Below, one piece after another: positions 1 to 49,287 of a DNA stretch of 49,287 nt. The translations under genes were made by a program, and so were the position numbers. The DNA is from Rhodospirillales bacterium (GTDB lineage: Bacteria; Pseudomonadota; Alphaproteobacteria; BOG-932; Roseiterribacteraceae): assembly GCA_028291365.1 (NCBI GenBank), contig JAQGIE010000181.1, forward strand, positions 1 through 49,287, given 5' to 3'. Numbering within the stretch: position 1 is the first letter of the stretch; each line of letters begins with the position of its first letter. The notes below the pieces were generated by a model. The model was not told where the DNA came from. It was given only the letters and a program-made list of their open reading frames with translations, and did not search any database.

Positions 1-629
1 AGGGGCTTGAGCTTGCCGGGATAGCGAAAACGTCCCGACGGCACCGGATCGCCGATCGGCGTCAGGCGCAGCGGTTGCGCGATTGCAGGCCCGGGTTTGT
101 CGAGCAGCTCGACGACCAGCGCGCGCAGGCGCGCCGGATCGGGCTCGCCCGAGACCTGGCCCAGCACGCGACCGGTGGGCGACACGACGACCAAGGTCGG
201 CCAGGCACGCACCGCGTAGCGCGACCAGACTTCCATCGACGGGTCGTGCAGCACCGGATGCACCACGCCGTAGCGTCGGATCGCGTCGGCAACCGCGTCC
301 TCGTTTTTCTCGGCGTCGAATTTGGGCGAATGCACGCCGATCACGACGAGACGGTCGGCGAATTCCGTTTCGAGTGCGCGCAAGGTCGGGATCGCCTGCA
401 TGCAGTTGATGCAGCCCAAGGTCCAGAAATCGAGCAGCACCAGCCGTCCGCGCAGATCGGCGAGCGTCAGCTTCGCGTCGACATTGAACCAGCGTTGGCC
501 GGGCGCTTCGAATTCGGGGGCGCGGATCGCGGAATCGGCGTGCATCGGGCTCTCGTGCGGAGTCGGTGGGACGGCGGCTGCGGCAAAGAACGCGGCGGAA
601 CCGAGCAGCAGCGCGCGGCGTGTGTTCAC
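1..629 (-). CDS. NHLRC2-like thioredoxin-domain protein, N-terminal part (runs off the left edge)
   Basis: About 209 codons are visible; the C-terminus lies outside the window. The start is a GTG at 629-627 that overlaps the gph stop (GTGA), so the two genes are probably translationally coupled. Residues 1-20 (twin Arg at 4-5, then a hydrophobic stretch) look like a Sec or Tat signal peptide, suggesting export. A thioredoxin-fold domain follows, with FWTLGCINC at residues 68-76. The CxxC is C-I-N-C rather than C-G-P-C. A cis-Pro appears later in the context RAWPTLVV. The last visible residues (SGRFRYPGKLKP) resemble the entry into an NHL beta-propeller. Thioredoxin plus NHL is the architecture of NHLRC2-type proteins; the propeller itself is inferred. 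A plain TlpA/ResA-type thioredoxin is the alternative. Redox substrate unknown. Confidence 0.7.
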   Translation of the reverse strand, partial: MNTRRALLLGSAAFFAAAAVPPTPHESPMHADSAIRAPEFEAPGQRWFNVDAKLTLADLRGRLVLLDFWTLGCINCMQAIPTLRALETEFADRLVVIGVHSPKFDAEKNEDAVADAIRRYGVVHPVLHDPSMEVWSRYAVRAWPTLVVVSPTGRVLGQVSGEPDPARLRALVVELLDKPGPAIAQPLRLTPIGDPVPSGRFRYPGKLKP

Positions 630-1315
630 GCCGCTTCCTGCGCCAGCCACGCGGCCGTCTGGTCGAGATCGCGCAGCACGCATTCACCGCCCAGCGCATG
701 GGGATCGCGCGCATAGCCCCAGCCCGCGACGATCGCGCGCAGCCCGGCGTTGCGCGCCGCACCGACATCGGCGGCCCCGTCGCCGACCAGCGCGGTTTCG
801 ATCGGGCGTGAGCCGAGGCGTTGCGCGAGACGCAGCGCGCCCTGCGGATCGGGCTTGCGCGTCGGCAGCGTGTCGCCGCCGACGATGGCGTCGAACCGGC
901 CCGTCCAACCCAGCGCGTCGAGGATGATGCGGGTCGGTCCTTCCGGCTTGTTGGTCAGCAGGGCGCAACCAAGCCCGGCGGCGCGGGCCGCGTCGAGCGC
1001 CGCTTCGGCGCCGTCATAGGCCAGGTCGCGCCGCACCGGCAGCCGTTCGTAGCGGTCGACGAATTCGCCGAACTCGGCCCGCGCCGTGGCAAGGTCGAGG
1101 CCACGCGCCGCGTAGGCCCGCTCCAGCAGCCGGGCGACGCCGTCGCCCACCATCGGCCGGACATCGGCCAGCGACAGCGGCTCGAGACGGCGCTCGACCA
1201 GGACGGAATTCAACAGCGCGGTCAGGTCGGGCAGCGAGTCGATCAAGGTCCCGTCCAGGTCGAACAGGACGGCGCGCAGGCGGGGGCGGGGCAGGGGGAT
1301 CACGGTCGGCGGCAT
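626..1315 (-). CDS. gph: phosphoglycolate phosphatase, HAD superfamily
   Basis: The product is 229 aa, normal for Gph, which removes phosphate from 2-phosphoglycolate formed during DNA repair or oxygenase reactions. HAD motif I (LFDLDGTLIDS) is near residue 15, with the nucleophile and acid/base Asp both present. Motif II is likely the ALLTNKPEG segment (Thr then Lys), and motif III/IV lies in VGDGAADVGAARNAG. The small helical cap domain lies between motifs I and II. The start at 1315 places the HAD motif at the usual distance; the reading frame stays open further upstream but that part does not look protein-like. Divergent from glmU across 141 bases. A related HAD sugar phosphatase is the main alternative. 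Confidence 0.85.
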   Translation of the reverse strand: MPPTVIPLPRPRLRAVLFDLDGTLIDSLPDLTALLNSVLVERRLEPLSLADVRPMVGDGVARLLERAYAARGLDLATARAEFGEFVDRYERLPVRRDLAYDGAEAALDAARAAGLGCALLTNKPEGPTRIILDALGWTGRFDAIVGGDTLPTRKPDPQGALRLAQRLGSRPIETALVGDGAADVGAARNAGLRAIVAGWGYARDPHALGGECVLRDLDQTAAWLAQEAA

Positions 1316-1456
1316 GGCGGGTGACACTACAGCGTCGGGACAAAGACTGCTCTGGGGGCGTTGGGAACCGTCGCATTTCGTGATCGCCAGCCCGGTTGCC
1401 CTGGGCAGGCGGCCCATGGGATGACCGACGCCTCCGGACAGATTTTGAAATCAGAA

Positions 1457-2821
1457 ATGACGACCCAGCGACCGCTCGCCGCCATCGTGCTCGCCGCCGG
1501 CAAGGGCACGCGCATGAAATCCGACCTGCCCAAGGTGATGCACGCGATCGGCGGCAAGCCGATGGTGCGGCACGTGCTGGATGCCGCCGCGTCGCTGGGC
1601 GCCGAGCGTATCGTGGTCGTGGTCGGTCCCGGCATGGAGCTGTTGACGCACCATGTGGCGCCGCTGCCCACCGTGATCCAGACCGAGCAGCGCGGCACCG
1701 CCGACGCGGTTCGCGCCGCCATCCCCGCGCTCGAAGGCTTCAGCGGCGACGTGCTGGTTCTTTATGGCGACGTGCCGCTGGTGCGTGCCGAAAGCCTGGC
1801 CAGGCTGCGCGCGGCGCGCGCGGAGGGGATCGGTCTCGTGATCTACGGCATGCGCGCGCCCCCATCGAGCGCTTCTGGGCCGAACGCGTACGGACGGCTG
1901 GTGCTTGGCCCCGACGGCACGCTCGACCGGATCGTGGAATTTCTTGACGCCAACCAAGACGAACGCGCGCTGCCGCTGTGCAATTCGGGGATTCTTCTCG
2001 CCGACGGCGCGCGGCTCGGCGACTGGCTGGCGCGGGTCAAGAACGACAACGCCAAGGGCGAATTCTACCTCACCGACATCGTCGCGCTGGCGCGGCAGGA
2101 CGGGTTGAAGGTCGCGGTCGTCGAAGGCTCGCACGACGAAGTCGCGGGGGTGAATTCACGCGCCGAACTCGCCGTCGCCGAAGCGACCTTTCAAAGCTTC
2201 ATGCGCGAAAGCGCCATGGCGGACGGCGTGACGCTGAGCGATCCGAGCAGCGTGTGGTTCAGCGCCGACGTCAAGCTCGGCCGCGACGTCATCGTGCATC
2301 CGCATGTCGTGTTCGGCCCCGGCGTCACGGTCGGCGACGGCGTCGAGATCAAAAGCTTCAGCCATCTCGAAGGCGCGACGGTGGAACGCGGCGCCGTCAT
2401 CGGCCCGTTTGCGCGCCTGCGTCCCGGCACGCAAGTCGGCGAGCAGGCGCATGTCGGCAATTTCGTCGAGCTCAAGAACACGGTGCTGGGCAAGGGCGCC
2501 AAGGCCAACCACCTGACCTATCTCGGCGACGCGACGGTCGGCGCCGGCAGCAATATCGGCGCCGGCACCATCACCTGCAACTATGACGGTTTCGGCAAAT
2601 ACCGCACCGTGATCGGCGAGAACGCGTTCATCGGATCCAACAGCTCGCTGGTCGCGCCGGTCAAGATCGGCAACGGCGCCTATGTCGGATCGAGCAGCGT
2701 GATCACCAAGGACGTGCCCGACGACGCGCTGGCGATCGCGCGCGGACGGCAGTCGAACAAGGAAGGCTGGGCTGCGGGCTTTCGCGCGCGCATGGCCCAT
2801 CTCGTCAAGAAGAAAGGCTAA
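1457..2821 (+). CDS. glmU: bifunctional GlmU: GlcNAc-1-P uridyltransferase / GlcN-1-P acetyltransferase
   Basis: The product is 454 aa, the full family length. It makes UDP-GlcNAc for peptidoglycan and lipid A in the cytoplasm. The N-terminal pyrophosphorylase domain opens with LAAGKGTRMKSDLPKV (residues 12-27). The C-terminal half is a left-handed beta-helix of hexapeptide repeats with the acetyltransferase signature around NFVELKN, YLGDATVG and GTITCNYDG. The start at 1457 is chosen because it gives the usual short lead into LAAGKGTRM; an in-frame ATG at 1421 would add 12 residues, and neither has a strong Shine-Dalgarno. Five bases separate it from glmS, so the two consecutive amino-sugar steps are almost certainly one operon. 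Confidence 0.97.
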   Translation: MTTQRPLAAIVLAAGKGTRMKSDLPKVMHAIGGKPMVRHVLDAAASLGAERIVVVVGPGMELLTHHVAPLPTVIQTEQRGTADAVRAAIPALEGFSGDVLVLYGDVPLVRAESLARLRAARAEGIGLVIYGMRAPPSSASGPNAYGRLVLGPDGTLDRIVEFLDANQDERALPLCNSGILLADGARLGDWLARVKNDNAKGEFYLTDIVALARQDGLKVAVVEGSHDEVAGVNSRAELAVAEATFQSFMRESAMADGVTLSDPSSVWFSADVKLGRDVIVHPHVVFGPGVTVGDGVEIKSFSHLEGATVERGAVIGPFARLRPGTQVGEQAHVGNFVELKNTVLGKGAKANHLTYLGDATVGAGSNIGAGTITCNYDGFGKYRTVIGENAFIGSNSSLVAPVKIGNGAYVGSSSVITKDVPDDALAIARGRQSNKEGWAAGFRARMAHLVKKKG

Positions 2822-2826
2822 CGCAA

Positions 2827-4653
2827 ATGTGCGGCATCATCGGCGTGATCGGCAACGGTCAGGTGGTTCCCCATCTAATGGATGCGCTGCGACGGCTCGA
2901 ATATCGCGGCTATGATTCGGCCGGCGTCGCAACCTTGGTCGACGGTCACATCGAGCGCCGCCGCGCACAGGGCAAGCTGATCAATCTCGACAAGCGGCTG
3001 CAGGAACAACCGCTGTCGGGATCGACCGGCATCGGCCACACACGCTGGGCGACGCATGGCGCGCCCGTCGAGCGCAACGCGCACCCGCACGCCACCGATC
3101 GTGTCGCGGTCGTGCATAACGGCATTATCGAGAACTACCAGGCGCTCAAGGCCGAGCTGGAGCAGAAGCAGCATCGGTTTGAAAGCCAGACCGACACCGA
3201 AGTCGTGGTCCGGCTGGTCGACGATCTGCTGCGCCAGGGCAAGACGCCGCGCCAGGCTGCGTCGGCGGCGTTGAAGCGGCTGGAAGGCGCGTTCGCGCTG
3301 GTGATGCTGTTCAAAGGCGAAGAGGACCTGCTGGTGGCGGCGCGCCACGGTCCGCCGCTCGCGGTCGGGTACGGCGACGGCGAGATGTATGTCGCATCGG
3401 ACGCGATCGCGCTCGCCAACCTGACCAACAAGATTTCGTACCTGCATGACGGCGACTGGGTCGAAGTGACCAAAGCCGGCGCCATCGTGCGCCATGGCGC
3501 CGACGATGAAGTGATCGTGCGGCCGGTCTATCAGACCTCGGTCTCGGGCGCGGTCACGGGCAAGGGCGAGTTCCGCCACTACATGCTGAAAGAGATCTAC
3601 GAGCAGCCCGCGGTCGTGGGCGACACGCTGAACGCGCTCGTGCATCCCTCGACCGGCGCCATCGCGCTGCCCGACCTGCCGTTCGATCTCGCGACCGTCT
3701 CGAAAGTGACGATCGTCGCGTGCGGCACGGCGTTTTACGCCGGCCTGACCGCCAAATACTGGATCGAGCAGGTCGCGCGCGTTCCGGTCGAATGCGACGT
3801 CGCCTCGGAATTCCGCTATCGCCAGGCGCCGATGCAGGATGGCGGCATCACCATCCTGGTGTCGCAATCGGGCGAGACGGCCGACACGCTCGAAGCGCTG
3901 CGCTACGCCAGGCGCTGCGGCCAGAAGATCCTGTCGGTGATCAACGTGCCGGAATCGACCATCGCGCGCGAAAGCGACGCGGTGCTCTACACCAAGGCCG
4001 GCCCTGAAATCGGGGTCGCCTCGACCAAGGCCTTCACCACGCAGCTTGCGGTGCTCGCCTGTTTCTCGCTGGCGCTGGCGCGTGCGCGCGGCGCCATCAC
4101 CGCCGAGCGCGAAGCCGAGCTGGCGCTGGCGTTGCGCGAAGCGCCGTCGCGCATGGTCGAGATCCTCAAGCACGACGAGACCATCTCGCGCACCGCGCCG
4201 CAGATCGCCGAAGCCCGCGACGTGCTCTATCTCGGCCGCGGCCTGGCCTATCCGCTGGCGCTCGAAGGCGCGCTGAAGCTCAAGGAAATCTCCTACATCC
4301 ACGCCGAGGGCTATGCCGCGGGCGAGATGAAGCATGGGCCGATCGCGCTGATCGACGAGGCCGTCCCGATCATCGTGCTGGCGCCGTCGGACTCGCTGTT
4401 CGACAAGACCGCGTCGAACGTGCAGGAAGTCGCCGCGCGCGGCGGCCGCGTCTACGCGATTTCCGATTCGACCGGCCTGGCGCGCCTGGACGACGCGGCG
4501 GAGTGGAAAGTCGAAATGCCGGCCATCGATCCGTTCGTGGTGCCGCTGCTCTACGCCCTGCCGGTACAGCTGCTCGCCTATCATGTCGCGGTATTCAAAG
4601 GCACCGACGTCGACCAGCCGCGCAATCTCGCCAAGAGCGTGACGGTGGAGTGA
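2827..4653 (+). CDS. glmS: glutamine--fructose-6-phosphate aminotransferase (isomerizing)
   Basis: The product is 608 aa, full length. It converts fructose-6-P and glutamine to glucosamine-6-P, the entry step to UDP-GlcNAc. The start is fixed because Cys2 of MCGIIGVIG is the glutaminase nucleophile. The GATase domain includes RWATHGAP and HNGIIENY. Two SIS sugar-isomerase domains follow, with SQSGETADTLEALR and the C-terminal KSVTVE tail that contributes to the active site. It follows glmU by five bases. There is no room for a glmS ribozyme in that gap, so ribozyme control of the Gram-positive type is excluded here. Confidence 0.98.
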   Translation: MCGIIGVIGNGQVVPHLMDALRRLEYRGYDSAGVATLVDGHIERRRAQGKLINLDKRLQEQPLSGSTGIGHTRWATHGAPVERNAHPHATDRVAVVHNGIIENYQALKAELEQKQHRFESQTDTEVVVRLVDDLLRQGKTPRQAASAALKRLEGAFALVMLFKGEEDLLVAARHGPPLAVGYGDGEMYVASDAIALANLTNKISYLHDGDWVEVTKAGAIVRHGADDEVIVRPVYQTSVSGAVTGKGEFRHYMLKEIYEQPAVVGDTLNALVHPSTGAIALPDLPFDLATVSKVTIVACGTAFYAGLTAKYWIEQVARVPVECDVASEFRYRQAPMQDGGITILVSQSGETADTLEALRYARRCGQKILSVINVPESTIARESDAVLYTKAGPEIGVASTKAFTTQLAVLACFSLALARARGAITAEREAELALALREAPSRMVEILKHDETISRTAPQIAEARDVLYLGRGLAYPLALEGALKLKEISYIHAEGYAAGEMKHGPIALIDEAVPIIVLAPSDSLFDKTASNVQEVAARGGRVYAISDSTGLARLDDAAEWKVEMPAIDPFVVPLLYALPVQLLAYHVAVFKGTDVDQPRNLAKSVTVE

Positions 4654-4674
4654 TCGCTCACTTGCGTGTCTGAG

Positions 4675-4714
4675 GTCGCGCTTGCGACATCAGATGCGAA
4701 AGCTCATGCTTCGC
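4675..4714 (+). other. two small hairpins between glmS and the ABC transporter
   Basis: Two inverted repeats sit between the glmS stop and the chosen start of the ABC ATPase: GTCGC/GCGAC with a 4-base loop (4675-4688), and GCGAAAGC/GCTTCGC with one bulged A around a TCAT loop (4696-4714). No T-tract follows either. They argue that this stretch is non-coding leader rather than an N-terminal extension of the ATPase, and may attenuate or stabilise the transcript between the glm genes and the transporter. Confidence 0.35.
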
Positions 4715-4716
4715 GC

Positions 4717-5628
4717 ATGATGATCCGCGTTCGCGATCTCGTCTTCGACTATCCTGGCCATCGCGCGCTCGATGGTCTTTCCTTCGACATCGATGCCGGC
4801 AGCGTCGTGGCCCTGGTGGGGCCCAACGGCGCCGGCAAGACGACGTTGCTGCGTTGTATCGCAGCGCTGGAGTCGCCGGTCGCCGGCGACATCCGGGTCG
4901 ACGGGATCGACGCGCAGGAGGCACCGCGCGACCTGCATCGCCGGATCGGATTCCTGCAGGACTTTTTCGGCCTCTACGACGATCTCAGCGTGCGCCAATG
5001 CCTGACCTACCAGGCGATGGCGCGCGGCGTCGCGCCGTCCGACCGCGACGCACGCGTCGCGACGACGGCGCGGCTGCTGGGTCTCGAGCCGTGGCTCGAC
5101 AAAGGCGCCGGCACCTTGTCGCGCGGCTGGCGCCAGCGTCTCGGCATCGCGCAGGCGCTGGTGCACAAGCCCGCCGTCGTGCTGCTCGACGAGCCCGCCG
5201 CCGGGTTGGATCCGGCTGCGCGCCGCGAGCTGTCGCAACTGCTGGTGCAGATCGGGCGTGAAGGCACGACCCTGATCGTGTCGTCGCACATTCTGACCGA
5301 GCTCGCCGATTACTCGACGCATGTGCTGATCATGTCGGGCGGGCGGCTGGTTTCGAACGAGAAACTGTCGCGCGTGGTCGGCAACGCCAAGCGCGCCATG
5401 CGCCTGCGGCTGGCGCGGCCGGCCGCGAATGTCGCGTCGCTGCTCGACGGGCTGGCCGTGCGCGAAGCGAGCCCGCTGCTCTATGAGTTCGATTTCGAAG
5501 GCGATGACGAAGCGGCCAGCGTGCTGCTCGCCAGGCTGATCTCGGCCGGGCTTCCGGTGGCGGAATTCGCGTCGATCGAACCCGACCTCGAACGTCTGTA
5601 TCTCGAGCGCGTGCGGGGCACGGCATGA
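4717..5628 (+). CDS. ABC transporter ATP-binding protein
   Basis: The product is 303 aa from the ATG at 4717. A GTG at 4666 would add 17 residues with no family-like content, and that stretch can form two hairpins. Walker A is GPNGAGKTT at residues 35-43. The Q-loop is in GFLQDFFGLYDDLS, Walker B is VVLLDEPAAGLD, and the H-loop is SSHIL. The signature is LSRGWRQR rather than LSGGQ, as in ATPases paired with ABC-2-like exporters. The C-terminal 90 or so residues form the extra domain common in exporter ATPases. It overlaps the permease gene by four bases (ATGA). Substrate unknown; its place after glmU-glmS might suggest an envelope cargo, but that is only inference. Confidence 0.88.
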   Translation: MMIRVRDLVFDYPGHRALDGLSFDIDAGSVVALVGPNGAGKTTLLRCIAALESPVAGDIRVDGIDAQEAPRDLHRRIGFLQDFFGLYDDLSVRQCLTYQAMARGVAPSDRDARVATTARLLGLEPWLDKGAGTLSRGWRQRLGIAQALVHKPAVVLLDEPAAGLDPAARRELSQLLVQIGREGTTLIVSSHILTELADYSTHVLIMSGGRLVSNEKLSRVVGNAKRAMRLRLARPAANVASLLDGLAVREASPLLYEFDFEGDDEAASVLLARLISAGLPVAEFASIEPDLERLYLERVRGTA

Positions 5629-6926
5629 ATCCCGAACTTCTCCGCAATTCCTGGCTCGAGCTGACGCCGACGCGGCTGGGCTTCACCGCGGTCGTGATCG
5701 CGCTGATCTATGGCACCGCGTCGCTGGTGCCGATCAATTGGCTGCAGGGCTCGGCGACGCTGCTCATTCTCTATGTCGTCACCGGCCTGTGGGGTTCGCG
5801 CCGCGCCGCCGACGCGGTGCCGAGCGAACTGGAAGCGCGTACCTGGGACACGCAGCGCCTGTCGGCGATCAGTCCGTGGTCGATGTGCTGGGGCAAGCTC
5901 GCCGGCGCGACGTCGCTCGCCTGGTTCACCACCGCGCTGACGCTGATCGGGCATGCCTCGATCGGCGGCGGCCGCTGGAGCGAGATCGCCGCTGCCGTTG
6001 CCGCGTGTGCGCTGTGGCAGGCGGCTTCGTTCTGGACCTCGCTGTTGTTGTTGCGCGTCGGCGGACGCCGCGTGCGCGGTCACACCACGCTGGCGCAGGC
6101 GATCGGTCTATCGGCCGTCGTGATGGCATCGGCCTGGGCCTATCCGCGCGCCTGGTACGGGCTCGAATTCGAATCGTATCTTTTCCGCGCCTTGCTCGCT
6201 GCGGTGCTTGCCCTGCTGGCCTTGTTCGGCGCCTGGCGCGCCATGCGCGTCGAGTTGCAGTTCCGCAATCTGCCGTGGGGCCTGGTGCTTTCGCTGGTGC
6301 TGATCTTCGCGGTCCAGGCGGGCTTTGATCCGCTCGACCGTTTTGCTTCGATGCCGATGAACGATTTCGCGAGGATGGGCTTGGCCTTGAGCGGTGGCTT
6401 GCTGCTTGCGGCCACGACGGTGCTCGCCGCAGTGGCGATCACGACCATGCTGTCGCCCAAGGACCCGATCGCGATCCGCGCCTGGATCGACGCAGCCAAA
6501 GCGGGCTCCGGACGCCGCGCGCTGGAATTGCAGCCGCCCTTCGTCACTGCGCTGATCGTCGCTTTCATCGCCACCGCGGCCGGCACGATGGTGGCCGATC
6601 GCGCCACCGGCTTTTTGTTGCCGAGCCTGTTTCTGCTGGCGTTGCGCGACGCCGGGTTGATCCTCGCGCTTACCGTCGGCGCGCGTCTGGGCCGTGGCCA
6701 TCTTGCCGCTTTGGTGCTGCTCGGGCTGCTGCACGGAATCATTCCGCTGCTGGTGCGGGCGCTGTTCGGCCCGGGCGCTGAGTCGGTGTTCCGTCCCGAC
6801 ATTTCGGTGTTCCCGGTATCGCTGCTGGTGCAGGCGGTGATCGCGGTCGCGTTGGCAGGCTGGCGGTTCAGCGTCGCCGGCGCGCTGCCGTCGCGGCAGA
6901 AACCGGCCGCGCTCTCGCCGGTCTGA
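5625..6926 (+). CDS. ABC transporter permease, multi-spanning membrane protein
   Basis: The product is 433 aa, strongly hydrophobic, with about ten or more predicted membrane segments across its length and no soluble domain. It overlaps the ATPase gene in an ATGA junction, so the two are probably made in a fixed ratio and form one transporter. A motif near the first cytoplasmic loop (EARTWDTQRLSAISPW) resembles the coupling-helix region of ABC-2-type exporter permeases. I do not recognise the substrate. The stop codon abuts the stop of the convergent histidine kinase with no intervening base, so any transcription terminator for either gene must lie inside the other. Confidence 0.75.
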   Translation: MNPELLRNSWLELTPTRLGFTAVVIALIYGTASLVPINWLQGSATLLILYVVTGLWGSRRAADAVPSELEARTWDTQRLSAISPWSMCWGKLAGATSLAWFTTALTLIGHASIGGGRWSEIAAAVAACALWQAASFWTSLLLLRVGGRRVRGHTTLAQAIGLSAVVMASAWAYPRAWYGLEFESYLFRALLAAVLALLALFGAWRAMRVELQFRNLPWGLVLSLVLIFAVQAGFDPLDRFASMPMNDFARMGLALSGGLLLAATTVLAAVAITTMLSPKDPIAIRAWIDAAKAGSGRRALELQPPFVTALIVAFIATAAGTMVADRATGFLLPSLFLLALRDAGLILALTVGARLGRGHLAALVLLGLLHGIIPLLVRALFGPGAESVFRPDISVFPVSLLVQAVIAVALAGWRFSVAGALPSRQKPAALSPV

Positions 6927-9107
6927 CTACTCCGCCGCGGCGCTGTGCGGCGTAGCCTGGAGCGCCGGCAGCTGCACCGTCACGCGCGTGCCGTGATCGA
7001 GCGCGCTTTCGATCTTCAACCAACCGCCATGCAGCTCGACCAGCTTGCGTGACAGCGGCAGGCCGAGACCGGTGCCGCCGCCGGCGCGGTTGCGCTCGTT
7101 GGCGAGCTGGGTGAACGGCTCCATGACGCGCGGCAGGTCATCGGACGAGATGCCAATCCCGTCATCGGCGACCACCAGCGTCCAGCCATGCTCGATGTCG
7201 CCCTCGAGACTGACGTCGATATGGCCGCCGGGCCGCGTGTATTTGATCGCGTTGGCGAGCAGGTTCAGCACGATCTGATGAATGCGGCGCGGGTCATAGA
7301 CGCAACTCGCATCATCGGGCGTCGTGCAGGTCAGGTTCAGCCCGGCATTCTCGGCCTGCAGCCGCATCGAATCGCACGCCTGCCGCACCGTCCGCGCGAG
7401 ATCGCCGAGCCGCGGCGCGATTTCCAGCTTGTTGGCCTCGGCCTGCGCGGTGTCGAGCAGGTCCTCGACGAGCGCCAGTTGGTGCCGTCCGCTTTCGAGG
7501 ATCAGGCGCGCATAGTCGCGCTTGGTCTCGGCGCTGCTGTCGATGTCGTGGGTCAGCAGATCGGCAAAGCCGATGATCGCGTTGAGCGGCGTGCGCAGCT
7601 CGTGGCTGACATTGGCGAGGAACATGCCGCGCGCCTCGTACGCGGCCTGCAATTTGCGCTTGGCCTCGGTCAGCTCCTCGACCGTGGTGCGCAGCGCGTT
7701 GGCCTGCGCCATCAGCGTCTCGCGCGCGGCCGACAGTTCCTCTTCGCGCAGCTTGCGTTCGCTGATGTCGACGCGCACGCCGACCAACCCGCCTTCGCGG
7801 CTCGGCGCGTCGATCGAATAGATCCAGCCCGAGGGCCAGCGTTGCTCGCTGGTGTAGGTCTTGCGCTGTTCGACCGGCAGCTGCCACCAGGCGCGGCGCG
7901 CCGCGTCGATGCGCGCGTCGAGAATGCCGCGGGCATACAGTTCGTCGGCGAATTTCTGCACCGACTTGCCCGGCACGATGAGATCTTCGGCGCCGGGAAA
8001 CATCTCGCGATAATGCTTGTTGGTCAGCACGAAGCGGCCCAGCGCGTCAAACAGCACGATCGAGGTCGGCATGGTTTCGATCACGTCTTCGAGCCGGTCG
8101 CTGACCTGCTGCACGCGGCGGCGTTCGTCTTCCAGCTTGCGCGTCAGCTGCGAGACGGTGCGCGCGGCGCTGAGCACACGGAAGGTGGCGAGGATGACGC
8201 CGATACAGACCACCGCCGCAAAACCGGCAAAGCCGTAGCGGCGCTGCATCACCGGCCGCATCACGTCGGCCTCGGTCAGCGCGGCCGACACGGCGACGCC
8301 GTATTGCGGCATCATCTGCATCGTCAGAAGCTTCTCCGACCCGTCGAGCAGGCTCAGCGTCTGCGAGCGCAGGACCACAGTCTGCGACGGCGATTGGAAC
8401 AATGTCGGCGCGCGCGCCAGGCGCCAAGGCGACGCCAGCATGTCGTCGGTCAGCGCGGAATAGGACAGGACCTGTCCGTCGCGGCGGAAGATCGTCGCGG
8501 TCATGCCGCTGGCATCGTCGAGCGAGCGGTAGAAACGCTGGAAGTGATACGGGTCGATGCCGAGCACGATGGCGCCGTCGACGCGCCCGTCTTTGACGAT
8601 GGCGCGCGCCACCGGAATCGTCCAACGCCCCGTCAGCGGCGATTTTGCCGGCGCGCCGACCAGCATCCGGTCGCCGCCGGTGAGCAGCGCCGAACGGAAG
8701 ATCGGATATTCATCGAATGCGCGCGTCGCTTCGGAGCCGGGCACCGAGCTGAAGATCGGGCGGCCTTCGCCGTCGACCACGGCGACGTCGATCAGCGCCG
8801 ACGACACCACGCCGCTGGCATCGAGCAGCGCGTTCTGGTCGCGCGCCGCGGCGGCGCCCGCCGGCATGCGCAGGAAGCGCATATAGGCGTCGGCACCGCG
8901 GAAGATCGTGTCGACATTCTCGGCGATGGCACGCGCCATCGCTTCGGTCTGCCGATACGCGCCTTCGGCGGCGCGCGGCTCGTCATAGACATAGGTGAAG
9001 GCGCCCCACGCGCCCCAGACCAGCACGATCACGGCCGCCGCCACCGCCATCACGGTGCGCGTCAGCGCCGAATACGGCGCTCCGCGAGATAACCCGGCTG
9101 TGCTCAT
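6927..9107 (-). CDS. membrane sensor histidine kinase (Cache-like sensor, PAS, HisKA, HATPase)
   Basis: The product is 726 aa. Order of parts: TM1 (about residues 19-40); a periplasmic region of about 250 residues with a Cache/PDC-like pattern (VDGEGRPIFSS, AIVLGIDPYHFQRFY); TM2 (291-312); a short coiled coil (315-343); a PAS domain (about 344-455, with VLFDALGRFVLTNKHYREMF); a second coiled coil; a HisKA box with phospho-accepting His about 502 in NVSHELRTPLN; and HATPase_c with N-box NLLANAIKYT, G1 DDGIGIS and G2 GGGTGLGLPLS. The kinase is complete. No response regulator is adjacent and no receiver domain is fused. It lies 80 bases downstream of phoU on the same strand. The ligand is unknown; small organic acids or amino acids are typical Cache ligands. 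Confidence 0.9.
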   Translation of the reverse strand: MSTAGLSRGAPYSALTRTVMAVAAAVIVLVWGAWGAFTYVYDEPRAAEGAYRQTEAMARAIAENVDTIFRGADAYMRFLRMPAGAAAARDQNALLDASGVVSSALIDVAVVDGEGRPIFSSVPGSEATRAFDEYPIFRSALLTGGDRMLVGAPAKSPLTGRWTIPVARAIVKDGRVDGAIVLGIDPYHFQRFYRSLDDASGMTATIFRRDGQVLSYSALTDDMLASPWRLARAPTLFQSPSQTVVLRSQTLSLLDGSEKLLTMQMMPQYGVAVSAALTEADVMRPVMQRRYGFAGFAAVVCIGVILATFRVLSAARTVSQLTRKLEDERRRVQQVSDRLEDVIETMPTSIVLFDALGRFVLTNKHYREMFPGAEDLIVPGKSVQKFADELYARGILDARIDAARRAWWQLPVEQRKTYTSEQRWPSGWIYSIDAPSREGGLVGVRVDISERKLREEELSAARETLMAQANALRTTVEELTEAKRKLQAAYEARGMFLANVSHELRTPLNAIIGFADLLTHDIDSSAETKRDYARLILESGRHQLALVEDLLDTAQAEANKLEIAPRLGDLARTVRQACDSMRLQAENAGLNLTCTTPDDASCVYDPRRIHQIVLNLLANAIKYTRPGGHIDVSLEGDIEHGWTLVVADDGIGISSDDLPRVMEPFTQLANERNRAGGGTGLGLPLSRKLVELHGGWLKIESALDHGTRVTVQLPALQATPHSAAAE

Positions 9108-9187
9108 GGGGCGAAAAATCGCCTATCAACCGGGCGCTGTCGAGTTTTCCACACCCGACCGCGCGCCCGGGTGCGTCCCATGCGGAA

Positions 9188-9898
9188 TTAGTCGCCCGGA
9201 TCGACCCGCGGCCGTTCGCCCGCGGTGCGCACGCCTTCGAGATAGAAGGCGATCTGTTCGGCGATGTTGGTGAGGCGGTCGCCGGTCCGTTCGATCGACT
9301 TGGCGATGAAGTGAAGCTGGACGCCCGACCCGATGGTCGAGGGGTCACGCTCCATCAGCTGCGACAGGGCGGTCGAGACGTGGAGATGTTCCTGGTCGAT
9401 CTCGCCGTCCTGGGCCCAGATCTCGTGCGCGGCGGCGACGTCGCGCTGCTCGTAGGCAACGATGAGCTTGTCGAAGGCGCGCTCGACGGTGCGGCCCAGC
9501 GCTACCACCCGCCCGGTCAGTGGATTGGTCGAGCCGGCCATCAGCGACAGGCGCTTGGCGATGCCTTTGCCGTGATCGCCGATCCGCTCGAGATCGGTGG
9601 CGATGCGCAGCGCCGCGATCACGTGGCGCAGATCGTCGGCAACGGGCTGACGCGTCGTCAGCATGTGAATCACCAGCGACTGCACGTCCTGTTCAAGCGC
9701 GTCGATCGCCGCGTCGGCTTCGCGGATCGCGGCGGTCTGGCTGACATCGCCGCACTCCAGCGCCGACAAGGCCCGGCCAAGCTGCTCGCGGCCGCTATGG
9801 GCCATGGCGACCAGCAGCGTGTCGAGCCGGGCCAGTTCCTGGTCGAACTTCGAAAAAGTGTGCGGCGTGGCGCTGGCGACGGTCATGGCGAAATGCAT
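9188..9898 (-). CDS. phoU: phosphate signalling protein PhoU
   Basis: The product is 236 aa (232 if the second Met at 9886 is used). It has two PhoU helical-bundle repeats, each with the metal-binding motif: ERIGDHGKGIAKR in the first and ERTGDRLTNIAEQ in the second. PhoU normally links the Pst phosphate transporter to the PhoR kinase and represses the Pho regulon. Here no pst, phoR or phoB gene lies nearby; instead a Cache/PAS kinase follows 80 bases downstream on the same strand. This may be a second PhoU, or the chromosomal phoU separated from its usual operon. Identity is firm; the partner is open. Confidence 0.92.
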   Translation of the reverse strand: MHFAMTVASATPHTFSKFDQELARLDTLLVAMAHSGREQLGRALSALECGDVSQTAAIREADAAIDALEQDVQSLVIHMLTTRQPVADDLRHVIAALRIATDLERIGDHGKGIAKRLSLMAGSTNPLTGRVVALGRTVERAFDKLIVAYEQRDVAAAHEIWAQDGEIDQEHLHVSTALSQLMERDPSTIGSGVQLHFIAKSIERTGDRLTNIAEQIAFYLEGVRTAGERPRVDPGD

Positions 9899-9987
9899 CC
9901 TGTCGACGTCGTCTGGGCGCGTTCTTCTACCGCAACGCGGCGCGCGATGCCATGCGCCGGTGGCTGAAAAAATAGGGCGCGAACGAA

Positions 9988-10320
9988 TTACGAGCGGACG
10001 AGAAACGGCCGCGCCGCGAGTGCCGCCAGCGTCTCGTCCAGATCAGGGCCGCGCGCCAGCATGGCAGGCCCCTCGAACACCGAATACTCGGTCGCATCTT
10101 CGACCCGGCGCTTGGCGACGGTGAAGAGCGGTCCGGCGGCGGCGTGCCGGAAGATCGAAAAGGTGGCGAGGCCGGCCTGGCGGTCGATCGCGTAGTCTCG
10201 CCAGGCGCCGGCCATCACCCGGCGGCTGTAGAGATCGAGGATGCGACCCATCTCCACCCGGGTGAAGCCGAGGGGCGGCGCCTTGGCGCGGGGAGGCTCA
10301 AGCTGGATAACGTGTCCCAT
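9988..10320 (-). CDS. DUF2794 family protein
   Basis: The product is 110 aa, the usual length for this small alphaproteobacterial family of unknown function. The recognisable core is RVEMGRILDLYSRRVMAGAWRDYAIDR (written here in two parts: RVEMGRILDLYSRR and VMAGAWRDYAID), followed by ATFSIFRHA and PLFTVAKRR. The start at 10320 (MGHVIQL) is preferred; upstream codons in the same frame run through a palindromic repeat and are not protein-like. No signal peptide or membrane segment is seen, so it is probably cytoplasmic. It lies 89 bases upstream of phoU on the same strand and is divergent from yfgM across 177 bases. Confidence 0.75.
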   Translation of the reverse strand: MGHVIQLEPPRAKAPPLGFTRVEMGRILDLYSRRVMAGAWRDYAIDRQAGLATFSIFRHAAAGPLFTVAKRRVEDATEYSVFEGPAMLARGPDLDETLAALAARPFLVRS

Positions 10321-10385
10321 GGGGGTGCTAAGATCACGCAAAGCCCCTGGACCGTCGAGCCCCTGGCTAGTATCCAGGCCCCCTC

Positions 10386-10430
10386 TTAGCGCGTTTTCCC
10401 GCGAAGGGGCCTCCGGTTCGCGGGGAAAAC
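10386..10430. repeat. palindromic repeat, family C (copy 1)
   Basis: An imperfect inverted repeat in the DUF2794/yfgM intergenic region: GTTTTCCCGCGAA at 10393-10405 against TTCGCGGGGAAAAC at 10418-10430, one extra base in the right arm, 12-base loop. The left 20 bases (10386-10405) match the reverse complement of 36576-36595 at 19 of 20 positions, so this is a dispersed element. Confidence 0.6.
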
Positions 10431-10497
10431 ATGCCAGACCAAAATTACCGGAACGTGCGCCGAGGGCGCCCGTTCGAGGGAGCCTAAATCCCCGCCC

Positions 10498-11145
10498 ATG
10501 ACTGATATTTTTGACGAGGTCGACGACGACCTCCGGCGCGACCGAATGGCCGCGTTCTGGAAGCGCTGGGGTGGCCTGGTCCTCGCTGCCGCCATCATCG
10601 TCGTGCTGGCCACCGCCGCCCTGACCTTCTGGAAGCGCTCGCAGGCGGCCCAGCGCGCCGAAGCCACCGCCGCCCTGGCCCAGGCGGTCAGCGCAGGCGC
10701 CACCGACCCCAAGGCCACGGCCGACCAGCTCGCCGCCTATGCCGCCAAGGCCGACGTGTCGCATGCCCGCCTCGCCGTGCTGGAAGAGGCCGCCGCCCGG
10801 GCCCAGGCCGGCGACCCGGTCGGTTCGGCGGCGCTCTATGACCGCGTCGCCGAAGACCGCAACGCCGACCAGCTGGCGCGCGAAGCCGCTGCGCTGCGCG
10901 CCGCAACGCTACGTTTCGACCAGTTGCCGCCGGCTGACGTGATCAAGGCGCTGCAGCCGCTGGCGGCGCCCAATGCCCCATTTTCGCCGCTGGCGCGTGA
11001 GCTGATCGCGCTGGCCACGGCCAAGCAGGGCGATCGTGCCCAGGCAGCCAAGCTGTTCGACGAACTTGCTCAGGATCAAGCGACGCCCGCGGGCGTCGCG
11101 CAGCGTGCGCGCGAGATGGCGCAGCGCTATCGCGGAGAGAACTGA
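10498..11145 (+). CDS. YfgM-like membrane-anchored TPR protein
   Basis: The product is 215 aa. A short cytoplasmic N-terminus (MTDIFDEVDDDLRRDRM) is followed by one membrane anchor (about residues 24-43) and a periplasmic Ala-rich helical region of tetratricopeptide type, with repeats such as AALYDRVAEDRNADQLAREAAALR. This layout is that of YfgM, an ancillary SecYEG subunit that works with periplasmic chaperones. The genes bamB and der follow three bases and about 1.8 kb downstream, matching the yfgM-bamB-der order of gammaproteobacteria. That synteny supports the call more than sequence identity, which is low in this family. Confidence 0.8.
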   Translation: MTDIFDEVDDDLRRDRMAAFWKRWGGLVLAAAIIVVLATAALTFWKRSQAAQRAEATAALAQAVSAGATDPKATADQLAAYAAKADVSHARLAVLEEAAARAQAGDPVGSAALYDRVAEDRNADQLAREAAALRAATLRFDQLPPADVIKALQPLAAPNAPFSPLARELIALATAKQGDRAQAAKLFDELAQDQATPAGVAQRAREMAQRYRGEN

Positions 11146-11148
11146 CCC

Positions 11149-12480
11149 ATGCGCATGAAATTCGCCGTCGTCGGCGCGCTGACCTTGTTGCTGGGCGGCT
11201 GCAGCGTCCTTGACTCGATCAACCCGTTCAGCGGGGACGACAAGCCGAAGCTGCAGGGCCAACGCCAGTCGGTCATCCGTTTCGCCGACAAGCTCACCGC
11301 CGATCCGACGCTGAAGGCAAAGCCGGTGACGTTGCCGGCGATGGTGCAGAATACGAGCTGGTCGATGACCGGCGGCGTGCCGAGCCACGCGCCGGGCAAT
11401 CTCGCTTTGTCGTCGGAGCTGCGCGAGGTCTGGCGCGTCAAGGGCGGCGCCGCCGCATCCTCGAGCCTGCGCTATGCGGGCCAGCCGCTGGTGGTGGGCG
11501 GACGCATCTATCTGCTCGACGCCGAAGGCGAACTCGCCGCCTTCGATACCGACAATGGCCGCCAGGTGTGGCGCGTGCGCGTGGCCGCCAAGAGCGCTGC
11601 CGCGCAGACCCTCTCGGGTGGTCTCGCTTTCGGCGATGGGCGCATCTATGCGACGTCGGGCCACACCGAATTGTTCGCGCTCGATCCCGCCAATGGCGGC
11701 GCGATCTGGCGCAAGGGCCTGAACGCCCCGGCGCGCGCGGCGCCGACCTTCGCCGACGGCCGCGTCTTCGTGACGACCAAGGACAACGAACTGCTGGCCC
11801 TCGACGCCGCCACCGGGCGCGTCGCGTGGAACCATGTCGGCACGCAGGAAAGCGAAGGCGTCTACGGCCAGTCGAGCCCGGCGGCCGAAGGCAGCATCGT
11901 GATGTCTTCGTACAGTTCGGGCGAGCTCTACGCCTTCCGCGTCGAGACCGGCCGCACCGTGTGGGCCGACAATCTCTCGGCGGTGCGCCGTGCGTCGGCG
12001 TTCTGGAGCCTCACCGACATCGCTGCCGCGCCGGTGATCGACCGCAACCGCGCCATCGCGGTGTCGATTGGCGGTCGCATGGTCGCGATCGACGTGCGTT
12101 CGGGCGCGCGCGCCTGGCAGGTCGAAATGGGTTCGACCAGCACGCCGTACTCGGTCGGTGACTATGTCTTCGCGCTCGACAATGACCAGGAACTGATCTG
12201 CATTGATCGCGAGAGCGGTGGCATCCGCTGGATCTCGCAGCTGCCGCGCTATGAAAATCCCGAGAAGCGCGAAGACCCGATCCAATGGGTTGGTCCGATC
12301 GTCGCCGGCGGCCGCATCATCGCCGCCAATTCCATCGGCGACGTGGCCGAGATCTCGGCCACCGACGGTTCGATCATCCGCAAGCTCGAAGCCAAGGCCG
12401 GCGTGCAGGTGGTCCCGATCGTCGCCAATGGCACGCTGTTCGTGATCAACGACGACGGCGACCTGATCGCCTACAGGTAA
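11149..12480 (+). CDS. bamB: outer-membrane assembly lipoprotein BamB (PQQ-like beta-propeller)
   Basis: The product is 443 aa. The signal peptide ends in a lipobox, LLLGGC, with the lipidated Cys about residue 19. The rest is a PQQ-like propeller with repeated Asp/Gly-Trp blades: LDAEGELAAFDTDNGRQVWR, LFALDPANGGAIWRKG, LLALDAATGRVAWNH, YAFRVETGRTVWADN, MVAIDVRSGARAWQ and ICIDRESGGIRW. BamB is a periplasm-facing part of the beta-barrel assembly machine. It is about 50 residues longer than the E. coli protein, as is usual in alphaproteobacteria. It starts three bases after yfgM, so the two are co-translated. Confidence 0.9.
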   Translation: MRMKFAVVGALTLLLGGCSVLDSINPFSGDDKPKLQGQRQSVIRFADKLTADPTLKAKPVTLPAMVQNTSWSMTGGVPSHAPGNLALSSELREVWRVKGGAAASSSLRYAGQPLVVGGRIYLLDAEGELAAFDTDNGRQVWRVRVAAKSAAAQTLSGGLAFGDGRIYATSGHTELFALDPANGGAIWRKGLNAPARAAPTFADGRVFVTTKDNELLALDAATGRVAWNHVGTQESEGVYGQSSPAAEGSIVMSSYSSGELYAFRVETGRTVWADNLSAVRRASAFWSLTDIAAAPVIDRNRAIAVSIGGRMVAIDVRSGARAWQVEMGSTSTPYSVGDYVFALDNDQELICIDRESGGIRWISQLPRYENPEKREDPIQWVGPIVAGGRIIAANSIGDVAEISATDGSIIRKLEAKAGVQVVPIVANGTLFVINDDGDLIAYR

Positions 12481-12518
12481 ACACGCTGCGCGCGCTCTTT
12501 TCCCTGGGGCGGTGCGGC

Positions 12519-12524
12519 GAGGAA
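12519..12524 (+). promoter_or_regulatory. ribosome binding site that fixes the start of the DUF6196-like gene
   Basis: GAGGAA lies six bases before a GTG at 12531. No ATG is available at a sensible position in this frame, so this Shine-Dalgarno decides the start. Confidence 0.6.
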
Positions 12525-12530
12525 GTCAGT

Positions 12531-12968
12531 GTGGTTCACGTCTCGCACGAGGGTCCGGAGCAGACCGATGCGCGCCTGCGGCGCGTCATCGCGTCGGCGC
12601 GCCTGACCGTCTACGACGAGCCGTACACGTTTTACGAATTCTCGTTCCGCGATTTCGCGCTGATGGTCCGCGACGACGCGCTGGCCATCGTCCGCGACGA
12701 CTCGCACTGGAGCCAGCTGGTTCCGAGCCTCAATCCGGAGGACGAGCAGTTCACGCTGTTCCGCTTTCACTTTCCGGACGGTGCCGACAATAGCGGCTTC
12801 GTCGGCTGGCTCGCGACGCATCTCAAGCGGCGTTTCGGTACCGGCGTGTTCGTCATCTGCGGCCATAACAGCGCCCACGGTGGCATCTACGATTATTGGG
12901 GCGCACCGCGCGCGGTCGGGGACGAGGTCCTTGCCGAAGTGCGGGCGCTGGTGGCCGGTACGATATGA
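12531..12968 (+). CDS. small conserved protein, DUF6196-like
   Basis: The product is 145 aa, starting at a GTG with a good Shine-Dalgarno (VVHVSHEGPEQTDARLRRVI). There is no signal peptide or membrane segment. Conserved-looking features are the N-terminal HVSHE...QTDARLRRVIASARL, an aromatic stretch YDEPYTFYEF, the segment VRDDSHWSQLVPS, and a C-terminal CGHNSAHGGIYDYWG. I associate this pattern with DUF6196 from memory, without a search. The stop overlaps the der start (ATGA), so it is translated with der. Its position inserts an extra gene into the otherwise common bamB-der pair. Function unknown. Confidence 0.6.
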   Translation: MVHVSHEGPEQTDARLRRVIASARLTVYDEPYTFYEFSFRDFALMVRDDALAIVRDDSHWSQLVPSLNPEDEQFTLFRFHFPDGADNSGFVGWLATHLKRRFGTGVFVICGHNSAHGGIYDYWGAPRAVGDEVLAEVRALVAGTI

Positions 12969-14329
12969 CTGATCTCCCTCGCGTCGCCCTGGTGGGCCGC
13001 CCCAATGTCGGCAAGTCGACGCTGTTCAACCGTCTCGTGCGCAAGAAGCTCGCCATCGTCGACGACGCGGCGGGCACGACGCGCGACTGGCGCGCCGCCG
13101 AGGCCGACCTGGCCGGGCTGCGTTTCATGGCGATCGACACGGCCGGCCTCGAAGACGCGCGCGGCGAAGCGCTGGAAGCGCGCATGCGCCAGGGCACCGA
13201 ACGCGCTTTGGCCGAAGCGGACGTGGCGCTGTTCGTCATCGACGCGCGCGAAGGCGTGACGCCGACCGACCGGTATTTCGCCGACGTGCTGCGCAAGCAA
13301 GCGACGCCGGTCATTCTCGTCGTGAACAAGGTCGAAGGCCGCGAGACCATGTCAGGCCTGGGCGAGGCCTACGCGCTCGGCCTCGGCGACCCGGTGCCGT
13401 TGTCGGCGGTGCATGGCGACGGCTTTGCCGATCTCTACGAAGCGCTCGTGCCGTACGTGCCGATACCCGACGACGAGGACGAAGCGGCGCAGGACGAAGG
13501 CCCGCGCAAGATCCATCTCGCCATCGTCGGCCGTCCCAACGCAGGCAAGTCGACGCTGCTCAACGCGCTGCTCGGCGACGAACGCGCGCTGACCGGACCC
13601 GAGCCGGGCCTGACGCGCGATTCGATCCATGTCGAATGGATGTACAAGGACCGTCCGATCCGCCTGGTCGACACCGCCGGCATGCGCAGGCGCGCCCGCG
13701 TCGTCGAGGGCCTGGAAAAAGCCGCGGTCGACGAATCGCTCCGGGCGATCCGGCTGGCGCATGTCGTCGTGCTGGTGCTCGACGGAAACGCGATCCTCGA
13801 CAAACAGGATCTCACCATCGCGCGCCTGGTCGAAGAAGAAGGCCGCGCGCTGGTGCTCGCGGTCAATAAATGGGACGCGGTCGACGACAAGGGCGAGGCG
13901 GTGCAGCGCCTCAAGGACCGTATCCAGACTTCGCTGGCGCAGGTGCGTGAAATATCGGCGCTGCCGATTTCGGCCTTGAAGCAGCGCGGTCTCGACAAGC
14001 TCATGGATTCGGTGCTGCGCATGCACGATCTGTGGGACACGCGGATCGCGACCGGCCGTCTCAATCGCTGGCTGTCGGGCATGACGCAGGCACATCCGCC
14101 GCCGATGGCGAAGGGGCGTACCAACCGCGTGCGCTACATGACGCAGATCAAGGCGCGCCCGCCGACTTTCGCGCTGTGGTGTTCGCAGCCGGAAGAGCTG
14201 CCGGACAGTTACGTACGCTATCTCGTGAATGGTCTTCGCGAGGCGTTCGACCTGCCCGGCATTCCGCTTCGCTTCCTGCTGCGCAAGGGCGAGAACCCGT
14301 ACGCCGACAAGGGCAGCGACGAAGGCTGA
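12965..14329 (+). CDS. der: ribosome biogenesis GTPase Der (EngA)
   Basis: The product is 454 aa. It has two tandem GTPase domains, the hallmark of Der: the first G1 is GRPNVGKST (residues about 10-18), with G3 DTAG and G4 NKVE; the second G1 is GRPNAGKST, with DTAG and NKWD. A C-terminal KH-like domain follows (GRLNRWLSGMTQAHPPP through PGIPLRFLLRKGENPY). Der acts in 50S subunit maturation. The ATG at 12965 overlaps the stop of the preceding gene and gives the standard N-terminus MTDLPRVALVGRPNVG. It is convergent with the EamA gene, 16 bases away, with no obvious terminator. Confidence 0.97.
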   Translation: MTDLPRVALVGRPNVGKSTLFNRLVRKKLAIVDDAAGTTRDWRAAEADLAGLRFMAIDTAGLEDARGEALEARMRQGTERALAEADVALFVIDAREGVTPTDRYFADVLRKQATPVILVVNKVEGRETMSGLGEAYALGLGDPVPLSAVHGDGFADLYEALVPYVPIPDDEDEAAQDEGPRKIHLAIVGRPNAGKSTLLNALLGDERALTGPEPGLTRDSIHVEWMYKDRPIRLVDTAGMRRRARVVEGLEKAAVDESLRAIRLAHVVVLVLDGNAILDKQDLTIARLVEEEGRALVLAVNKWDAVDDKGEAVQRLKDRIQTSLAQVREISALPISALKQRGLDKLMDSVLRMHDLWDTRIATGRLNRWLSGMTQAHPPPMAKGRTNRVRYMTQIKARPPTFALWCSQPEELPDSYVRYLVNGLREAFDLPGIPLRFLLRKGENPYADKGSDEG

Positions 14330-14345
14330 CGCGGAACCGCCGACC

Positions 14346-15200
14346 TCAAATGCGCCGGCGCGTCGCCAGCCACACGCCGATCGCGGCGAGCGCAAAACCG
14401 GCCCACGCCATCGGCGGCATATGTTCGCCCAGCACGATCCAGGCGACCAAAGCGGCGCCCGGCGGCACCAGGAAGAACAGCGACGACACGCGCGACACCT
14501 GGCCTGCGCGGATCATCGCGAACAGCAACGTCATCGCCACCAGCGAATTGCACAGTACGAGATAGGCGAGGCTGCCGATCAGGGTCGGGGTCCAATGGAC
14601 GTGCATGGTTTCGAGCGACAGCGCGAACGGCGCCACGACGACCAGCCCGACCGCGTACTGCACCAGGTTCGACGTCAGCGGATGTTGCGCGCTGCCGAAG
14701 CGCTTTTCGTAAAGCGTGCCCGCCGTCAACGCGAGCAGCGCCAGCACCGCCGCGCCGAGCGCCGCCGCCGAGGTCACTTCGACGGACGATTTCGCGACGA
14801 TCGTGACCATGGCGCCGGCAAGGCCGAGCAGCAGTCCGAGCCAGCGCGAAGCTTCGACGCGTTCCTTCGCGACCGAGGGCGCGGCCAGCGCGACCAGGAT
14901 CGGCTGCAGCGACGTCACCAGCGCGACGGTGCCGGCCCCGAGACCAAGCCGCAGCGACAGATACGTCATCGAAAAATAGAAGGCCTGCACCAGCACGCCG
15001 ATCACCGCGAGGTGCAGGAACTGCACGCGTGTCGCGGGCCAGCGCGGCCGCATCAGCAAGGTGAGCGGCACCAGCACTGCCACCGCTGCCACATAACGCA
15101 ATGCGAGAAAGGTGAACGGCTCGGCGTCAAGAAGGCCGAGCTTCAGCGCCGTGAAACCGCTCGACCACAGCAGCAGGAATATGAACGGCGCGAAACGCAT
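14346..15200 (-). CDS. EamA/DMT-family transporter
   Basis: The product is 284 aa with about ten membrane segments in two halves, the EamA (drug/metabolite transporter) architecture. The N-terminal MRFAPFIFLLLWSSGFTALKL contains the WSSGF motif typical of the first EamA repeat. The second repeat begins around ALGAAVLALLALTAGTLYEKRF. The start at 15200 is chosen because it opens directly into the first helix and overlaps the SRAP stop by one base (TGATG). Members export amino acids, nucleosides or other metabolites; the substrate cannot be read from sequence. It is the last gene of a long minus-strand run. Confidence 0.85.
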   Translation of the reverse strand: MRFAPFIFLLLWSSGFTALKLGLLDAEPFTFLALRYVAAVAVLVPLTLLMRPRWPATRVQFLHLAVIGVLVQAFYFSMTYLSLRLGLGAGTVALVTSLQPILVALAAPSVAKERVEASRWLGLLLGLAGAMVTIVAKSSVEVTSAAALGAAVLALLALTAGTLYEKRFGSAQHPLTSNLVQYAVGLVVVAPFALSLETMHVHWTPTLIGSLAYLVLCNSLVAMTLLFAMIRAGQVSRVSSLFFLVPPGAALVAWIVLGEHMPPMAWAGFALAAIGVWLATRRRI

Positions 15201-15862
15201 CACGCGGCGAACATGTCCTCGACACGCTCGATCAAGCTCGAATCGTCGTTCTTGACCGAATTGACCCGCGTCGAGACCGGGCGGCGCTCGTACCCGTGCA
15301 TCGCGTTGGGCAGCACCAGCTTCGCCGCCTGCTCGGCCGGCGCGTCGAGCCACGCAGCCCAGTTCGCTTCGTCGATCACCAGCGGCATGCGGTCGTGCAC
15401 TTCACCGACCAGCGCATTCGGCGCGGCCGTCAGCACCGCGTAGGTCAGGCGCGTTTCGGTTTCGCCTTGCCACAACGACCAGACGCCGCCCAGCGCGAAG
15501 ACGTTGCCGTCATCGCGCGTGAAGTAATAGGGCAGCGGCTTTCCGCCGGTCTTGCGGAATTCGTAAAAACCCTCGACCGGCACCAGGCATCGCGACGTGG
15601 CGAAGCTGCGCGTTTTGCGAAAGCTCTCGCCGCGCAGATTGATCAACGGGCGGCGGCCCTTGGTGGTGGTGACCGTATGATCGCGATAATCCCACATGGC
15701 GCTGTCGAGTTCGCGCTCGCCACCGGTCGCGCGTACGATCGGCGCCGCGTCGGTCGGGCACAGATTCCAGCGCGCGCGGATGTTGGGCAGGTGGGTGCTT
15801 TTGGTGCCGAACAGCCTGGCCAGTTCGGAAGCGGGTCGCGTCAGGACGGTGCGCGCGCACAT
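15200..15862 (-). CDS. SRAP (SOS response-associated peptidase / abasic-site protein)
   Basis: The product is 220 aa, the family length (YedK/HMCES). SRAP proteins crosslink to abasic sites in single-stranded DNA through Cys2 to shield them. Visible key residues are Cys2, the Asn/Arg segment INLRGESF, the Glu in PVEGFYEF and the His in VHDRMPLVI. The N-terminus reads MCAR instead of the near-universal MCGR, leaving the nucleophile but changing its neighbour. The gene lies 15 bases downstream of lrgB and overlaps the EamA start. A LexA box cannot be located confidently upstream. Confidence 0.9.
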   Translation of the reverse strand: MCARTVLTRPASELARLFGTKSTHLPNIRARWNLCPTDAAPIVRATGGERELDSAMWDYRDHTVTTTKGRRPLINLRGESFRKTRSFATSRCLVPVEGFYEFRKTGGKPLPYYFTRDDGNVFALGGVWSLWQGETETRLTYAVLTAAPNALVGEVHDRMPLVIDEANWAAWLDAPAEQAAKLVLPNAMHGYERRPVSTRVNSVKNDDSSLIERVEDMFAA

Positions 15863-15877
15863 GTCGGAAGCTCGCCC

Positions 15878-16597
15878 TCAGCGCAGCAGTTGCAGCAGGA
15901 CCGGCACCAGCAGGGCGGTGAGAATGCCGTTGAGGCCGAGCGCGATCGAGGCGAACACGCCGGCAGTCTCGTTGACGTTGAGCGCGATGGCGGTGCCTTG
16001 CCCGTGCGCCGCCGTTCCGACGGCAAGGCCACGCGCACGCCAGTCGCGCACACCGACCGCGTTCAGCACATAGCGTCCCATCATGGCGCCGCTGACGCCC
16101 GTCACCAGCACCATGATGGCGGCGAGGGCGGGCAGGCCGCCGAGCTTTTCTGCGATGCCCATCGCGATCGGCGTCGTCACCGATTTCGGCGCCAGTGACA
16201 GCACGGTCTGTTCCGACGCGCCCAGGGCGCGCGCAATGACAACGGCGCTGATCACCGCCGTCACCGAGCCTGCGGTAACGCCGGCGAGGATCGGCAGTGC
16301 CGCGCGTTTCACCTCATGTCGGTTGCGCCACAACGGCACGCCCAGCGCGACCGTCGCGGGGCCGAGCAGGAAATGCACGAACTGCGCGCCTTCGAAATAG
16401 GTCTGGTACGGCGTGCCGGTGGCGAGCAGCAGCGCGCCCAGCACGATGATCGCGATCAGCACCGGCGACACGTAGGGCTTGCGCCCGCTGGCGCGATAGG
16501 CGGCGTCGCCGATCAGATAGGCGACCAGCGTCAGCGCAAGGCCCAGCAGCGGTGTCGCCGCGAGATAGGTCCAGAGACGGAAGAAGGGTTCGGTCAC
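15878..16597 (-). CDS. LrgB/CidB family membrane protein
   Basis: The product is 239 aa from a GTG at 16597 that overlaps the lrgA stop (GTGA). It has about six to eight membrane segments. The characteristic LrgB core is visible: LAPKSVTTPIAMGIAEKLGG, followed by TGVSGAMMG and RGLAVGTAAHGQGTAIA. LrgB works with LrgA; roles proposed in other bacteria are holin-like control of murein hydrolases and export of pyruvate or glycolate. Which applies here cannot be told, though gph elsewhere in the window also handles glycolate phosphate. It is often called a putative murein hydrolase effector or 3-hydroxypropionate transporter. Confidence 0.88.
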   Translation of the reverse strand: MTEPFFRLWTYLAATPLLGLALTLVAYLIGDAAYRASGRKPYVSPVLIAIIVLGALLLATGTPYQTYFEGAQFVHFLLGPATVALGVPLWRNRHEVKRAALPILAGVTAGSVTAVISAVVIARALGASEQTVLSLAPKSVTTPIAMGIAEKLGGLPALAAIMVLVTGVSGAMMGRYVLNAVGVRDWRARGLAVGTAAHGQGTAIALNVNETAGVFASIALGLNGILTALLVPVLLQLLR

Positions 16598-16944
16598 TGC
16601 CCGCGCTCCTGCCGCCGCAGCAACGCCTGCGCCACCAGACCGGTGACGGCGATGGTGGCGGTGGTCGAAACCATCAGCGCGACCAGGATGGCGAGCCATT
16701 CGCGCGCCAGCAGCGCGGCATAGACGATGACGCCGACGCCGGCCGGCACGAACAGCAGCAACAGATGCTGCAGCAGCGCCGCCGACAGTTTCTCGAGCGG
16801 CTCGGGGACGGCGCCGCGTACGACCAGGAACGCGACGAGGAACAGCATGCCGAGCACCGGGCCCGGAAGCGGCCAGCCGGTGAGACCGACAATGGCTTCC
16901 CCCGCGAGCTGAAACAGGAGCAGCAGGGTGAAGGCGACGAGCAT
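16594..16944 (-). CDS. CidA/LrgA family membrane protein
   Basis: The product is 116 aa with four membrane helices and little else, as expected for CidA/LrgA. The segment GWPLPGPVLGMLFL near residue 23 is the conserved pore-lining P-x-P-G-x-x-x-G motif, and LLFVPAGVGV follows at about residue 63. Its stop overlaps the GTG of lrgB. It starts five bases after the stop of the upstream SDR gene, placing it in the purF-SDR transcription unit. Confidence 0.88.
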   Translation of the reverse strand: MLVAFTLLLLFQLAGEAIVGLTGWPLPGPVLGMLFLVAFLVVRGAVPEPLEKLSAALLQHLLLLFVPAGVGVIVYAALLAREWLAILVALMVSTTATIAVTGLVAQALLRRQERGQ

Positions 16945-16949
16945 GACGG

Positions 16950-17660
16950 CTAAGCTGCCGTGACGCGCTCGCCGTGTCGATGCTCGGTCGGGAGCAGCAG
17001 GTCTGCAAGCGCGTCGGCCCGCGCCGACGGCGGCACCTGCGTGCCGTCGGGTTCGCCCGGAAACGCCTTGCGGCGCAGCGCCGTCGACATCGGTCCCGGA
17101 TCGAACAGATTGACGCGCAGATTGGTGGTGCGCGTTTCCTCGGCCCAGGCACGCGCCATCAATTCGAGGGCCGCTTTCGATACCGCATAGCCGCCCCAGT
17201 AGGCGGTCGGCACGTAGCCGACGCGATCGGTGACGAACACGGCGCGGCCCGCCGGCGCTGCGCGCAGCAGCGGATCGAGCGTGCGCACCAGGCGCTGGTT
17301 GGCGGTCAGATTCACCGTCATGGCACCGTCGAACTTCTTCGGCTCGGCATGTGCGACCGGCGACAAGGTGCCCAATTCAGCGGCGCAGCCGATGAAGCCG
17401 TCGAGTCTTCCGAAACGCTCGAACAAGGTCGGACCCAACGCGTCGAGCTGGTCGAGCTTGGCAAGGTCGAGCGGCAGCAAGGTCGCGCTGCCGCCCACCG
17501 CGCGCACCGCATCGTCGGTCGCTTCGAGTCCGCCGACCGTGCGTGCGATCAGCACGACATGCGCGCCGCGCTGCGCCAGCGCGACGGCGGTCGCGGCGCC
17601 CAAACCACGGCTGCCGCCGGTCACCAGCGCGACCGTGCCCGCCAAAACGCCTTCGCTCAT
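16950..17660 (-). CDS. short-chain dehydrogenase/reductase-like protein lacking the catalytic Ser
   Basis: The product is 236 aa. The cofactor motif TGGSRGLG (about residues 15-22) and the catalytic YAVSK (Tyr and Lys) are present. The Ser expected 13 residues before that Tyr is Asp (VFVTDRVGY), whereas in the second SDR of this window and in FabG the Ser is present at exactly that spacing. The Asn of the NNAG motif is also changed (GCAAELG). It may therefore bind NAD(P) without normal dehydrogenase activity. The start at 17660 avoids overlap with purF; a GTG at 17684 is possible. The purF-SDR neighbourhood recurs in alphaproteobacteria, from memory. Confidence 0.8.
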   Translation of the reverse strand: MSEGVLAGTVALVTGGSRGLGAATAVALAQRGAHVVLIARTVGGLEATDDAVRAVGGSATLLPLDLAKLDQLDALGPTLFERFGRLDGFIGCAAELGTLSPVAHAEPKKFDGAMTVNLTANQRLVRTLDPLLRAAPAGRAVFVTDRVGYVPTAYWGGYAVSKAALELMARAWAEETRTTNLRVNLFDPGPMSTALRRKAFPGEPDGTQVPPSARADALADLLLPTEHRHGERVTAA

Positions 17661-17665
17661 CGTGT

Positions 17666-19147
17666 TTAGGCTCGCGCTTCCCACAGGCGCGAAAGCCCGC
17701 CGCCGTTCGACTGCATCTCGCGGTCGACCAGCGGGATCGGATATTCGCCGGTGAAACAGGCGTCGCAGAAACCGGGCTGCACCGGATCGCGCTTGGCGCC
17801 GCTCATGGCGCGGTACAGCCCGTCGATCGAAATAAAGGCCAGCGAGTCGACGCCGATCAGCTTGGCCATCTCCTCGACCGAATAACGATGCGCCAGCAGC
17901 TTTTCCTGTTCGGGCGTGTCGATGCCGTAAAAGCAGGAATGCGCGGTCGGCGGGCTGGAGATGCGCATATGCACCTCCTTGGCGCCGGCGGCGCGCACCA
18001 TCTCGACGATCTTCTTCGAGGTCGTGCCGCGCACGATCGAGTCGTCGACCAGGATCACGCGCTTGCCGTCGAGGACCGAGCGATTGGCGTTGTGTTTCAG
18101 CTTCACGCCGAAATGCCGGATGTGATCGGTCGGCTCGATGAAGGTGCGGCCGATATAGTGATTGCGGATGATGCCGAGCTCGAACGGGATGCCGCTCGCC
18201 GCCGCGTAGCCGACCGCGGCGGGCACGCCGCTGTCGGGCACCGCCACCACCACGTCGGCATCGACATTGCTTTCCTTCGACAGCTCGGCGCCGATGCGCT
18301 TGCGCGCGTCATAGACCGAACGGTTCTCGACCACGCTGTCGGGGCGCGCGAAATAGATGAACTCGAAAATGCAGAACCGGTGCGACGCGAGCGCGAAGGG
18401 CTTCAGCGAATGCAGCCCGTGCCCGTCAACATAGACCAGCTCGCCCGGTTCGACGTCGCGCACGAACTCGGCGCCGATGATGTCGAAGGCACAGCTCTCC
18501 GAGGCCAGCACCCAGGCGTCGCCGACCTTGCCCAGCGCCAGCGGCCGCACGCCGTTGGGATCGCGCACGCCGATCAGCATGTCTTTCGACAGGCACACGA
18601 GCGAGTAGGCGCCTTCGACCTGGCGCAGCGTCTCGACGACGCGATCGAGCACCGAGCCGCCGCGCGCCGTCGCCATCAGATGCAGGATGGTTTCGGTGTC
18701 GGTGGTCGACTGGAACAGTGCGCCGCGGCGCACCAGCTGCTTGCGCAGCATGTAGGCGTTGGTGAGGTTGCCGTTATGGCCGATGGCGAAGCCGCCGAAA
18801 TCGAAGTCGGCGAACAGCGGCTGCACGTTGCGCAGGATCGTGTCGCCGGTGGTGGCGTAGCGGTTGTGGCCGATCGCGGCGTGACCGCGAAGGCCGGCCA
18901 TGACTGTTTGTGAAGCGAAGGCGTCGCCGACATGGCCGAGCGCGCGATGCGCGTGGAAGCGGCCCTCCTCGGTGGTGACGATGCCGGTCGCTTCCTGGCC
19001 GCGATGCTGCAGCGCGTGCAGGCCCAGTGCCGCCATCGCGGCGGCGTCGGAATGGCCCCAGATGCCGAAGACGCCGCACTCTTCGTGCAGCTTGTCCCCA
19101 TCCGAATCAGATGGGTCGAACGGGTTGGTGGTCAGAAGTTCGTCCAT
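17666..19147 (-). CDS. purF: amidophosphoribosyltransferase (glutamine PRPP amidotransferase)
   Basis: The product is 493 aa. It performs the first committed step of purine synthesis. Cys24 in HEECGVFGIWG is the glutaminase nucleophile, preceded by a propeptide of about 23 residues that must be cleaved. The PRPP-binding loop reads VILVDDSIVRGTTSKK. Cys residues in GFCDACFTGEYP fit the [4Fe-4S]-containing Bacillus-type enzyme. The ATG at 19147 is preferred; a TTG at 19153 would overlap the cvpA stop. The gene lies just downstream of cvpA, as in many proteobacteria. Confidence 0.97.
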   Translation of the reverse strand: MDELLTTNPFDPSDSDGDKLHEECGVFGIWGHSDAAAMAALGLHALQHRGQEATGIVTTEEGRFHAHRALGHVGDAFASQTVMAGLRGHAAIGHNRYATTGDTILRNVQPLFADFDFGGFAIGHNGNLTNAYMLRKQLVRRGALFQSTTDTETILHLMATARGGSVLDRVVETLRQVEGAYSLVCLSKDMLIGVRDPNGVRPLALGKVGDAWVLASESCAFDIIGAEFVRDVEPGELVYVDGHGLHSLKPFALASHRFCIFEFIYFARPDSVVENRSVYDARKRIGAELSKESNVDADVVVAVPDSGVPAAVGYAAASGIPFELGIIRNHYIGRTFIEPTDHIRHFGVKLKHNANRSVLDGKRVILVDDSIVRGTTSKKIVEMVRAAGAKEVHMRISSPPTAHSCFYGIDTPEQEKLLAHRYSVEEMAKLIGVDSLAFISIDGLYRAMSGAKRDPVQPGFCDACFTGEYPIPLVDREMQSNGGGLSRLWEARA

Positions 19148-19149
19148 GT

Positions 19150-19875
19150 TCAACGCCGTTCTTTGTCAGAGCCGATCGGTGCGACTTTGTCTGCGGCGTC
19201 GCGGGCGAGATCGATAATTTCGAGCGTGCGCTTGAGGTCGTCGCGCGCAGCTTTGCCGTAGCCGGCTTCGGCGGGCGCAGCAGCGTCCTTGGCCGGCGCC
19301 GTCGCGATGGTCTTGCTGCTGAACATGCCGGTCGGCGCCATCGCTTTGGCGTCGGTCGGAACCGGGCGCACCGGCTGCGGCGCGAATTCGGTGGGCAGGC
19401 GGCTGCCGAGATCGCTGGGCACCACGTTGCGCAGCATCTCGGCGCATTGCTGCATCATCGGCAGCGTCTTGGCCTCGTTCAGCATTTGCGTGCCGTCGGG
19501 CTTGAACCACATGAACAAGAGGTAGGCGAGCGAGACGAGGATGGCGCCGCGCAGCACGCCGAACGCGACACCGAGCGAGCGATCGACCGCTGACAGCGCC
19601 GAGCCCTGCACGAATTTGGCGAGCTGGTGCGAGATGACCGAAAAGACGATCAGTGAACCGAGGAACAGCACCGCGATGGTGGCGCCCAGCGCGACCGTCT
19701 TGTTGCTGATCCAGCCTTCCATGTGGGGAAGCAGCGGGTTCAGCCCGTAGACGGTGACGAGCGCGGCGCCGATCCACGAGCCGACAGTCAGCATCTCGCG
19801 CACGAAGCCGCGAAGAAACGCGATGATGGCCGAGACTCCGACCACCGCGATGACCACTACGTCGACGCCGTTCAT
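19150..19875 (-). CDS. cvpA: CvpA family membrane protein
   Basis: The product is 241 aa. Four membrane helices occupy the N-terminal 150 or so residues, including AFLRGFVREMLTVGSWIGA, the conserved CvpA signature. A soluble Ala/Pro-rich tail of about 90 residues follows (VRPVPTDAKAMAPTGMF and beyond). The start MNGVDVVVIAVVG at 19875 matches the family; the reading frame continues upstream without resemblance. CvpA was named for colicin V production; it contributes to envelope homeostasis in enteric bacteria. It directly precedes purF. Confidence 0.88.
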   Translation of the reverse strand: MNGVDVVVIAVVGVSAIIAFLRGFVREMLTVGSWIGAALVTVYGLNPLLPHMEGWISNKTVALGATIAVLFLGSLIVFSVISHQLAKFVQGSALSAVDRSLGVAFGVLRGAILVSLAYLLFMWFKPDGTQMLNEAKTLPMMQQCAEMLRNVVPSDLGSRLPTEFAPQPVRPVPTDAKAMAPTGMFSSKTIATAPAKDAAAPAEAGYGKAARDDLKRTLEIIDLARDAADKVAPIGSDKERR

Positions 19876-20061
19876 CCGAATCGATCCCGTTCCGCAGTCA
19901 CTCTCGTCGAGCACGGCGCGACTCGCCGCGGCAGGTCGCTGACGCGGTGGTTTCTCGCATGGCGAGGGGCTGAAAGTCGATGGCGCCAGCGGTTTTTGCA
20001 CCGCCTTGTGCGCGGTCCCGATCTGCCTCCTCGGCAGGCGTTTTTCCAGATGCCGCGCGGT

Positions 20062-21474
20062 TCAGCCGCGCCCGCGGCTCCGGTTGGGCTGGGCGTCGCC
20101 GAACAGGTCCAGCAGGTCGCGCACATGCCCGATTTCGGTGCGGGCGAGCAGGTCGGCGCCCGCGCCGCCGCGCCGGCTCCGGCCCGACGGCAGGATGGCC
20201 CGGCCAAAGCCCAGCTTGGCCGCCTCTTTGAGGCGAAGTTCGGTCTGGCCGACCTGGCGCACTTCGCCCACCAGCCCGATCTCGCCGAACAGAACCGCGT
20301 CGGCCGGGACCGGCTCCTGCGCCAGGGCGCTGGCCAGGGCCGCGGCGACCGCGAGATCGGCCGCGGGCTCGCTCACGCGCAGCCCGCCAGCAACATTGAG
20401 ATACACGTCGTGGCCGCCGAACTGCAGGCCGCCGCGCGCTTCGAGCACCGCCAGCACCATCGACAGCCGGCCGGAGTCCCATCCGACGACGGCGCGCCTC
20501 GGCGTGCCGTAGGTGGTCGGCGCGACCAGGGCCTGGATCTCGACCAGGAGCGGGCGCGTGCCCTCGACGCCGGCAAAGACGGCGGTGCCGGACACGTCGC
20601 CGCGGCGCTCGGCCAGGAACAGCTCGCTCGGATTGGGCACCTCGACCAGGCCGCGATCGGTCATGTCGAAGACGCCGATTTCGTCGGTCGGGCCGAACCG
20701 GTTTTTCACACCGCGAAGGATGCGAAATGGGTGGCCGCGCTCGCCTTCGAAATAGATCACCGCATCGACCATGTGCTCGAGCACGCGCGGACCGGCGATG
20801 ACGCCTTCCTTGGTGACATGCCCGACCAGCAGCAGCGACGTGCCGCGGCGCTTGGCGGCCCGGATCAGCTCCTGCGCCGAGGCGCGCACCTGCGCCACCG
20901 TGCCCGGCGCGCTGTCGAGCGTGTCCAGCCACATCGTCTGAATCGAATCGATCACGATCACGTCGGGTGAATCGGCGCGGTCGATCGCCGCGACGACGTC
21001 GCGCACCGAGGTCGCGCTGGCGAGCTTCACCTTGGCGGCGGCAAGCCCCAGCCGCGACGCACGCAGCCGCACCTGGTCGACCGATTCTTCGCCCGAGACA
21101 TAGACCGCGTCGTAGCGGTCGGCGAGGCGACACACGGCCTGCAGCAGCAAGGTCGATTTGCCGATGCCGGGATCGCCGCCGATCAGCACCGCGGCACCTT
21201 CGACCAGACCGCCGCCGGTGACGCGATCGAATTCAGCCATGCCGGTCGCGCGTCGCGGCGGCGCGTCGCTGGTGCCCGCCAGGTCGACGAAATCGAGCCG
21301 GCCGCGCGCGCTGCCGGCGCGGCTGGTGCTGCTGCCGAGGCCTTTCGGTGCGGCCGACGCGATGGCTTCTTCGACCAGCGTGTTCCACTCACCGCACGCG
21401 GTGCATTGCCCGGCCCATTTGCTGAAAGCGCTGCCGCAATTCTGGCAGACCCAATGCGAGGTCGCTTTGGCCAT
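20062..21474 (-). CDS. radA: DNA repair protein RadA
   Basis: The product is 470 aa. A four-Cys zinc finger is at the N-terminus (CQNCGSAFSKWAGQCTAC, residues 10-27). The RecA-like ATPase has Walker A GGDPGIGKSTLLLQ and Walker B VIVIDSIQ. The RadA-specific KNRFG motif is present, and a Lon-like C-terminal domain ends the protein. RadA drives branch migration during recombination. The ATG at 21474 overlaps the DUF885 stop by one base (TGATG). The 187 bases between its stop and cvpA hold only short GC-rich dyads with no T-tract. Confidence 0.96.
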   Translation of the reverse strand: MAKATSHWVCQNCGSAFSKWAGQCTACGEWNTLVEEAIASAAPKGLGSSTSRAGSARGRLDFVDLAGTSDAPPRRATGMAEFDRVTGGGLVEGAAVLIGGDPGIGKSTLLLQAVCRLADRYDAVYVSGEESVDQVRLRASRLGLAAAKVKLASATSVRDVVAAIDRADSPDVIVIDSIQTMWLDTLDSAPGTVAQVRASAQELIRAAKRRGTSLLLVGHVTKEGVIAGPRVLEHMVDAVIYFEGERGHPFRILRGVKNRFGPTDEIGVFDMTDRGLVEVPNPSELFLAERRGDVSGTAVFAGVEGTRPLLVEIQALVAPTTYGTPRRAVVGWDSGRLSMVLAVLEARGGLQFGGHDVYLNVAGGLRVSEPAADLAVAAALASALAQEPVPADAVLFGEIGLVGEVRQVGQTELRLKEAAKLGFGRAILPSGRSRRGGAGADLLARTEIGHVRDLLDLFGDAQPNRSRGRG

Positions 21475-23297
21475 CAGGTCACGCCCGCCTGGGATGCGAT
21501 CCAGCGATCGATCTCGCTTTGGAGCACGGGCAGCGGCAGCGCGCCGTTGGTCAGGACCAGATCGTGAAAGCGCTTGAGGTTGAACTTCGTCCCCAGTGCT
21601 TCGGTCGCCTTGGCGCGCAAACGTTGGATCTCGATCATGCCGACCTTGTACGAGGTCGCCTGGCCCGGATCGGCGAGATACCGGTCGATCTCGCTCGCCG
21701 CCGTGTTGGGCGAGATCGGCACCGTCTTGGCGAACCACGCCGTGGCCTGTTTGCGCGTCCAGCCTTTGGCATGCATGCCGGTGTCGACGACGAGACGCGC
21801 GGCGCGCCAGATCTCGGCCCCGAGACGACCGAAGTCCGAGGTGGAATCCGGATAAAGCCCCATCTCCTTGGTCAGTTCTTCGCAATACAGCGCCCAGCCT
21901 TCGGTGTAGGCGCCGGGATTGTAGAAGCGCCGGAACTTGGGCAGGTCGGGACGCTCGGCCGCGATGGCGAGCTGGAAATGATGGCCCGGCACCGCCTCGT
22001 GATAGACGGTGTTCTCATTGTCCCATTTCGGCCGCGCCTGCATGTCGCGCAGGTTGAAATAGAAGATTCCCGGCCGCGATCCGTCCTGCGCCGGCAGAAG
22101 GTAATGCGCGTCGGGCGCGTTCTTTTCGCGGAACGGTTCGATGCGGCGGATCTCGACTTTCGCCTTCGGCTGCACGCCGAACCAGTCCGGGATCTTCGTC
22201 TCCACGGCGGCGAGATAGCCGTTCGAGTCGTTCAGGAACGCAGCGCGCCCCGCCTCGGTGTTCGGATAATAGAAGCTCTTGTCGGTGCGCAGCTTGACGA
22301 AATAGCGCGCCAGATCGTCGGGTTCGCCCATCTTGCGCAGCAGCGCATGCATCTCGCCCTGCAGGCGCGCGACTTCCGACAGGCCGATCTGATGAATCGC
22401 ATTGGCGTCGGGCTCGGCGAGCGTCGTCCAGGCGCGCAGCGCCTCGCGATAATAGGCGGGGCCGTCGGGCAGCGAAGACGCGCCGTGATCGGTCTTGGCC
22501 TGCGGCGCGATGCGTTTGACCGTGGCGAGAAAGGCGCGATAACCCGGTCCGACTTCGTCGGTCAGCGCCTTGCGCGCGCGCGCCAGCAGCACGTCGCGAT
22601 CTGCCTGGGGCAGGTCGAACTTGGCGAGCTTGCTCTTGAAGTCGCCGTAGAGCGGGCTGTCTTGCGGGCCTTTGTCGAACGGCACGCCTTTCAGCATTTC
22701 GCGGCTTTGCGCTTCCATGCGCGCGAACATGAAATGCGGCGGCACCATGCCCTTGGCGGCGCGCAGCGCCAGTGCACCGGACTCCTGGCCGAGATAGCGG
22801 CCGAGTTTTTCCAGGCGCGACACATAGGCGTCGGCGGCTTCGCGCGAATCGATCAGCTGCATCGCGAAGAGCAGCGACGGCGCGTCGATATGCGGGCCCG
22901 ACTGATGCGTGGCCGGGTATTTCTGGAAGCGGAATTCATAGCCGCGCACGGTGGCCTGCGCGTCTTCGCGCGCCACCGCGAGCGACACGCGTCCGCTGTC
23001 GGTCAAGCCGGCGGGGTCGATGGTCGCGAGCTTGGCAAGCTTGGCTTGCGCTTCCTGCAGATCTTTCAGGTCGGCTTCTTCGCTGATCTCGTCCCAGCGA
23101 TCGCGTCCGCGCTGCTCGCCGATCTGCGTCGCCGCGGTCGGATGGCGGTCGAGATAATGTTCGAACTCGGCGTCGAGATAGGATTCCAGCGCGCCCGTCG
23201 CGGCGACATTGTCGGCGACTTTTTGCTGTTGCGCCGGTTGCGTTGCGCAGGCGGCGAGGGCGAGAACGAGAAGGGAGGCACCCAGATATTTGGTCAT
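21474..23297 (-). CDS. DUF885 family lipoprotein, probable metallopeptidase
   Basis: The product is 607 aa. The signal peptide MTKYLGASLLVLALAAC ends in a lipobox (Cys17), so it is probably an envelope lipoprotein. The DUF885 hallmark YHEAVPGHHFQ, a zinc-binding H-E-x-x-x-x-x-H-type motif, is present. Further downstream are YNPGAYTEGWALYCEELTKE and GMHAKGWTRKQA. DUF885 proteins are thought to be zinc-dependent peptidases related to the M32/thermolysin-like gluzincin group; activity is inferred. It overlaps radA by one base. Upstream lies a paired palindromic repeat separating it from mlaF. Confidence 0.88.
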   Translation of the reverse strand: MTKYLGASLLVLALAACATQPAQQQKVADNVAATGALESYLDAEFEHYLDRHPTAATQIGEQRGRDRWDEISEEADLKDLQEAQAKLAKLATIDPAGLTDSGRVSLAVAREDAQATVRGYEFRFQKYPATHQSGPHIDAPSLLFAMQLIDSREAADAYVSRLEKLGRYLGQESGALALRAAKGMVPPHFMFARMEAQSREMLKGVPFDKGPQDSPLYGDFKSKLAKFDLPQADRDVLLARARKALTDEVGPGYRAFLATVKRIAPQAKTDHGASSLPDGPAYYREALRAWTTLAEPDANAIHQIGLSEVARLQGEMHALLRKMGEPDDLARYFVKLRTDKSFYYPNTEAGRAAFLNDSNGYLAAVETKIPDWFGVQPKAKVEIRRIEPFREKNAPDAHYLLPAQDGSRPGIFYFNLRDMQARPKWDNENTVYHEAVPGHHFQLAIAAERPDLPKFRRFYNPGAYTEGWALYCEELTKEMGLYPDSTSDFGRLGAEIWRAARLVVDTGMHAKGWTRKQATAWFAKTVPISPNTAASEIDRYLADPGQATSYKVGMIEIQRLRAKATEALGTKFNLKRFHDLVLTNGALPLPVLQSEIDRWIASQAGVT

Positions 23298-23310
23298 GCT
23301 GATCTCTTTG

Positions 23311-23410
23311 TCGTCATCCCCGCGAAAGCGGGGATCCAGGTCGTGGAACTTGGAATCGCTGCGGTTCCCGTGCGGATGCAGCTGGGTCCCCGCGTTCGCG
23401 GGGACGACGA
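23311..23410. repeat. paired palindromic repeat, family A
   Basis: Two 29-base arms, 23311-23339 and 23382-23410, are inverted copies of each other with three mismatches. Each arm is itself a hairpin with a CCCCGC/GCGGGG stem. The 42-base centre has no strong feature. It fills the gap between the mlaF stop and the start of the DUF885 gene and may modulate read-through. Confidence 0.8.
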
Positions 23411-23415
23411 GACGA

Positions 23416-24192
23416 TCACAGCGCGCGCACCTGCATCTGGATCGGACCTTCGGCGCGGCCGTGGACGAATTGCTCGACATACGGATTGCCCGAATGGTCG
23501 ATGTCGGCGGCGGGGCCGCTCCAGATGATGCGTCCTTCATGCAGCATCGCGATGCGCGTCGCGATCTTGCGCGCGCTGGCCATGTCATGGGTGATCGACA
23601 CGGCGGTGGCGCCGAGGCGTTTCACGCTGGCCACGATGAGCTCGTTGATGATGTCGGCGACGATCGGGTCGAGACCGGTCGTCGGCTCGTCAAAAAACAG
23701 GATCTCAGGATTGGCTGCGATGGCGCGCGCCAGCGCGACGCGCTTTTGCATGCCGCCCGACAGCTCGCTCGGAAACAGCTTGGCGACTTCTTCGTCGAGT
23801 CCGACCATGGCGAGCTTTTCCAGCGCCACCGGCTTGGCTTCGGCGCGCGCCTTGCCGCGACCTTCGGTCAGCGCGAAGGCGACGTTTTCCCAGACCGTCA
23901 GACTGTCGAACAGCGCGCCGCCCTGGAACAGCATGCCGATCTTGCGGCGAAGCGCGGTGCGCTGCTGTTTCGGCGCGCCGGTCATGCGCGCGCCGTCGAT
24001 TTCGATCACGCCTTGCTCGGGCTGCATCAGGCCGAGAATGCATTTCAGCGTCACCGACTTGCCGGTGCCCGAACCGCCGATGATCACCAGCGACTCGCCG
24101 GCCGCGACGTCGAATGTGACGCCGTTCAGCACGCGCTTCTTGCCGAACCGCTTGTGCACGTCCTGGACGCGGATCTTGGGAGCGCTGCTCAT
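23416..24192 (-). CDS. mlaF: MlaF-type ATPase of a phospholipid ABC transporter
   Basis: The product is 258 aa. Walker A is GGSGTGKSVTLK (about residues 38-49), the signature is LSGGMQKRVALARA, Walker B is EILFFDEPTTGLDP, and the H-loop is SITHDM. The segment MLFQGGALFDSLTVWENVAF is characteristic of the MlaF/Ttg2A family. With MlaE it moves phospholipids between inner and outer membrane to keep outer-membrane asymmetry. It overlaps mlaE by four bases (ATGA). The substrate-binding mlaD normally found next is not adjacent. Confidence 0.92.
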   Translation of the reverse strand: MSSAPKIRVQDVHKRFGKKRVLNGVTFDVAAGESLVIIGGSGTGKSVTLKCILGLMQPEQGVIEIDGARMTGAPKQQRTALRRKIGMLFQGGALFDSLTVWENVAFALTEGRGKARAEAKPVALEKLAMVGLDEEVAKLFPSELSGGMQKRVALARAIAANPEILFFDEPTTGLDPIVADIINELIVASVKRLGATAVSITHDMASARKIATRIAMLHEGRIIWSGPAADIDHSGNPYVEQFVHGRAEGPIQMQVRAL

Positions 24193-24965
24193 CGCGAGAA
24201 GAACAGCTGCGTCAGGAAGAAATTGGCGAACAGGATCAGGATCGACGCCGACACGACCGCGTTGGTCGTCGCGGCGCCGACGCCCGCCGCGCCGCGCTGC
24301 GAATTATAACCGTGATAGCACCCCATCACCGCGATCATCAGGCCGAACGCGCTGGCTTTGACCAGGCCCGACACGACGTCTTCGGTTTCGAGATACTGCA
24401 GGGTGCGCTGCAGGTAGTTGGCGCCGTTGAATTCCAGCGCGTAGACGCTGACGAGATAGCCGCCGAACACGCCGATCACGTCGGCCACCAGCACCAGCAG
24501 CGGCAGCATGAGCACGGCGGCGACGACGCGCGGGACCACCAGATATTTCATCGGGTCGGTGGCGAGCGTCTCGAGCGCATCGATCTGTTCGGTGACGCGC
24601 ATCGTGCCCAGCTCGGCAGCAATGGCGGCGCCGATGCGGCCTGCGACCATGAGGCTGCCGATCACCGGGCCCAGCTCGCGCGTGATCGAGATGACCACGA
24701 TCGAGGCGATCGCGTTGGCTGCCTCGAAACGAGAAAAGCCGGTGTAGGACTGCAGCGCCAGCACCATGCCGGTGAAGATGGCGGTCAGGCCGACGACAGG
24801 CAGCGACAGCCAGCCGATCTGCCAAAGCTGCTGCAGCAGTTGGCGGCCATAGAAGGGCGGGCGGACGACATGGCTGAGCGCCGCGCCGGCAAAGCTGCCG
24901 ACCCGGCCGATCGAGGCCAGGAAGTCGAGGAAGCCTCTGCCGATGGAGGCCAGGAAACGAAGCAT
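24189..24965 (-). CDS. mlaE: MlaE-type permease of a phospholipid ABC transporter
   Basis: The product is 258 aa with about five or six membrane helices. The MlaE family signature is clear: ITRELGPVIGSLMVAGRIGA followed by AAELGTMRVTEQIDAL. The start at 24965 (MLRFLASIGRGFLDF) gives the family N-terminus with an amphipathic helix before the first membrane segment. It is the first gene of the eleven-gene minus-strand run and diverges from the serralysin-like gene across 114 bases, where its promoter must lie. Confidence 0.92.
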   Translation of the reverse strand: MLRFLASIGRGFLDFLASIGRVGSFAGAALSHVVRPPFYGRQLLQQLWQIGWLSLPVVGLTAIFTGMVLALQSYTGFSRFEAANAIASIVVISITRELGPVIGSLMVAGRIGAAIAAELGTMRVTEQIDALETLATDPMKYLVVPRVVAAVLMLPLLVLVADVIGVFGGYLVSVYALEFNGANYLQRTLQYLETEDVVSGLVKASAFGLMIAVMGCYHGYNSQRGAAGVGAATTNAVVSASILILFANFFLTQLFFSR

Positions 24966-25079
24966 CGCGGGGGTGGTATCAGCCCGCGTGGTGCGGGTCG
25001 AGGGCCCGCGTCCTAACGTCCTTGCAACTTGTCGTGTGACTGTTGGGCGCTGCATCACCAGAAATAGCGCGGCCCAGGG

Positions 25080-26807
25080 ATGGTATCGGACGTACAGGCC
25101 GTTACGGCATTGCTCGAAGATTGGGACCCGCCCGATGCCCCGCGGCTCGGCGACGCGGCGGGCCATCCCACCAGCCTGGCCGCCGGAACCCTCACCACGT
25201 TTGCGGGCATTCTGGCCCAGGGGCTTCCACGCTGGACTGCTGGCTCCGCGCTCGGAACGCCGGTCAACGTGACCTATGCGTTCCGGACCTCGGTGCCGTC
25301 GGACTATCCGTCCAGCACCGACGGCAACATCGTCGGCACGTTCGCGCCATTCAGCACGGCGGCGCAGGCCGAAGCGCGCCAGTTGCTCGACTATGTCGGC
25401 AGCGTCACGGGCCTGCACTTCACCGAAGTCACCTCCGGCAACAACGCGACGATCGAGATCGGGTCGTTCACCTTCACGAGCGGCTCCACCGGGTACGCCT
25501 ATTACCCTGTCGGCACGCCGACCTCGCCCCAAGGTCAGAGCGGCGACCTCTGGCTCGCCCGGTCGCAGACGGGGACGGTTGGCCCCGGCAGTTATTTCGA
25601 TCAGCTCTTCCTGCATGAGCTCGGTCACACGCTGGGACTCAAACATCCGTTCGTCGGCACCGTCGACGAGCAGCTGACCAGCACGCTCGACCGGCCACAA
25701 TTCACGGTGATGACCTACCAGAACACCGGCGACCTGACGCAAAACCTGACCCCGACCTGGATCAACGGGGACGTCTCGCTGGTGTGGCTCTATCGCAGCA
25801 CGTATGGCGCCTTCGATCTGCAGGCGCTGACCTATCTCTACGGCAGCGGCACCACGGCCCATACCGGCGACGATACCTACCAGTTCGGGTCGGCGCCGGT
25901 GATGAAGACCCTCAGCGATAGCGGTGGTCGTGACACGATCGACACCAGCAATCTCGACCTGCCCTCGATCATCGACCTGACGCCCGGCGCGAGCTCGTCG
26001 ATCGGCATTCGTACGCAGGCGGATTGGCTGAACACGCTGGCGGCACAAGGCATGCCAGCGTCGTCGCGCGCCAACATGATCGCTTTCCTGGCGCGGCACG
26101 CGACCGAATTGTTCACCGGCGCCGATGACGTCACGATCGCCGCTGGCACGACCATCGAGAATGCAATCGGCGGCCGGGGCGACGACGTGCTGCGAGGGAA
26201 TGCCGCCAACAACCACCTGAGTGGCGGCGCCGGTAACGATACGCTGGACGGCGGTGACGGGGTCGACACCGCAATGTTCTCGCTCGCCTGGTCGAACTAT
26301 ACGATCACGACCGACGGCACCGCCTACACCATTGCCGCGAAGAGCGGCGCGGACGGTACCGACGCGCTACATACGATCGAACGCGTGCGCTTCGCCGATG
26401 GCGCCTTGTTGCTCGATGGCGGCGTCAACGGCGCTGCGGCGTTCCGTCTGTACCAGGCGGCGTTCGCGCGCTCCCCCGACGAGGCCGGGCTGAAAGTGCA
26501 GATCCATGCCCTCGATACCGGCACGACTTTGCTGCAGCTGTCCCTCAACTTTCTCAACTCGGCCGAGTTCCAGACCGCCTACGGCACGCCGGACAATGGC
26601 GCCTACGCCACCGCGCTCTACAAGAACGTGCTGGGGCGAAATCCCGATCTCGACGGGCTGAACGTGCAGGTCAACGCGCTGAATGTCGGCCTGTCGCGCG
26701 AACAGCTGCTGCTCAACTTTTCCGAGAGCGCCGAGAATCTCAGCCTGACCGCGCCCAAGACCGTGGTCGGCCTGTTCGTGACCTTCATCGACGCCGCCTA
26801 CGGCTGA
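25080..26807 (+). CDS. serralysin-like (M10) metalloprotease with RTX repeats and DUF4214 domain
   Basis: The product is 575 aa. Residues 179-189 read HELGHTLGLKH, the metzincin zinc site, with the Met-turn Met about 211 in TVMTYQ. Two RTX-type nonapeptides (GGRGDDVL, GGAGNDTLDGGDG) lie near residues 363-392. The C-terminal 115 residues hold two related units (YQAAFARSPDEAGL; YKNVLGRNPDLDGL) of the DUF4214 type. There is no N-terminal signal peptide, as expected for type I secretion, but no type I exporter is in the window. The ATG has only a poorly spaced Shine-Dalgarno (AGGG immediately before it). It is a single plus-strand gene between two minus-strand blocks, which suggests insertion. 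Function probably extracellular proteolysis. Confidence 0.88.
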   Translation: MVSDVQAVTALLEDWDPPDAPRLGDAAGHPTSLAAGTLTTFAGILAQGLPRWTAGSALGTPVNVTYAFRTSVPSDYPSSTDGNIVGTFAPFSTAAQAEARQLLDYVGSVTGLHFTEVTSGNNATIEIGSFTFTSGSTGYAYYPVGTPTSPQGQSGDLWLARSQTGTVGPGSYFDQLFLHELGHTLGLKHPFVGTVDEQLTSTLDRPQFTVMTYQNTGDLTQNLTPTWINGDVSLVWLYRSTYGAFDLQALTYLYGSGTTAHTGDDTYQFGSAPVMKTLSDSGGRDTIDTSNLDLPSIIDLTPGASSSIGIRTQADWLNTLAAQGMPASSRANMIAFLARHATELFTGADDVTIAAGTTIENAIGGRGDDVLRGNAANNHLSGGAGNDTLDGGDGVDTAMFSLAWSNYTITTDGTAYTIAAKSGADGTDALHTIERVRFADGALLLDGGVNGAAAFRLYQAAFARSPDEAGLKVQIHALDTGTTLLQLSLNFLNSAEFQTAYGTPDNGAYATALYKNVLGRNPDLDGLNVQVNALNVGLSREQLLLNFSESAENLSLTAPKTVVGLFVTFIDAAYG

Positions 26808-26818
26808 GCCTCAGCCGT
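26800..26818. terminator. hairpin between the convergent protease and dnaB genes
   Basis: An 8-base perfect stem (ACGGCTGA / TCAGCCGT) with a 3-base loop includes the protease stop codon and precedes the dnaB stop by ten bases. No T-tract follows on either strand, so termination is uncertain. Confidence 0.4.
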
Positions 26819-26827
26819 CAGCGAAGA

Positions 26828-28327
26828 TCAACCCGTGTGGTTGGAGTCGAGGTCGGCGAAGCGCGTCAGCGAGCCGTCGAAATACAGCTTCACGGTTCCG
26901 ATCGGGCCGTGGCGCTGCTTGCCGATGATCACTTCGGCGGTGCCGTGCGTGTTCTCGCAGCGCTGGCGCCATTTGGTCCAGGCGTCGTTGAATTTTTCCT
27001 GGTCGGGATATTTGAGCGAGGTCGGCTCTTCGCGCTCAAGGTAATATTCTTCGCGGAACACGAACATGACGACGTCGGCGTCCTGTTCGATCGAACCCGA
27101 TTCGCGCAGATCCGAAAGCTGCGGCCGCTTGTCTTCGCGCTGTTCGACGGCGCGGCTCAACTGCGACAGCGCCAGCACCGGCACGTTCAGTTCCTTGGCG
27201 AGCGCCTTGAGCCCGCGCGTGATCTCCGAGATTTCCATGACGCGGCTTTCGGCGTGCTTGGCCGAGCCGCGCAGCAGCTGCAGATAGTCGACCACGATCA
27301 TGCCGAGGCCGCTCTGCCGCTGCAGCCGCCGCGCGCGCGTGCGCAGCGCCGCGATGGTCAGCGCCGGCGTGTCGTCGATGAATAACGGTGCCGCCGACAG
27401 GCGCTGGGTCGCGTCGACCAGGCGCCGGAATTCGGTGTCGCGAATGTCGCCCTTGCGGATTTTTTCGCTGGGGATCTCGCTCGCTTCGGCGAGAATACGC
27501 GTCGCCAGCTGTTCGGCCGACATTTCCAGCGAGAAGAAGCCGACCACCGCGCCGTCGGTGCCGTTCGAATTGCGGAACGCGGTTGCCGCCGAAAAAGCGA
27601 GATTGGTGGCGAGCGCGGTTTTGCCCATCGACGGACGGCCCGCGAGAATGACGAGATCCGACGGCTGCAACCCGCCGAGCTTCATGTCGAGATCGCGCAG
27701 GCCGGTCGTGACGCCGCTGACGTGGCTTGTCCTTTGCCAGGCGGCTTCGGCGCGTTCGATCGACGCTTTGAGCGCGGTGCCGAAACTTTGGAAGCCGCCG
27801 GTGATATCGCCCGTGGTGGCGAGATCGTAGAGGCGTTTTTCGGCGCTCTCGATCTGGTCCATCGCGTTGGTTTCGACGACGTGCTTTTCGGCTTCGGTGA
27901 CGACTTCTTCGCCCAGCGCGATCAGCTGCCGGCGCAGATAGAGATCGTGCAGCTGGCGGCCGAAATCCTCGGACGAGCGGATCGTGACCACCGCGCCGAC
28001 GAGATCGGCGAGATATTCGCCGCCGCCGAGATGGGCGAGATCGACGTCGCTCTGGAAATAGGCTTTGAGCGTGACCGGCGAGGCGATCTGCCCGCGCTCG
28101 ATCAGCGTCTCGGCCGCCTCATAGATGCGGCCATGAACCGGCACGAAGAAATGTTCGGGCCGCAGAAATTCGCTGACCCGTTCATGCGCTTTGTTGTCGA
28201 GCAGAATGGCGCCGAGAAGCGCCTGTTCCGCCTCTTCGTTCTGGGGCAGCTGACGCGGTGCGTCCTGCTTGCGCGCCGCTTGTGGAGGAAACGGGGTAAC
28301 GACGGTTCCAAACGAGTCGACGGCCAT
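26828..28327 (-). CDS. dnaB: replicative DNA helicase DnaB
   Basis: The product is 499 aa. The N-terminal collar domain begins at LPQNEEAEQALLGAILLDN (about residue 27). The RecA-like helicase has Walker A AGRPSMGKTALATN, Walker B MIVVDYLQLL, the arginine-finger region LSQLSRAVEQREDKRP and the C-terminal KQRHGPIGTVKLYF. It unwinds DNA as the hexamer at the replication fork. The length is normal and all motifs are intact. It follows rplI on the same strand across a 270-base gap carrying a terminator and repeats, so it likely has its own promoter. Confidence 0.97.
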   Translation of the reverse strand: MAVDSFGTVVTPFPPQAARKQDAPRQLPQNEEAEQALLGAILLDNKAHERVSEFLRPEHFFVPVHGRIYEAAETLIERGQIASPVTLKAYFQSDVDLAHLGGGEYLADLVGAVVTIRSSEDFGRQLHDLYLRRQLIALGEEVVTEAEKHVVETNAMDQIESAEKRLYDLATTGDITGGFQSFGTALKASIERAEAAWQRTSHVSGVTTGLRDLDMKLGGLQPSDLVILAGRPSMGKTALATNLAFSAATAFRNSNGTDGAVVGFFSLEMSAEQLATRILAEASEIPSEKIRKGDIRDTEFRRLVDATQRLSAAPLFIDDTPALTIAALRTRARRLQRQSGLGMIVVDYLQLLRGSAKHAESRVMEISEITRGLKALAKELNVPVLALSQLSRAVEQREDKRPQLSDLRESGSIEQDADVVMFVFREEYYLEREEPTSLKYPDQEKFNDAWTKWRQRCENTHGTAEVIIGKQRHGPIGTVKLYFDGSLTRFADLDSNHTG

Positions 28328-28406
28328 CGCGGGAACCTACGCCCGGCCAGATTTTTTCGCCATGAGGCTGATCGACCGCGGCCTGTGCAAAGAGCGGGTC
28401 AAATGA

Positions 28407-28423
28407 ACTCACAGCCTGTGAGT
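28407..28423. promoter_or_regulatory. perfect dyad upstream of dnaB
   Basis: ACTCACAG-C-CTGTGAGT is an 8+1+8 perfect inverted repeat about 80 bases before the dnaB start. It looks like an operator for a dimeric regulator, but no regulator is known for it and no promoter was confidently placed beside it. Confidence 0.35.
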
Positions 28424-28440
28424 AACGGGGACATAATTGA

Positions 28441-28592
28441 CCGCGGAAGCGGGGATCCAGCCTTTACGGACGCAGATCGCGGTCGTGCAGGCAGTTCGAA
28501 TCAAACGGGGGCCCGAAGGCCCCCGTTTTCGTATCGTCTCGCTGAACTGGATCCCCGCCCCCGGCTCGAGGGCCGGGCAAGCTTCGCGGGGA
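28441..28592. repeat. split family A palindromic repeat flanking the rplI terminator
   Basis: The left arm 28441-28460 ends GGGGATCCAG and the right arm begins CTGGATCCCC at 28547; they are inverted copies over about 12 bases. The right part continues to 28592 as a family A hairpin whose loop holds a further 6-base GC hairpin. The terminator at 28503-28528 sits between the arms. Confidence 0.55.
28503..28528 (-). terminator. rho-independent terminator of the rpsF-rpsR-rplI transcript
   Basis: An 11-base perfect stem (AAACGGGGGCC / GGCCCCCGTTT) whose loop on the minus strand is UUCG closed by C-G, an extra-stable tetraloop. It lies 69 bases downstream of the rplI stop. The A/T flanks let it work in both directions. 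Confidence 0.75.
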
Positions 28593-28597
28593 ATAGA

Positions 28598-29170
28598 TCA
28601 GGCGTTGCCGGACGCCTGCACGTTGGCTTCTTCGGCCGGCTTGGCTTCGTCTTCTTCGATCGCGTTCGGATCGATGATGACGGCTTCGCCGCGAACTGCC
28701 TGGAGCTTGGCTTCGTCTTCGCTGCGCGCGACGTTGACGGTCACGTGGATCGTCACTTCCGGGTGCAGCGCGACGTCGACCGGGAACAGGCCCAGCGTCT
28801 TGATCGCCTGGTTCAGTTCGACCTGACGGCGTTCGATCTTGTAGCCCGCCGCGATGATCGCGTCGGCGATATCACGCGCCGACACCGAACCGTACAGCTG
28901 GCCGCCTTCGGCCGCAGCGCGAATGACGACGACCTTGAGGCCGTCCATCTTCTTCGACACTTTTTCGGCCTCGCCCTTGCGCGCGAGGTTCTGCGCTTCG
29001 AGCACGACCTTCTGCTTGTCGAAGAACGCCTTGTTCTGCGCAGTGGCGCGCAGGGCCTTCTTCTGGGGCAGCAGGAAGTTGCGCGCGAAGCCCGGCTTCA
29101 CCGCGACCACGTCGCCCATCTGGCCAAGGCCCGACACGCGTTCGAGCAGGATCACGTCCACATTTGCCAT
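28598..29170 (-). CDS. rplI: 50S ribosomal protein L9
   Basis: The product is 190 aa. The N-terminal domain is the conserved [20 protein letters not shown] then [15 protein letters not shown], followed by the long connecting helix and a C-terminal domain ([15 protein letters not shown]). The last 35 residues are an acidic Ala/Glu-rich tail ([12 protein letters not shown] to [12 protein letters not shown]) common in alphaproteobacterial L9. It starts 12 bases after rpsR. The DUF2232 membrane-protein gene that often sits between rpsR and rplI in related bacteria is absent. Confidence 0.96.
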
Positions 29171-29182
29171 GGCTAGTGCTCC

Positions 29183-29497
29183 TTACTTCAACACGTAGGG
29201 CAGCAGGCCGAGGAAGCGGGCGCGTTTGATCGCCTGCGCCAGCTCGCGCTGCTTCTTGGTCGAGACCGCGGTGATGCGGCTCGGCACGATCTTGCCGCGT
29301 TCGGAAATGAAGCGGCCGAGCAGCTTCACGTCCTTGTAGTCGATCTTCGGCGCGCTGGGGCCCGAGAACGGGCAGGTCTTGCGACGACGGAAGAACGGAC
29401 GACGAGCAGGGCGGGCACCATCGCCGCCACGGCTATCGCCGCCACGGCTATCGCCGCCACGGCCACCGGGGCCGGATTGGTTGCTGACGTCGGTCAT
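29183..29497 (-). CDS. rpsR: 30S ribosomal protein S18 with Gly/Arg-rich N-terminal extension
   Basis: The product is 104 aa, against roughly 75-90 in most bacteria. The S18 core begins at [15 protein letters not shown] and continues through [20 protein letters not shown] and [20 protein letters not shown]. The first 33 or so residues are a low-complexity extension in which G-G-D-S-R repeats, encoded by a 15-base tandem repeat. Its start overlaps the rpsF stop (ATGA), coupling S18 to its ribosomal partner S6. Confidence 0.96.
29421..29463. repeat. 15-base tandem repeat inside rpsR
   Basis: The unit TCGCCGCCACGGCTA is present twice in full plus 13 bases of a third, with no mismatch. It encodes the repeated Gly-Gly-Asp-Ser-Arg of the S18 extension. 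The unit is a multiple of three, so copy-number change would keep frame. Confidence 0.85.
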
Positions 29498-29928
29498 ACG
29501 ACGGCTCCTTCGATCAGGTCGGGTTCCGGGGCTCCGTCTTCACGACGCGGGCGATAGCCGCGGTCGCGATCACCGAAGCCGCCACGCTCGCCGCGCTCGC
29601 GATCGTCGCGGCGCTGCATCATGGCCGACGGGCCTTCTTCGTGCTCTTCCACGCGAATGGTGATGTAGCGCAGCACGTCTTCGTTCAGACGCATGTTGCG
29701 CTCCATCTCGGCGACCGCGGCATGCGGCGCGTTGAGATTGAAGAGAACGTAGTGACCCTTGCGGTTCTTGTTCATGCGGAAGGCGAGGGTCTTGAGACCC
29801 CACTGTTCCGTCTTCGTCACCTCGCCGCCATTGTCACGGATCAGCTGGGCGAAGGTTTCGGTCAACTGCTCGGCCGCAGCCGACGACAGGTCTTGCCGTG
29901 CGATGAACACGGTTTCGTACAACGCCAT
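29494..29928 (-). CDS. rpsF: 30S ribosomal protein S6
   Basis: The product is 144 aa. The conserved core is [16 protein letters not shown], then [21 protein letters not shown] and a C-terminal [14 protein letters not shown] charged tail of about 45 residues ([19 protein letters not shown] and beyond) extends past the usual end, as is common in alphaproteobacteria. It is the first gene of rpsF-rpsR-rplI. A GGGAG Shine-Dalgarno lies just upstream, next to a structured leader that may bind the S6:S18 complex. Confidence 0.96.
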
Positions 29929-29941
29929 GTGGTCTCCCTTT

Positions 29942-30019
29942 GGCTGTTGGTGGACCGGCGCTGTGCCTCACGGTGAGACCAGCCGCCCGGCCCTAGCCGA
30001 CCCGTGGCGAGGGGTCGGC
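29942..30019 (-). promoter_or_regulatory. structured leader of rpsF, candidate S6:S18 autoregulatory element
   Basis: Read on the minus strand, an 8-base hairpin (30019-29996, GCCGACCC/GGGTCGGC) is followed by a 7-base stem with a 3-base bulge (29984-29978 pairing with 29951-29942) enclosing CUCA-CCG-UGAG. The stem ends just upstream of the rpsF Shine-Dalgarno. A CCG-bearing loop next to the rpsF ribosome binding site is what the known S6:S18 leader shows; the match to its full consensus was not tested. Confidence 0.35.
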
Positions 30020-30135
30020 AAGGAGAAGCGGCGGAATAAGCATAGGGGGCCACGCGAACGCAAGCGGAACCTCGGTCTGCTTGACATGCGGGGTCCCGGG
30101 CGGCCATCGCTTCGCCCCTTTCCCGAGCTGACCCC

Positions 30136-30140
30136 GGAGA
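30136..30140 (+). promoter_or_regulatory. ribosome binding site placing the fabD start at a TTG
   Basis: GGAGA ends eight bases before a TTG at 30149, which gives the family N-terminus of FabD. The nearest in-frame ATG (30086) lies inside a TTGACA hexamer (30081-30086) that could be the -35 box of fabD and has no Shine-Dalgarno. Confidence 0.55.
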
Positions 30141-30148
30141 TTCTGCCC

Positions 30149-31099
30149 TTGGCCTCTGAGTCCTTCCGCGCCTTCGTCTTTCCCGGCCAGGGTAGCCAGG
30201 CCGTCGGCATGGGCCGCGAACTGGCCGATGCCTTTCCGACCGCCCGCCACGTCTTTCAAGAGATCGACGACGCGCTGTCGCAGAAACTGTCCAGGCTGAT
30301 GTGGGAGGGCCCGGACGCTGACCTCAACCTGACCGAGAACGCCCAGCCCGCCTTGATGGCGGTCAGCCTGGCTGCCTTCCGGGTTCTGCAGGAAGGCGGT
30401 GTCGACCTGGCCAAGCATGCGCGCTTCGTCGCGGGTCACTCGCTGGGCGAATATTCGGCGCTGGCCGCCGCCGGCGTGTTCAAGCTGTCCGACACGGCGC
30501 GCCTGTTGAAGACACGGGGGCTGGCCATGCAGCGCGCGGTGCCGGTCGGCGTCGGTGCCATGGCCGCGATCCTCGGTGCCGAACTCGACGCGGTGCGGGC
30601 CATCGCCGAAGAAGCGGCCCAGGGCCAGGTGTGCGAAGCCGCGAACGACAATGCGCCGGGCCAGATCGTGGTGTCGGGCCACGCCGAAGCGGTCGACCGC
30701 GCCATCGCGCTTGCCGCCGAGCGCGGCTTCAAGCGGGCGGTGAAACTGCCGGTCTCGGCACCGTTCCATTGCGCGCTGATGGCGCCCGCTGCCGACGCGA
30801 TGAGCAAGGCGCTCGCCGGCGTCGCGATGCAGCCGCCCGCGGTGCCGGTCGTCGCCAACGTCGTCGCCGAAGCGGTGCACGAGCCGTCGCGCATTCGCGA
30901 CCTGCTGGTCGAGCAGGTGACGGGCACGGTGCGCTGGCGTGAAAGCGTGCTGTGGATGAAGAAACAGGATGTCGCGCAGCTGGTCGAAGTCGGCGCCGGC
31001 AAAGTCCTCTCGGGCCTGACCAAGCGGATCGACAAGGAAATCGAAGGCGTATCGCTGAGTGGGCCGGCCGAGATCGAAGCCTTCCTCAAGACGCTCTGA
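30149..31099 (+). CDS. fabD: malonyl-CoA--ACP transacylase
   Basis: The product is 316 aa from a TTG start (MASESFRAFVFPGQGSQ), close to the usual 310; starting at the ATG at 30086 would add 21 residues rich in Pro and Arg. The catalytic Ser is in GHSLGEYSALAAAG, the malonyl-binding Gln in FPGQGSQ and the catalytic His in APFHCALM. It loads malonyl groups on ACP for fatty-acid elongation. It diverges from rpsF and heads the fab gene run. Confidence 0.95.
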   Translation: MASESFRAFVFPGQGSQAVGMGRELADAFPTARHVFQEIDDALSQKLSRLMWEGPDADLNLTENAQPALMAVSLAAFRVLQEGGVDLAKHARFVAGHSLGEYSALAAAGVFKLSDTARLLKTRGLAMQRAVPVGVGAMAAILGAELDAVRAIAEEAAQGQVCEAANDNAPGQIVVSGHAEAVDRAIALAAERGFKRAVKLPVSAPFHCALMAPAADAMSKALAGVAMQPPAVPVVANVVAEAVHEPSRIRDLLVEQVTGTVRWRESVLWMKKQDVAQLVEVGAGKVLSGLTKRIDKEIEGVSLSGPAEIEAFLKTL

Positions 31100-31114
31100 C
31101 ATGAGCAAACGGCA

Positions 31115-32155
31115 ATGAATCAGCTCATCGACCTGTACAGCGATACGCAGACGCGGCCGAGCGCCGCGATGCGCGCGGCGATGGCGACGGCCGAAGTCGG
31201 CGACGAACAGCGCGGCGAAGATCCGACCATCAACGCGCTGTGCGCGCGAGTCGCGAAATTGCTGGGCCAGGAAGACGCGGTCTTTCTGCCGTCGGGCACC
31301 ATGGCGAACCAGATCTCGCTGCTGGTTCACTGCCGCCCCGGCGACGAAGTGCTCGCCGATCGCAGCTCGCACATTCTGAACTCGGAAGGTGGCGCGCCGG
31401 CCGCGCTTGCCGGCGCGCAGATCACGCCGCTGCCCGGCGCGCGCGGCATTTTCAGCGCCGCCGACGTGCGCGCGGCGATGCGCGAGCCCAGCCGCTATTC
31501 GCCCGTCACCCGCGTCGTTTCGTTCGAAAACACCGCCAATTTCGGCGGCGGCACGGTGTGGCCGCTGGACGTGTTTGGCGACGCGGTCGCGGCGGCACGC
31601 GACGGCGGGTGTGCGGTGCATCTCGACGGCGCGCGGCTGCTCAACGCCGCGGTCGAAGCGGGCCAGCCTGCCAGCGCGTGGGCCGGACAATGCGACAGCG
31701 CCTGGATCGATTTCTCCAAAGGGCTCGGCTGCCCGGTCGGCGCCGCGCTTGCCGGCAGCCGTGATTTCATCGCGGCGGCGTGGCGCTGGAAACAGCGCAT
31801 GGGCGGCGCCATGCGCCAGGCCGGCATTCTCGGTGCCGCGGCGCTCTACGCGCTCGATCACAATGTCGAACGCCTGGCCGACGATCACCGCGCGGCGCGC
31901 GCGCTCGCCGACGGGCTGGCGGCGCTGCCGGGCATTCGCGTCGAAGCCGCCACCAACATCGTCTTTTTCGACGTGGCGCAGACCGGCTTCGACGCGCCGT
32001 CTTTTGCAGCGCGTCTGCTTGCACGCGGCGTGCGCGTCGCCGCATTCAGCGCCGAGCGCTGCCGCGCCGTGACGCATCACGACGTCGCCTTCGACGACAT
32101 GGCGCGCGTGATCGAAGCCGCGCGTGATGTACTTCAAAAAGAAAGGGCCGCTTGA
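31115..32155 (+). CDS. threonine aldolase family PLP enzyme
   Basis: The product is 346 aa, the length of low-specificity L-threonine aldolase (LtaE type), which splits threonine or allo-threonine to glycine and acetaldehyde. The PLP Lys is in DSAWIDFSKGLGCPVG, with the Asp-Gly-Ala-Arg motif HLDGARLLNAA upstream and FLPSGTMANQISLL near residue 58. It lies between fabD and fabG, where no gene is normally found. Its ATG overlaps the stop of a six-codon ATG...TGA frame (31101-31118), and its stop directly abuts the fabG ATG, so it is locked into fab translation. Specificity for L- or D-like substrates cannot be read. Confidence 0.9.
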   Translation: MNQLIDLYSDTQTRPSAAMRAAMATAEVGDEQRGEDPTINALCARVAKLLGQEDAVFLPSGTMANQISLLVHCRPGDEVLADRSSHILNSEGGAPAALAGAQITPLPGARGIFSAADVRAAMREPSRYSPVTRVVSFENTANFGGGTVWPLDVFGDAVAAARDGGCAVHLDGARLLNAAVEAGQPASAWAGQCDSAWIDFSKGLGCPVGAALAGSRDFIAAAWRWKQRMGGAMRQAGILGAAALYALDHNVERLADDHRAARALADGLAALPGIRVEAATNIVFFDVAQTGFDAPSFAARLLARGVRVAAFSAERCRAVTHHDVAFDDMARVIEAARDVLQKERAA

Positions 32156-32896
32156 ATGTTCGACCTTACCGGCAAGACGGCGCTCGTCACGGGCGCCTCG
32201 GGCGGCATCGGCCGCGCCATCGCGCTGGCCCTGGCCGGGGCGGGCGCGCGCGTCGTGCTGTCGGGCACGCGCCGCGAGGCGCTGGACGCGGTGGCGAAAG
32301 AAATCGGCGAGCGGGCGCTGGTGGTGACCGCCAACCTGTCCGACTCGGCCTCGGTCGAGCAGTTGGCCAAGGACGCCGAAGCGGCGCTCGGCGGCGGCAT
32401 CGACATTCTCGTGAACAATGCCGGCATCACGCGCGATAATCTCTCGATCCGCATGAAGGACGACGAGTGGCAGTCGGTGCTGGACGTGAATTTGACGGCC
32501 GCCTTCCGCCTCGCGCGGGCGGTGACCAAGGGCATGATGAAGCGGCGCTGGGGCCGGGTGATCGGCATCGGCTCGGTCGTCGGCACCACCGGCAATCCGG
32601 GCCAGGTCAATTACGCCGCGGCCAAGGCCGGGCTGATCGGCATGACCAAGGCGCTGGCGGCCGAGCTGGCGACCCGCGGGATCACTGCCAACGTGGTCTC
32701 GCCCGGCTTCATCGAAACCGCCATGACCGACGCGCTGAACGAGGCGCAGCGGGCTGCCATCCTGCCCAAAGTGCCTGCCGGGCGGCTGGGCAAGGCGGAG
32801 GAGATCGCCGCCGCGGTCCTTTACCTCGCCAGCGAGGAGGCGGGCTACGTTACCGGCCAAACACTGCACGTGAACGGTGGAATGGCGATGATCTAA
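32156..32896 (+). CDS. fabG: 3-oxoacyl-ACP reductase FabG
   Basis: The product is 246 aa. The NADPH motif is TGASGGIG (about residues 12-19). The NNAG motif, the catalytic Ser in GIGSVVGTTG and YAAAK (Tyr 13 residues after Ser, then Lys) are all present. The C-terminus ends in TLHVNGGMAMI, typical of FabG. It reduces beta-ketoacyl-ACP. The ATG directly follows the threonine aldolase stop with no spacer, and acpP comes 130 bases later. Confidence 0.96.
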   Translation: MFDLTGKTALVTGASGGIGRAIALALAGAGARVVLSGTRREALDAVAKEIGERALVVTANLSDSASVEQLAKDAEAALGGGIDILVNNAGITRDNLSIRMKDDEWQSVLDVNLTAAFRLARAVTKGMMKRRWGRVIGIGSVVGTTGNPGQVNYAAAKAGLIGMTKALAAELATRGITANVVSPGFIETAMTDALNEAQRAAILPKVPAGRLGKAEEIAAAVLYLASEEAGYVTGQTLHVNGGMAMI

Positions 32897-32905
32897 TGCG
32901 GCTGT

Positions 32906-32934
32906 TTGAAGGCGTGACGGGCCTGTGCTACGAC
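32906..32934 (+). promoter_or_regulatory. candidate acpP promoter
   Basis: TTGAAG (32906-32911), a 17-base spacer and TACGAC (32929-32934) lie about 92 bases before the acpP start, in the only sizeable gap of the fab run. A separate promoter would fit the high demand for acyl carrier protein; the -10 match is weak. Confidence 0.35.
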
Positions 32935-33026
32935 CACCGCCGTTTCGGCGCGAATCTGAGAGCTGTAAGCGCCCGGCCGGCCTCAATAATGTCCGGCAGA
33001 AACCCAGCAAGAACGGAAGGTTAGGA

Positions 33027-33266
33027 ATGAGCGATATCGCCGAGCGCGTGAAGAAGATCGTTGTCGAGCATCTGGGCGTCGAAGAGGCCAAGGTGACCGA
33101 GAATGCGAGCTTCATCGACGATCTGGGCGCCGACAGCCTCGATACTGTCGAGCTGGTCATGGCCTTCGAAGAAGAATTTGGCGTTGAGATCCCGGACGAC
33201 GCGGCCGAGAAGATCCTGACGGTCAAGGACGCGATCGATTTCCTGAAGGAGCACGCGACCTCGTAA
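33027..33266 (+). CDS. acpP: acyl carrier protein
   Basis: The product is 79 aa and acidic. The phosphopantetheine Ser is in [19 protein letters not shown], and the sequence [20 protein letters not shown] is the standard N-terminus. The ATG at 33027 follows GGA at a short distance. All carrier-protein features are intact. Confidence 0.98.
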
Positions 33267-33293
33267 TCGAGGCGCGGTGGCCGGAGTTTCAGC

Positions 33294-34559
33294 ATGCGTA
33301 GGGTGGTGGTCACCGGGCTGGGCATGGTCAGCCCGCTCGGCGTCGGCGTCGCGGATACCTGGAGCCGCCTGATTGGCGGCCAGTCGGGAATCCGCCGCAT
33401 CGAGTCGTTCGACGTCTCGGACCTGCCGGCGAAGATCGCCGGCCAGGTGCCGCGCGGCGACGCTTCCGAAGGTCGTTTCAACCCGGACGATTACGTCCCG
33501 GTGAAAGACCAGAAGAAGATGGACGACTTCATCATCTACGCGATGGCCGCGGCGAAAGAGGCCATCCACGATTCCGGCTGGCTGCCCCAGGACGCCGAAG
33601 GGCAGGAGCGGACCGGCGTGATGATCGGGTCCGGGATCGGCGGCCTGCCGGCGATCTATAACGGCTCGGTCGTCGTGCATGAAAAAGGGCCGCGGCGCCT
33701 GTCGCCCTTCTTCATTCCGCAAAGCCTGATCAACGAGGCCTCGGGCCACGTTTCCATCGCCTACGGCTTCAAGGGCCCAAATCACGCCGTGGTGACCGCC
33801 TGCGCCACCGGCGCCCACGCGATCGGCGACGCCGCGCGCATGGTGATGCTGGACGACGCCGACGTGATGGTCGCGGGCGGCACCGAAGCCGCGGTCAGCC
33901 GCATCGGCATGGCCGGCTTCGCCGCCTGCCGCGCGCTGTCGACCTCGTACAATGAGGCGCCGTCGACCGCGTCGCGTCCGTTCGACGAAGGTCGCGACGG
34001 GTTCGTAATGGGCGAAGGCGCCGGCATCGTCGTGCTCGAGGAACTCGAACACGCCAAAAAGCGCGGCGCCAAGATTTACGCCGAAGTGGTCGGCTACGGC
34101 ATGTCGGGCGACGCCTATCACCTGACCGCGCCCGCCGAAGACGGCAATGGCGGGTTCCGCGCCATGCAGGCCGCGTTGAAGCGCGCCGGCATGACCCCGT
34201 CGGACATCGATTACGTCAATGCGCACGGCACCTCGACGCCGCTCGGCGACGAGATCGAAGTCGGCGCGGTGAAACGGCTGTTCGGCAACGCCATCGGCAC
34301 GATCTCGATGTCGTCGACCAAGTCGGCGATCGGCCATCTGCTCGGCGCGGCCGGGGCGGTCGAAGCGATCTTTTCGATCAAGGCGATCGAGAACGACCTC
34401 GCGCCGCCGACGCTGAACCTCAACAACCCGTCGGAAGCCTGTCTGGGCGTCGATCTGGTGCCGTTGCAGGCGAAGCAGCGTCCGATCCGCGCGGCGCTGT
34501 CGAACTCGTTCGGGTTCGGCGGCACCAACGCGTCGCTGATCTTCAAAGAGCTCCAATAA
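33294..34559 (+). CDS. fabF: 3-oxoacyl-ACP synthase II
   Basis: The product is 421 aa. The catalytic Cys is in VVTACATGAHAIGDA, and the two His are in NAHGTSTPLGD and SAIGHLLGAAG. The start MRRVVVTGLGMVSPLG is standard. It condenses malonyl-ACP with acyl-ACP and lies 28 bases after acpP. The C-terminal FGFGGTNASLIF is complete. Confidence 0.97.
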   Translation: MRRVVVTGLGMVSPLGVGVADTWSRLIGGQSGIRRIESFDVSDLPAKIAGQVPRGDASEGRFNPDDYVPVKDQKKMDDFIIYAMAAAKEAIHDSGWLPQDAEGQERTGVMIGSGIGGLPAIYNGSVVVHEKGPRRLSPFFIPQSLINEASGHVSIAYGFKGPNHAVVTACATGAHAIGDAARMVMLDDADVMVAGGTEAAVSRIGMAGFAACRALSTSYNEAPSTASRPFDEGRDGFVMGEGAGIVVLEELEHAKKRGAKIYAEVVGYGMSGDAYHLTAPAEDGNGGFRAMQAALKRAGMTPSDIDYVNAHGTSTPLGDEIEVGAVKRLFGNAIGTISMSSTKSAIGHLLGAAGAVEAIFSIKAIENDLAPPTLNLNNPSEACLGVDLVPLQAKQRPIRAALSNSFGFGGTNASLIFKELQ

Positions 34560-34562
34560 ACG

Positions 34563-35534
34563 ATGGTGCGGGCGCTGGTGCGCCTGCTGGGTGTGCTGTT
34601 CGCGCTCGCGCTGCTGGCGGGCGGCGGCGCGCTGTACGCATTCCAGCAACTGTCGGCGCCGGTCGAAACCGAGCACGAGACGACGATCGTCGTGCCCAAG
34701 GGCGCGTCGACCGAGGAAATCGCCAAGCTGCTCCACGACGCCAAGCTGGTGCGGGCGCCGTGGAATTTCCTGCTGGCGACGCGCTTCGGCGCGCGCCGCT
34801 CGCTCAAGGCGGGCGAGTATCTGGTGCCGCCATCGCCGTCCGCTCTCTCGCTGGTCGAGCAGCTGCGCGAAGGCAAGACGGTGGTGCACAAGCTCACCAT
34901 CCCCGAAGGCCTGTCGGTGACGCAGATCTTCGAGCTGGTGAAGGCCGAGCCGGCGCTGTCGGGCGACCCCGGCGAAGCGCCGCCCGAAGGCACACTGCTG
35001 CCCGAGACCTATAATTTCTCGCTCAACGATTCGCGCGCCGACCTGGTGCAGCGCATGCACCGCGCCGCCGATGCCGCGCTCGACGAGGCGTGGCGCAATC
35101 GCGCCGGCGACCTCGCGCTCACCGACAAGCGTCAGCTCCTGATCCTCGCCTCGATCATCGAGAAGGAAACCGGCATCGCCGCCGAGCGCGCCAAGGTCGC
35201 GACCGTGTTCCTGAACCGGTTGAAGAAGAGCATGCGGCTGCAATCGGACCCGACCACGATCTATGGCCTGACCCTCGGCCATCAGCAGCTGGGCCGCAGC
35301 CTGACGCGCGCCGATCTCGACTCCGACACGGCCTACAACACCTACGCCAAGGACGGGCTGCCGCCGGCCCCGATCTGCAATCCGGGCAGGGCGTCGCTGG
35401 CCGCGGCGGGCAAGCCGGAACCGGGCACCTGGCTCTATTTCGTCGCCGACGGCAGCGGCGGACATGCCTTCGCGTCGACGCTCGATGAGCACAACAAGAA
35501 CGTCGCGGCCTGGCGGGCCAAACGCCCAAACTGA
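34563..35534 (+). CDS. mltG: endolytic murein transglycosylase MltG
   Basis: The product is 323 aa. One N-terminal membrane anchor (about residues 6-28) is followed by a LysM-like region (TIVVPKGASTEEIAKLLHD) and the YceG catalytic domain. The catalytic Glu is in ILASIIEKETG, followed by ERAKVATVFLNRL and the LQSDPTTIYG motif. MltG cleaves nascent glycan strands at the inner membrane and sets their length. It starts three bases after fabF, the conserved fabF-mltG order. Confidence 0.93.
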   Translation: MVRALVRLLGVLFALALLAGGGALYAFQQLSAPVETEHETTIVVPKGASTEEIAKLLHDAKLVRAPWNFLLATRFGARRSLKAGEYLVPPSPSALSLVEQLREGKTVVHKLTIPEGLSVTQIFELVKAEPALSGDPGEAPPEGTLLPETYNFSLNDSRADLVQRMHRAADAALDEAWRNRAGDLALTDKRQLLILASIIEKETGIAAERAKVATVFLNRLKKSMRLQSDPTTIYGLTLGHQQLGRSLTRADLDSDTAYNTYAKDGLPPAPICNPGRASLAAAGKPEPGTWLYFVADGSGGHAFASTLDEHNKNVAAWRAKRPN

Positions 35535-35553
35535 CGCGGGCCTAACGACAGAA

Positions 35554-35580
35554 TTGAAGCGTCAAACCTTCGACGTTTTT
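35554..35580 (+). terminator. weak hairpin with T-tract after mltG
   Basis: TTGAAG (35554-35559) can pair with CTTCGA (35568-35573) through one wobble pair, 8-base loop, followed by CGTTTTT. It lies 19 bases after the mltG stop. The stem is short, so termination would be partial. Confidence 0.35.
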
Positions 35581-35669
35581 CCTCAGTCTACGATTTGTCG
35601 CAACGAACGCGTAACCGCTGTGGGGTACGTTTGCGACGTCGTTTCAGGACCGAACAAGGAAGAAGCGCG

Positions 35670-36017
35670 ATGCGTCGCGACACCGATGATACCAAGCTCA
35701 CGCTGATCGTGGGCGGCCGTGAGACCGAAATCGCGCACCAGCGCCCGCGCACACTGGGCGCCGACGCGATCGAGCGCAGCGCCCTGACCGTGTTCCGCGC
35801 GGTCGGCTTCGCTTTCGTCGTGGTCGCGATCTGTACCCTGCTGTGGATGCTCGAATCCGCCGGCGCCGCCGCCTGGATCACGGCCGGCGAGACCGAGCGG
35901 CTGGACGGCACGCCGGCCTGGCCGTTGCGGACCATGCTGGTCGCCTTCGCGCTCTTCCTCGGATCGCTGGCAGCCATCGGCGGCGCGCGCTGGTGGAAGG
36001 CACGAATCGCGGCCTAA
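35670..36017 (+). CDS. small two-helix membrane protein of unknown function
   Basis: The product is 115 aa. The ATG at 35670 has AAGGAAGAA upstream; in-frame codons before that are not protein-like. About 40 polar N-terminal residues (MRRDTDDTKLTLIVGGRETE) precede two membrane segments, roughly residues 45-65 and 88-108, joined by a short loop with LESAGAAAWITAGE. Both the C-terminus (RWWKARIAA) and the N-terminus are probably cytoplasmic. I do not recognise the family. It ends nine bases before ppa, so it may be co-transcribed. It sits in the stretch where yicC would be expected. Confidence 0.6.
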   Translation: MRRDTDDTKLTLIVGGRETEIAHQRPRTLGADAIERSALTVFRAVGFAFVVVAICTLLWMLESAGAAAWITAGETERLDGTPAWPLRTMLVAFALFLGSLAAIGGARWWKARIAA

Positions 36018-36026
36018 AAGACCGCC

Positions 36027-36557
36027 ATGGATCTTTCGAAGCTTTCGGTGGGCCAGGACCCGCCGCGCGACATCAACGTCCTGGTCGAGATCAGCCAGGG
36101 CGGTCCGCCCGTGAAGTACGAGTTCGACAAAGAGGCCGGCGTCCTCGTTGTCGACCGGTTCCTGCATACGGCGATGTTCTATCCGGGCAATTACGGCTTC
36201 GTGCCGCATACGCTGTCGACCGACGGCGACCCGATCGACGTGCTGGTGGTGAGCCAGGTGCCGGTGGTGCCGGGCTGCGTCGTGCGTTGCCGCCCGATCG
36301 GCGCGCTCATCATGGAAGACGAGGCCGGCGGCGACGAAAAGATCATCGCGGTTCCGGTCGACAAGCTGCACCCGTTCCATTCGGGCGTCGAAACGCACGA
36401 AGACCTGCCCGCCATCCTGCGCGAGCAGATCGCGCACTTCTTCCAGCACTACAAAGACCTGGAAAAGGGCAAGTGGGTGACGATCGTGCGCTGGGTCGGG
36501 CCGCAAGAAGCCTGCGAGCTGATCGTCGAGGCGATCGGGCGCGCCAAGAAGAAATAA
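36027..36557 (+). CDS. ppa: inorganic pyrophosphatase (family I)
   Basis: The product is 176 aa, the normal bacterial length. Metal-binding Asp residues lie in the DGDPIDVLVV signature, with YPGNYGFVPHT and KIIAVP also conserved. It hydrolyses pyrophosphate from biosynthetic reactions in the cytoplasm. The start MDLSKLSVGQDPPRDINVLVEI is standard. It is the last plus-strand gene before a convergent VOC gene 35 bases away. Confidence 0.97.
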   Translation: MDLSKLSVGQDPPRDINVLVEISQGGPPVKYEFDKEAGVLVVDRFLHTAMFYPGNYGFVPHTLSTDGDPIDVLVVSQVPVVPGCVVRCRPIGALIMEDEAGGDEKIIAVPVDKLHPFHSGVETHEDLPAILREQIAHFFQHYKDLEKGKWVTIVRWVGPQEACELIVEAIGRAKKK

Positions 36558-36575
36558 CGTCGTCGGAGGCAGGCT

Positions 36576-36595
36576 TTCGCGGGAAAACGCGCTTA
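36576..36595. repeat. palindromic repeat, family C (copy 2)
   Basis: The reverse complement matches 10386-10405 at 19 of 20 positions. Its last three bases on the plus strand (TTA) form the TAA stop codon of the minus-strand VOC gene, so the element lies exactly at the 3' end of that gene. Confidence 0.6.
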
Positions 36596-36961
36596 GGCGT
36601 GGCCCAGCATCAGCAGGTTGTTCTCACTGTCGAGAAACAGCGCGTAATACTCGCCCTGCGCCCATGGCGTCTCGGTCGGCTCGGCGGTGAACTTCACGCC
36701 CTTGCCGCGCAGCGTTTCGAAATCGGCGTGCACGTCGTCGCTGACCAGCACCATGGTCGGCACTTGCGGGATCGCGTCGTCCGTCTTCGGCGTGAAGACG
36801 AGATGCGTCTCGGCGCCCGGCACGCCGATCTCGATCCAGCGCCGCTCACCTTCGTAGGGTGCGTCGGTCGCGACCGTGAAGCCCATCACGTCGCGATAGA
36901 AAGCGAGCGCGCGATCCTGGTCACGCACCGGCACGGGCATGAATTTGACGTAGCGGATCAT
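36593..36961 (-). CDS. VOC superfamily (glyoxalase-like) protein
   Basis: The product is 122 aa from the ATG at 36961 (a GTG directly upstream at 36964 is possible; AAGGAG serves either). It is one vicinal-oxygen-chelate unit of two beta-alpha-beta-beta-beta modules: MIRYVKFMPVPVRDQDRALAFY, then the C-terminal LFLDSENNLLMLGH. The second part keeps a Glu/Asn-type pattern rather than a clear metal triad, so the role could be glyoxalase, dioxygenase or binding protein. The stop codon comes from a dispersed repeat. It follows the SDR gene on the same strand by 22 bases. Confidence 0.75.
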   Translation of the reverse strand: MIRYVKFMPVPVRDQDRALAFYRDVMGFTVATDAPYEGERRWIEIGVPGAETHLVFTPKTDDAIPQVPTMVLVSDDVHADFETLRGKGVKFTAEPTETPWAQGEYYALFLDSENNLLMLGHA

Positions 36962-36983
36962 CACGCGCTCCTTTCGCTGTGGC

Positions 36984-37763
36984 TCATTCGGCGCCGATTT
37001 TTTTCGGCAGCTTGGCCAGCATCCCGTCGGTCCAGGCGGTCGGCAGCAACGCGATCAGCCACACCGCGAACCACATCGGCCAGGGAAAGGCGATGCGGCC
37101 GCGTCGTCTGGCCAGGCCGCGCGCGATTACGCGCGCCGCCGCGTCGGCATCCATCAGCAGCGGCATCTTAAAGCTGTTCACCGCGGTCATGCGGCTGCGC
37201 ACATAGCCGGGACAGATGACGCTGACCGCAATGCCGTGGCGCGCGACCTCGCCGCGCAGCGACTCGCCCCACACCCGTATCGCCGCTTTCGAGCCGCAAT
37301 AAGCGGGCGCGCCGGGAAAGCCGCGAAAAGCGGCGAGCGAGGCCATGATTGCGACCTGGCCGCGGCCGCGCGGACGCATCGCCGCGATCGCGGGCAGCAC
37401 CGTGTTCACCACGCCGTCGACATTGACCGCGAAGATGCGGCGCGCCTGCGCCTCGCTTTCCCCGAAGCGGCCGGTGCCCGCCGACACGCCTGCATTGGCG
37501 ATGACGAGATCGAGCGGCGCCGTCCGGTCGCATTCGTCGATCCAGGCGGCCAGCGATTCGCGTTCGGTGACGTCGAGCAGGCGCGTCGCGACCGTCGCTC
37601 CCGCAGCGCGGCAAATCGCGGCGACCTCTTCCAGCCGCGTCGCGTCGCGCCCGTTGAGGTGAAGCCGGACGCCGGGCGCGGCGTAGCAGCGGGCCAGGGC
37701 CTCGCCGATTCCGGACGAAGCGCCGGTGATCAGGATCGAGCGCAGGGGCGGCAGGGTCGGCAT
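36984..37763 (-). CDS. short-chain dehydrogenase/reductase
   Basis: The product is 259 aa. The cofactor motif is TGASSGIG (about residues 13-20), NAG is in VIANAGVSAG, the catalytic Ser is in IMASLAAFRG, and YCGSK follows 13 residues later. All catalytic residues are present. The C-terminal 35 residues (FPWPMWFAVWLIALLP) are hydrophobic and may touch the membrane, as in several classical SDRs acting on lipids or steroids. It is divergent from gmk across 59 bases. Substrate unknown. Confidence 0.85.
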   Translation of the reverse strand: MPTLPPLRSILITGASSGIGEALARCYAAPGVRLHLNGRDATRLEEVAAICRAAGATVATRLLDVTERESLAAWIDECDRTAPLDLVIANAGVSAGTGRFGESEAQARRIFAVNVDGVVNTVLPAIAAMRPRGRGQVAIMASLAAFRGFPGAPAYCGSKAAIRVWGESLRGEVARHGIAVSVICPGYVRSRMTAVNSFKMPLLMDADAAARVIARGLARRRGRIAFPWPMWFAVWLIALLPTAWTDGMLAKLPKKIGAE

Positions 37764-37822
37764 GTTTCCTCCTCCCGGGATCTTTGCCGACTCCGGGCCC
37801 GTCGTGTAGGACCGGTTTCACT

Positions 37823-38464
37823 ATGGACCCTGAGATCACGCGCCGCGGCCTGCTTTTGGTGCTGTCGTCCCCATCGGGGGCGGGCAAGACCTCGATCGCG
37901 CGCGCGCTGCTCGACAGCGATCCCAACCTGTCCCTGTCAGTGTCGGTCACGACGCGCCCGATGCGCGGCGGCGAGCGCGACGGGGTCGATTATCATTTCA
38001 TCGGCAAGCCCGAGTTTCTGTCGCTGGTCGAGCGTGACGCGCTGATCGAGCATGCCGAAGTGTTCGGCAATTGCTACGGCACGCCCCGCGCGCCCGTCGA
38101 AGACGCGCTCTCCGCCGGGCGCGACATGCTGTTCGACATCGACTGGCAAGGCACGCAGCAGATCTCGGAAGGCCTGACGGAAGATATCGTCACCGTCTTC
38201 GTGCTGCCGCCCTCGACCGACGAATTGGAAAAGCGGCTGCGCGGCCGCGCCCTCGACAGCGAAGACGTGATCCGCCGCCGCATGGCCAGGTCGGCCGACG
38301 AGATGAGCCACTATCGCGAGTACCAGTACGTGCTGGTCAATCGCGAGCTGAACGAAAGCGTCAGCGCGGTGCGCGCCATCCTCACCGCCGAACGCCTCAA
38401 GCGCCGCCGGCAGCACGGGCTGGTCGATTTCGTGAATCGCCTTCGTCGTGAGAGCGGCGGGTGA
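37823..38464 (+). CDS. gmk: guanylate kinase
   Basis: The product is 213 aa. The P-loop is SSPSGAGKTSIARAL (about residues 14-28). The GMP-binding region includes SVSVTTRPMRGGERDGVDYHFI, followed by the lid segment RLRGRALDSEDVIRRRMA. It phosphorylates GMP to GDP. The start at 37823 gives the family N-terminus; the in-frame codons upstream lie in the promoter region. The stop overlaps the GTG of the following acetyltransferase gene (GTGA). In related bacteria gmk normally follows yicC, which is absent here. Confidence 0.96.
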   Translation: MDPEITRRGLLLVLSSPSGAGKTSIARALLDSDPNLSLSVSVTTRPMRGGERDGVDYHFIGKPEFLSLVERDALIEHAEVFGNCYGTPRAPVEDALSAGRDMLFDIDWQGTQQISEGLTEDIVTVFVLPPSTDELEKRLRGRALDSEDVIRRRMARSADEMSHYREYQYVLVNRELNESVSAVRAILTAERLKRRRQHGLVDFVNRLRRESGG

Positions 38465-38919
38465 GCGACACGATGATCGCCGACTACGACCCGGCGATCG
38501 CACCCTCCGAGATCGCCGCAATCTGGCATTCAAGCTGGGCGGCCAATAATCCCGAGCTGGCGGAGGCGGCGCCGCTGGCGCCGTTGGCAGAACGCGCCGC
38601 GCGCGAACTCGAAACCGGCCGCTGGCAGGTGCGCGTGGCGCGGCTCGGCGGCCGGCTGGTCGGTTTCGCGGCGACGGTGCCGTCGGATTCGCTGCTGGAC
38701 CAGCTTTTCGTGCTGCCCGATGCGCAGCGGCATGGTGTCGGAACCGCGCTGCTCAACGACGCGAAGCTTCGTTCTCCGCGTGGGCTGAAGCTGCGTACGC
38801 AGGCGTCCAATCGTGACGGGCTGCGTTTCTATGCGCGACACGGCTTCCTCGAGTGCGGGCGCGAGATGCACGCGACGTTGAACGTCGAAATGATCTGGCT
38901 GTGCTGGCTGTCGCCGTGA
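38461..38919 (+). CDS. GNAT family N-acetyltransferase
   Basis: The product is 152 aa from a GTG that overlaps the gmk stop. The acetyl-CoA motif A is visible as LDQLFVLPDAQRHGVGTALL, with the Gln/Arg-x-x-Gly-x-Gly-type loop QRHGVGTA. Motif B is RTQASNRDGLRFYARHGF, where the final Tyr is the usual general acid. Substrate unknown. Its own stop overlaps the GTG of the next gene. This makes a three-gene chain with gmk and a sialidase-fold protein, all in fixed translational register. Confidence 0.85.
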   Translation: MSDTMIADYDPAIAPSEIAAIWHSSWAANNPELAEAAPLAPLAERAARELETGRWQVRVARLGGRLVGFAATVPSDSLLDQLFVLPDAQRHGVGTALLNDAKLRSPRGLKLRTQASNRDGLRFYARHGFLECGREMHATLNVEMIWLCWLSP

Positions 38920-40040
38920 CCGGAGAGCGCCGCGTCCTCTATCGCAAGCGCGGTGAATACGCGTCCTTTCCCAGCCTGTGCGCGCGTGGCGGCGGCGGCC
39001 TTTGGCTGGCGTTCCGGCGCGCGCCCGATCATCGCGTGCTGCGGCCCGACGGGGCCGGCCGCGACGACGTCGATCATCTCGACGCGCGCTCGCATATCGC
39101 GCTGCTGGCGCTCGACGCGCTGGGCGCGCCGCAAGGCGAGCCCGCGATCCTGCCGCCGCACGTCGCTGTGGCCGACCAGGATCCGAACCTGCTGGCGCTG
39201 TCCGACGGAAGCCTGATGCTGAGCGGGTTCGCCTATTACCCGCTGCCGGCCTCGCAGGCCGCGCCGCTGGTGGCAGCGGGGGCGCTGCCGACGCGGCTGC
39301 GCGACTGCGACATCGCGTATTTCCTCTGGGGCGCCTACGCGCGGCGCAGCCACGACGGCGTGGCCTGGAGCGCGCATCAATTCTTCGGCCACGACGCCGA
39401 TTTCCCCGACATCATTCCGGGCGCTCGGCCCTGGCATGGCGGTGCGCTGCGCGGCCGCGCGCTCGAACTCGCCGATGGCACGTTGCTGCAGGCGGTCTAT
39501 GGCGGGCGCGGGCCCAACGGTCGCTATGCGAGCGAGCTGTGGGCCTCGGGCGATCGCGGCGCGACCTGGCGCAAACGCGCCACCATCGCGTTCGACGCGC
39601 AGAAGCACGAGGCGGGCTTTTGCGAAAGCGCGCTGACGCAGCTCGCCGACGGTTCGCTGCTCGCCTTCCATCGCACGACGGGCCTCGGCGGCCGCATCGC
39701 CACCTCGCGTTCGCGCGACCTCGGACTGCACTGGGACGACGCACTCGTCCACGACGTCGTCGGCCATCCGGCCGATGCCTGCGTGCTTGCCGACGGGCGG
39801 CTGCTGGTCGTCTACGGCTATCGCGCCGAGCCCTACGGCGTGCGTGCGCGCCTGTGGGAGCCGCGGCGCCAAGCGTTTGGCGACGCCGCCGAACTGGTGC
39901 TCGTCGACGACGCACCGTCGCCCGACGTCGGCTATCCCTGGGTCGTGCCGCTCGACGATGGCGGTGCGCTGGTCGCGTTCTACTGCTCGGACGCGGACGG
40001 CGTGCGCGGGATCGAGGCGGTGCGGCTGGCCAGCTTGTAG
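38916..40040 (+). CDS. sialidase/BNR-like beta-propeller protein
   Basis: The product is 374 aa from a GTG that overlaps the GNAT stop (GTGA). Asp-box motifs of the sialidase fold occur at about residues 145 (RRSHDGVAWS), 210 (ASGDRGATW) and 266 (SRDLGLHW), spaced as blades of a six-bladed propeller. The N-terminal Arg-Ile-Pro motif of true sialidases is not evident. No signal peptide, so probably cytoplasmic, which is unusual for a sialidase. Function unknown; a sugar or nucleotide-sugar-processing role would fit the acetyltransferase neighbour but is speculative. The last 61 bases overlap the 3' end of the opposite-strand sigma factor gene. Confidence 0.75.
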   Translation: MTGERRVLYRKRGEYASFPSLCARGGGGLWLAFRRAPDHRVLRPDGAGRDDVDHLDARSHIALLALDALGAPQGEPAILPPHVAVADQDPNLLALSDGSLMLSGFAYYPLPASQAAPLVAAGALPTRLRDCDIAYFLWGAYARRSHDGVAWSAHQFFGHDADFPDIIPGARPWHGGALRGRALELADGTLLQAVYGGRGPNGRYASELWASGDRGATWRKRATIAFDAQKHEAGFCESALTQLADGSLLAFHRTTGLGGRIATSRSRDLGLHWDDALVHDVVGHPADACVLADGRLLVVYGYRAEPYGVRARLWEPRRQAFGDAAELVLVDDAPSPDVGYPWVVPLDDGGALVAFYCSDADGVRGIEAVRLASL

Positions 40041-40891
40041 GGGTTCATCTGGCGCCAGATGCGGGTGATGCGCCCGTTCTCGATGCCCAGCGTGTCGACG
40101 GCAAAGATGCTGTCGCCGAGGAAATGCACCAGGCCCGGCTCGCCGTTCACCAGCATGACCTGGAAGGTGATGGATTTGTTCTTGCGATTGATCCCCTCGA
40201 ACAGGCGGGTCACGCGTTCCGCCCCCTCGATCGGATTGCGCGCGGCGCCGACATGGCCGCCGCCGTCATTGAGCAGCACCACGTCGGGCGCCAGCAGGGC
40301 TGCGACGCCCTGCGCGTCGCGCGCAATCAGCGCCTGCGCATAGCGCGCGATCAGCTCGCGCTGCGTTTCGGGATCGACGTCGAAACGGCGCTTCTCGCTG
40401 CGGACACGCTCGCGCGCCCGATGGACCAGCTGGCGCGAGCCCGCTTCGCTAAGCCCCAGCGTTTCGGCGATTTCGGCATGCGGCAGGTCGAAGCTTTCAT
40501 GCAGCAGGAAGGCGGCGCGTTCGGTCGGGCCGAGCCGCTCCAGCACCAGCAGCAGCGCGGTCGAAACGTCGTCGGCGCGGTCGTGGGCATAGTCGGGGGC
40601 GTCGGTATCGGGCGCTTCCACCAGCGGCTCGGGCAGCCACGGTCCGACATAGTCGGTGCGGGCAACGCTGGCGGCGCGCAGCCGGTCCAGCGCCAGCCGC
40701 GTCGTCACGGTGCTGAGCCAGGCCGCATCGACCTGGATCTTGTCGCGGTCGGCGGTAGCCCAGCGCAGGAAGGCGTCCTGCACCACGTCTTCGGCTTCGG
40801 CGACCGAGCCGAGCAGCCGGTAGGCAAGGCGTTGCAGGCGGGGGCGCAGCGCTTCGAAACGCTGCGCGACGGCGAGATCGGAGTCATCCAT
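39980..40891 (-). CDS. ECF41-type RNA polymerase sigma factor (SigJ-like) with SnoaL-like C-terminus
   Basis: The product is 303 aa. Sigma2 includes YRLLGSVAEAEDVVQDAFLRW (in parts YRLLGSVAEAED and VVQDAFLRW) and sigma4 is LPHAEIAETLGLSEAGSRQL. The C-terminal domain of about 120 residues is SnoaL/NTF2-like. ECF41 hallmarks are WLPEP at 85-89, DGGGH at 209-213 (usually DGGGK) and NPYKL at 283-287 (usually NPDKL). There is no anti-sigma gene; in ECF41 the C-terminal domain does the regulating. The ATG at 40891 is chosen because the frame further upstream would run through the promoter. A 16-residue tail after NPYKL is encoded in the overlap with the sialidase-fold gene. Confidence 0.92.
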   Translation of the reverse strand: MDDSDLAVAQRFEALRPRLQRLAYRLLGSVAEAEDVVQDAFLRWATADRDKIQVDAAWLSTVTTRLALDRLRAASVARTDYVGPWLPEPLVEAPDTDAPDYAHDRADDVSTALLLVLERLGPTERAAFLLHESFDLPHAEIAETLGLSEAGSRQLVHRARERVRSEKRRFDVDPETQRELIARYAQALIARDAQGVAALLAPDVVLLNDGGGHVGAARNPIEGAERVTRLFEGINRKNKSITFQVMLVNGEPGLVHFLGDSIFAVDTLGIENGRITRIWRQMNPYKLASRTASIPRTPSASEQ

Positions 40892-40899
40892 GACGGGTA

Positions 40900-40926
40900 G
40901 ACGATCGGCCAATTGATTTCGTGACA
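40900..40926 (-). promoter_or_regulatory. ECF41-type promoter reading into the sigma factor gene
   Basis: On the minus strand TGTCACG (40926-40920), a 16-base spacer and CGTC (40903-40900) match the known ECF41 promoter motif. The -10 ends nine bases before the ATG, so the transcript would be leaderless or nearly so, and there is no Shine-Dalgarno. It implies autoregulation. Confidence 0.65.
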
Positions 40927-40934
40927 AGTGTCAC
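40921..40934. promoter_or_regulatory. palindrome shared by the two ECF41-type promoters
   Basis: GTGACA-AG-TGTCAC is a perfect inverted repeat with a two-base centre. Each half supplies the -35 element of one of the two divergent promoters. Confidence 0.7.
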
Positions 40935-40955
40935 GCCGCGGCGGGCTGGTTCGTC
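40929..40955 (+). promoter_or_regulatory. ECF41-type promoter reading into the AhpD-like gene
   Basis: TGTCACG (40929-40935), a 16-base spacer and CGTC (40952-40955). The start would fall near 40961, leaving about 29 bases of leader with AAGGAGA six bases before the ATG at 40990. The spacing is identical to the opposite promoter. Confidence 0.75.
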
Positions 40956-40989
40956 AACAGGGCAGAAGCTTGAACCAAGGAGATCCAAG

Positions 40990-41463
40990 ATGTCTGCCCG
41001 TCTCGACTACAACAAAGTCGCCCCCGACCTGATGCGCGCGGTCTTCACCGCTGCCATGCCCCTGACCAGGAGCACGCTGGGCGAACAGCTGCTCGAGTTC
41101 GTCAAGCTGCGCGCATCGCAGATCAATGGCTGCGCGCTTTGCCTCGATTTGCACGCCCGCACCTTGCTCGATCTCGGCGTCGACTTCGCCAAGATCAATT
41201 TAGTCGCGGCGTGGCGCGAAGCGCCGGACTTCGACGCGCGCGAGCGTGCGGCGCTGGCCTGGACCGAAGCACTGACCGCGCTCGGCAACCATCGCGACAA
41301 CGACGAAGCGTATAAAGAGATCGAAGCGGTGTTCAGCGAACGCGAGCGGGTCGAGCTGACCCACGCGATCGGGATCATCAACCTGTACAACCGCTACAAC
41401 GTCGCTTTCCGCGCGCCGCCGATGGGCATGAGCATGTCGCAGCTGATGAAGATGGCGAGTTAG
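40990..41463 (+). CDS. carboxymuconolactone decarboxylase / AhpD-like protein
   Basis: The product is 157 aa. The redox CxxC is INGCALCLDLH (Cys48 and Cys51) with His55, the AhpD-type alkylhydroperoxidase site. The core then reads LAWTEALTALGNHRDNDEAY and LTHAIGIINLYNRYN. Proteins of this family are the standard partners and targets of ECF41 sigma factors. A strong Shine-Dalgarno (AAGGAGA) fixes the start. Its promoter is divergent from and mirrors that of the sigma factor gene. It probably serves a peroxide or electrophile stress role, with unknown substrate. Confidence 0.92.
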   Translation: MSARLDYNKVAPDLMRAVFTAAMPLTRSTLGEQLLEFVKLRASQINGCALCLDLHARTLLDLGVDFAKINLVAAWREAPDFDARERAALAWTEALTALGNHRDNDEAYKEIEAVFSERERVELTHAIGIINLYNRYNVAFRAPPMGMSMSQLMKMAS

Positions 41464-41485
41464 GGTCCAGTTCGCACGGCGATCG

Positions 41486-41761
41486 TCAGCGCGACTTGTC
41501 TTCCTGCTGCGCCAGCAGCGACTTGTTCTGGTCGACATTGCGCGGGTCGAGCAGATTGCCGAGCGCGGTCTTCGTCGACAGGTCGCTGTCGTCCGGCTTG
41601 TTCTGCGCGTTGTAGTCGATCGCGCTAGAAATGTCGGTGGTGCCGTCGGCATACGTGATCGTCGTCGTGATCGTGCCATTCCCGGCGCTGACGGCGGCGG
41701 TGCTGACGATGGCCTTGCTGGAGCTGGCCGACGCGCCGCTGCTGATCGATGAAATCGACAT
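41486..41761 (-). CDS. small Ser/Thr-rich protein of unknown function
   Basis: The product is 91 aa. The N-terminal half is rich in Ser, Thr and Ala (MSISSISSGASASSSKA, then NGTITTTITYADGTTDISSA); the C-terminal half is polar with Asp, Asn and Lys (NKPDDSDLSTKT, NVDQNKSLLAQQEDKSR). There is no Cys, signal peptide or membrane segment. GGAGAA lies about eight bases before the ATG, and the codon use is ordinary, so I judge it real. I do not recognise the family. It may be an exported or surface-linked peptide, but nothing proves this. It sits alone between the AhpD-like gene and rsmA. Confidence 0.55.
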   Translation of the reverse strand: MSISSISSGASASSSKAIVSTAAVSAGNGTITTTITYADGTTDISSAIDYNAQNKPDDSDLSTKTALGNLLDPRNVDQNKSLLAQQEDKSR

Positions 41762-41863
41762 GACTAGGTTCTCCGAAGTCGGGACACACCAACATGCACT
41801 GTGCAGAGCGAACAGAACGGTTTGGTGCCGCGACGTAAGGATTCGCGCGGACGATATCCCTCG

Positions 41864-42718
41864 TTACGTACGGGGCCGCGCCGTTTCGACGCGGCGTTCG
41901 TCGACCAAGGCGCGTGCCAGCCGCACGAAAGCGTCGGGATCGAGTTCCTCGGCGCGTGCGGTCGGCGCGATGCCGGCGCGCCCCAGCCAGGTTTCGACGT
42001 CCGGCGTAACACTTTTCAGCGATTGTCGCAGCATCTTGCGGCGCTGGCCGAAGGCGGCAGCGACGATGCGCTCCATCGTTGCGAACGGAACGTCGTCGAT
42101 CGGCTTGGGCACCAGCCGCACCACGCTCGACACGACTTTGGGCGGCGGGGTGAAGGCACTGGCGGGCAGGTCGAACAGGATCTTTGCCGTCGTGCGCCAC
42201 TGCGTCATCACCGACAGACGCCCGTATGCTTTGGTGCGCGGCAATGCCACCAGACGATCGGCGACTTCTTTCTGGAACATCAAGGTCAGATGTTCGAACT
42301 GGTCGGCGCGTTCGAGCCAGCCGATCAAAAGCGGCGTCGCGACGTTGTACGGCAGGTTGGCAACGATGGCGCGCGGCGCCTCCGCGATTGCCGTCACGTC
42401 GGTCTTAAGCGCGTCGGCGCCGATCACGGTCAGCCGTCCGTCGCTCGCCGCGACCAGCCCCTGCAGCGCTGCGACCGCGCGATCGTCGCGCTCGACCGCG
42501 ACGACGCGCTTGGCCGGCGTGTCGAGCAGCGCGCGCGTCAGCCCGCCCGGGCCCGGCCCGATTTCGATGGCGGTGACACCATCCATCTCGCCCGCGCCGC
42601 GCGCGATCTTGGCGGTGAGATTCAGGTCGAGCAGAAAATGCTGCCCCAGCGTCTTCTTGGCATCGAGCCCATAGGCCCGGATCACGTCACGCAGCGGCGG
42701 CTGGTTCGCGAGCGTCAT
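41864..42718 (-). CDS. rsmA: 16S rRNA (adenine1518-N6/adenine1519-N6)-dimethyltransferase
   Basis: The product is 284 aa (KsgA). The N-terminus DAKKTLGQHFLLDLNL, the SAM motif EIGPGPGGLTRALLD and the catalytic NLPYNVATPLL are all present, and the C-terminal helical domain follows (KMLRQSLKSV). It dimethylates two adenines of helix 45 late in 30S assembly. Its ATG overlaps the pdxA stop (ATGA), the common pdxA-rsmA coupling. Confidence 0.96.
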   Translation of the reverse strand: MTLANQPPLRDVIRAYGLDAKKTLGQHFLLDLNLTAKIARGAGEMDGVTAIEIGPGPGGLTRALLDTPAKRVVAVERDDRAVAALQGLVAASDGRLTVIGADALKTDVTAIAEAPRAIVANLPYNVATPLLIGWLERADQFEHLTLMFQKEVADRLVALPRTKAYGRLSVMTQWRTTAKILFDLPASAFTPPPKVVSSVVRLVPKPIDDVPFATMERIVAAAFGQRRKMLRQSLKSVTPDVETWLGRAGIAPTARAEELDPDAFVRLARALVDERRVETARPRT

Positions 42719-43692
42719 GTGCGCAGCGCACGTGCACGAGAATCTGCCATCGCGCGCGCCAGCTTGAGCGCTTCGATCAAGCTCGTCGCGTCGGCTTTTC
42801 CCGTGCCCGCAATGTCGAGCGCGGTGCCGTGATCGGGTGACGTGCGCACGAACGGCAGGCCCAGCGTCACGTTCACGCCGCGCGCGAAATCGAGCGTCTT
42901 GAGCGGGATCAGCGCCTGGTCGTGATAAAGGCAGATGGCGGCGTCGTAACGCCTGCGCGCGTGGCTGGCGAACATCGTGTCGGGCGGATGCGGACCGCTT
43001 ACGTCGATGCCGTCGACGCGCAGGCGCTCGATCGCCGGCATCACGATCTCGATCTCCTCGCGTCCCATCGCGCCGCCTTCGCCCGCATGTGGGTTGAGGC
43101 CGGCGATGGCGAGGCGCGGCTTGGCGATGCCGAAGTCACGCTGGAGCGATGCAGCGGTCGTGCGCGCGGCTTCGACGATGCGATCGGTCGAGAGAAGCGC
43201 GATCGCGTCTTTCAGCGACACGTGGATGGTGACCGGCACGACGCGCAGCTCCGGCACCGCCAGCATCATCTCGACCTGGCGCACGCCGGCGAGCTCGGCG
43301 AGGAATTCGGTGTGGCCGGGATGACGAAAGCCCACCGCGTACAGCGCCGATTTCTGGATCGGGTTGGTGACGACCGCGTCGGTCTCGCCCTTCAGGGTCA
43401 ATCGCACCGCGCGCTCGATCGAGCTGATCACCGCAAGCCCGTTGGCGGAATCGGGCTTGCCCGGGATCGCCTGCACCATCGCGCCGAGCGACAGGACGGG
43501 CAGCGCCCGCTCGAACGCGTCGATCGCGTCGGCGGCGGAGGTGATCGCTTCGACCTCGCCGCCCAGCGCGCGGATGCGATCGGGAACGTCAATGAGCAGA
43601 AAGGGCGGTGCTTCGCCCGAACGCCACGCCTTGATTGCGATTTCGCCGCCGACGCCGGCCGGCTCGCCCATCGTGAGCGCCAGTGGACGCAC
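42715..43692 (-). CDS. pdxA: 4-hydroxythreonine-4-phosphate dehydrogenase
   Basis: The product is 325 aa from a GTG at 43692 (VRPLALTMGEPAGVGGE). Metal-binding His are visible in RHPGHTEFLAEL, in the context VSGPHPPDTMF and in LYHDQALIPLK. It acts in the DXP-dependent pathway to pyridoxal phosphate, consuming NAD. No strong Shine-Dalgarno precedes the GTG. A large palindromic repeat lies directly upstream, between pdxA and surA. Confidence 0.96.
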   Translation of the reverse strand: MRPLALTMGEPAGVGGEIAIKAWRSGEAPPFLLIDVPDRIRALGGEVEAITSAADAIDAFERALPVLSLGAMVQAIPGKPDSANGLAVISSIERAVRLTLKGETDAVVTNPIQKSALYAVGFRHPGHTEFLAELAGVRQVEMMLAVPELRVVPVTIHVSLKDAIALLSTDRIVEAARTTAASLQRDFGIAKPRLAIAGLNPHAGEGGAMGREEIEIVMPAIERLRVDGIDVSGPHPPDTMFASHARRRYDAAICLYHDQALIPLKTLDFARGVNVTLGLPFVRTSPDHGTALDIAGTGKADATSLIEALKLARAMADSRARALRT

Positions 43693-43713
43693 GATGTTCG
43701 TGCTTTCTTATCT

Positions 43714-43807
43714 GTCACCCCGGCGAAGGCCGGGGCCCATCGGGGCGGCAGTACGGAACAGTTCCGTGTTGCCAAAGCCCATGGGCCCCGGCCTTCGCCG
43801 GGGTGAC
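43714..43807. repeat. perfect 27-base inverted repeat, family B
   Basis: Arms 43714-43740 and 43781-43807 are exact inverted copies, with a 40-base centre. Each arm contains its own CCCCGGC/GCCGGGG hairpin, and the centre carries a further dyad, ACGGAAC-A-GTTCCGT. The whole can form a cruciform or nested hairpins between surA and pdxA. Confidence 0.9.
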
Positions 43808-43853
43808 AAATTTTTGAGAGACAGTGCTCAAGACGCCCTGCGGAGCTCCCAGA

Positions 43854-43874
43854 TGGATCCCCGCTTTTGCGGGG
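43854..43874. repeat. family A hairpin downstream of surA
   Basis: TGGATCCCCGC...GCGGGG with a CCCCGC/GCGGGG stem and TTTT loop, four bases past the surA stop on the minus strand. It resembles a single arm of the repeat at 23311-23410 (TTTT in place of TTTC). Confidence 0.65.
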
Positions 43875-43878
43875 AAAA

Positions 43879-45297
43879 TTATGTGCGAATGTCGATGAAG
43901 GCCTGGGCGCGCAGGTCGCGGAGATAACGGCGCGCCTGCATTTCCAGGCGCTGCAGACCGATCTGGTTCAGCACCTGGTCCTTGCTCGGCATCTGCGGCG
44001 TCTTCGGCGCGGTCTGCACCACCGTCTGCTGCACCGCGTCGGGCGCCGCGGTGCGCTTGCACACCATCAGCAGCGCGATGCCCGCCGGCGTCTGCAGCGG
44101 CGGCGCAAGGCGCCCTTCCGGCACGCTCGCCACGGCCTGCTGCACCTGCGCCGGCAGATCCTTCAAGCGCATGGTGCCGAGCGTGCCCGACAGCTTGTCG
44201 GTCTTGGCGCGCTCGTCGATGGCACCACAACCTTGCACCGTTTCGATCAGGCGCTTGATCTGGGGGACCAACTTTTCCGCGTCCGCCTGGCTCTGCGGCG
44301 GCGGCAGCAGGATCTGCTTCAAGAGCAGCTTGTCGTCGGGCGAGGGAGCGTGGGCCTCGCGCGGGCCGCCTTCGTTGGCGCCCAGCACGGTGCCGCGATC
44401 ACGCATGTAGAGAATGTGATAGCCGTCGGGCGCACGCACCGGCGGCGACAGAATGCCGGGACGCATCTCGTGGATGGTGCGGTCGATCTCTTCGCCCAGC
44501 TGGCCTTCCTGCACCCAGCCGAGATCACCGCCGTTGGCGGCGTCGGCTGATTGCGAGAACTGGCGCGCCACGGCCCCGAAATTGGCGCCGCGCTTGATCT
44601 CGTCGACCAGACGGTCGGCGGTGGCGCGCACCGACGGCTCCTGGCTCGGATTGTCGACGGCGAGATAGATCTCGGCCATCAGGAACTGCGGCTTGCCGGC
44701 GTTCTGGCGCAGCTTCTCGTAGGTGTCGTCGACTTCTTCCTGGTTGATGTCGACGCGCGGGCGGATCTGCTTCTGGATCACCTTGGCCCAGGCGATCTGC
44801 GCCAGCGCCTGGTTGCGCAGCGTGCCGAGCGGAATGCCCGCCTGCTTGAAGCGGCCTTCGAAGGCCGTCCTGTCCATGCCGTTCGCCTTGGCGACGTTTT
44901 CGATCGCCTGATCGACTTCGCTGCGTTCGACGCGGATGTTGAGGCGCTTGGCCTCCTGCACCTCGAGCTGCTCCTCGATCAGGTTGCGCAGCACCTGCGG
45001 CTTCAGCCGCGCCCGGACTTCCGGATTGTCGGGCAGTTGCGAGGAGATCAGCGCCAGCTTGAGGCGCGCATCGAGATCCTCGACCGAGATCGCGTCCTCG
45101 TTCACCACGGCGGCGATGCGGCCGCCCAGTGTGTAGGTCGACTCATCCCCATCGACGGCGCTGACAGGCGCGGCGCTGGGCGCGCGCGTGCGTTGACGCG
45201 GGGAGGCGGCAGAAGCACCGACGAGCGGCGCGGCGAGGAACGCGAGCCCGAAGGCGGCGACGAGGATTTTCCGGAAAGTCATGGCCGCGGTTCTCAT
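43879..45297 (-). CDS. surA: SurA-like periplasmic chaperone / peptidyl-prolyl isomerase
   Basis: The product is 472 aa from the ATG at 45297 (467 from the Met at 45282). A signal peptide (ILVAAFGLAFLAAPLVGASA) leads to a SurA N-terminal domain (ISVEDLDARLKLALISS) and a parvulin domain (FGAVARQFSQSADAANGGDLGWVQE in parts: AVARQFSQSADAANGGDLGW). A second domain follows toward the C-terminus (IDERAKTDKLSGTLGTMRLK). It escorts outer-membrane proteins such as LptD to the Bam complex. The lptD gene usually found between lptG and surA is absent here. Confidence 0.88.
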   Translation of the reverse strand: MRTAAMTFRKILVAAFGLAFLAAPLVGASAASPRQRTRAPSAAPVSAVDGDESTYTLGGRIAAVVNEDAISVEDLDARLKLALISSQLPDNPEVRARLKPQVLRNLIEEQLEVQEAKRLNIRVERSEVDQAIENVAKANGMDRTAFEGRFKQAGIPLGTLRNQALAQIAWAKVIQKQIRPRVDINQEEVDDTYEKLRQNAGKPQFLMAEIYLAVDNPSQEPSVRATADRLVDEIKRGANFGAVARQFSQSADAANGGDLGWVQEGQLGEEIDRTIHEMRPGILSPPVRAPDGYHILYMRDRGTVLGANEGGPREAHAPSPDDKLLLKQILLPPPQSQADAEKLVPQIKRLIETVQGCGAIDERAKTDKLSGTLGTMRLKDLPAQVQQAVASVPEGRLAPPLQTPAGIALLMVCKRTAAPDAVQQTVVQTAPKTPQMPSKDQVLNQIGLQRLEMQARRYLRDLRAQAFIDIRT

Positions 45298-45324
45298 GGC
45301 AGAGCCGCGAAACGAGGGCAAGTT

Positions 45325-45354
45325 CAGAGCGATTTTTCCGGGAAAATCGCTCTG
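45325..45354. repeat. 12-base palindrome between lptG and surA, family D
   Basis: CAGAGCGATTTT / AAAATCGCTCTG with a 6-base loop (TCCGGG). It occupies the 92-base gap where lptD would be expected. It has A/T-rich inner stems and could act as a terminator or as a REP-like element. Confidence 0.7.
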
Positions 45355-45389
45355 CTTTCCGTCAGTTCGCCCCTGTTTCCATGTGAATC

Positions 45390-46493
45390 TCAGCCATCTT
45401 CGAGGTAGAGCAGGGTGGCGAAGCCGCCGATCGTGGCGATCAGGGCCGGGGCCCAGGCGGCCAGCGGCACCGGGATCGTCTCGCTGAGACCCAGGGCGCG
45501 GATCACGTTGTTGAGGAAGAACAACCCAAAAGCGGCCAATACGCCGACGCCGACCATCTTGAGCGCGCCTTGCCGCCGCAGCGGCCCGAGCGATGCGGCC
45601 GCGGCGACCAGCACCAGCCCCGCGAACAACAAAGGCTGCGCCAGCAAGCTCTGGTAGTGGAGCTTGAGTCGGGTGGCCGAGAAGCCGGTCGATTCCATGG
45701 TCTGGATGAAGCGCGGCATCGACCAGAAGGACAGCGAATCGGGCGAGGAGAAACTGTCCTCGATCTCGTCGCGCGTGAGTTCGGTCGGGATGGCGTAGTC
45801 GCGGACGCGGCTTTGTGTCGAGGTGCCGTCGGGGGCGAGGCGCGACAGCGTGCCTTCGCGCACCATCCACGTGCCGTTATCGAGCTTGGCCGAGGGGCCG
45901 TCGAGCCGGCCGGTGAAGCGGCGCTCCTTGTCGAAGAAGAAGACGATGACGTCCTTCAAGTCCCAGTCGCCCGCCACCGAGCGCGCATGAATGATGGTCG
46001 GACGATCATTCTCGACCTGACGTAGCCACAGCCCCTGCGCCGACAGATTCACCGCGCTGGTCTTGCCGCGCAGGAACTGGTTGTCGAGCCGCTCATATTG
46101 CTGGATCAGCACCGAGCCGGCGGGATTGATCAGCGCCACCTTGACCAGACCGATGGCGAAGGCGCCGAGCAGCGCCGGCATCAGGAACTGCCACGCCGAC
46201 ACGCCGACCGAACGCAGCACCACCAGCTCGCTGGTGCGCGTGAGGCGCCAGAACGTGTACATCGCCGCGAACAGCACCGCGAAGGGGAACAGCTCCTGTC
46301 CCGTCAGCGGCAATTTCAGCACCGACATCTGGAAGATCGAACCGACCGTCACGTCGGGACGCTTCGAAGCGCGCCGCAACAGTTCGAGCGAATCGACCAG
46401 ATAGACGATGGTCAGCAGCACCGTGATCATCGCGGCGAAATGCGCGATGAACTGCTTGCTGACATAGCGCGCGACGGTGGGGGAGAGGTTCAT
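45390..46493 (-). CDS. lptG: LPS export ABC transporter permease LptG
   Basis: The product is 367 aa. Six membrane helices flank a periplasmic beta-jellyroll: three at the N-terminus (IAHFAAMITVLLTIVYLVDS first) and three at the C-terminus (LFAGLVLVAAAASL, then MVGVGVLAAFGLFFLNN). The fold is that of LptG, which with LptF and LptB extracts LPS from the inner membrane. The start overlaps the lptF stop (ATGA). Confidence 0.93.
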   Translation of the reverse strand: MNLSPTVARYVSKQFIAHFAAMITVLLTIVYLVDSLELLRRASKRPDVTVGSIFQMSVLKLPLTGQELFPFAVLFAAMYTFWRLTRTSELVVLRSVGVSAWQFLMPALLGAFAIGLVKVALINPAGSVLIQQYERLDNQFLRGKTSAVNLSAQGLWLRQVENDRPTIIHARSVAGDWDLKDVIVFFFDKERRFTGRLDGPSAKLDNGTWMVREGTLSRLAPDGTSTQSRVRDYAIPTELTRDEIEDSFSSPDSLSFWSMPRFIQTMESTGFSATRLKLHYQSLLAQPLLFAGLVLVAAAASLGPLRRQGALKMVGVGVLAAFGLFFLNNVIRALGLSETIPVPLAAWAPALIATIGGFATLLYLEDG

Positions 46494-47713
46494 TGCTCGG
46501 CCATCTTGCGCGGGAAGAACCCTTCGAACGGCCCCAGTCTTCCGCCATTGCCGCGATGCAGCAGGGCGCCGCCGAGGATCACCGGCACGGCCGCGCTGAG
46601 ATAGAGCAGCGGCACCGCCAGCGACGAGATGCGCGCGAGATTGGCCAGGCCCATGGCGCAGGCCTGCACGCCGAGCGCGATCAGGCTGGCAAACAGGATG
46701 CGACGCAGCTGGCCGCGCCGGTCATAGGCGCCCGACAACATCGCGGCCAGCGCGATGCCGCAGAAAGCGAGCGCGTAGAACGGGCTCGACAGGCGCGAAT
46801 GCGCCTCGGCCAGGAACAGGCGCTTGATGCGCGGCTCGAGCCGCACTTCTTCGTCGGCGCCGGCGTCGAACAATTCCCACAGCGTGCGTTCCGACGCTTC
46901 GCGGAAGCGTTCCTGCGTCTGTTCCTGCACCAGGTCGATATCGACGGCGTAGCGGTCGAAGGTCAGCGTGTTGACTCGGCCCGACTGCGCGTCGATGTCG
47001 CTGCGGGTGCATTCATAGACCAGCATGCGCGGCCGCGGATCGTCGACCAGCACGCCGCGCTTGCAAAAGAACGTCATCGCGCGCGCGTCGGCGGGCTCCT
47101 GGTGGATGACGAGATTTTGCATCTCGCCGTTGGCCTGGCGCTTGCCGACATAGACGGTGAGGCGTTCGGAGAGCGTGTTGAACACGCCGTCGCGCAGCAG
47201 CACCGCGCCGTACCCCGAACGCACCGCTTCGAGGATGTTCTTGACGGTGCGGTTGGCGTTGGGCGCGACCCACGCATTGAGCACGAAGACCGCGATGGCG
47301 ACGAGGATGCCGAGCACGACGGCGGGGCGCGCCAGCGACCAGTGCGACAGGCCGGCCGCGCGTAGCACGATCAGCTCCGATTCCATCGTCAGCTTGTTGT
47401 AGATGAACAGGATCACCAGCAGCAGCGCGATGGGCAGGATCACCGCGATCGAGCTGGGCAAGGTGAGAATGACGATGGTCAGGAACAGGCGCAGTCCGGC
47501 GGCGCCGTTGACCGCCAGCTCGAGGTATTTGAGCGACTGGGTGAGCCAGATCGCGAAGGTGAGACCCGCGGTCAGCACCAAGGTCGACAGCGCGAGATTG
47601 CGGAACAGATAACGGGCGATGAGGCCGAACGGGTCCGCGCGCCGGCTCTGCACGGATGGCGGCCCAGCCAGATTCGGTCCGGAATTGTCGGCGTTGAAGG
47701 CGGCGCTGGTCAT
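46490..47713 (-). CDS. lptF: LPS export ABC transporter permease LptF
   Basis: The product is 407 aa. Same architecture as LptG: N-terminal helices around LALSTLVLTAGLTFAIWL, a central periplasmic domain and C-terminal helices (ILFASLIALGVQACAMGLAN). The segment NKLTMESELIVLRAAGLSHW matches the LptF/YjgP cytoplasmic coupling region. It is divergent from pepA across 189 bases, the arrangement conserved in many proteobacteria. Confidence 0.93.
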   Translation of the reverse strand: MTSAAFNADNSGPNLAGPPSVQSRRADPFGLIARYLFRNLALSTLVLTAGLTFAIWLTQSLKYLELAVNGAAGLRLFLTIVILTLPSSIAVILPIALLLVILFIYNKLTMESELIVLRAAGLSHWSLARPAVVLGILVAIAVFVLNAWVAPNANRTVKNILEAVRSGYGAVLLRDGVFNTLSERLTVYVGKRQANGEMQNLVIHQEPADARAMTFFCKRGVLVDDPRPRMLVYECTRSDIDAQSGRVNTLTFDRYAVDIDLVQEQTQERFREASERTLWELFDAGADEEVRLEPRIKRLFLAEAHSRLSSPFYALAFCGIALAAMLSGAYDRRGQLRRILFASLIALGVQACAMGLANLARISSLAVPLLYLSAAVPVILGGALLHRGNGGRLGPFEGFFPRKMAEQ

Positions 47714-47860
47714 CTGGGGAAGGCTGGTGTGGGCAGTTTCTGGCTGCCTTGACAGCCGAAGCTACGGCATCGTTCTTGGGCGGACAACCTAGGTGGGACC
47801 GTGCGCCACAGCGATCGCGCAGCGATCGGGCGGCAGGCACGGCAAACCCACGATTTCCCC

Positions 47861-47890
47861 GGCTGCAACAAGCTGCAAAAAGCTGCAAAT
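47861..47890 (+). repeat. three 10-base direct repeats upstream of pepA
   Basis: GGCTGCAACA, AGCTGCAAAA and AGCTGCAAAT follow head to tail, ending two bases before the AAGGGA ribosome binding site of pepA. The 10-base period equals about one helical turn, placing each copy on one face of the DNA. Confidence 0.55.
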
Positions 47891-47902
47891 CAAGGGATAG
47901 GC

Positions 47903-49287
47903 ATGAAGATCTCGTTCGTCGAACCGACGCTGCCCACCACCGGCACCGTCGTGCTGGGACTTGCTGACGCGGTCCCGTCGGGCCCCGCCGCCGGGCTCGA
48001 TCGCGCCGCCGGCGGCGCGCTGCGCCGCGCCATCGCCGCGGCGGACTTCAAAGGCAAGAAGGACGAGACGCTGAACCTGACCACGCCGGCGGGGCTGAAG
48101 CTCGATCGTGCGGTGCTGGTCGGTCTCGGCCCCAAGGATCTCGACGAAGCCGGTTGGGCCGCGCTGGGCGGCACCATCTACGCGACGCTCGCCTCGGCCC
48201 GGGTTGCGAAAGCCACCATCGCGCTGCCGCTGCCGTCGCCCGAAGCGGCCGCTGCGCTCGCCCTCGGCCTCAAGCTGCGTTCCTACAAGTTCGACAAGTA
48301 CAAGTCGAAGAAGAAGGACGACCGTCCGGGGCCGCAAGCGATCGAAATCGCCGTGGCGAAGTCGGCGGCGGCGAAGAAGGCCTACGGCGCGCACGCGGCG
48401 CTGGCCGACGGCGTCTTCCTGACGCGCGATCTCGTCACCGAGCCGCCCAACGTTCTCTACCCGCAAAGCTTCGCCAAGCGCGCGCAGCAGGCGCTGGCGC
48501 CGCTCGGCGTCAAGGTCGAGATCCTCGGCACCAAGGAGATGAAGAAGCTCGGCATGGGCGCGCTGCTCGGCGTCGCGCAGGGCTCGACCTTCGAACCGCA
48601 GCTCGTCGTCATGCACTGGAACGGTGCCAGCGGGAACGCGAAAGGCGGAAAGAAGTCCCAAGGCAAAGGGAATGGGCCGATCGCGTTCGTCGGCAAAGGC
48701 GTGACGTTCGATTCGGGCGGCATCTCGATCAAGCCGGGCGCCGGCATGTGGGACATGAAGTGGGATATGGGCGGCGCCGGCGTCGTGACCGGCCTGATGG
48801 CCGCGCTCGCGGGCCGCAAGGCCAAGGTCGACGCGGTCGGCATCATCGGCCTGGTCGAGAACATGCCCGACGGCAACGCGCAGCGTCCGGGTGACGTGGT
48901 CACCTCGATGTCGGGCCAGACGATCGAAGTGCTCAATACCGACGCCGAGGGCCGCCTCGTGCTCGCCGACGCGCTCTGGTACGCGCAGGACCGTTTCAAG
49001 CCCGCGATGATGATCGATCTTGCGACCTTGACCGGCGCGGTGATGGTCGCGCTCGGCACCGAATATGCGGGCCTGATGGCGACCGACGACAAGCTCGCCG
49101 ATGAACTGCTCGCCGCCGGTCAGCGCACCGGCGAATTGCTGTGGCGCCTGCCGCTGTCCGAAGCGTTCGACAAGGCGATCGATTGCGACGTCGCCGACAT
49201 GAAGAACATCGCCAACGATCGCAACGCCGGTTCGTCGATCGGCGGCCAGTTCCTGGCGCGCTTCGTCAATGGCGTGCCGTGGGCGCA
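47903..49287 (+). CDS. pepA: leucyl aminopeptidase (M17), 3' end beyond window
   Basis: About 461 codons are visible. The start at 47903 ([17 protein letters not shown]) follows AAGGGA. The metal-binding and catalytic region is visible: [17 protein letters not shown] and the M17 signature [14 protein letters not shown]. The N-terminal macro-like domain precedes it. A Lys-rich linker ([15 protein letters not shown]) joins the domains. In other bacteria PepA also binds DNA (as in E. coli xer and carAB control). It is divergent from lptF. Confidence 0.95.

Follow-up and report, generated by a model that had tools for sequence, protein, structure and literature searches.

In the stretch of DNA analysed here (the window, 49,287 nucleotides from a Rhodospirillales bacterium), two ECF41-type promoters stand back to back between the gene for an ECF41 sigma factor and a carboxymuconolactone decarboxylase (CMD)/AhpD-like gene, with -35 boxes 2 bp apart. 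We consider it highly likely that both promoters are genuine and that the sigma factor drives from them the CMD gene and its own gene, the latter probably by a leaderless mRNA, with probable competition between the polymerases involved. As a regulatory arrangement it amounts to positive autoregulation of the ordinary kind, compactly laid out.

The sigma factor gene (39980..40891, minus strand, ATG at 40891) encodes a 303-aa protein of the ECF41/SigJ type, in which sigma2, a WLPEP linker and sigma4 are followed by a SnoaL_2 C-terminal domain. Pfam recognizes Sigma70_r2, Sigma70_r4_2 and SnoaL_2 (aa 182-277); that is, sigma2 and sigma4 only, with the C-terminal extension of the SnoaL type and of about 100 aa that ECF41 factors carry. 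The WLPEP motif (aa 85) occupies the linker between sigma2 and sigma4, where the passages of Wecke et al. 2012 concerned with these proteins (PMC3426412) place it as an ECF41 feature, and DGGG and NPYK follow at aa 209 and 283. The protein scores 326.4 bits with the NCBIfam SigJ model NF007214, for which the cut-off is 271, and phmmer aligns residues 10-288 with Mycobacterium tuberculosis SigJ (PDB 5xe7, E=5e-55), a member of the same family. The ECF41 identity proposed in a preliminary description of this DNA is thus borne out by the NF007214 score above cut-off, the SnoaL_2 domain and the WLPEP, DGGG and NPxK motifs. At its other end the sigma gene converges with a gene for a BNR-repeat protein (38853-40040, plus strand), the two 3' ends overlapping by about 60 bp.

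The presumed target, the CMD/AhpD-like gene (40990..41463, plus strand, 157 aa), specifies a CxxC motif (CALC), and its product matches Pfam CMD PF02627 (E=4.5e-16) and the AhpD core domain TIGR00778. ECF41 factors are recognized in part by a gene for a carboxymuconolactone decarboxylase, an oxidoreductase or an epimerase next to them, and the neighbour here is a CMD gene with CxxC; the locus is a standard one for ECF41 in the sense defined in the relevant parts of Wecke et al. 2012 (PMC3426412). Upstream of the ATG at 40990, the leader of the CMD gene is of the normal kind and includes the Shine-Dalgarno sequence AAGGAG at 40977-40982 (plus strand).

Positions 40900-40955 read GACG-N17-GTGACA-AG-TGTCAC-N17-CGTC (in letters, GACGATCGGCCAATTGATTTC GTGACA AG TGTCAC GCCGCGGCGGGCTGGTTCGTC), which places an ECF41-type promoter on each strand. 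The promoter of the sigma gene, on the minus strand, runs from 40926 to 40900 as TGTCACG AAATCAATTGGCCGAT CGTC, with the -35 TGTCAC at 40921..40926 and the -10 CGTC at 40900..40903; that of the CMD gene, on the plus strand, runs from 40929 to 40955 as TGTCACG CCGCGGCGGGCTGGTT CGTC, with the -35 TGTCAC at 40929..40934 and the -10 CGTC at 40952..40955. Both sites are exact and have the same 16 bases between TGTCACG and CGTC, the arms CGTGACA and TGTCACG flank an AG at 40927-40928, and the -10 elements are separate and point outward, none being shared. In the passages of Wecke et al. that define it, the published consensus is TGTCACA-N16(±1)-CGTC and the COE genes are its targets (PMC3426412); the window's promoter before the target has the form TGTCACG-N16-CGTC, and the locus falls into the divergent ECF41 class (<ECF< >COE>) that carries the motif on both strands. 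The identically spaced motifs on the two strands, and the -35 halves as arms of GTGACA-AG-TGTCAC, had been described correctly beforehand; the 30 or so bases said to lie between the sigma and AhpD-like genes were an error, the intergenic region being 98 bp (40892-40989).

A single TGTCAC-N(14-20)-CGTC is not rare by chance, with a mean of 0.9 per shuffled window, but 100 dinucleotide shuffles of the window contained no facing pair at any gap from 0 to 30; the pair observed falls precisely in the interval between the sigma and CMD genes. For scoring, a matrix was built without this genus, from 105 clusters comprising 230 distinct sites in other genera, and run on the window only. The CMD-side site came out as the best in the window (24.9 bits, 78th percentile of the comparison mirror sites) and the sigma-side site as the second (20.1 bits, 13th percentile, 0.45 bits of it from the spacer), followed by a next-best site of 11.4 bits, a ranking that is partly built in, since the search pattern dictates the core bases and leaves only the spacer part informative. 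The two scores differ because the spacers differ. Base 7 is G in both sites, as in about 22% of the 230 comparison sites, against A in 63% (weighted). Six more TGTCAC-N17-CGTC matches occur in the genome; because they lie mostly within open frames, no extra targets, and hence no wider regulon, are claimed.

The pair is also present in a second genome of the same genus, that of 'Rhodospirillales bacterium TMPK1', described as Roseiterribacter gracilis strain TMPK1 (PMC11164329), whose sigma factor is 83-84% and whose CMD protein is 78% identical to those of the window. In this one comparison, between two genomes of the genus, alignment over the 56 bp leaves both -35s, both -10s and the AG centre unchanged and confines the differences to the spacers. 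The longest unchanged block, CAATTGATTTCGTGACAAGTGTCACGCC (40910..40937), comprises both -35s, the AG centre and the A+T-rich stretch CAATTGATTTC just upstream of the CMD -35, a possible UP-like element, and in each genome 8 nt separate the sigma ATG from the -10. That the elements have stayed the same where much of the spacer sequence has diverged makes it very probable that both promoters are real, and conservation of the pair in the second genome makes a chance origin untenable. Three further genomes of the family yielded no homologue at E 1e-50 or better, and among 385 alphaproteobacterial genomes the exact mirror pattern was found only in the window genome and TMPK1.

The preliminary description had suggested that other ECF41 loci be searched for the same palindrome and spacing, and mirror pairs proved to be common: a scan for gaps of 0-30, covering about 85,000 species by one genome each, returned at least 120 loci, and at 97 of these a sigma homologue begins within 300 nt and reads outward. 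Among the matches listed, the partner genes include CMD, NmrA/NAD-binding, DoxX-like and FAD oxidoreductase genes, most gaps measure 9-30 bp, a gap of 2 occurs only in the window's genus, and the still closer gaps of 0 and 1 occur in Kutzneria and Kribbella. When gaps of 31-60 were admitted, two pairs turned up among 50 genomes, each with a gap of 35.

Among the matches listed, which come from unrelated genera, the distance between facing ECF41 -35 boxes shows two clusters, at 9-12 and 20-24 bp. For the 78 genus-gap pairs in these matches, R at 10.5 bp was 0.40, a value reached in none of 20,000 uniform draws (p 0.001 with a free period). The idea of helical phasing was dropped, the 11 gaps of a later sample (6, 24, 11, 12, 30, 16, 11, 27, 28, 24 and 15) being off phase (p 0.69, small sample). 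Mirror ECF41-like pairs were also seen in Mycolicibacter (L043:7372-7434, L112:5034-5096 and L133:678-740) and Mycolicibacterium (L109:2914-2979), where no sigma homologue was found within the fetched DNA; at L043 and L109 a DoxX-like gene lies opposite one that encodes an unknown protein or an enoyl-CoA hydratase. In Nonomuraea (L054:1206-1287 and L119:851-923) such a pair adjoins a cytochrome b (qcrB-like) gene, again with no sigma homologue in the fetched DNA.

The sigma gene of the window has its ATG 8 nt after the -10 and is without a Shine-Dalgarno sequence, and it is because the ATG (40891) follows so closely that a leaderless transcript, as predicted in the preliminary description, is the natural reading. 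In the parts of Wecke et al. that deal with leaders, the mapped lengths are 22 and 23 nt, and Table 5 gives 31 and 32 for the same two genes (PMC3426412); one reading of these figures is that transcription may start about 9 nt after the -10, and the window's sigma transcript would therefore begin on the A of the ATG. Among the matches listed in the scan, an ATG or GTG in the sigma frame lies 7-10 nt after the sigma-side -10 at 28 of 97 loci, and over the same 97 loci such codons at this distance number 31 in frame against 15 out of frame. With the 8-nt distance kept in TMPK1 and these 28 loci alike, the prediction gains support, and the sigma mRNA is probably leaderless.

A divergent layout with the motif before both genes is not new, having been described in 2012: in the passages and Table 4 that concern it, Wecke et al. 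report 55 divergent ECF41-target loci, many with the motif before both genes, which precedes the ECF gene at 36 and the COE gene at 41 of the 55 (PMC3426412). The window shares with these loci the SnoaL-like C-terminal fusion, a CMD target with CxxC, the TGTCAC(A)-N16-CGTC motif and the divergent genes, and differs in its 2-bp -35 gap, the G at base 7 and the sigma start 8 nt after the -10; promoter-promoter gaps and leaderless starts are undiscussed in the passages concerned. In the literature found, including those passages, mapping is confined to COE promoters, and a self-directed ECF41 promoter has been predicted only (PMC3426412). Another alphaproteobacterial ECF41 factor, Sinorhizobium meliloti RpoE9 (with SMb20029), likewise uses a TGTCACA-N16-CGTC promoter and has a CMD gene as its sole detected target, but there the CMD and sigma genes are in tandem behind one common promoter and no mirror site is reported (PMC6180224). 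The bidirectional promoters of Escherichia coli (Warman et al. 2026, PMC12825309) resemble the window in divergent transcription from compact, pseudo-symmetrical DNA and in the polymerase competition to be expected. Their symmetry, however, resides in a shared -10 with divergent starts about 10-23 bp apart. In the window it is the -35s that face each other, with predicted starts about 70 bp apart; the two -10s are separate and point outward, which places the pair outside the class that Warman and Grainger define by starts beside or within a shared -10 (PMC12825309).

Taken together, the motifs, genes, conservation and recurrence suggest a simple circuit, in which recognition by the sigma factor, the starts and the competition are what we infer. 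The active sigma factor, presumably controlled by its SnoaL_2 domain, would direct holoenzyme to the plus-strand site and transcribe the CMD/AhpD gene, and the same holoenzyme would transcribe the sigma gene from the minus-strand site, a positive autoregulation in which sigma synthesis would rise with sigma activity. The sigma mRNA would begin on its ATG or no more than a few bases away, and the CMD mRNA would carry a normal ribosome site, CMD being made from the stronger-looking promoter. Both connections, activation of the adjacent CMD gene and firing of the sigma gene from a mirror site, had been anticipated and are supported as the likely wiring. Promoter footprints being what they are, it is doubtful that two polymerases can be accommodated together where -35s lie 2 bp apart. 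Because of this 2-bp distance the two polymerases probably compete, and mutual exclusion at the pair is plausible; output would then be capped and shared, not switched. At opposed promoters in E. coli, competition matters only at high activity (PMC12825309).

The preliminary description had gone further and proposed a self-limiting switch. On such a reading, polymerase exclusion at the near-touching -35s would be the selected function and would set or flip the balance between sigma factor and enzyme. The 2-bp gap and AG centre kept in window and TMPK1 would fit such a function, as would the gaps of 0-1 in Kutzneria and Kribbella among the matches listed and the mutual exclusion of opposed polymerases at E. 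coli bidirectional promoters (PMC12825309). We nevertheless judge the switch improbable: most mirror pairs among the matches listed have gaps of at least 9 bp, so that near contact is no requirement of the family; the E. coli promoters are built differently, around shared -10 elements, and show competition only at high activity; and the small gap may be mere compaction, a possible sigma start lying 7-10 nt after the -10 in all seven of the gap 0-2 loci among the matches listed. One non-cooperative activator working at both sites should, moreover, give concave self-activation that saturates at a single stable state; a switch needs cooperativity, nothing found shows it, and the proposal is therefore unsupported.

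Doubt could also attach to the sigma-side site itself, which might be weak or exist only as a consequence of the symmetry, leaving only the CMD-side site at work and the sigma gene to another promoter or basal transcription. Its lower matrix score (20.1 vs 24.9 bits) and the lower count of motifs before ECF than before COE genes in Wecke Table 4 (PMC3426412) agree with this, but we think it unlikely, as TMPK1 keeps the sigma-side -10 and -35 and the same spacing to the ATG, next to spacer bases that differ, and a search of the intergenic region for a sigma-70-like promoter found none. The GTGACA-AG-TGTCAC dyad could even be the site of a dimeric regulator, since an inverted repeat with a 2-base centre is the usual look of a repressor site, its likeness to ECF41 -35 boxes arising by chance. 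This is hardly credible when CGTC follows both arms at the exact ECF41 distance, beside an ECF41 gene and a classic target, and when the gap between the arms varies from 0 to 30 elsewhere among the matches listed, a misfit for one dimer site.

Two working promoters that serve target and sigma gene thus remain the preferred reading, and the loci with near-touching -35s invite a more tentative one. They may represent a minimal back-to-back ECF41 promoter in which transcription of the target throttles sigma autoregulation, arrived at in at least three independent lineages (Roseiterribacter relatives, Kutzneria and Kribbella), a possibility that we find worth stating while holding it to be rather doubtful; its core, if true, would be two identical holoenzymes competing for overlapping DNA. 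The 56-bp element is small enough for exclusion between back-to-back polymerases with near-touching -35 boxes to be measured. For the ECF41 family more broadly, the survey finds mirror pairs to be common across several phyla, with the start codon of the sigma gene often 8-9 nt beyond the -10. The locus itself is a clean case in which positive autoregulation can be tested, in a family whose self-promoters are, in the literature found, predictions only.
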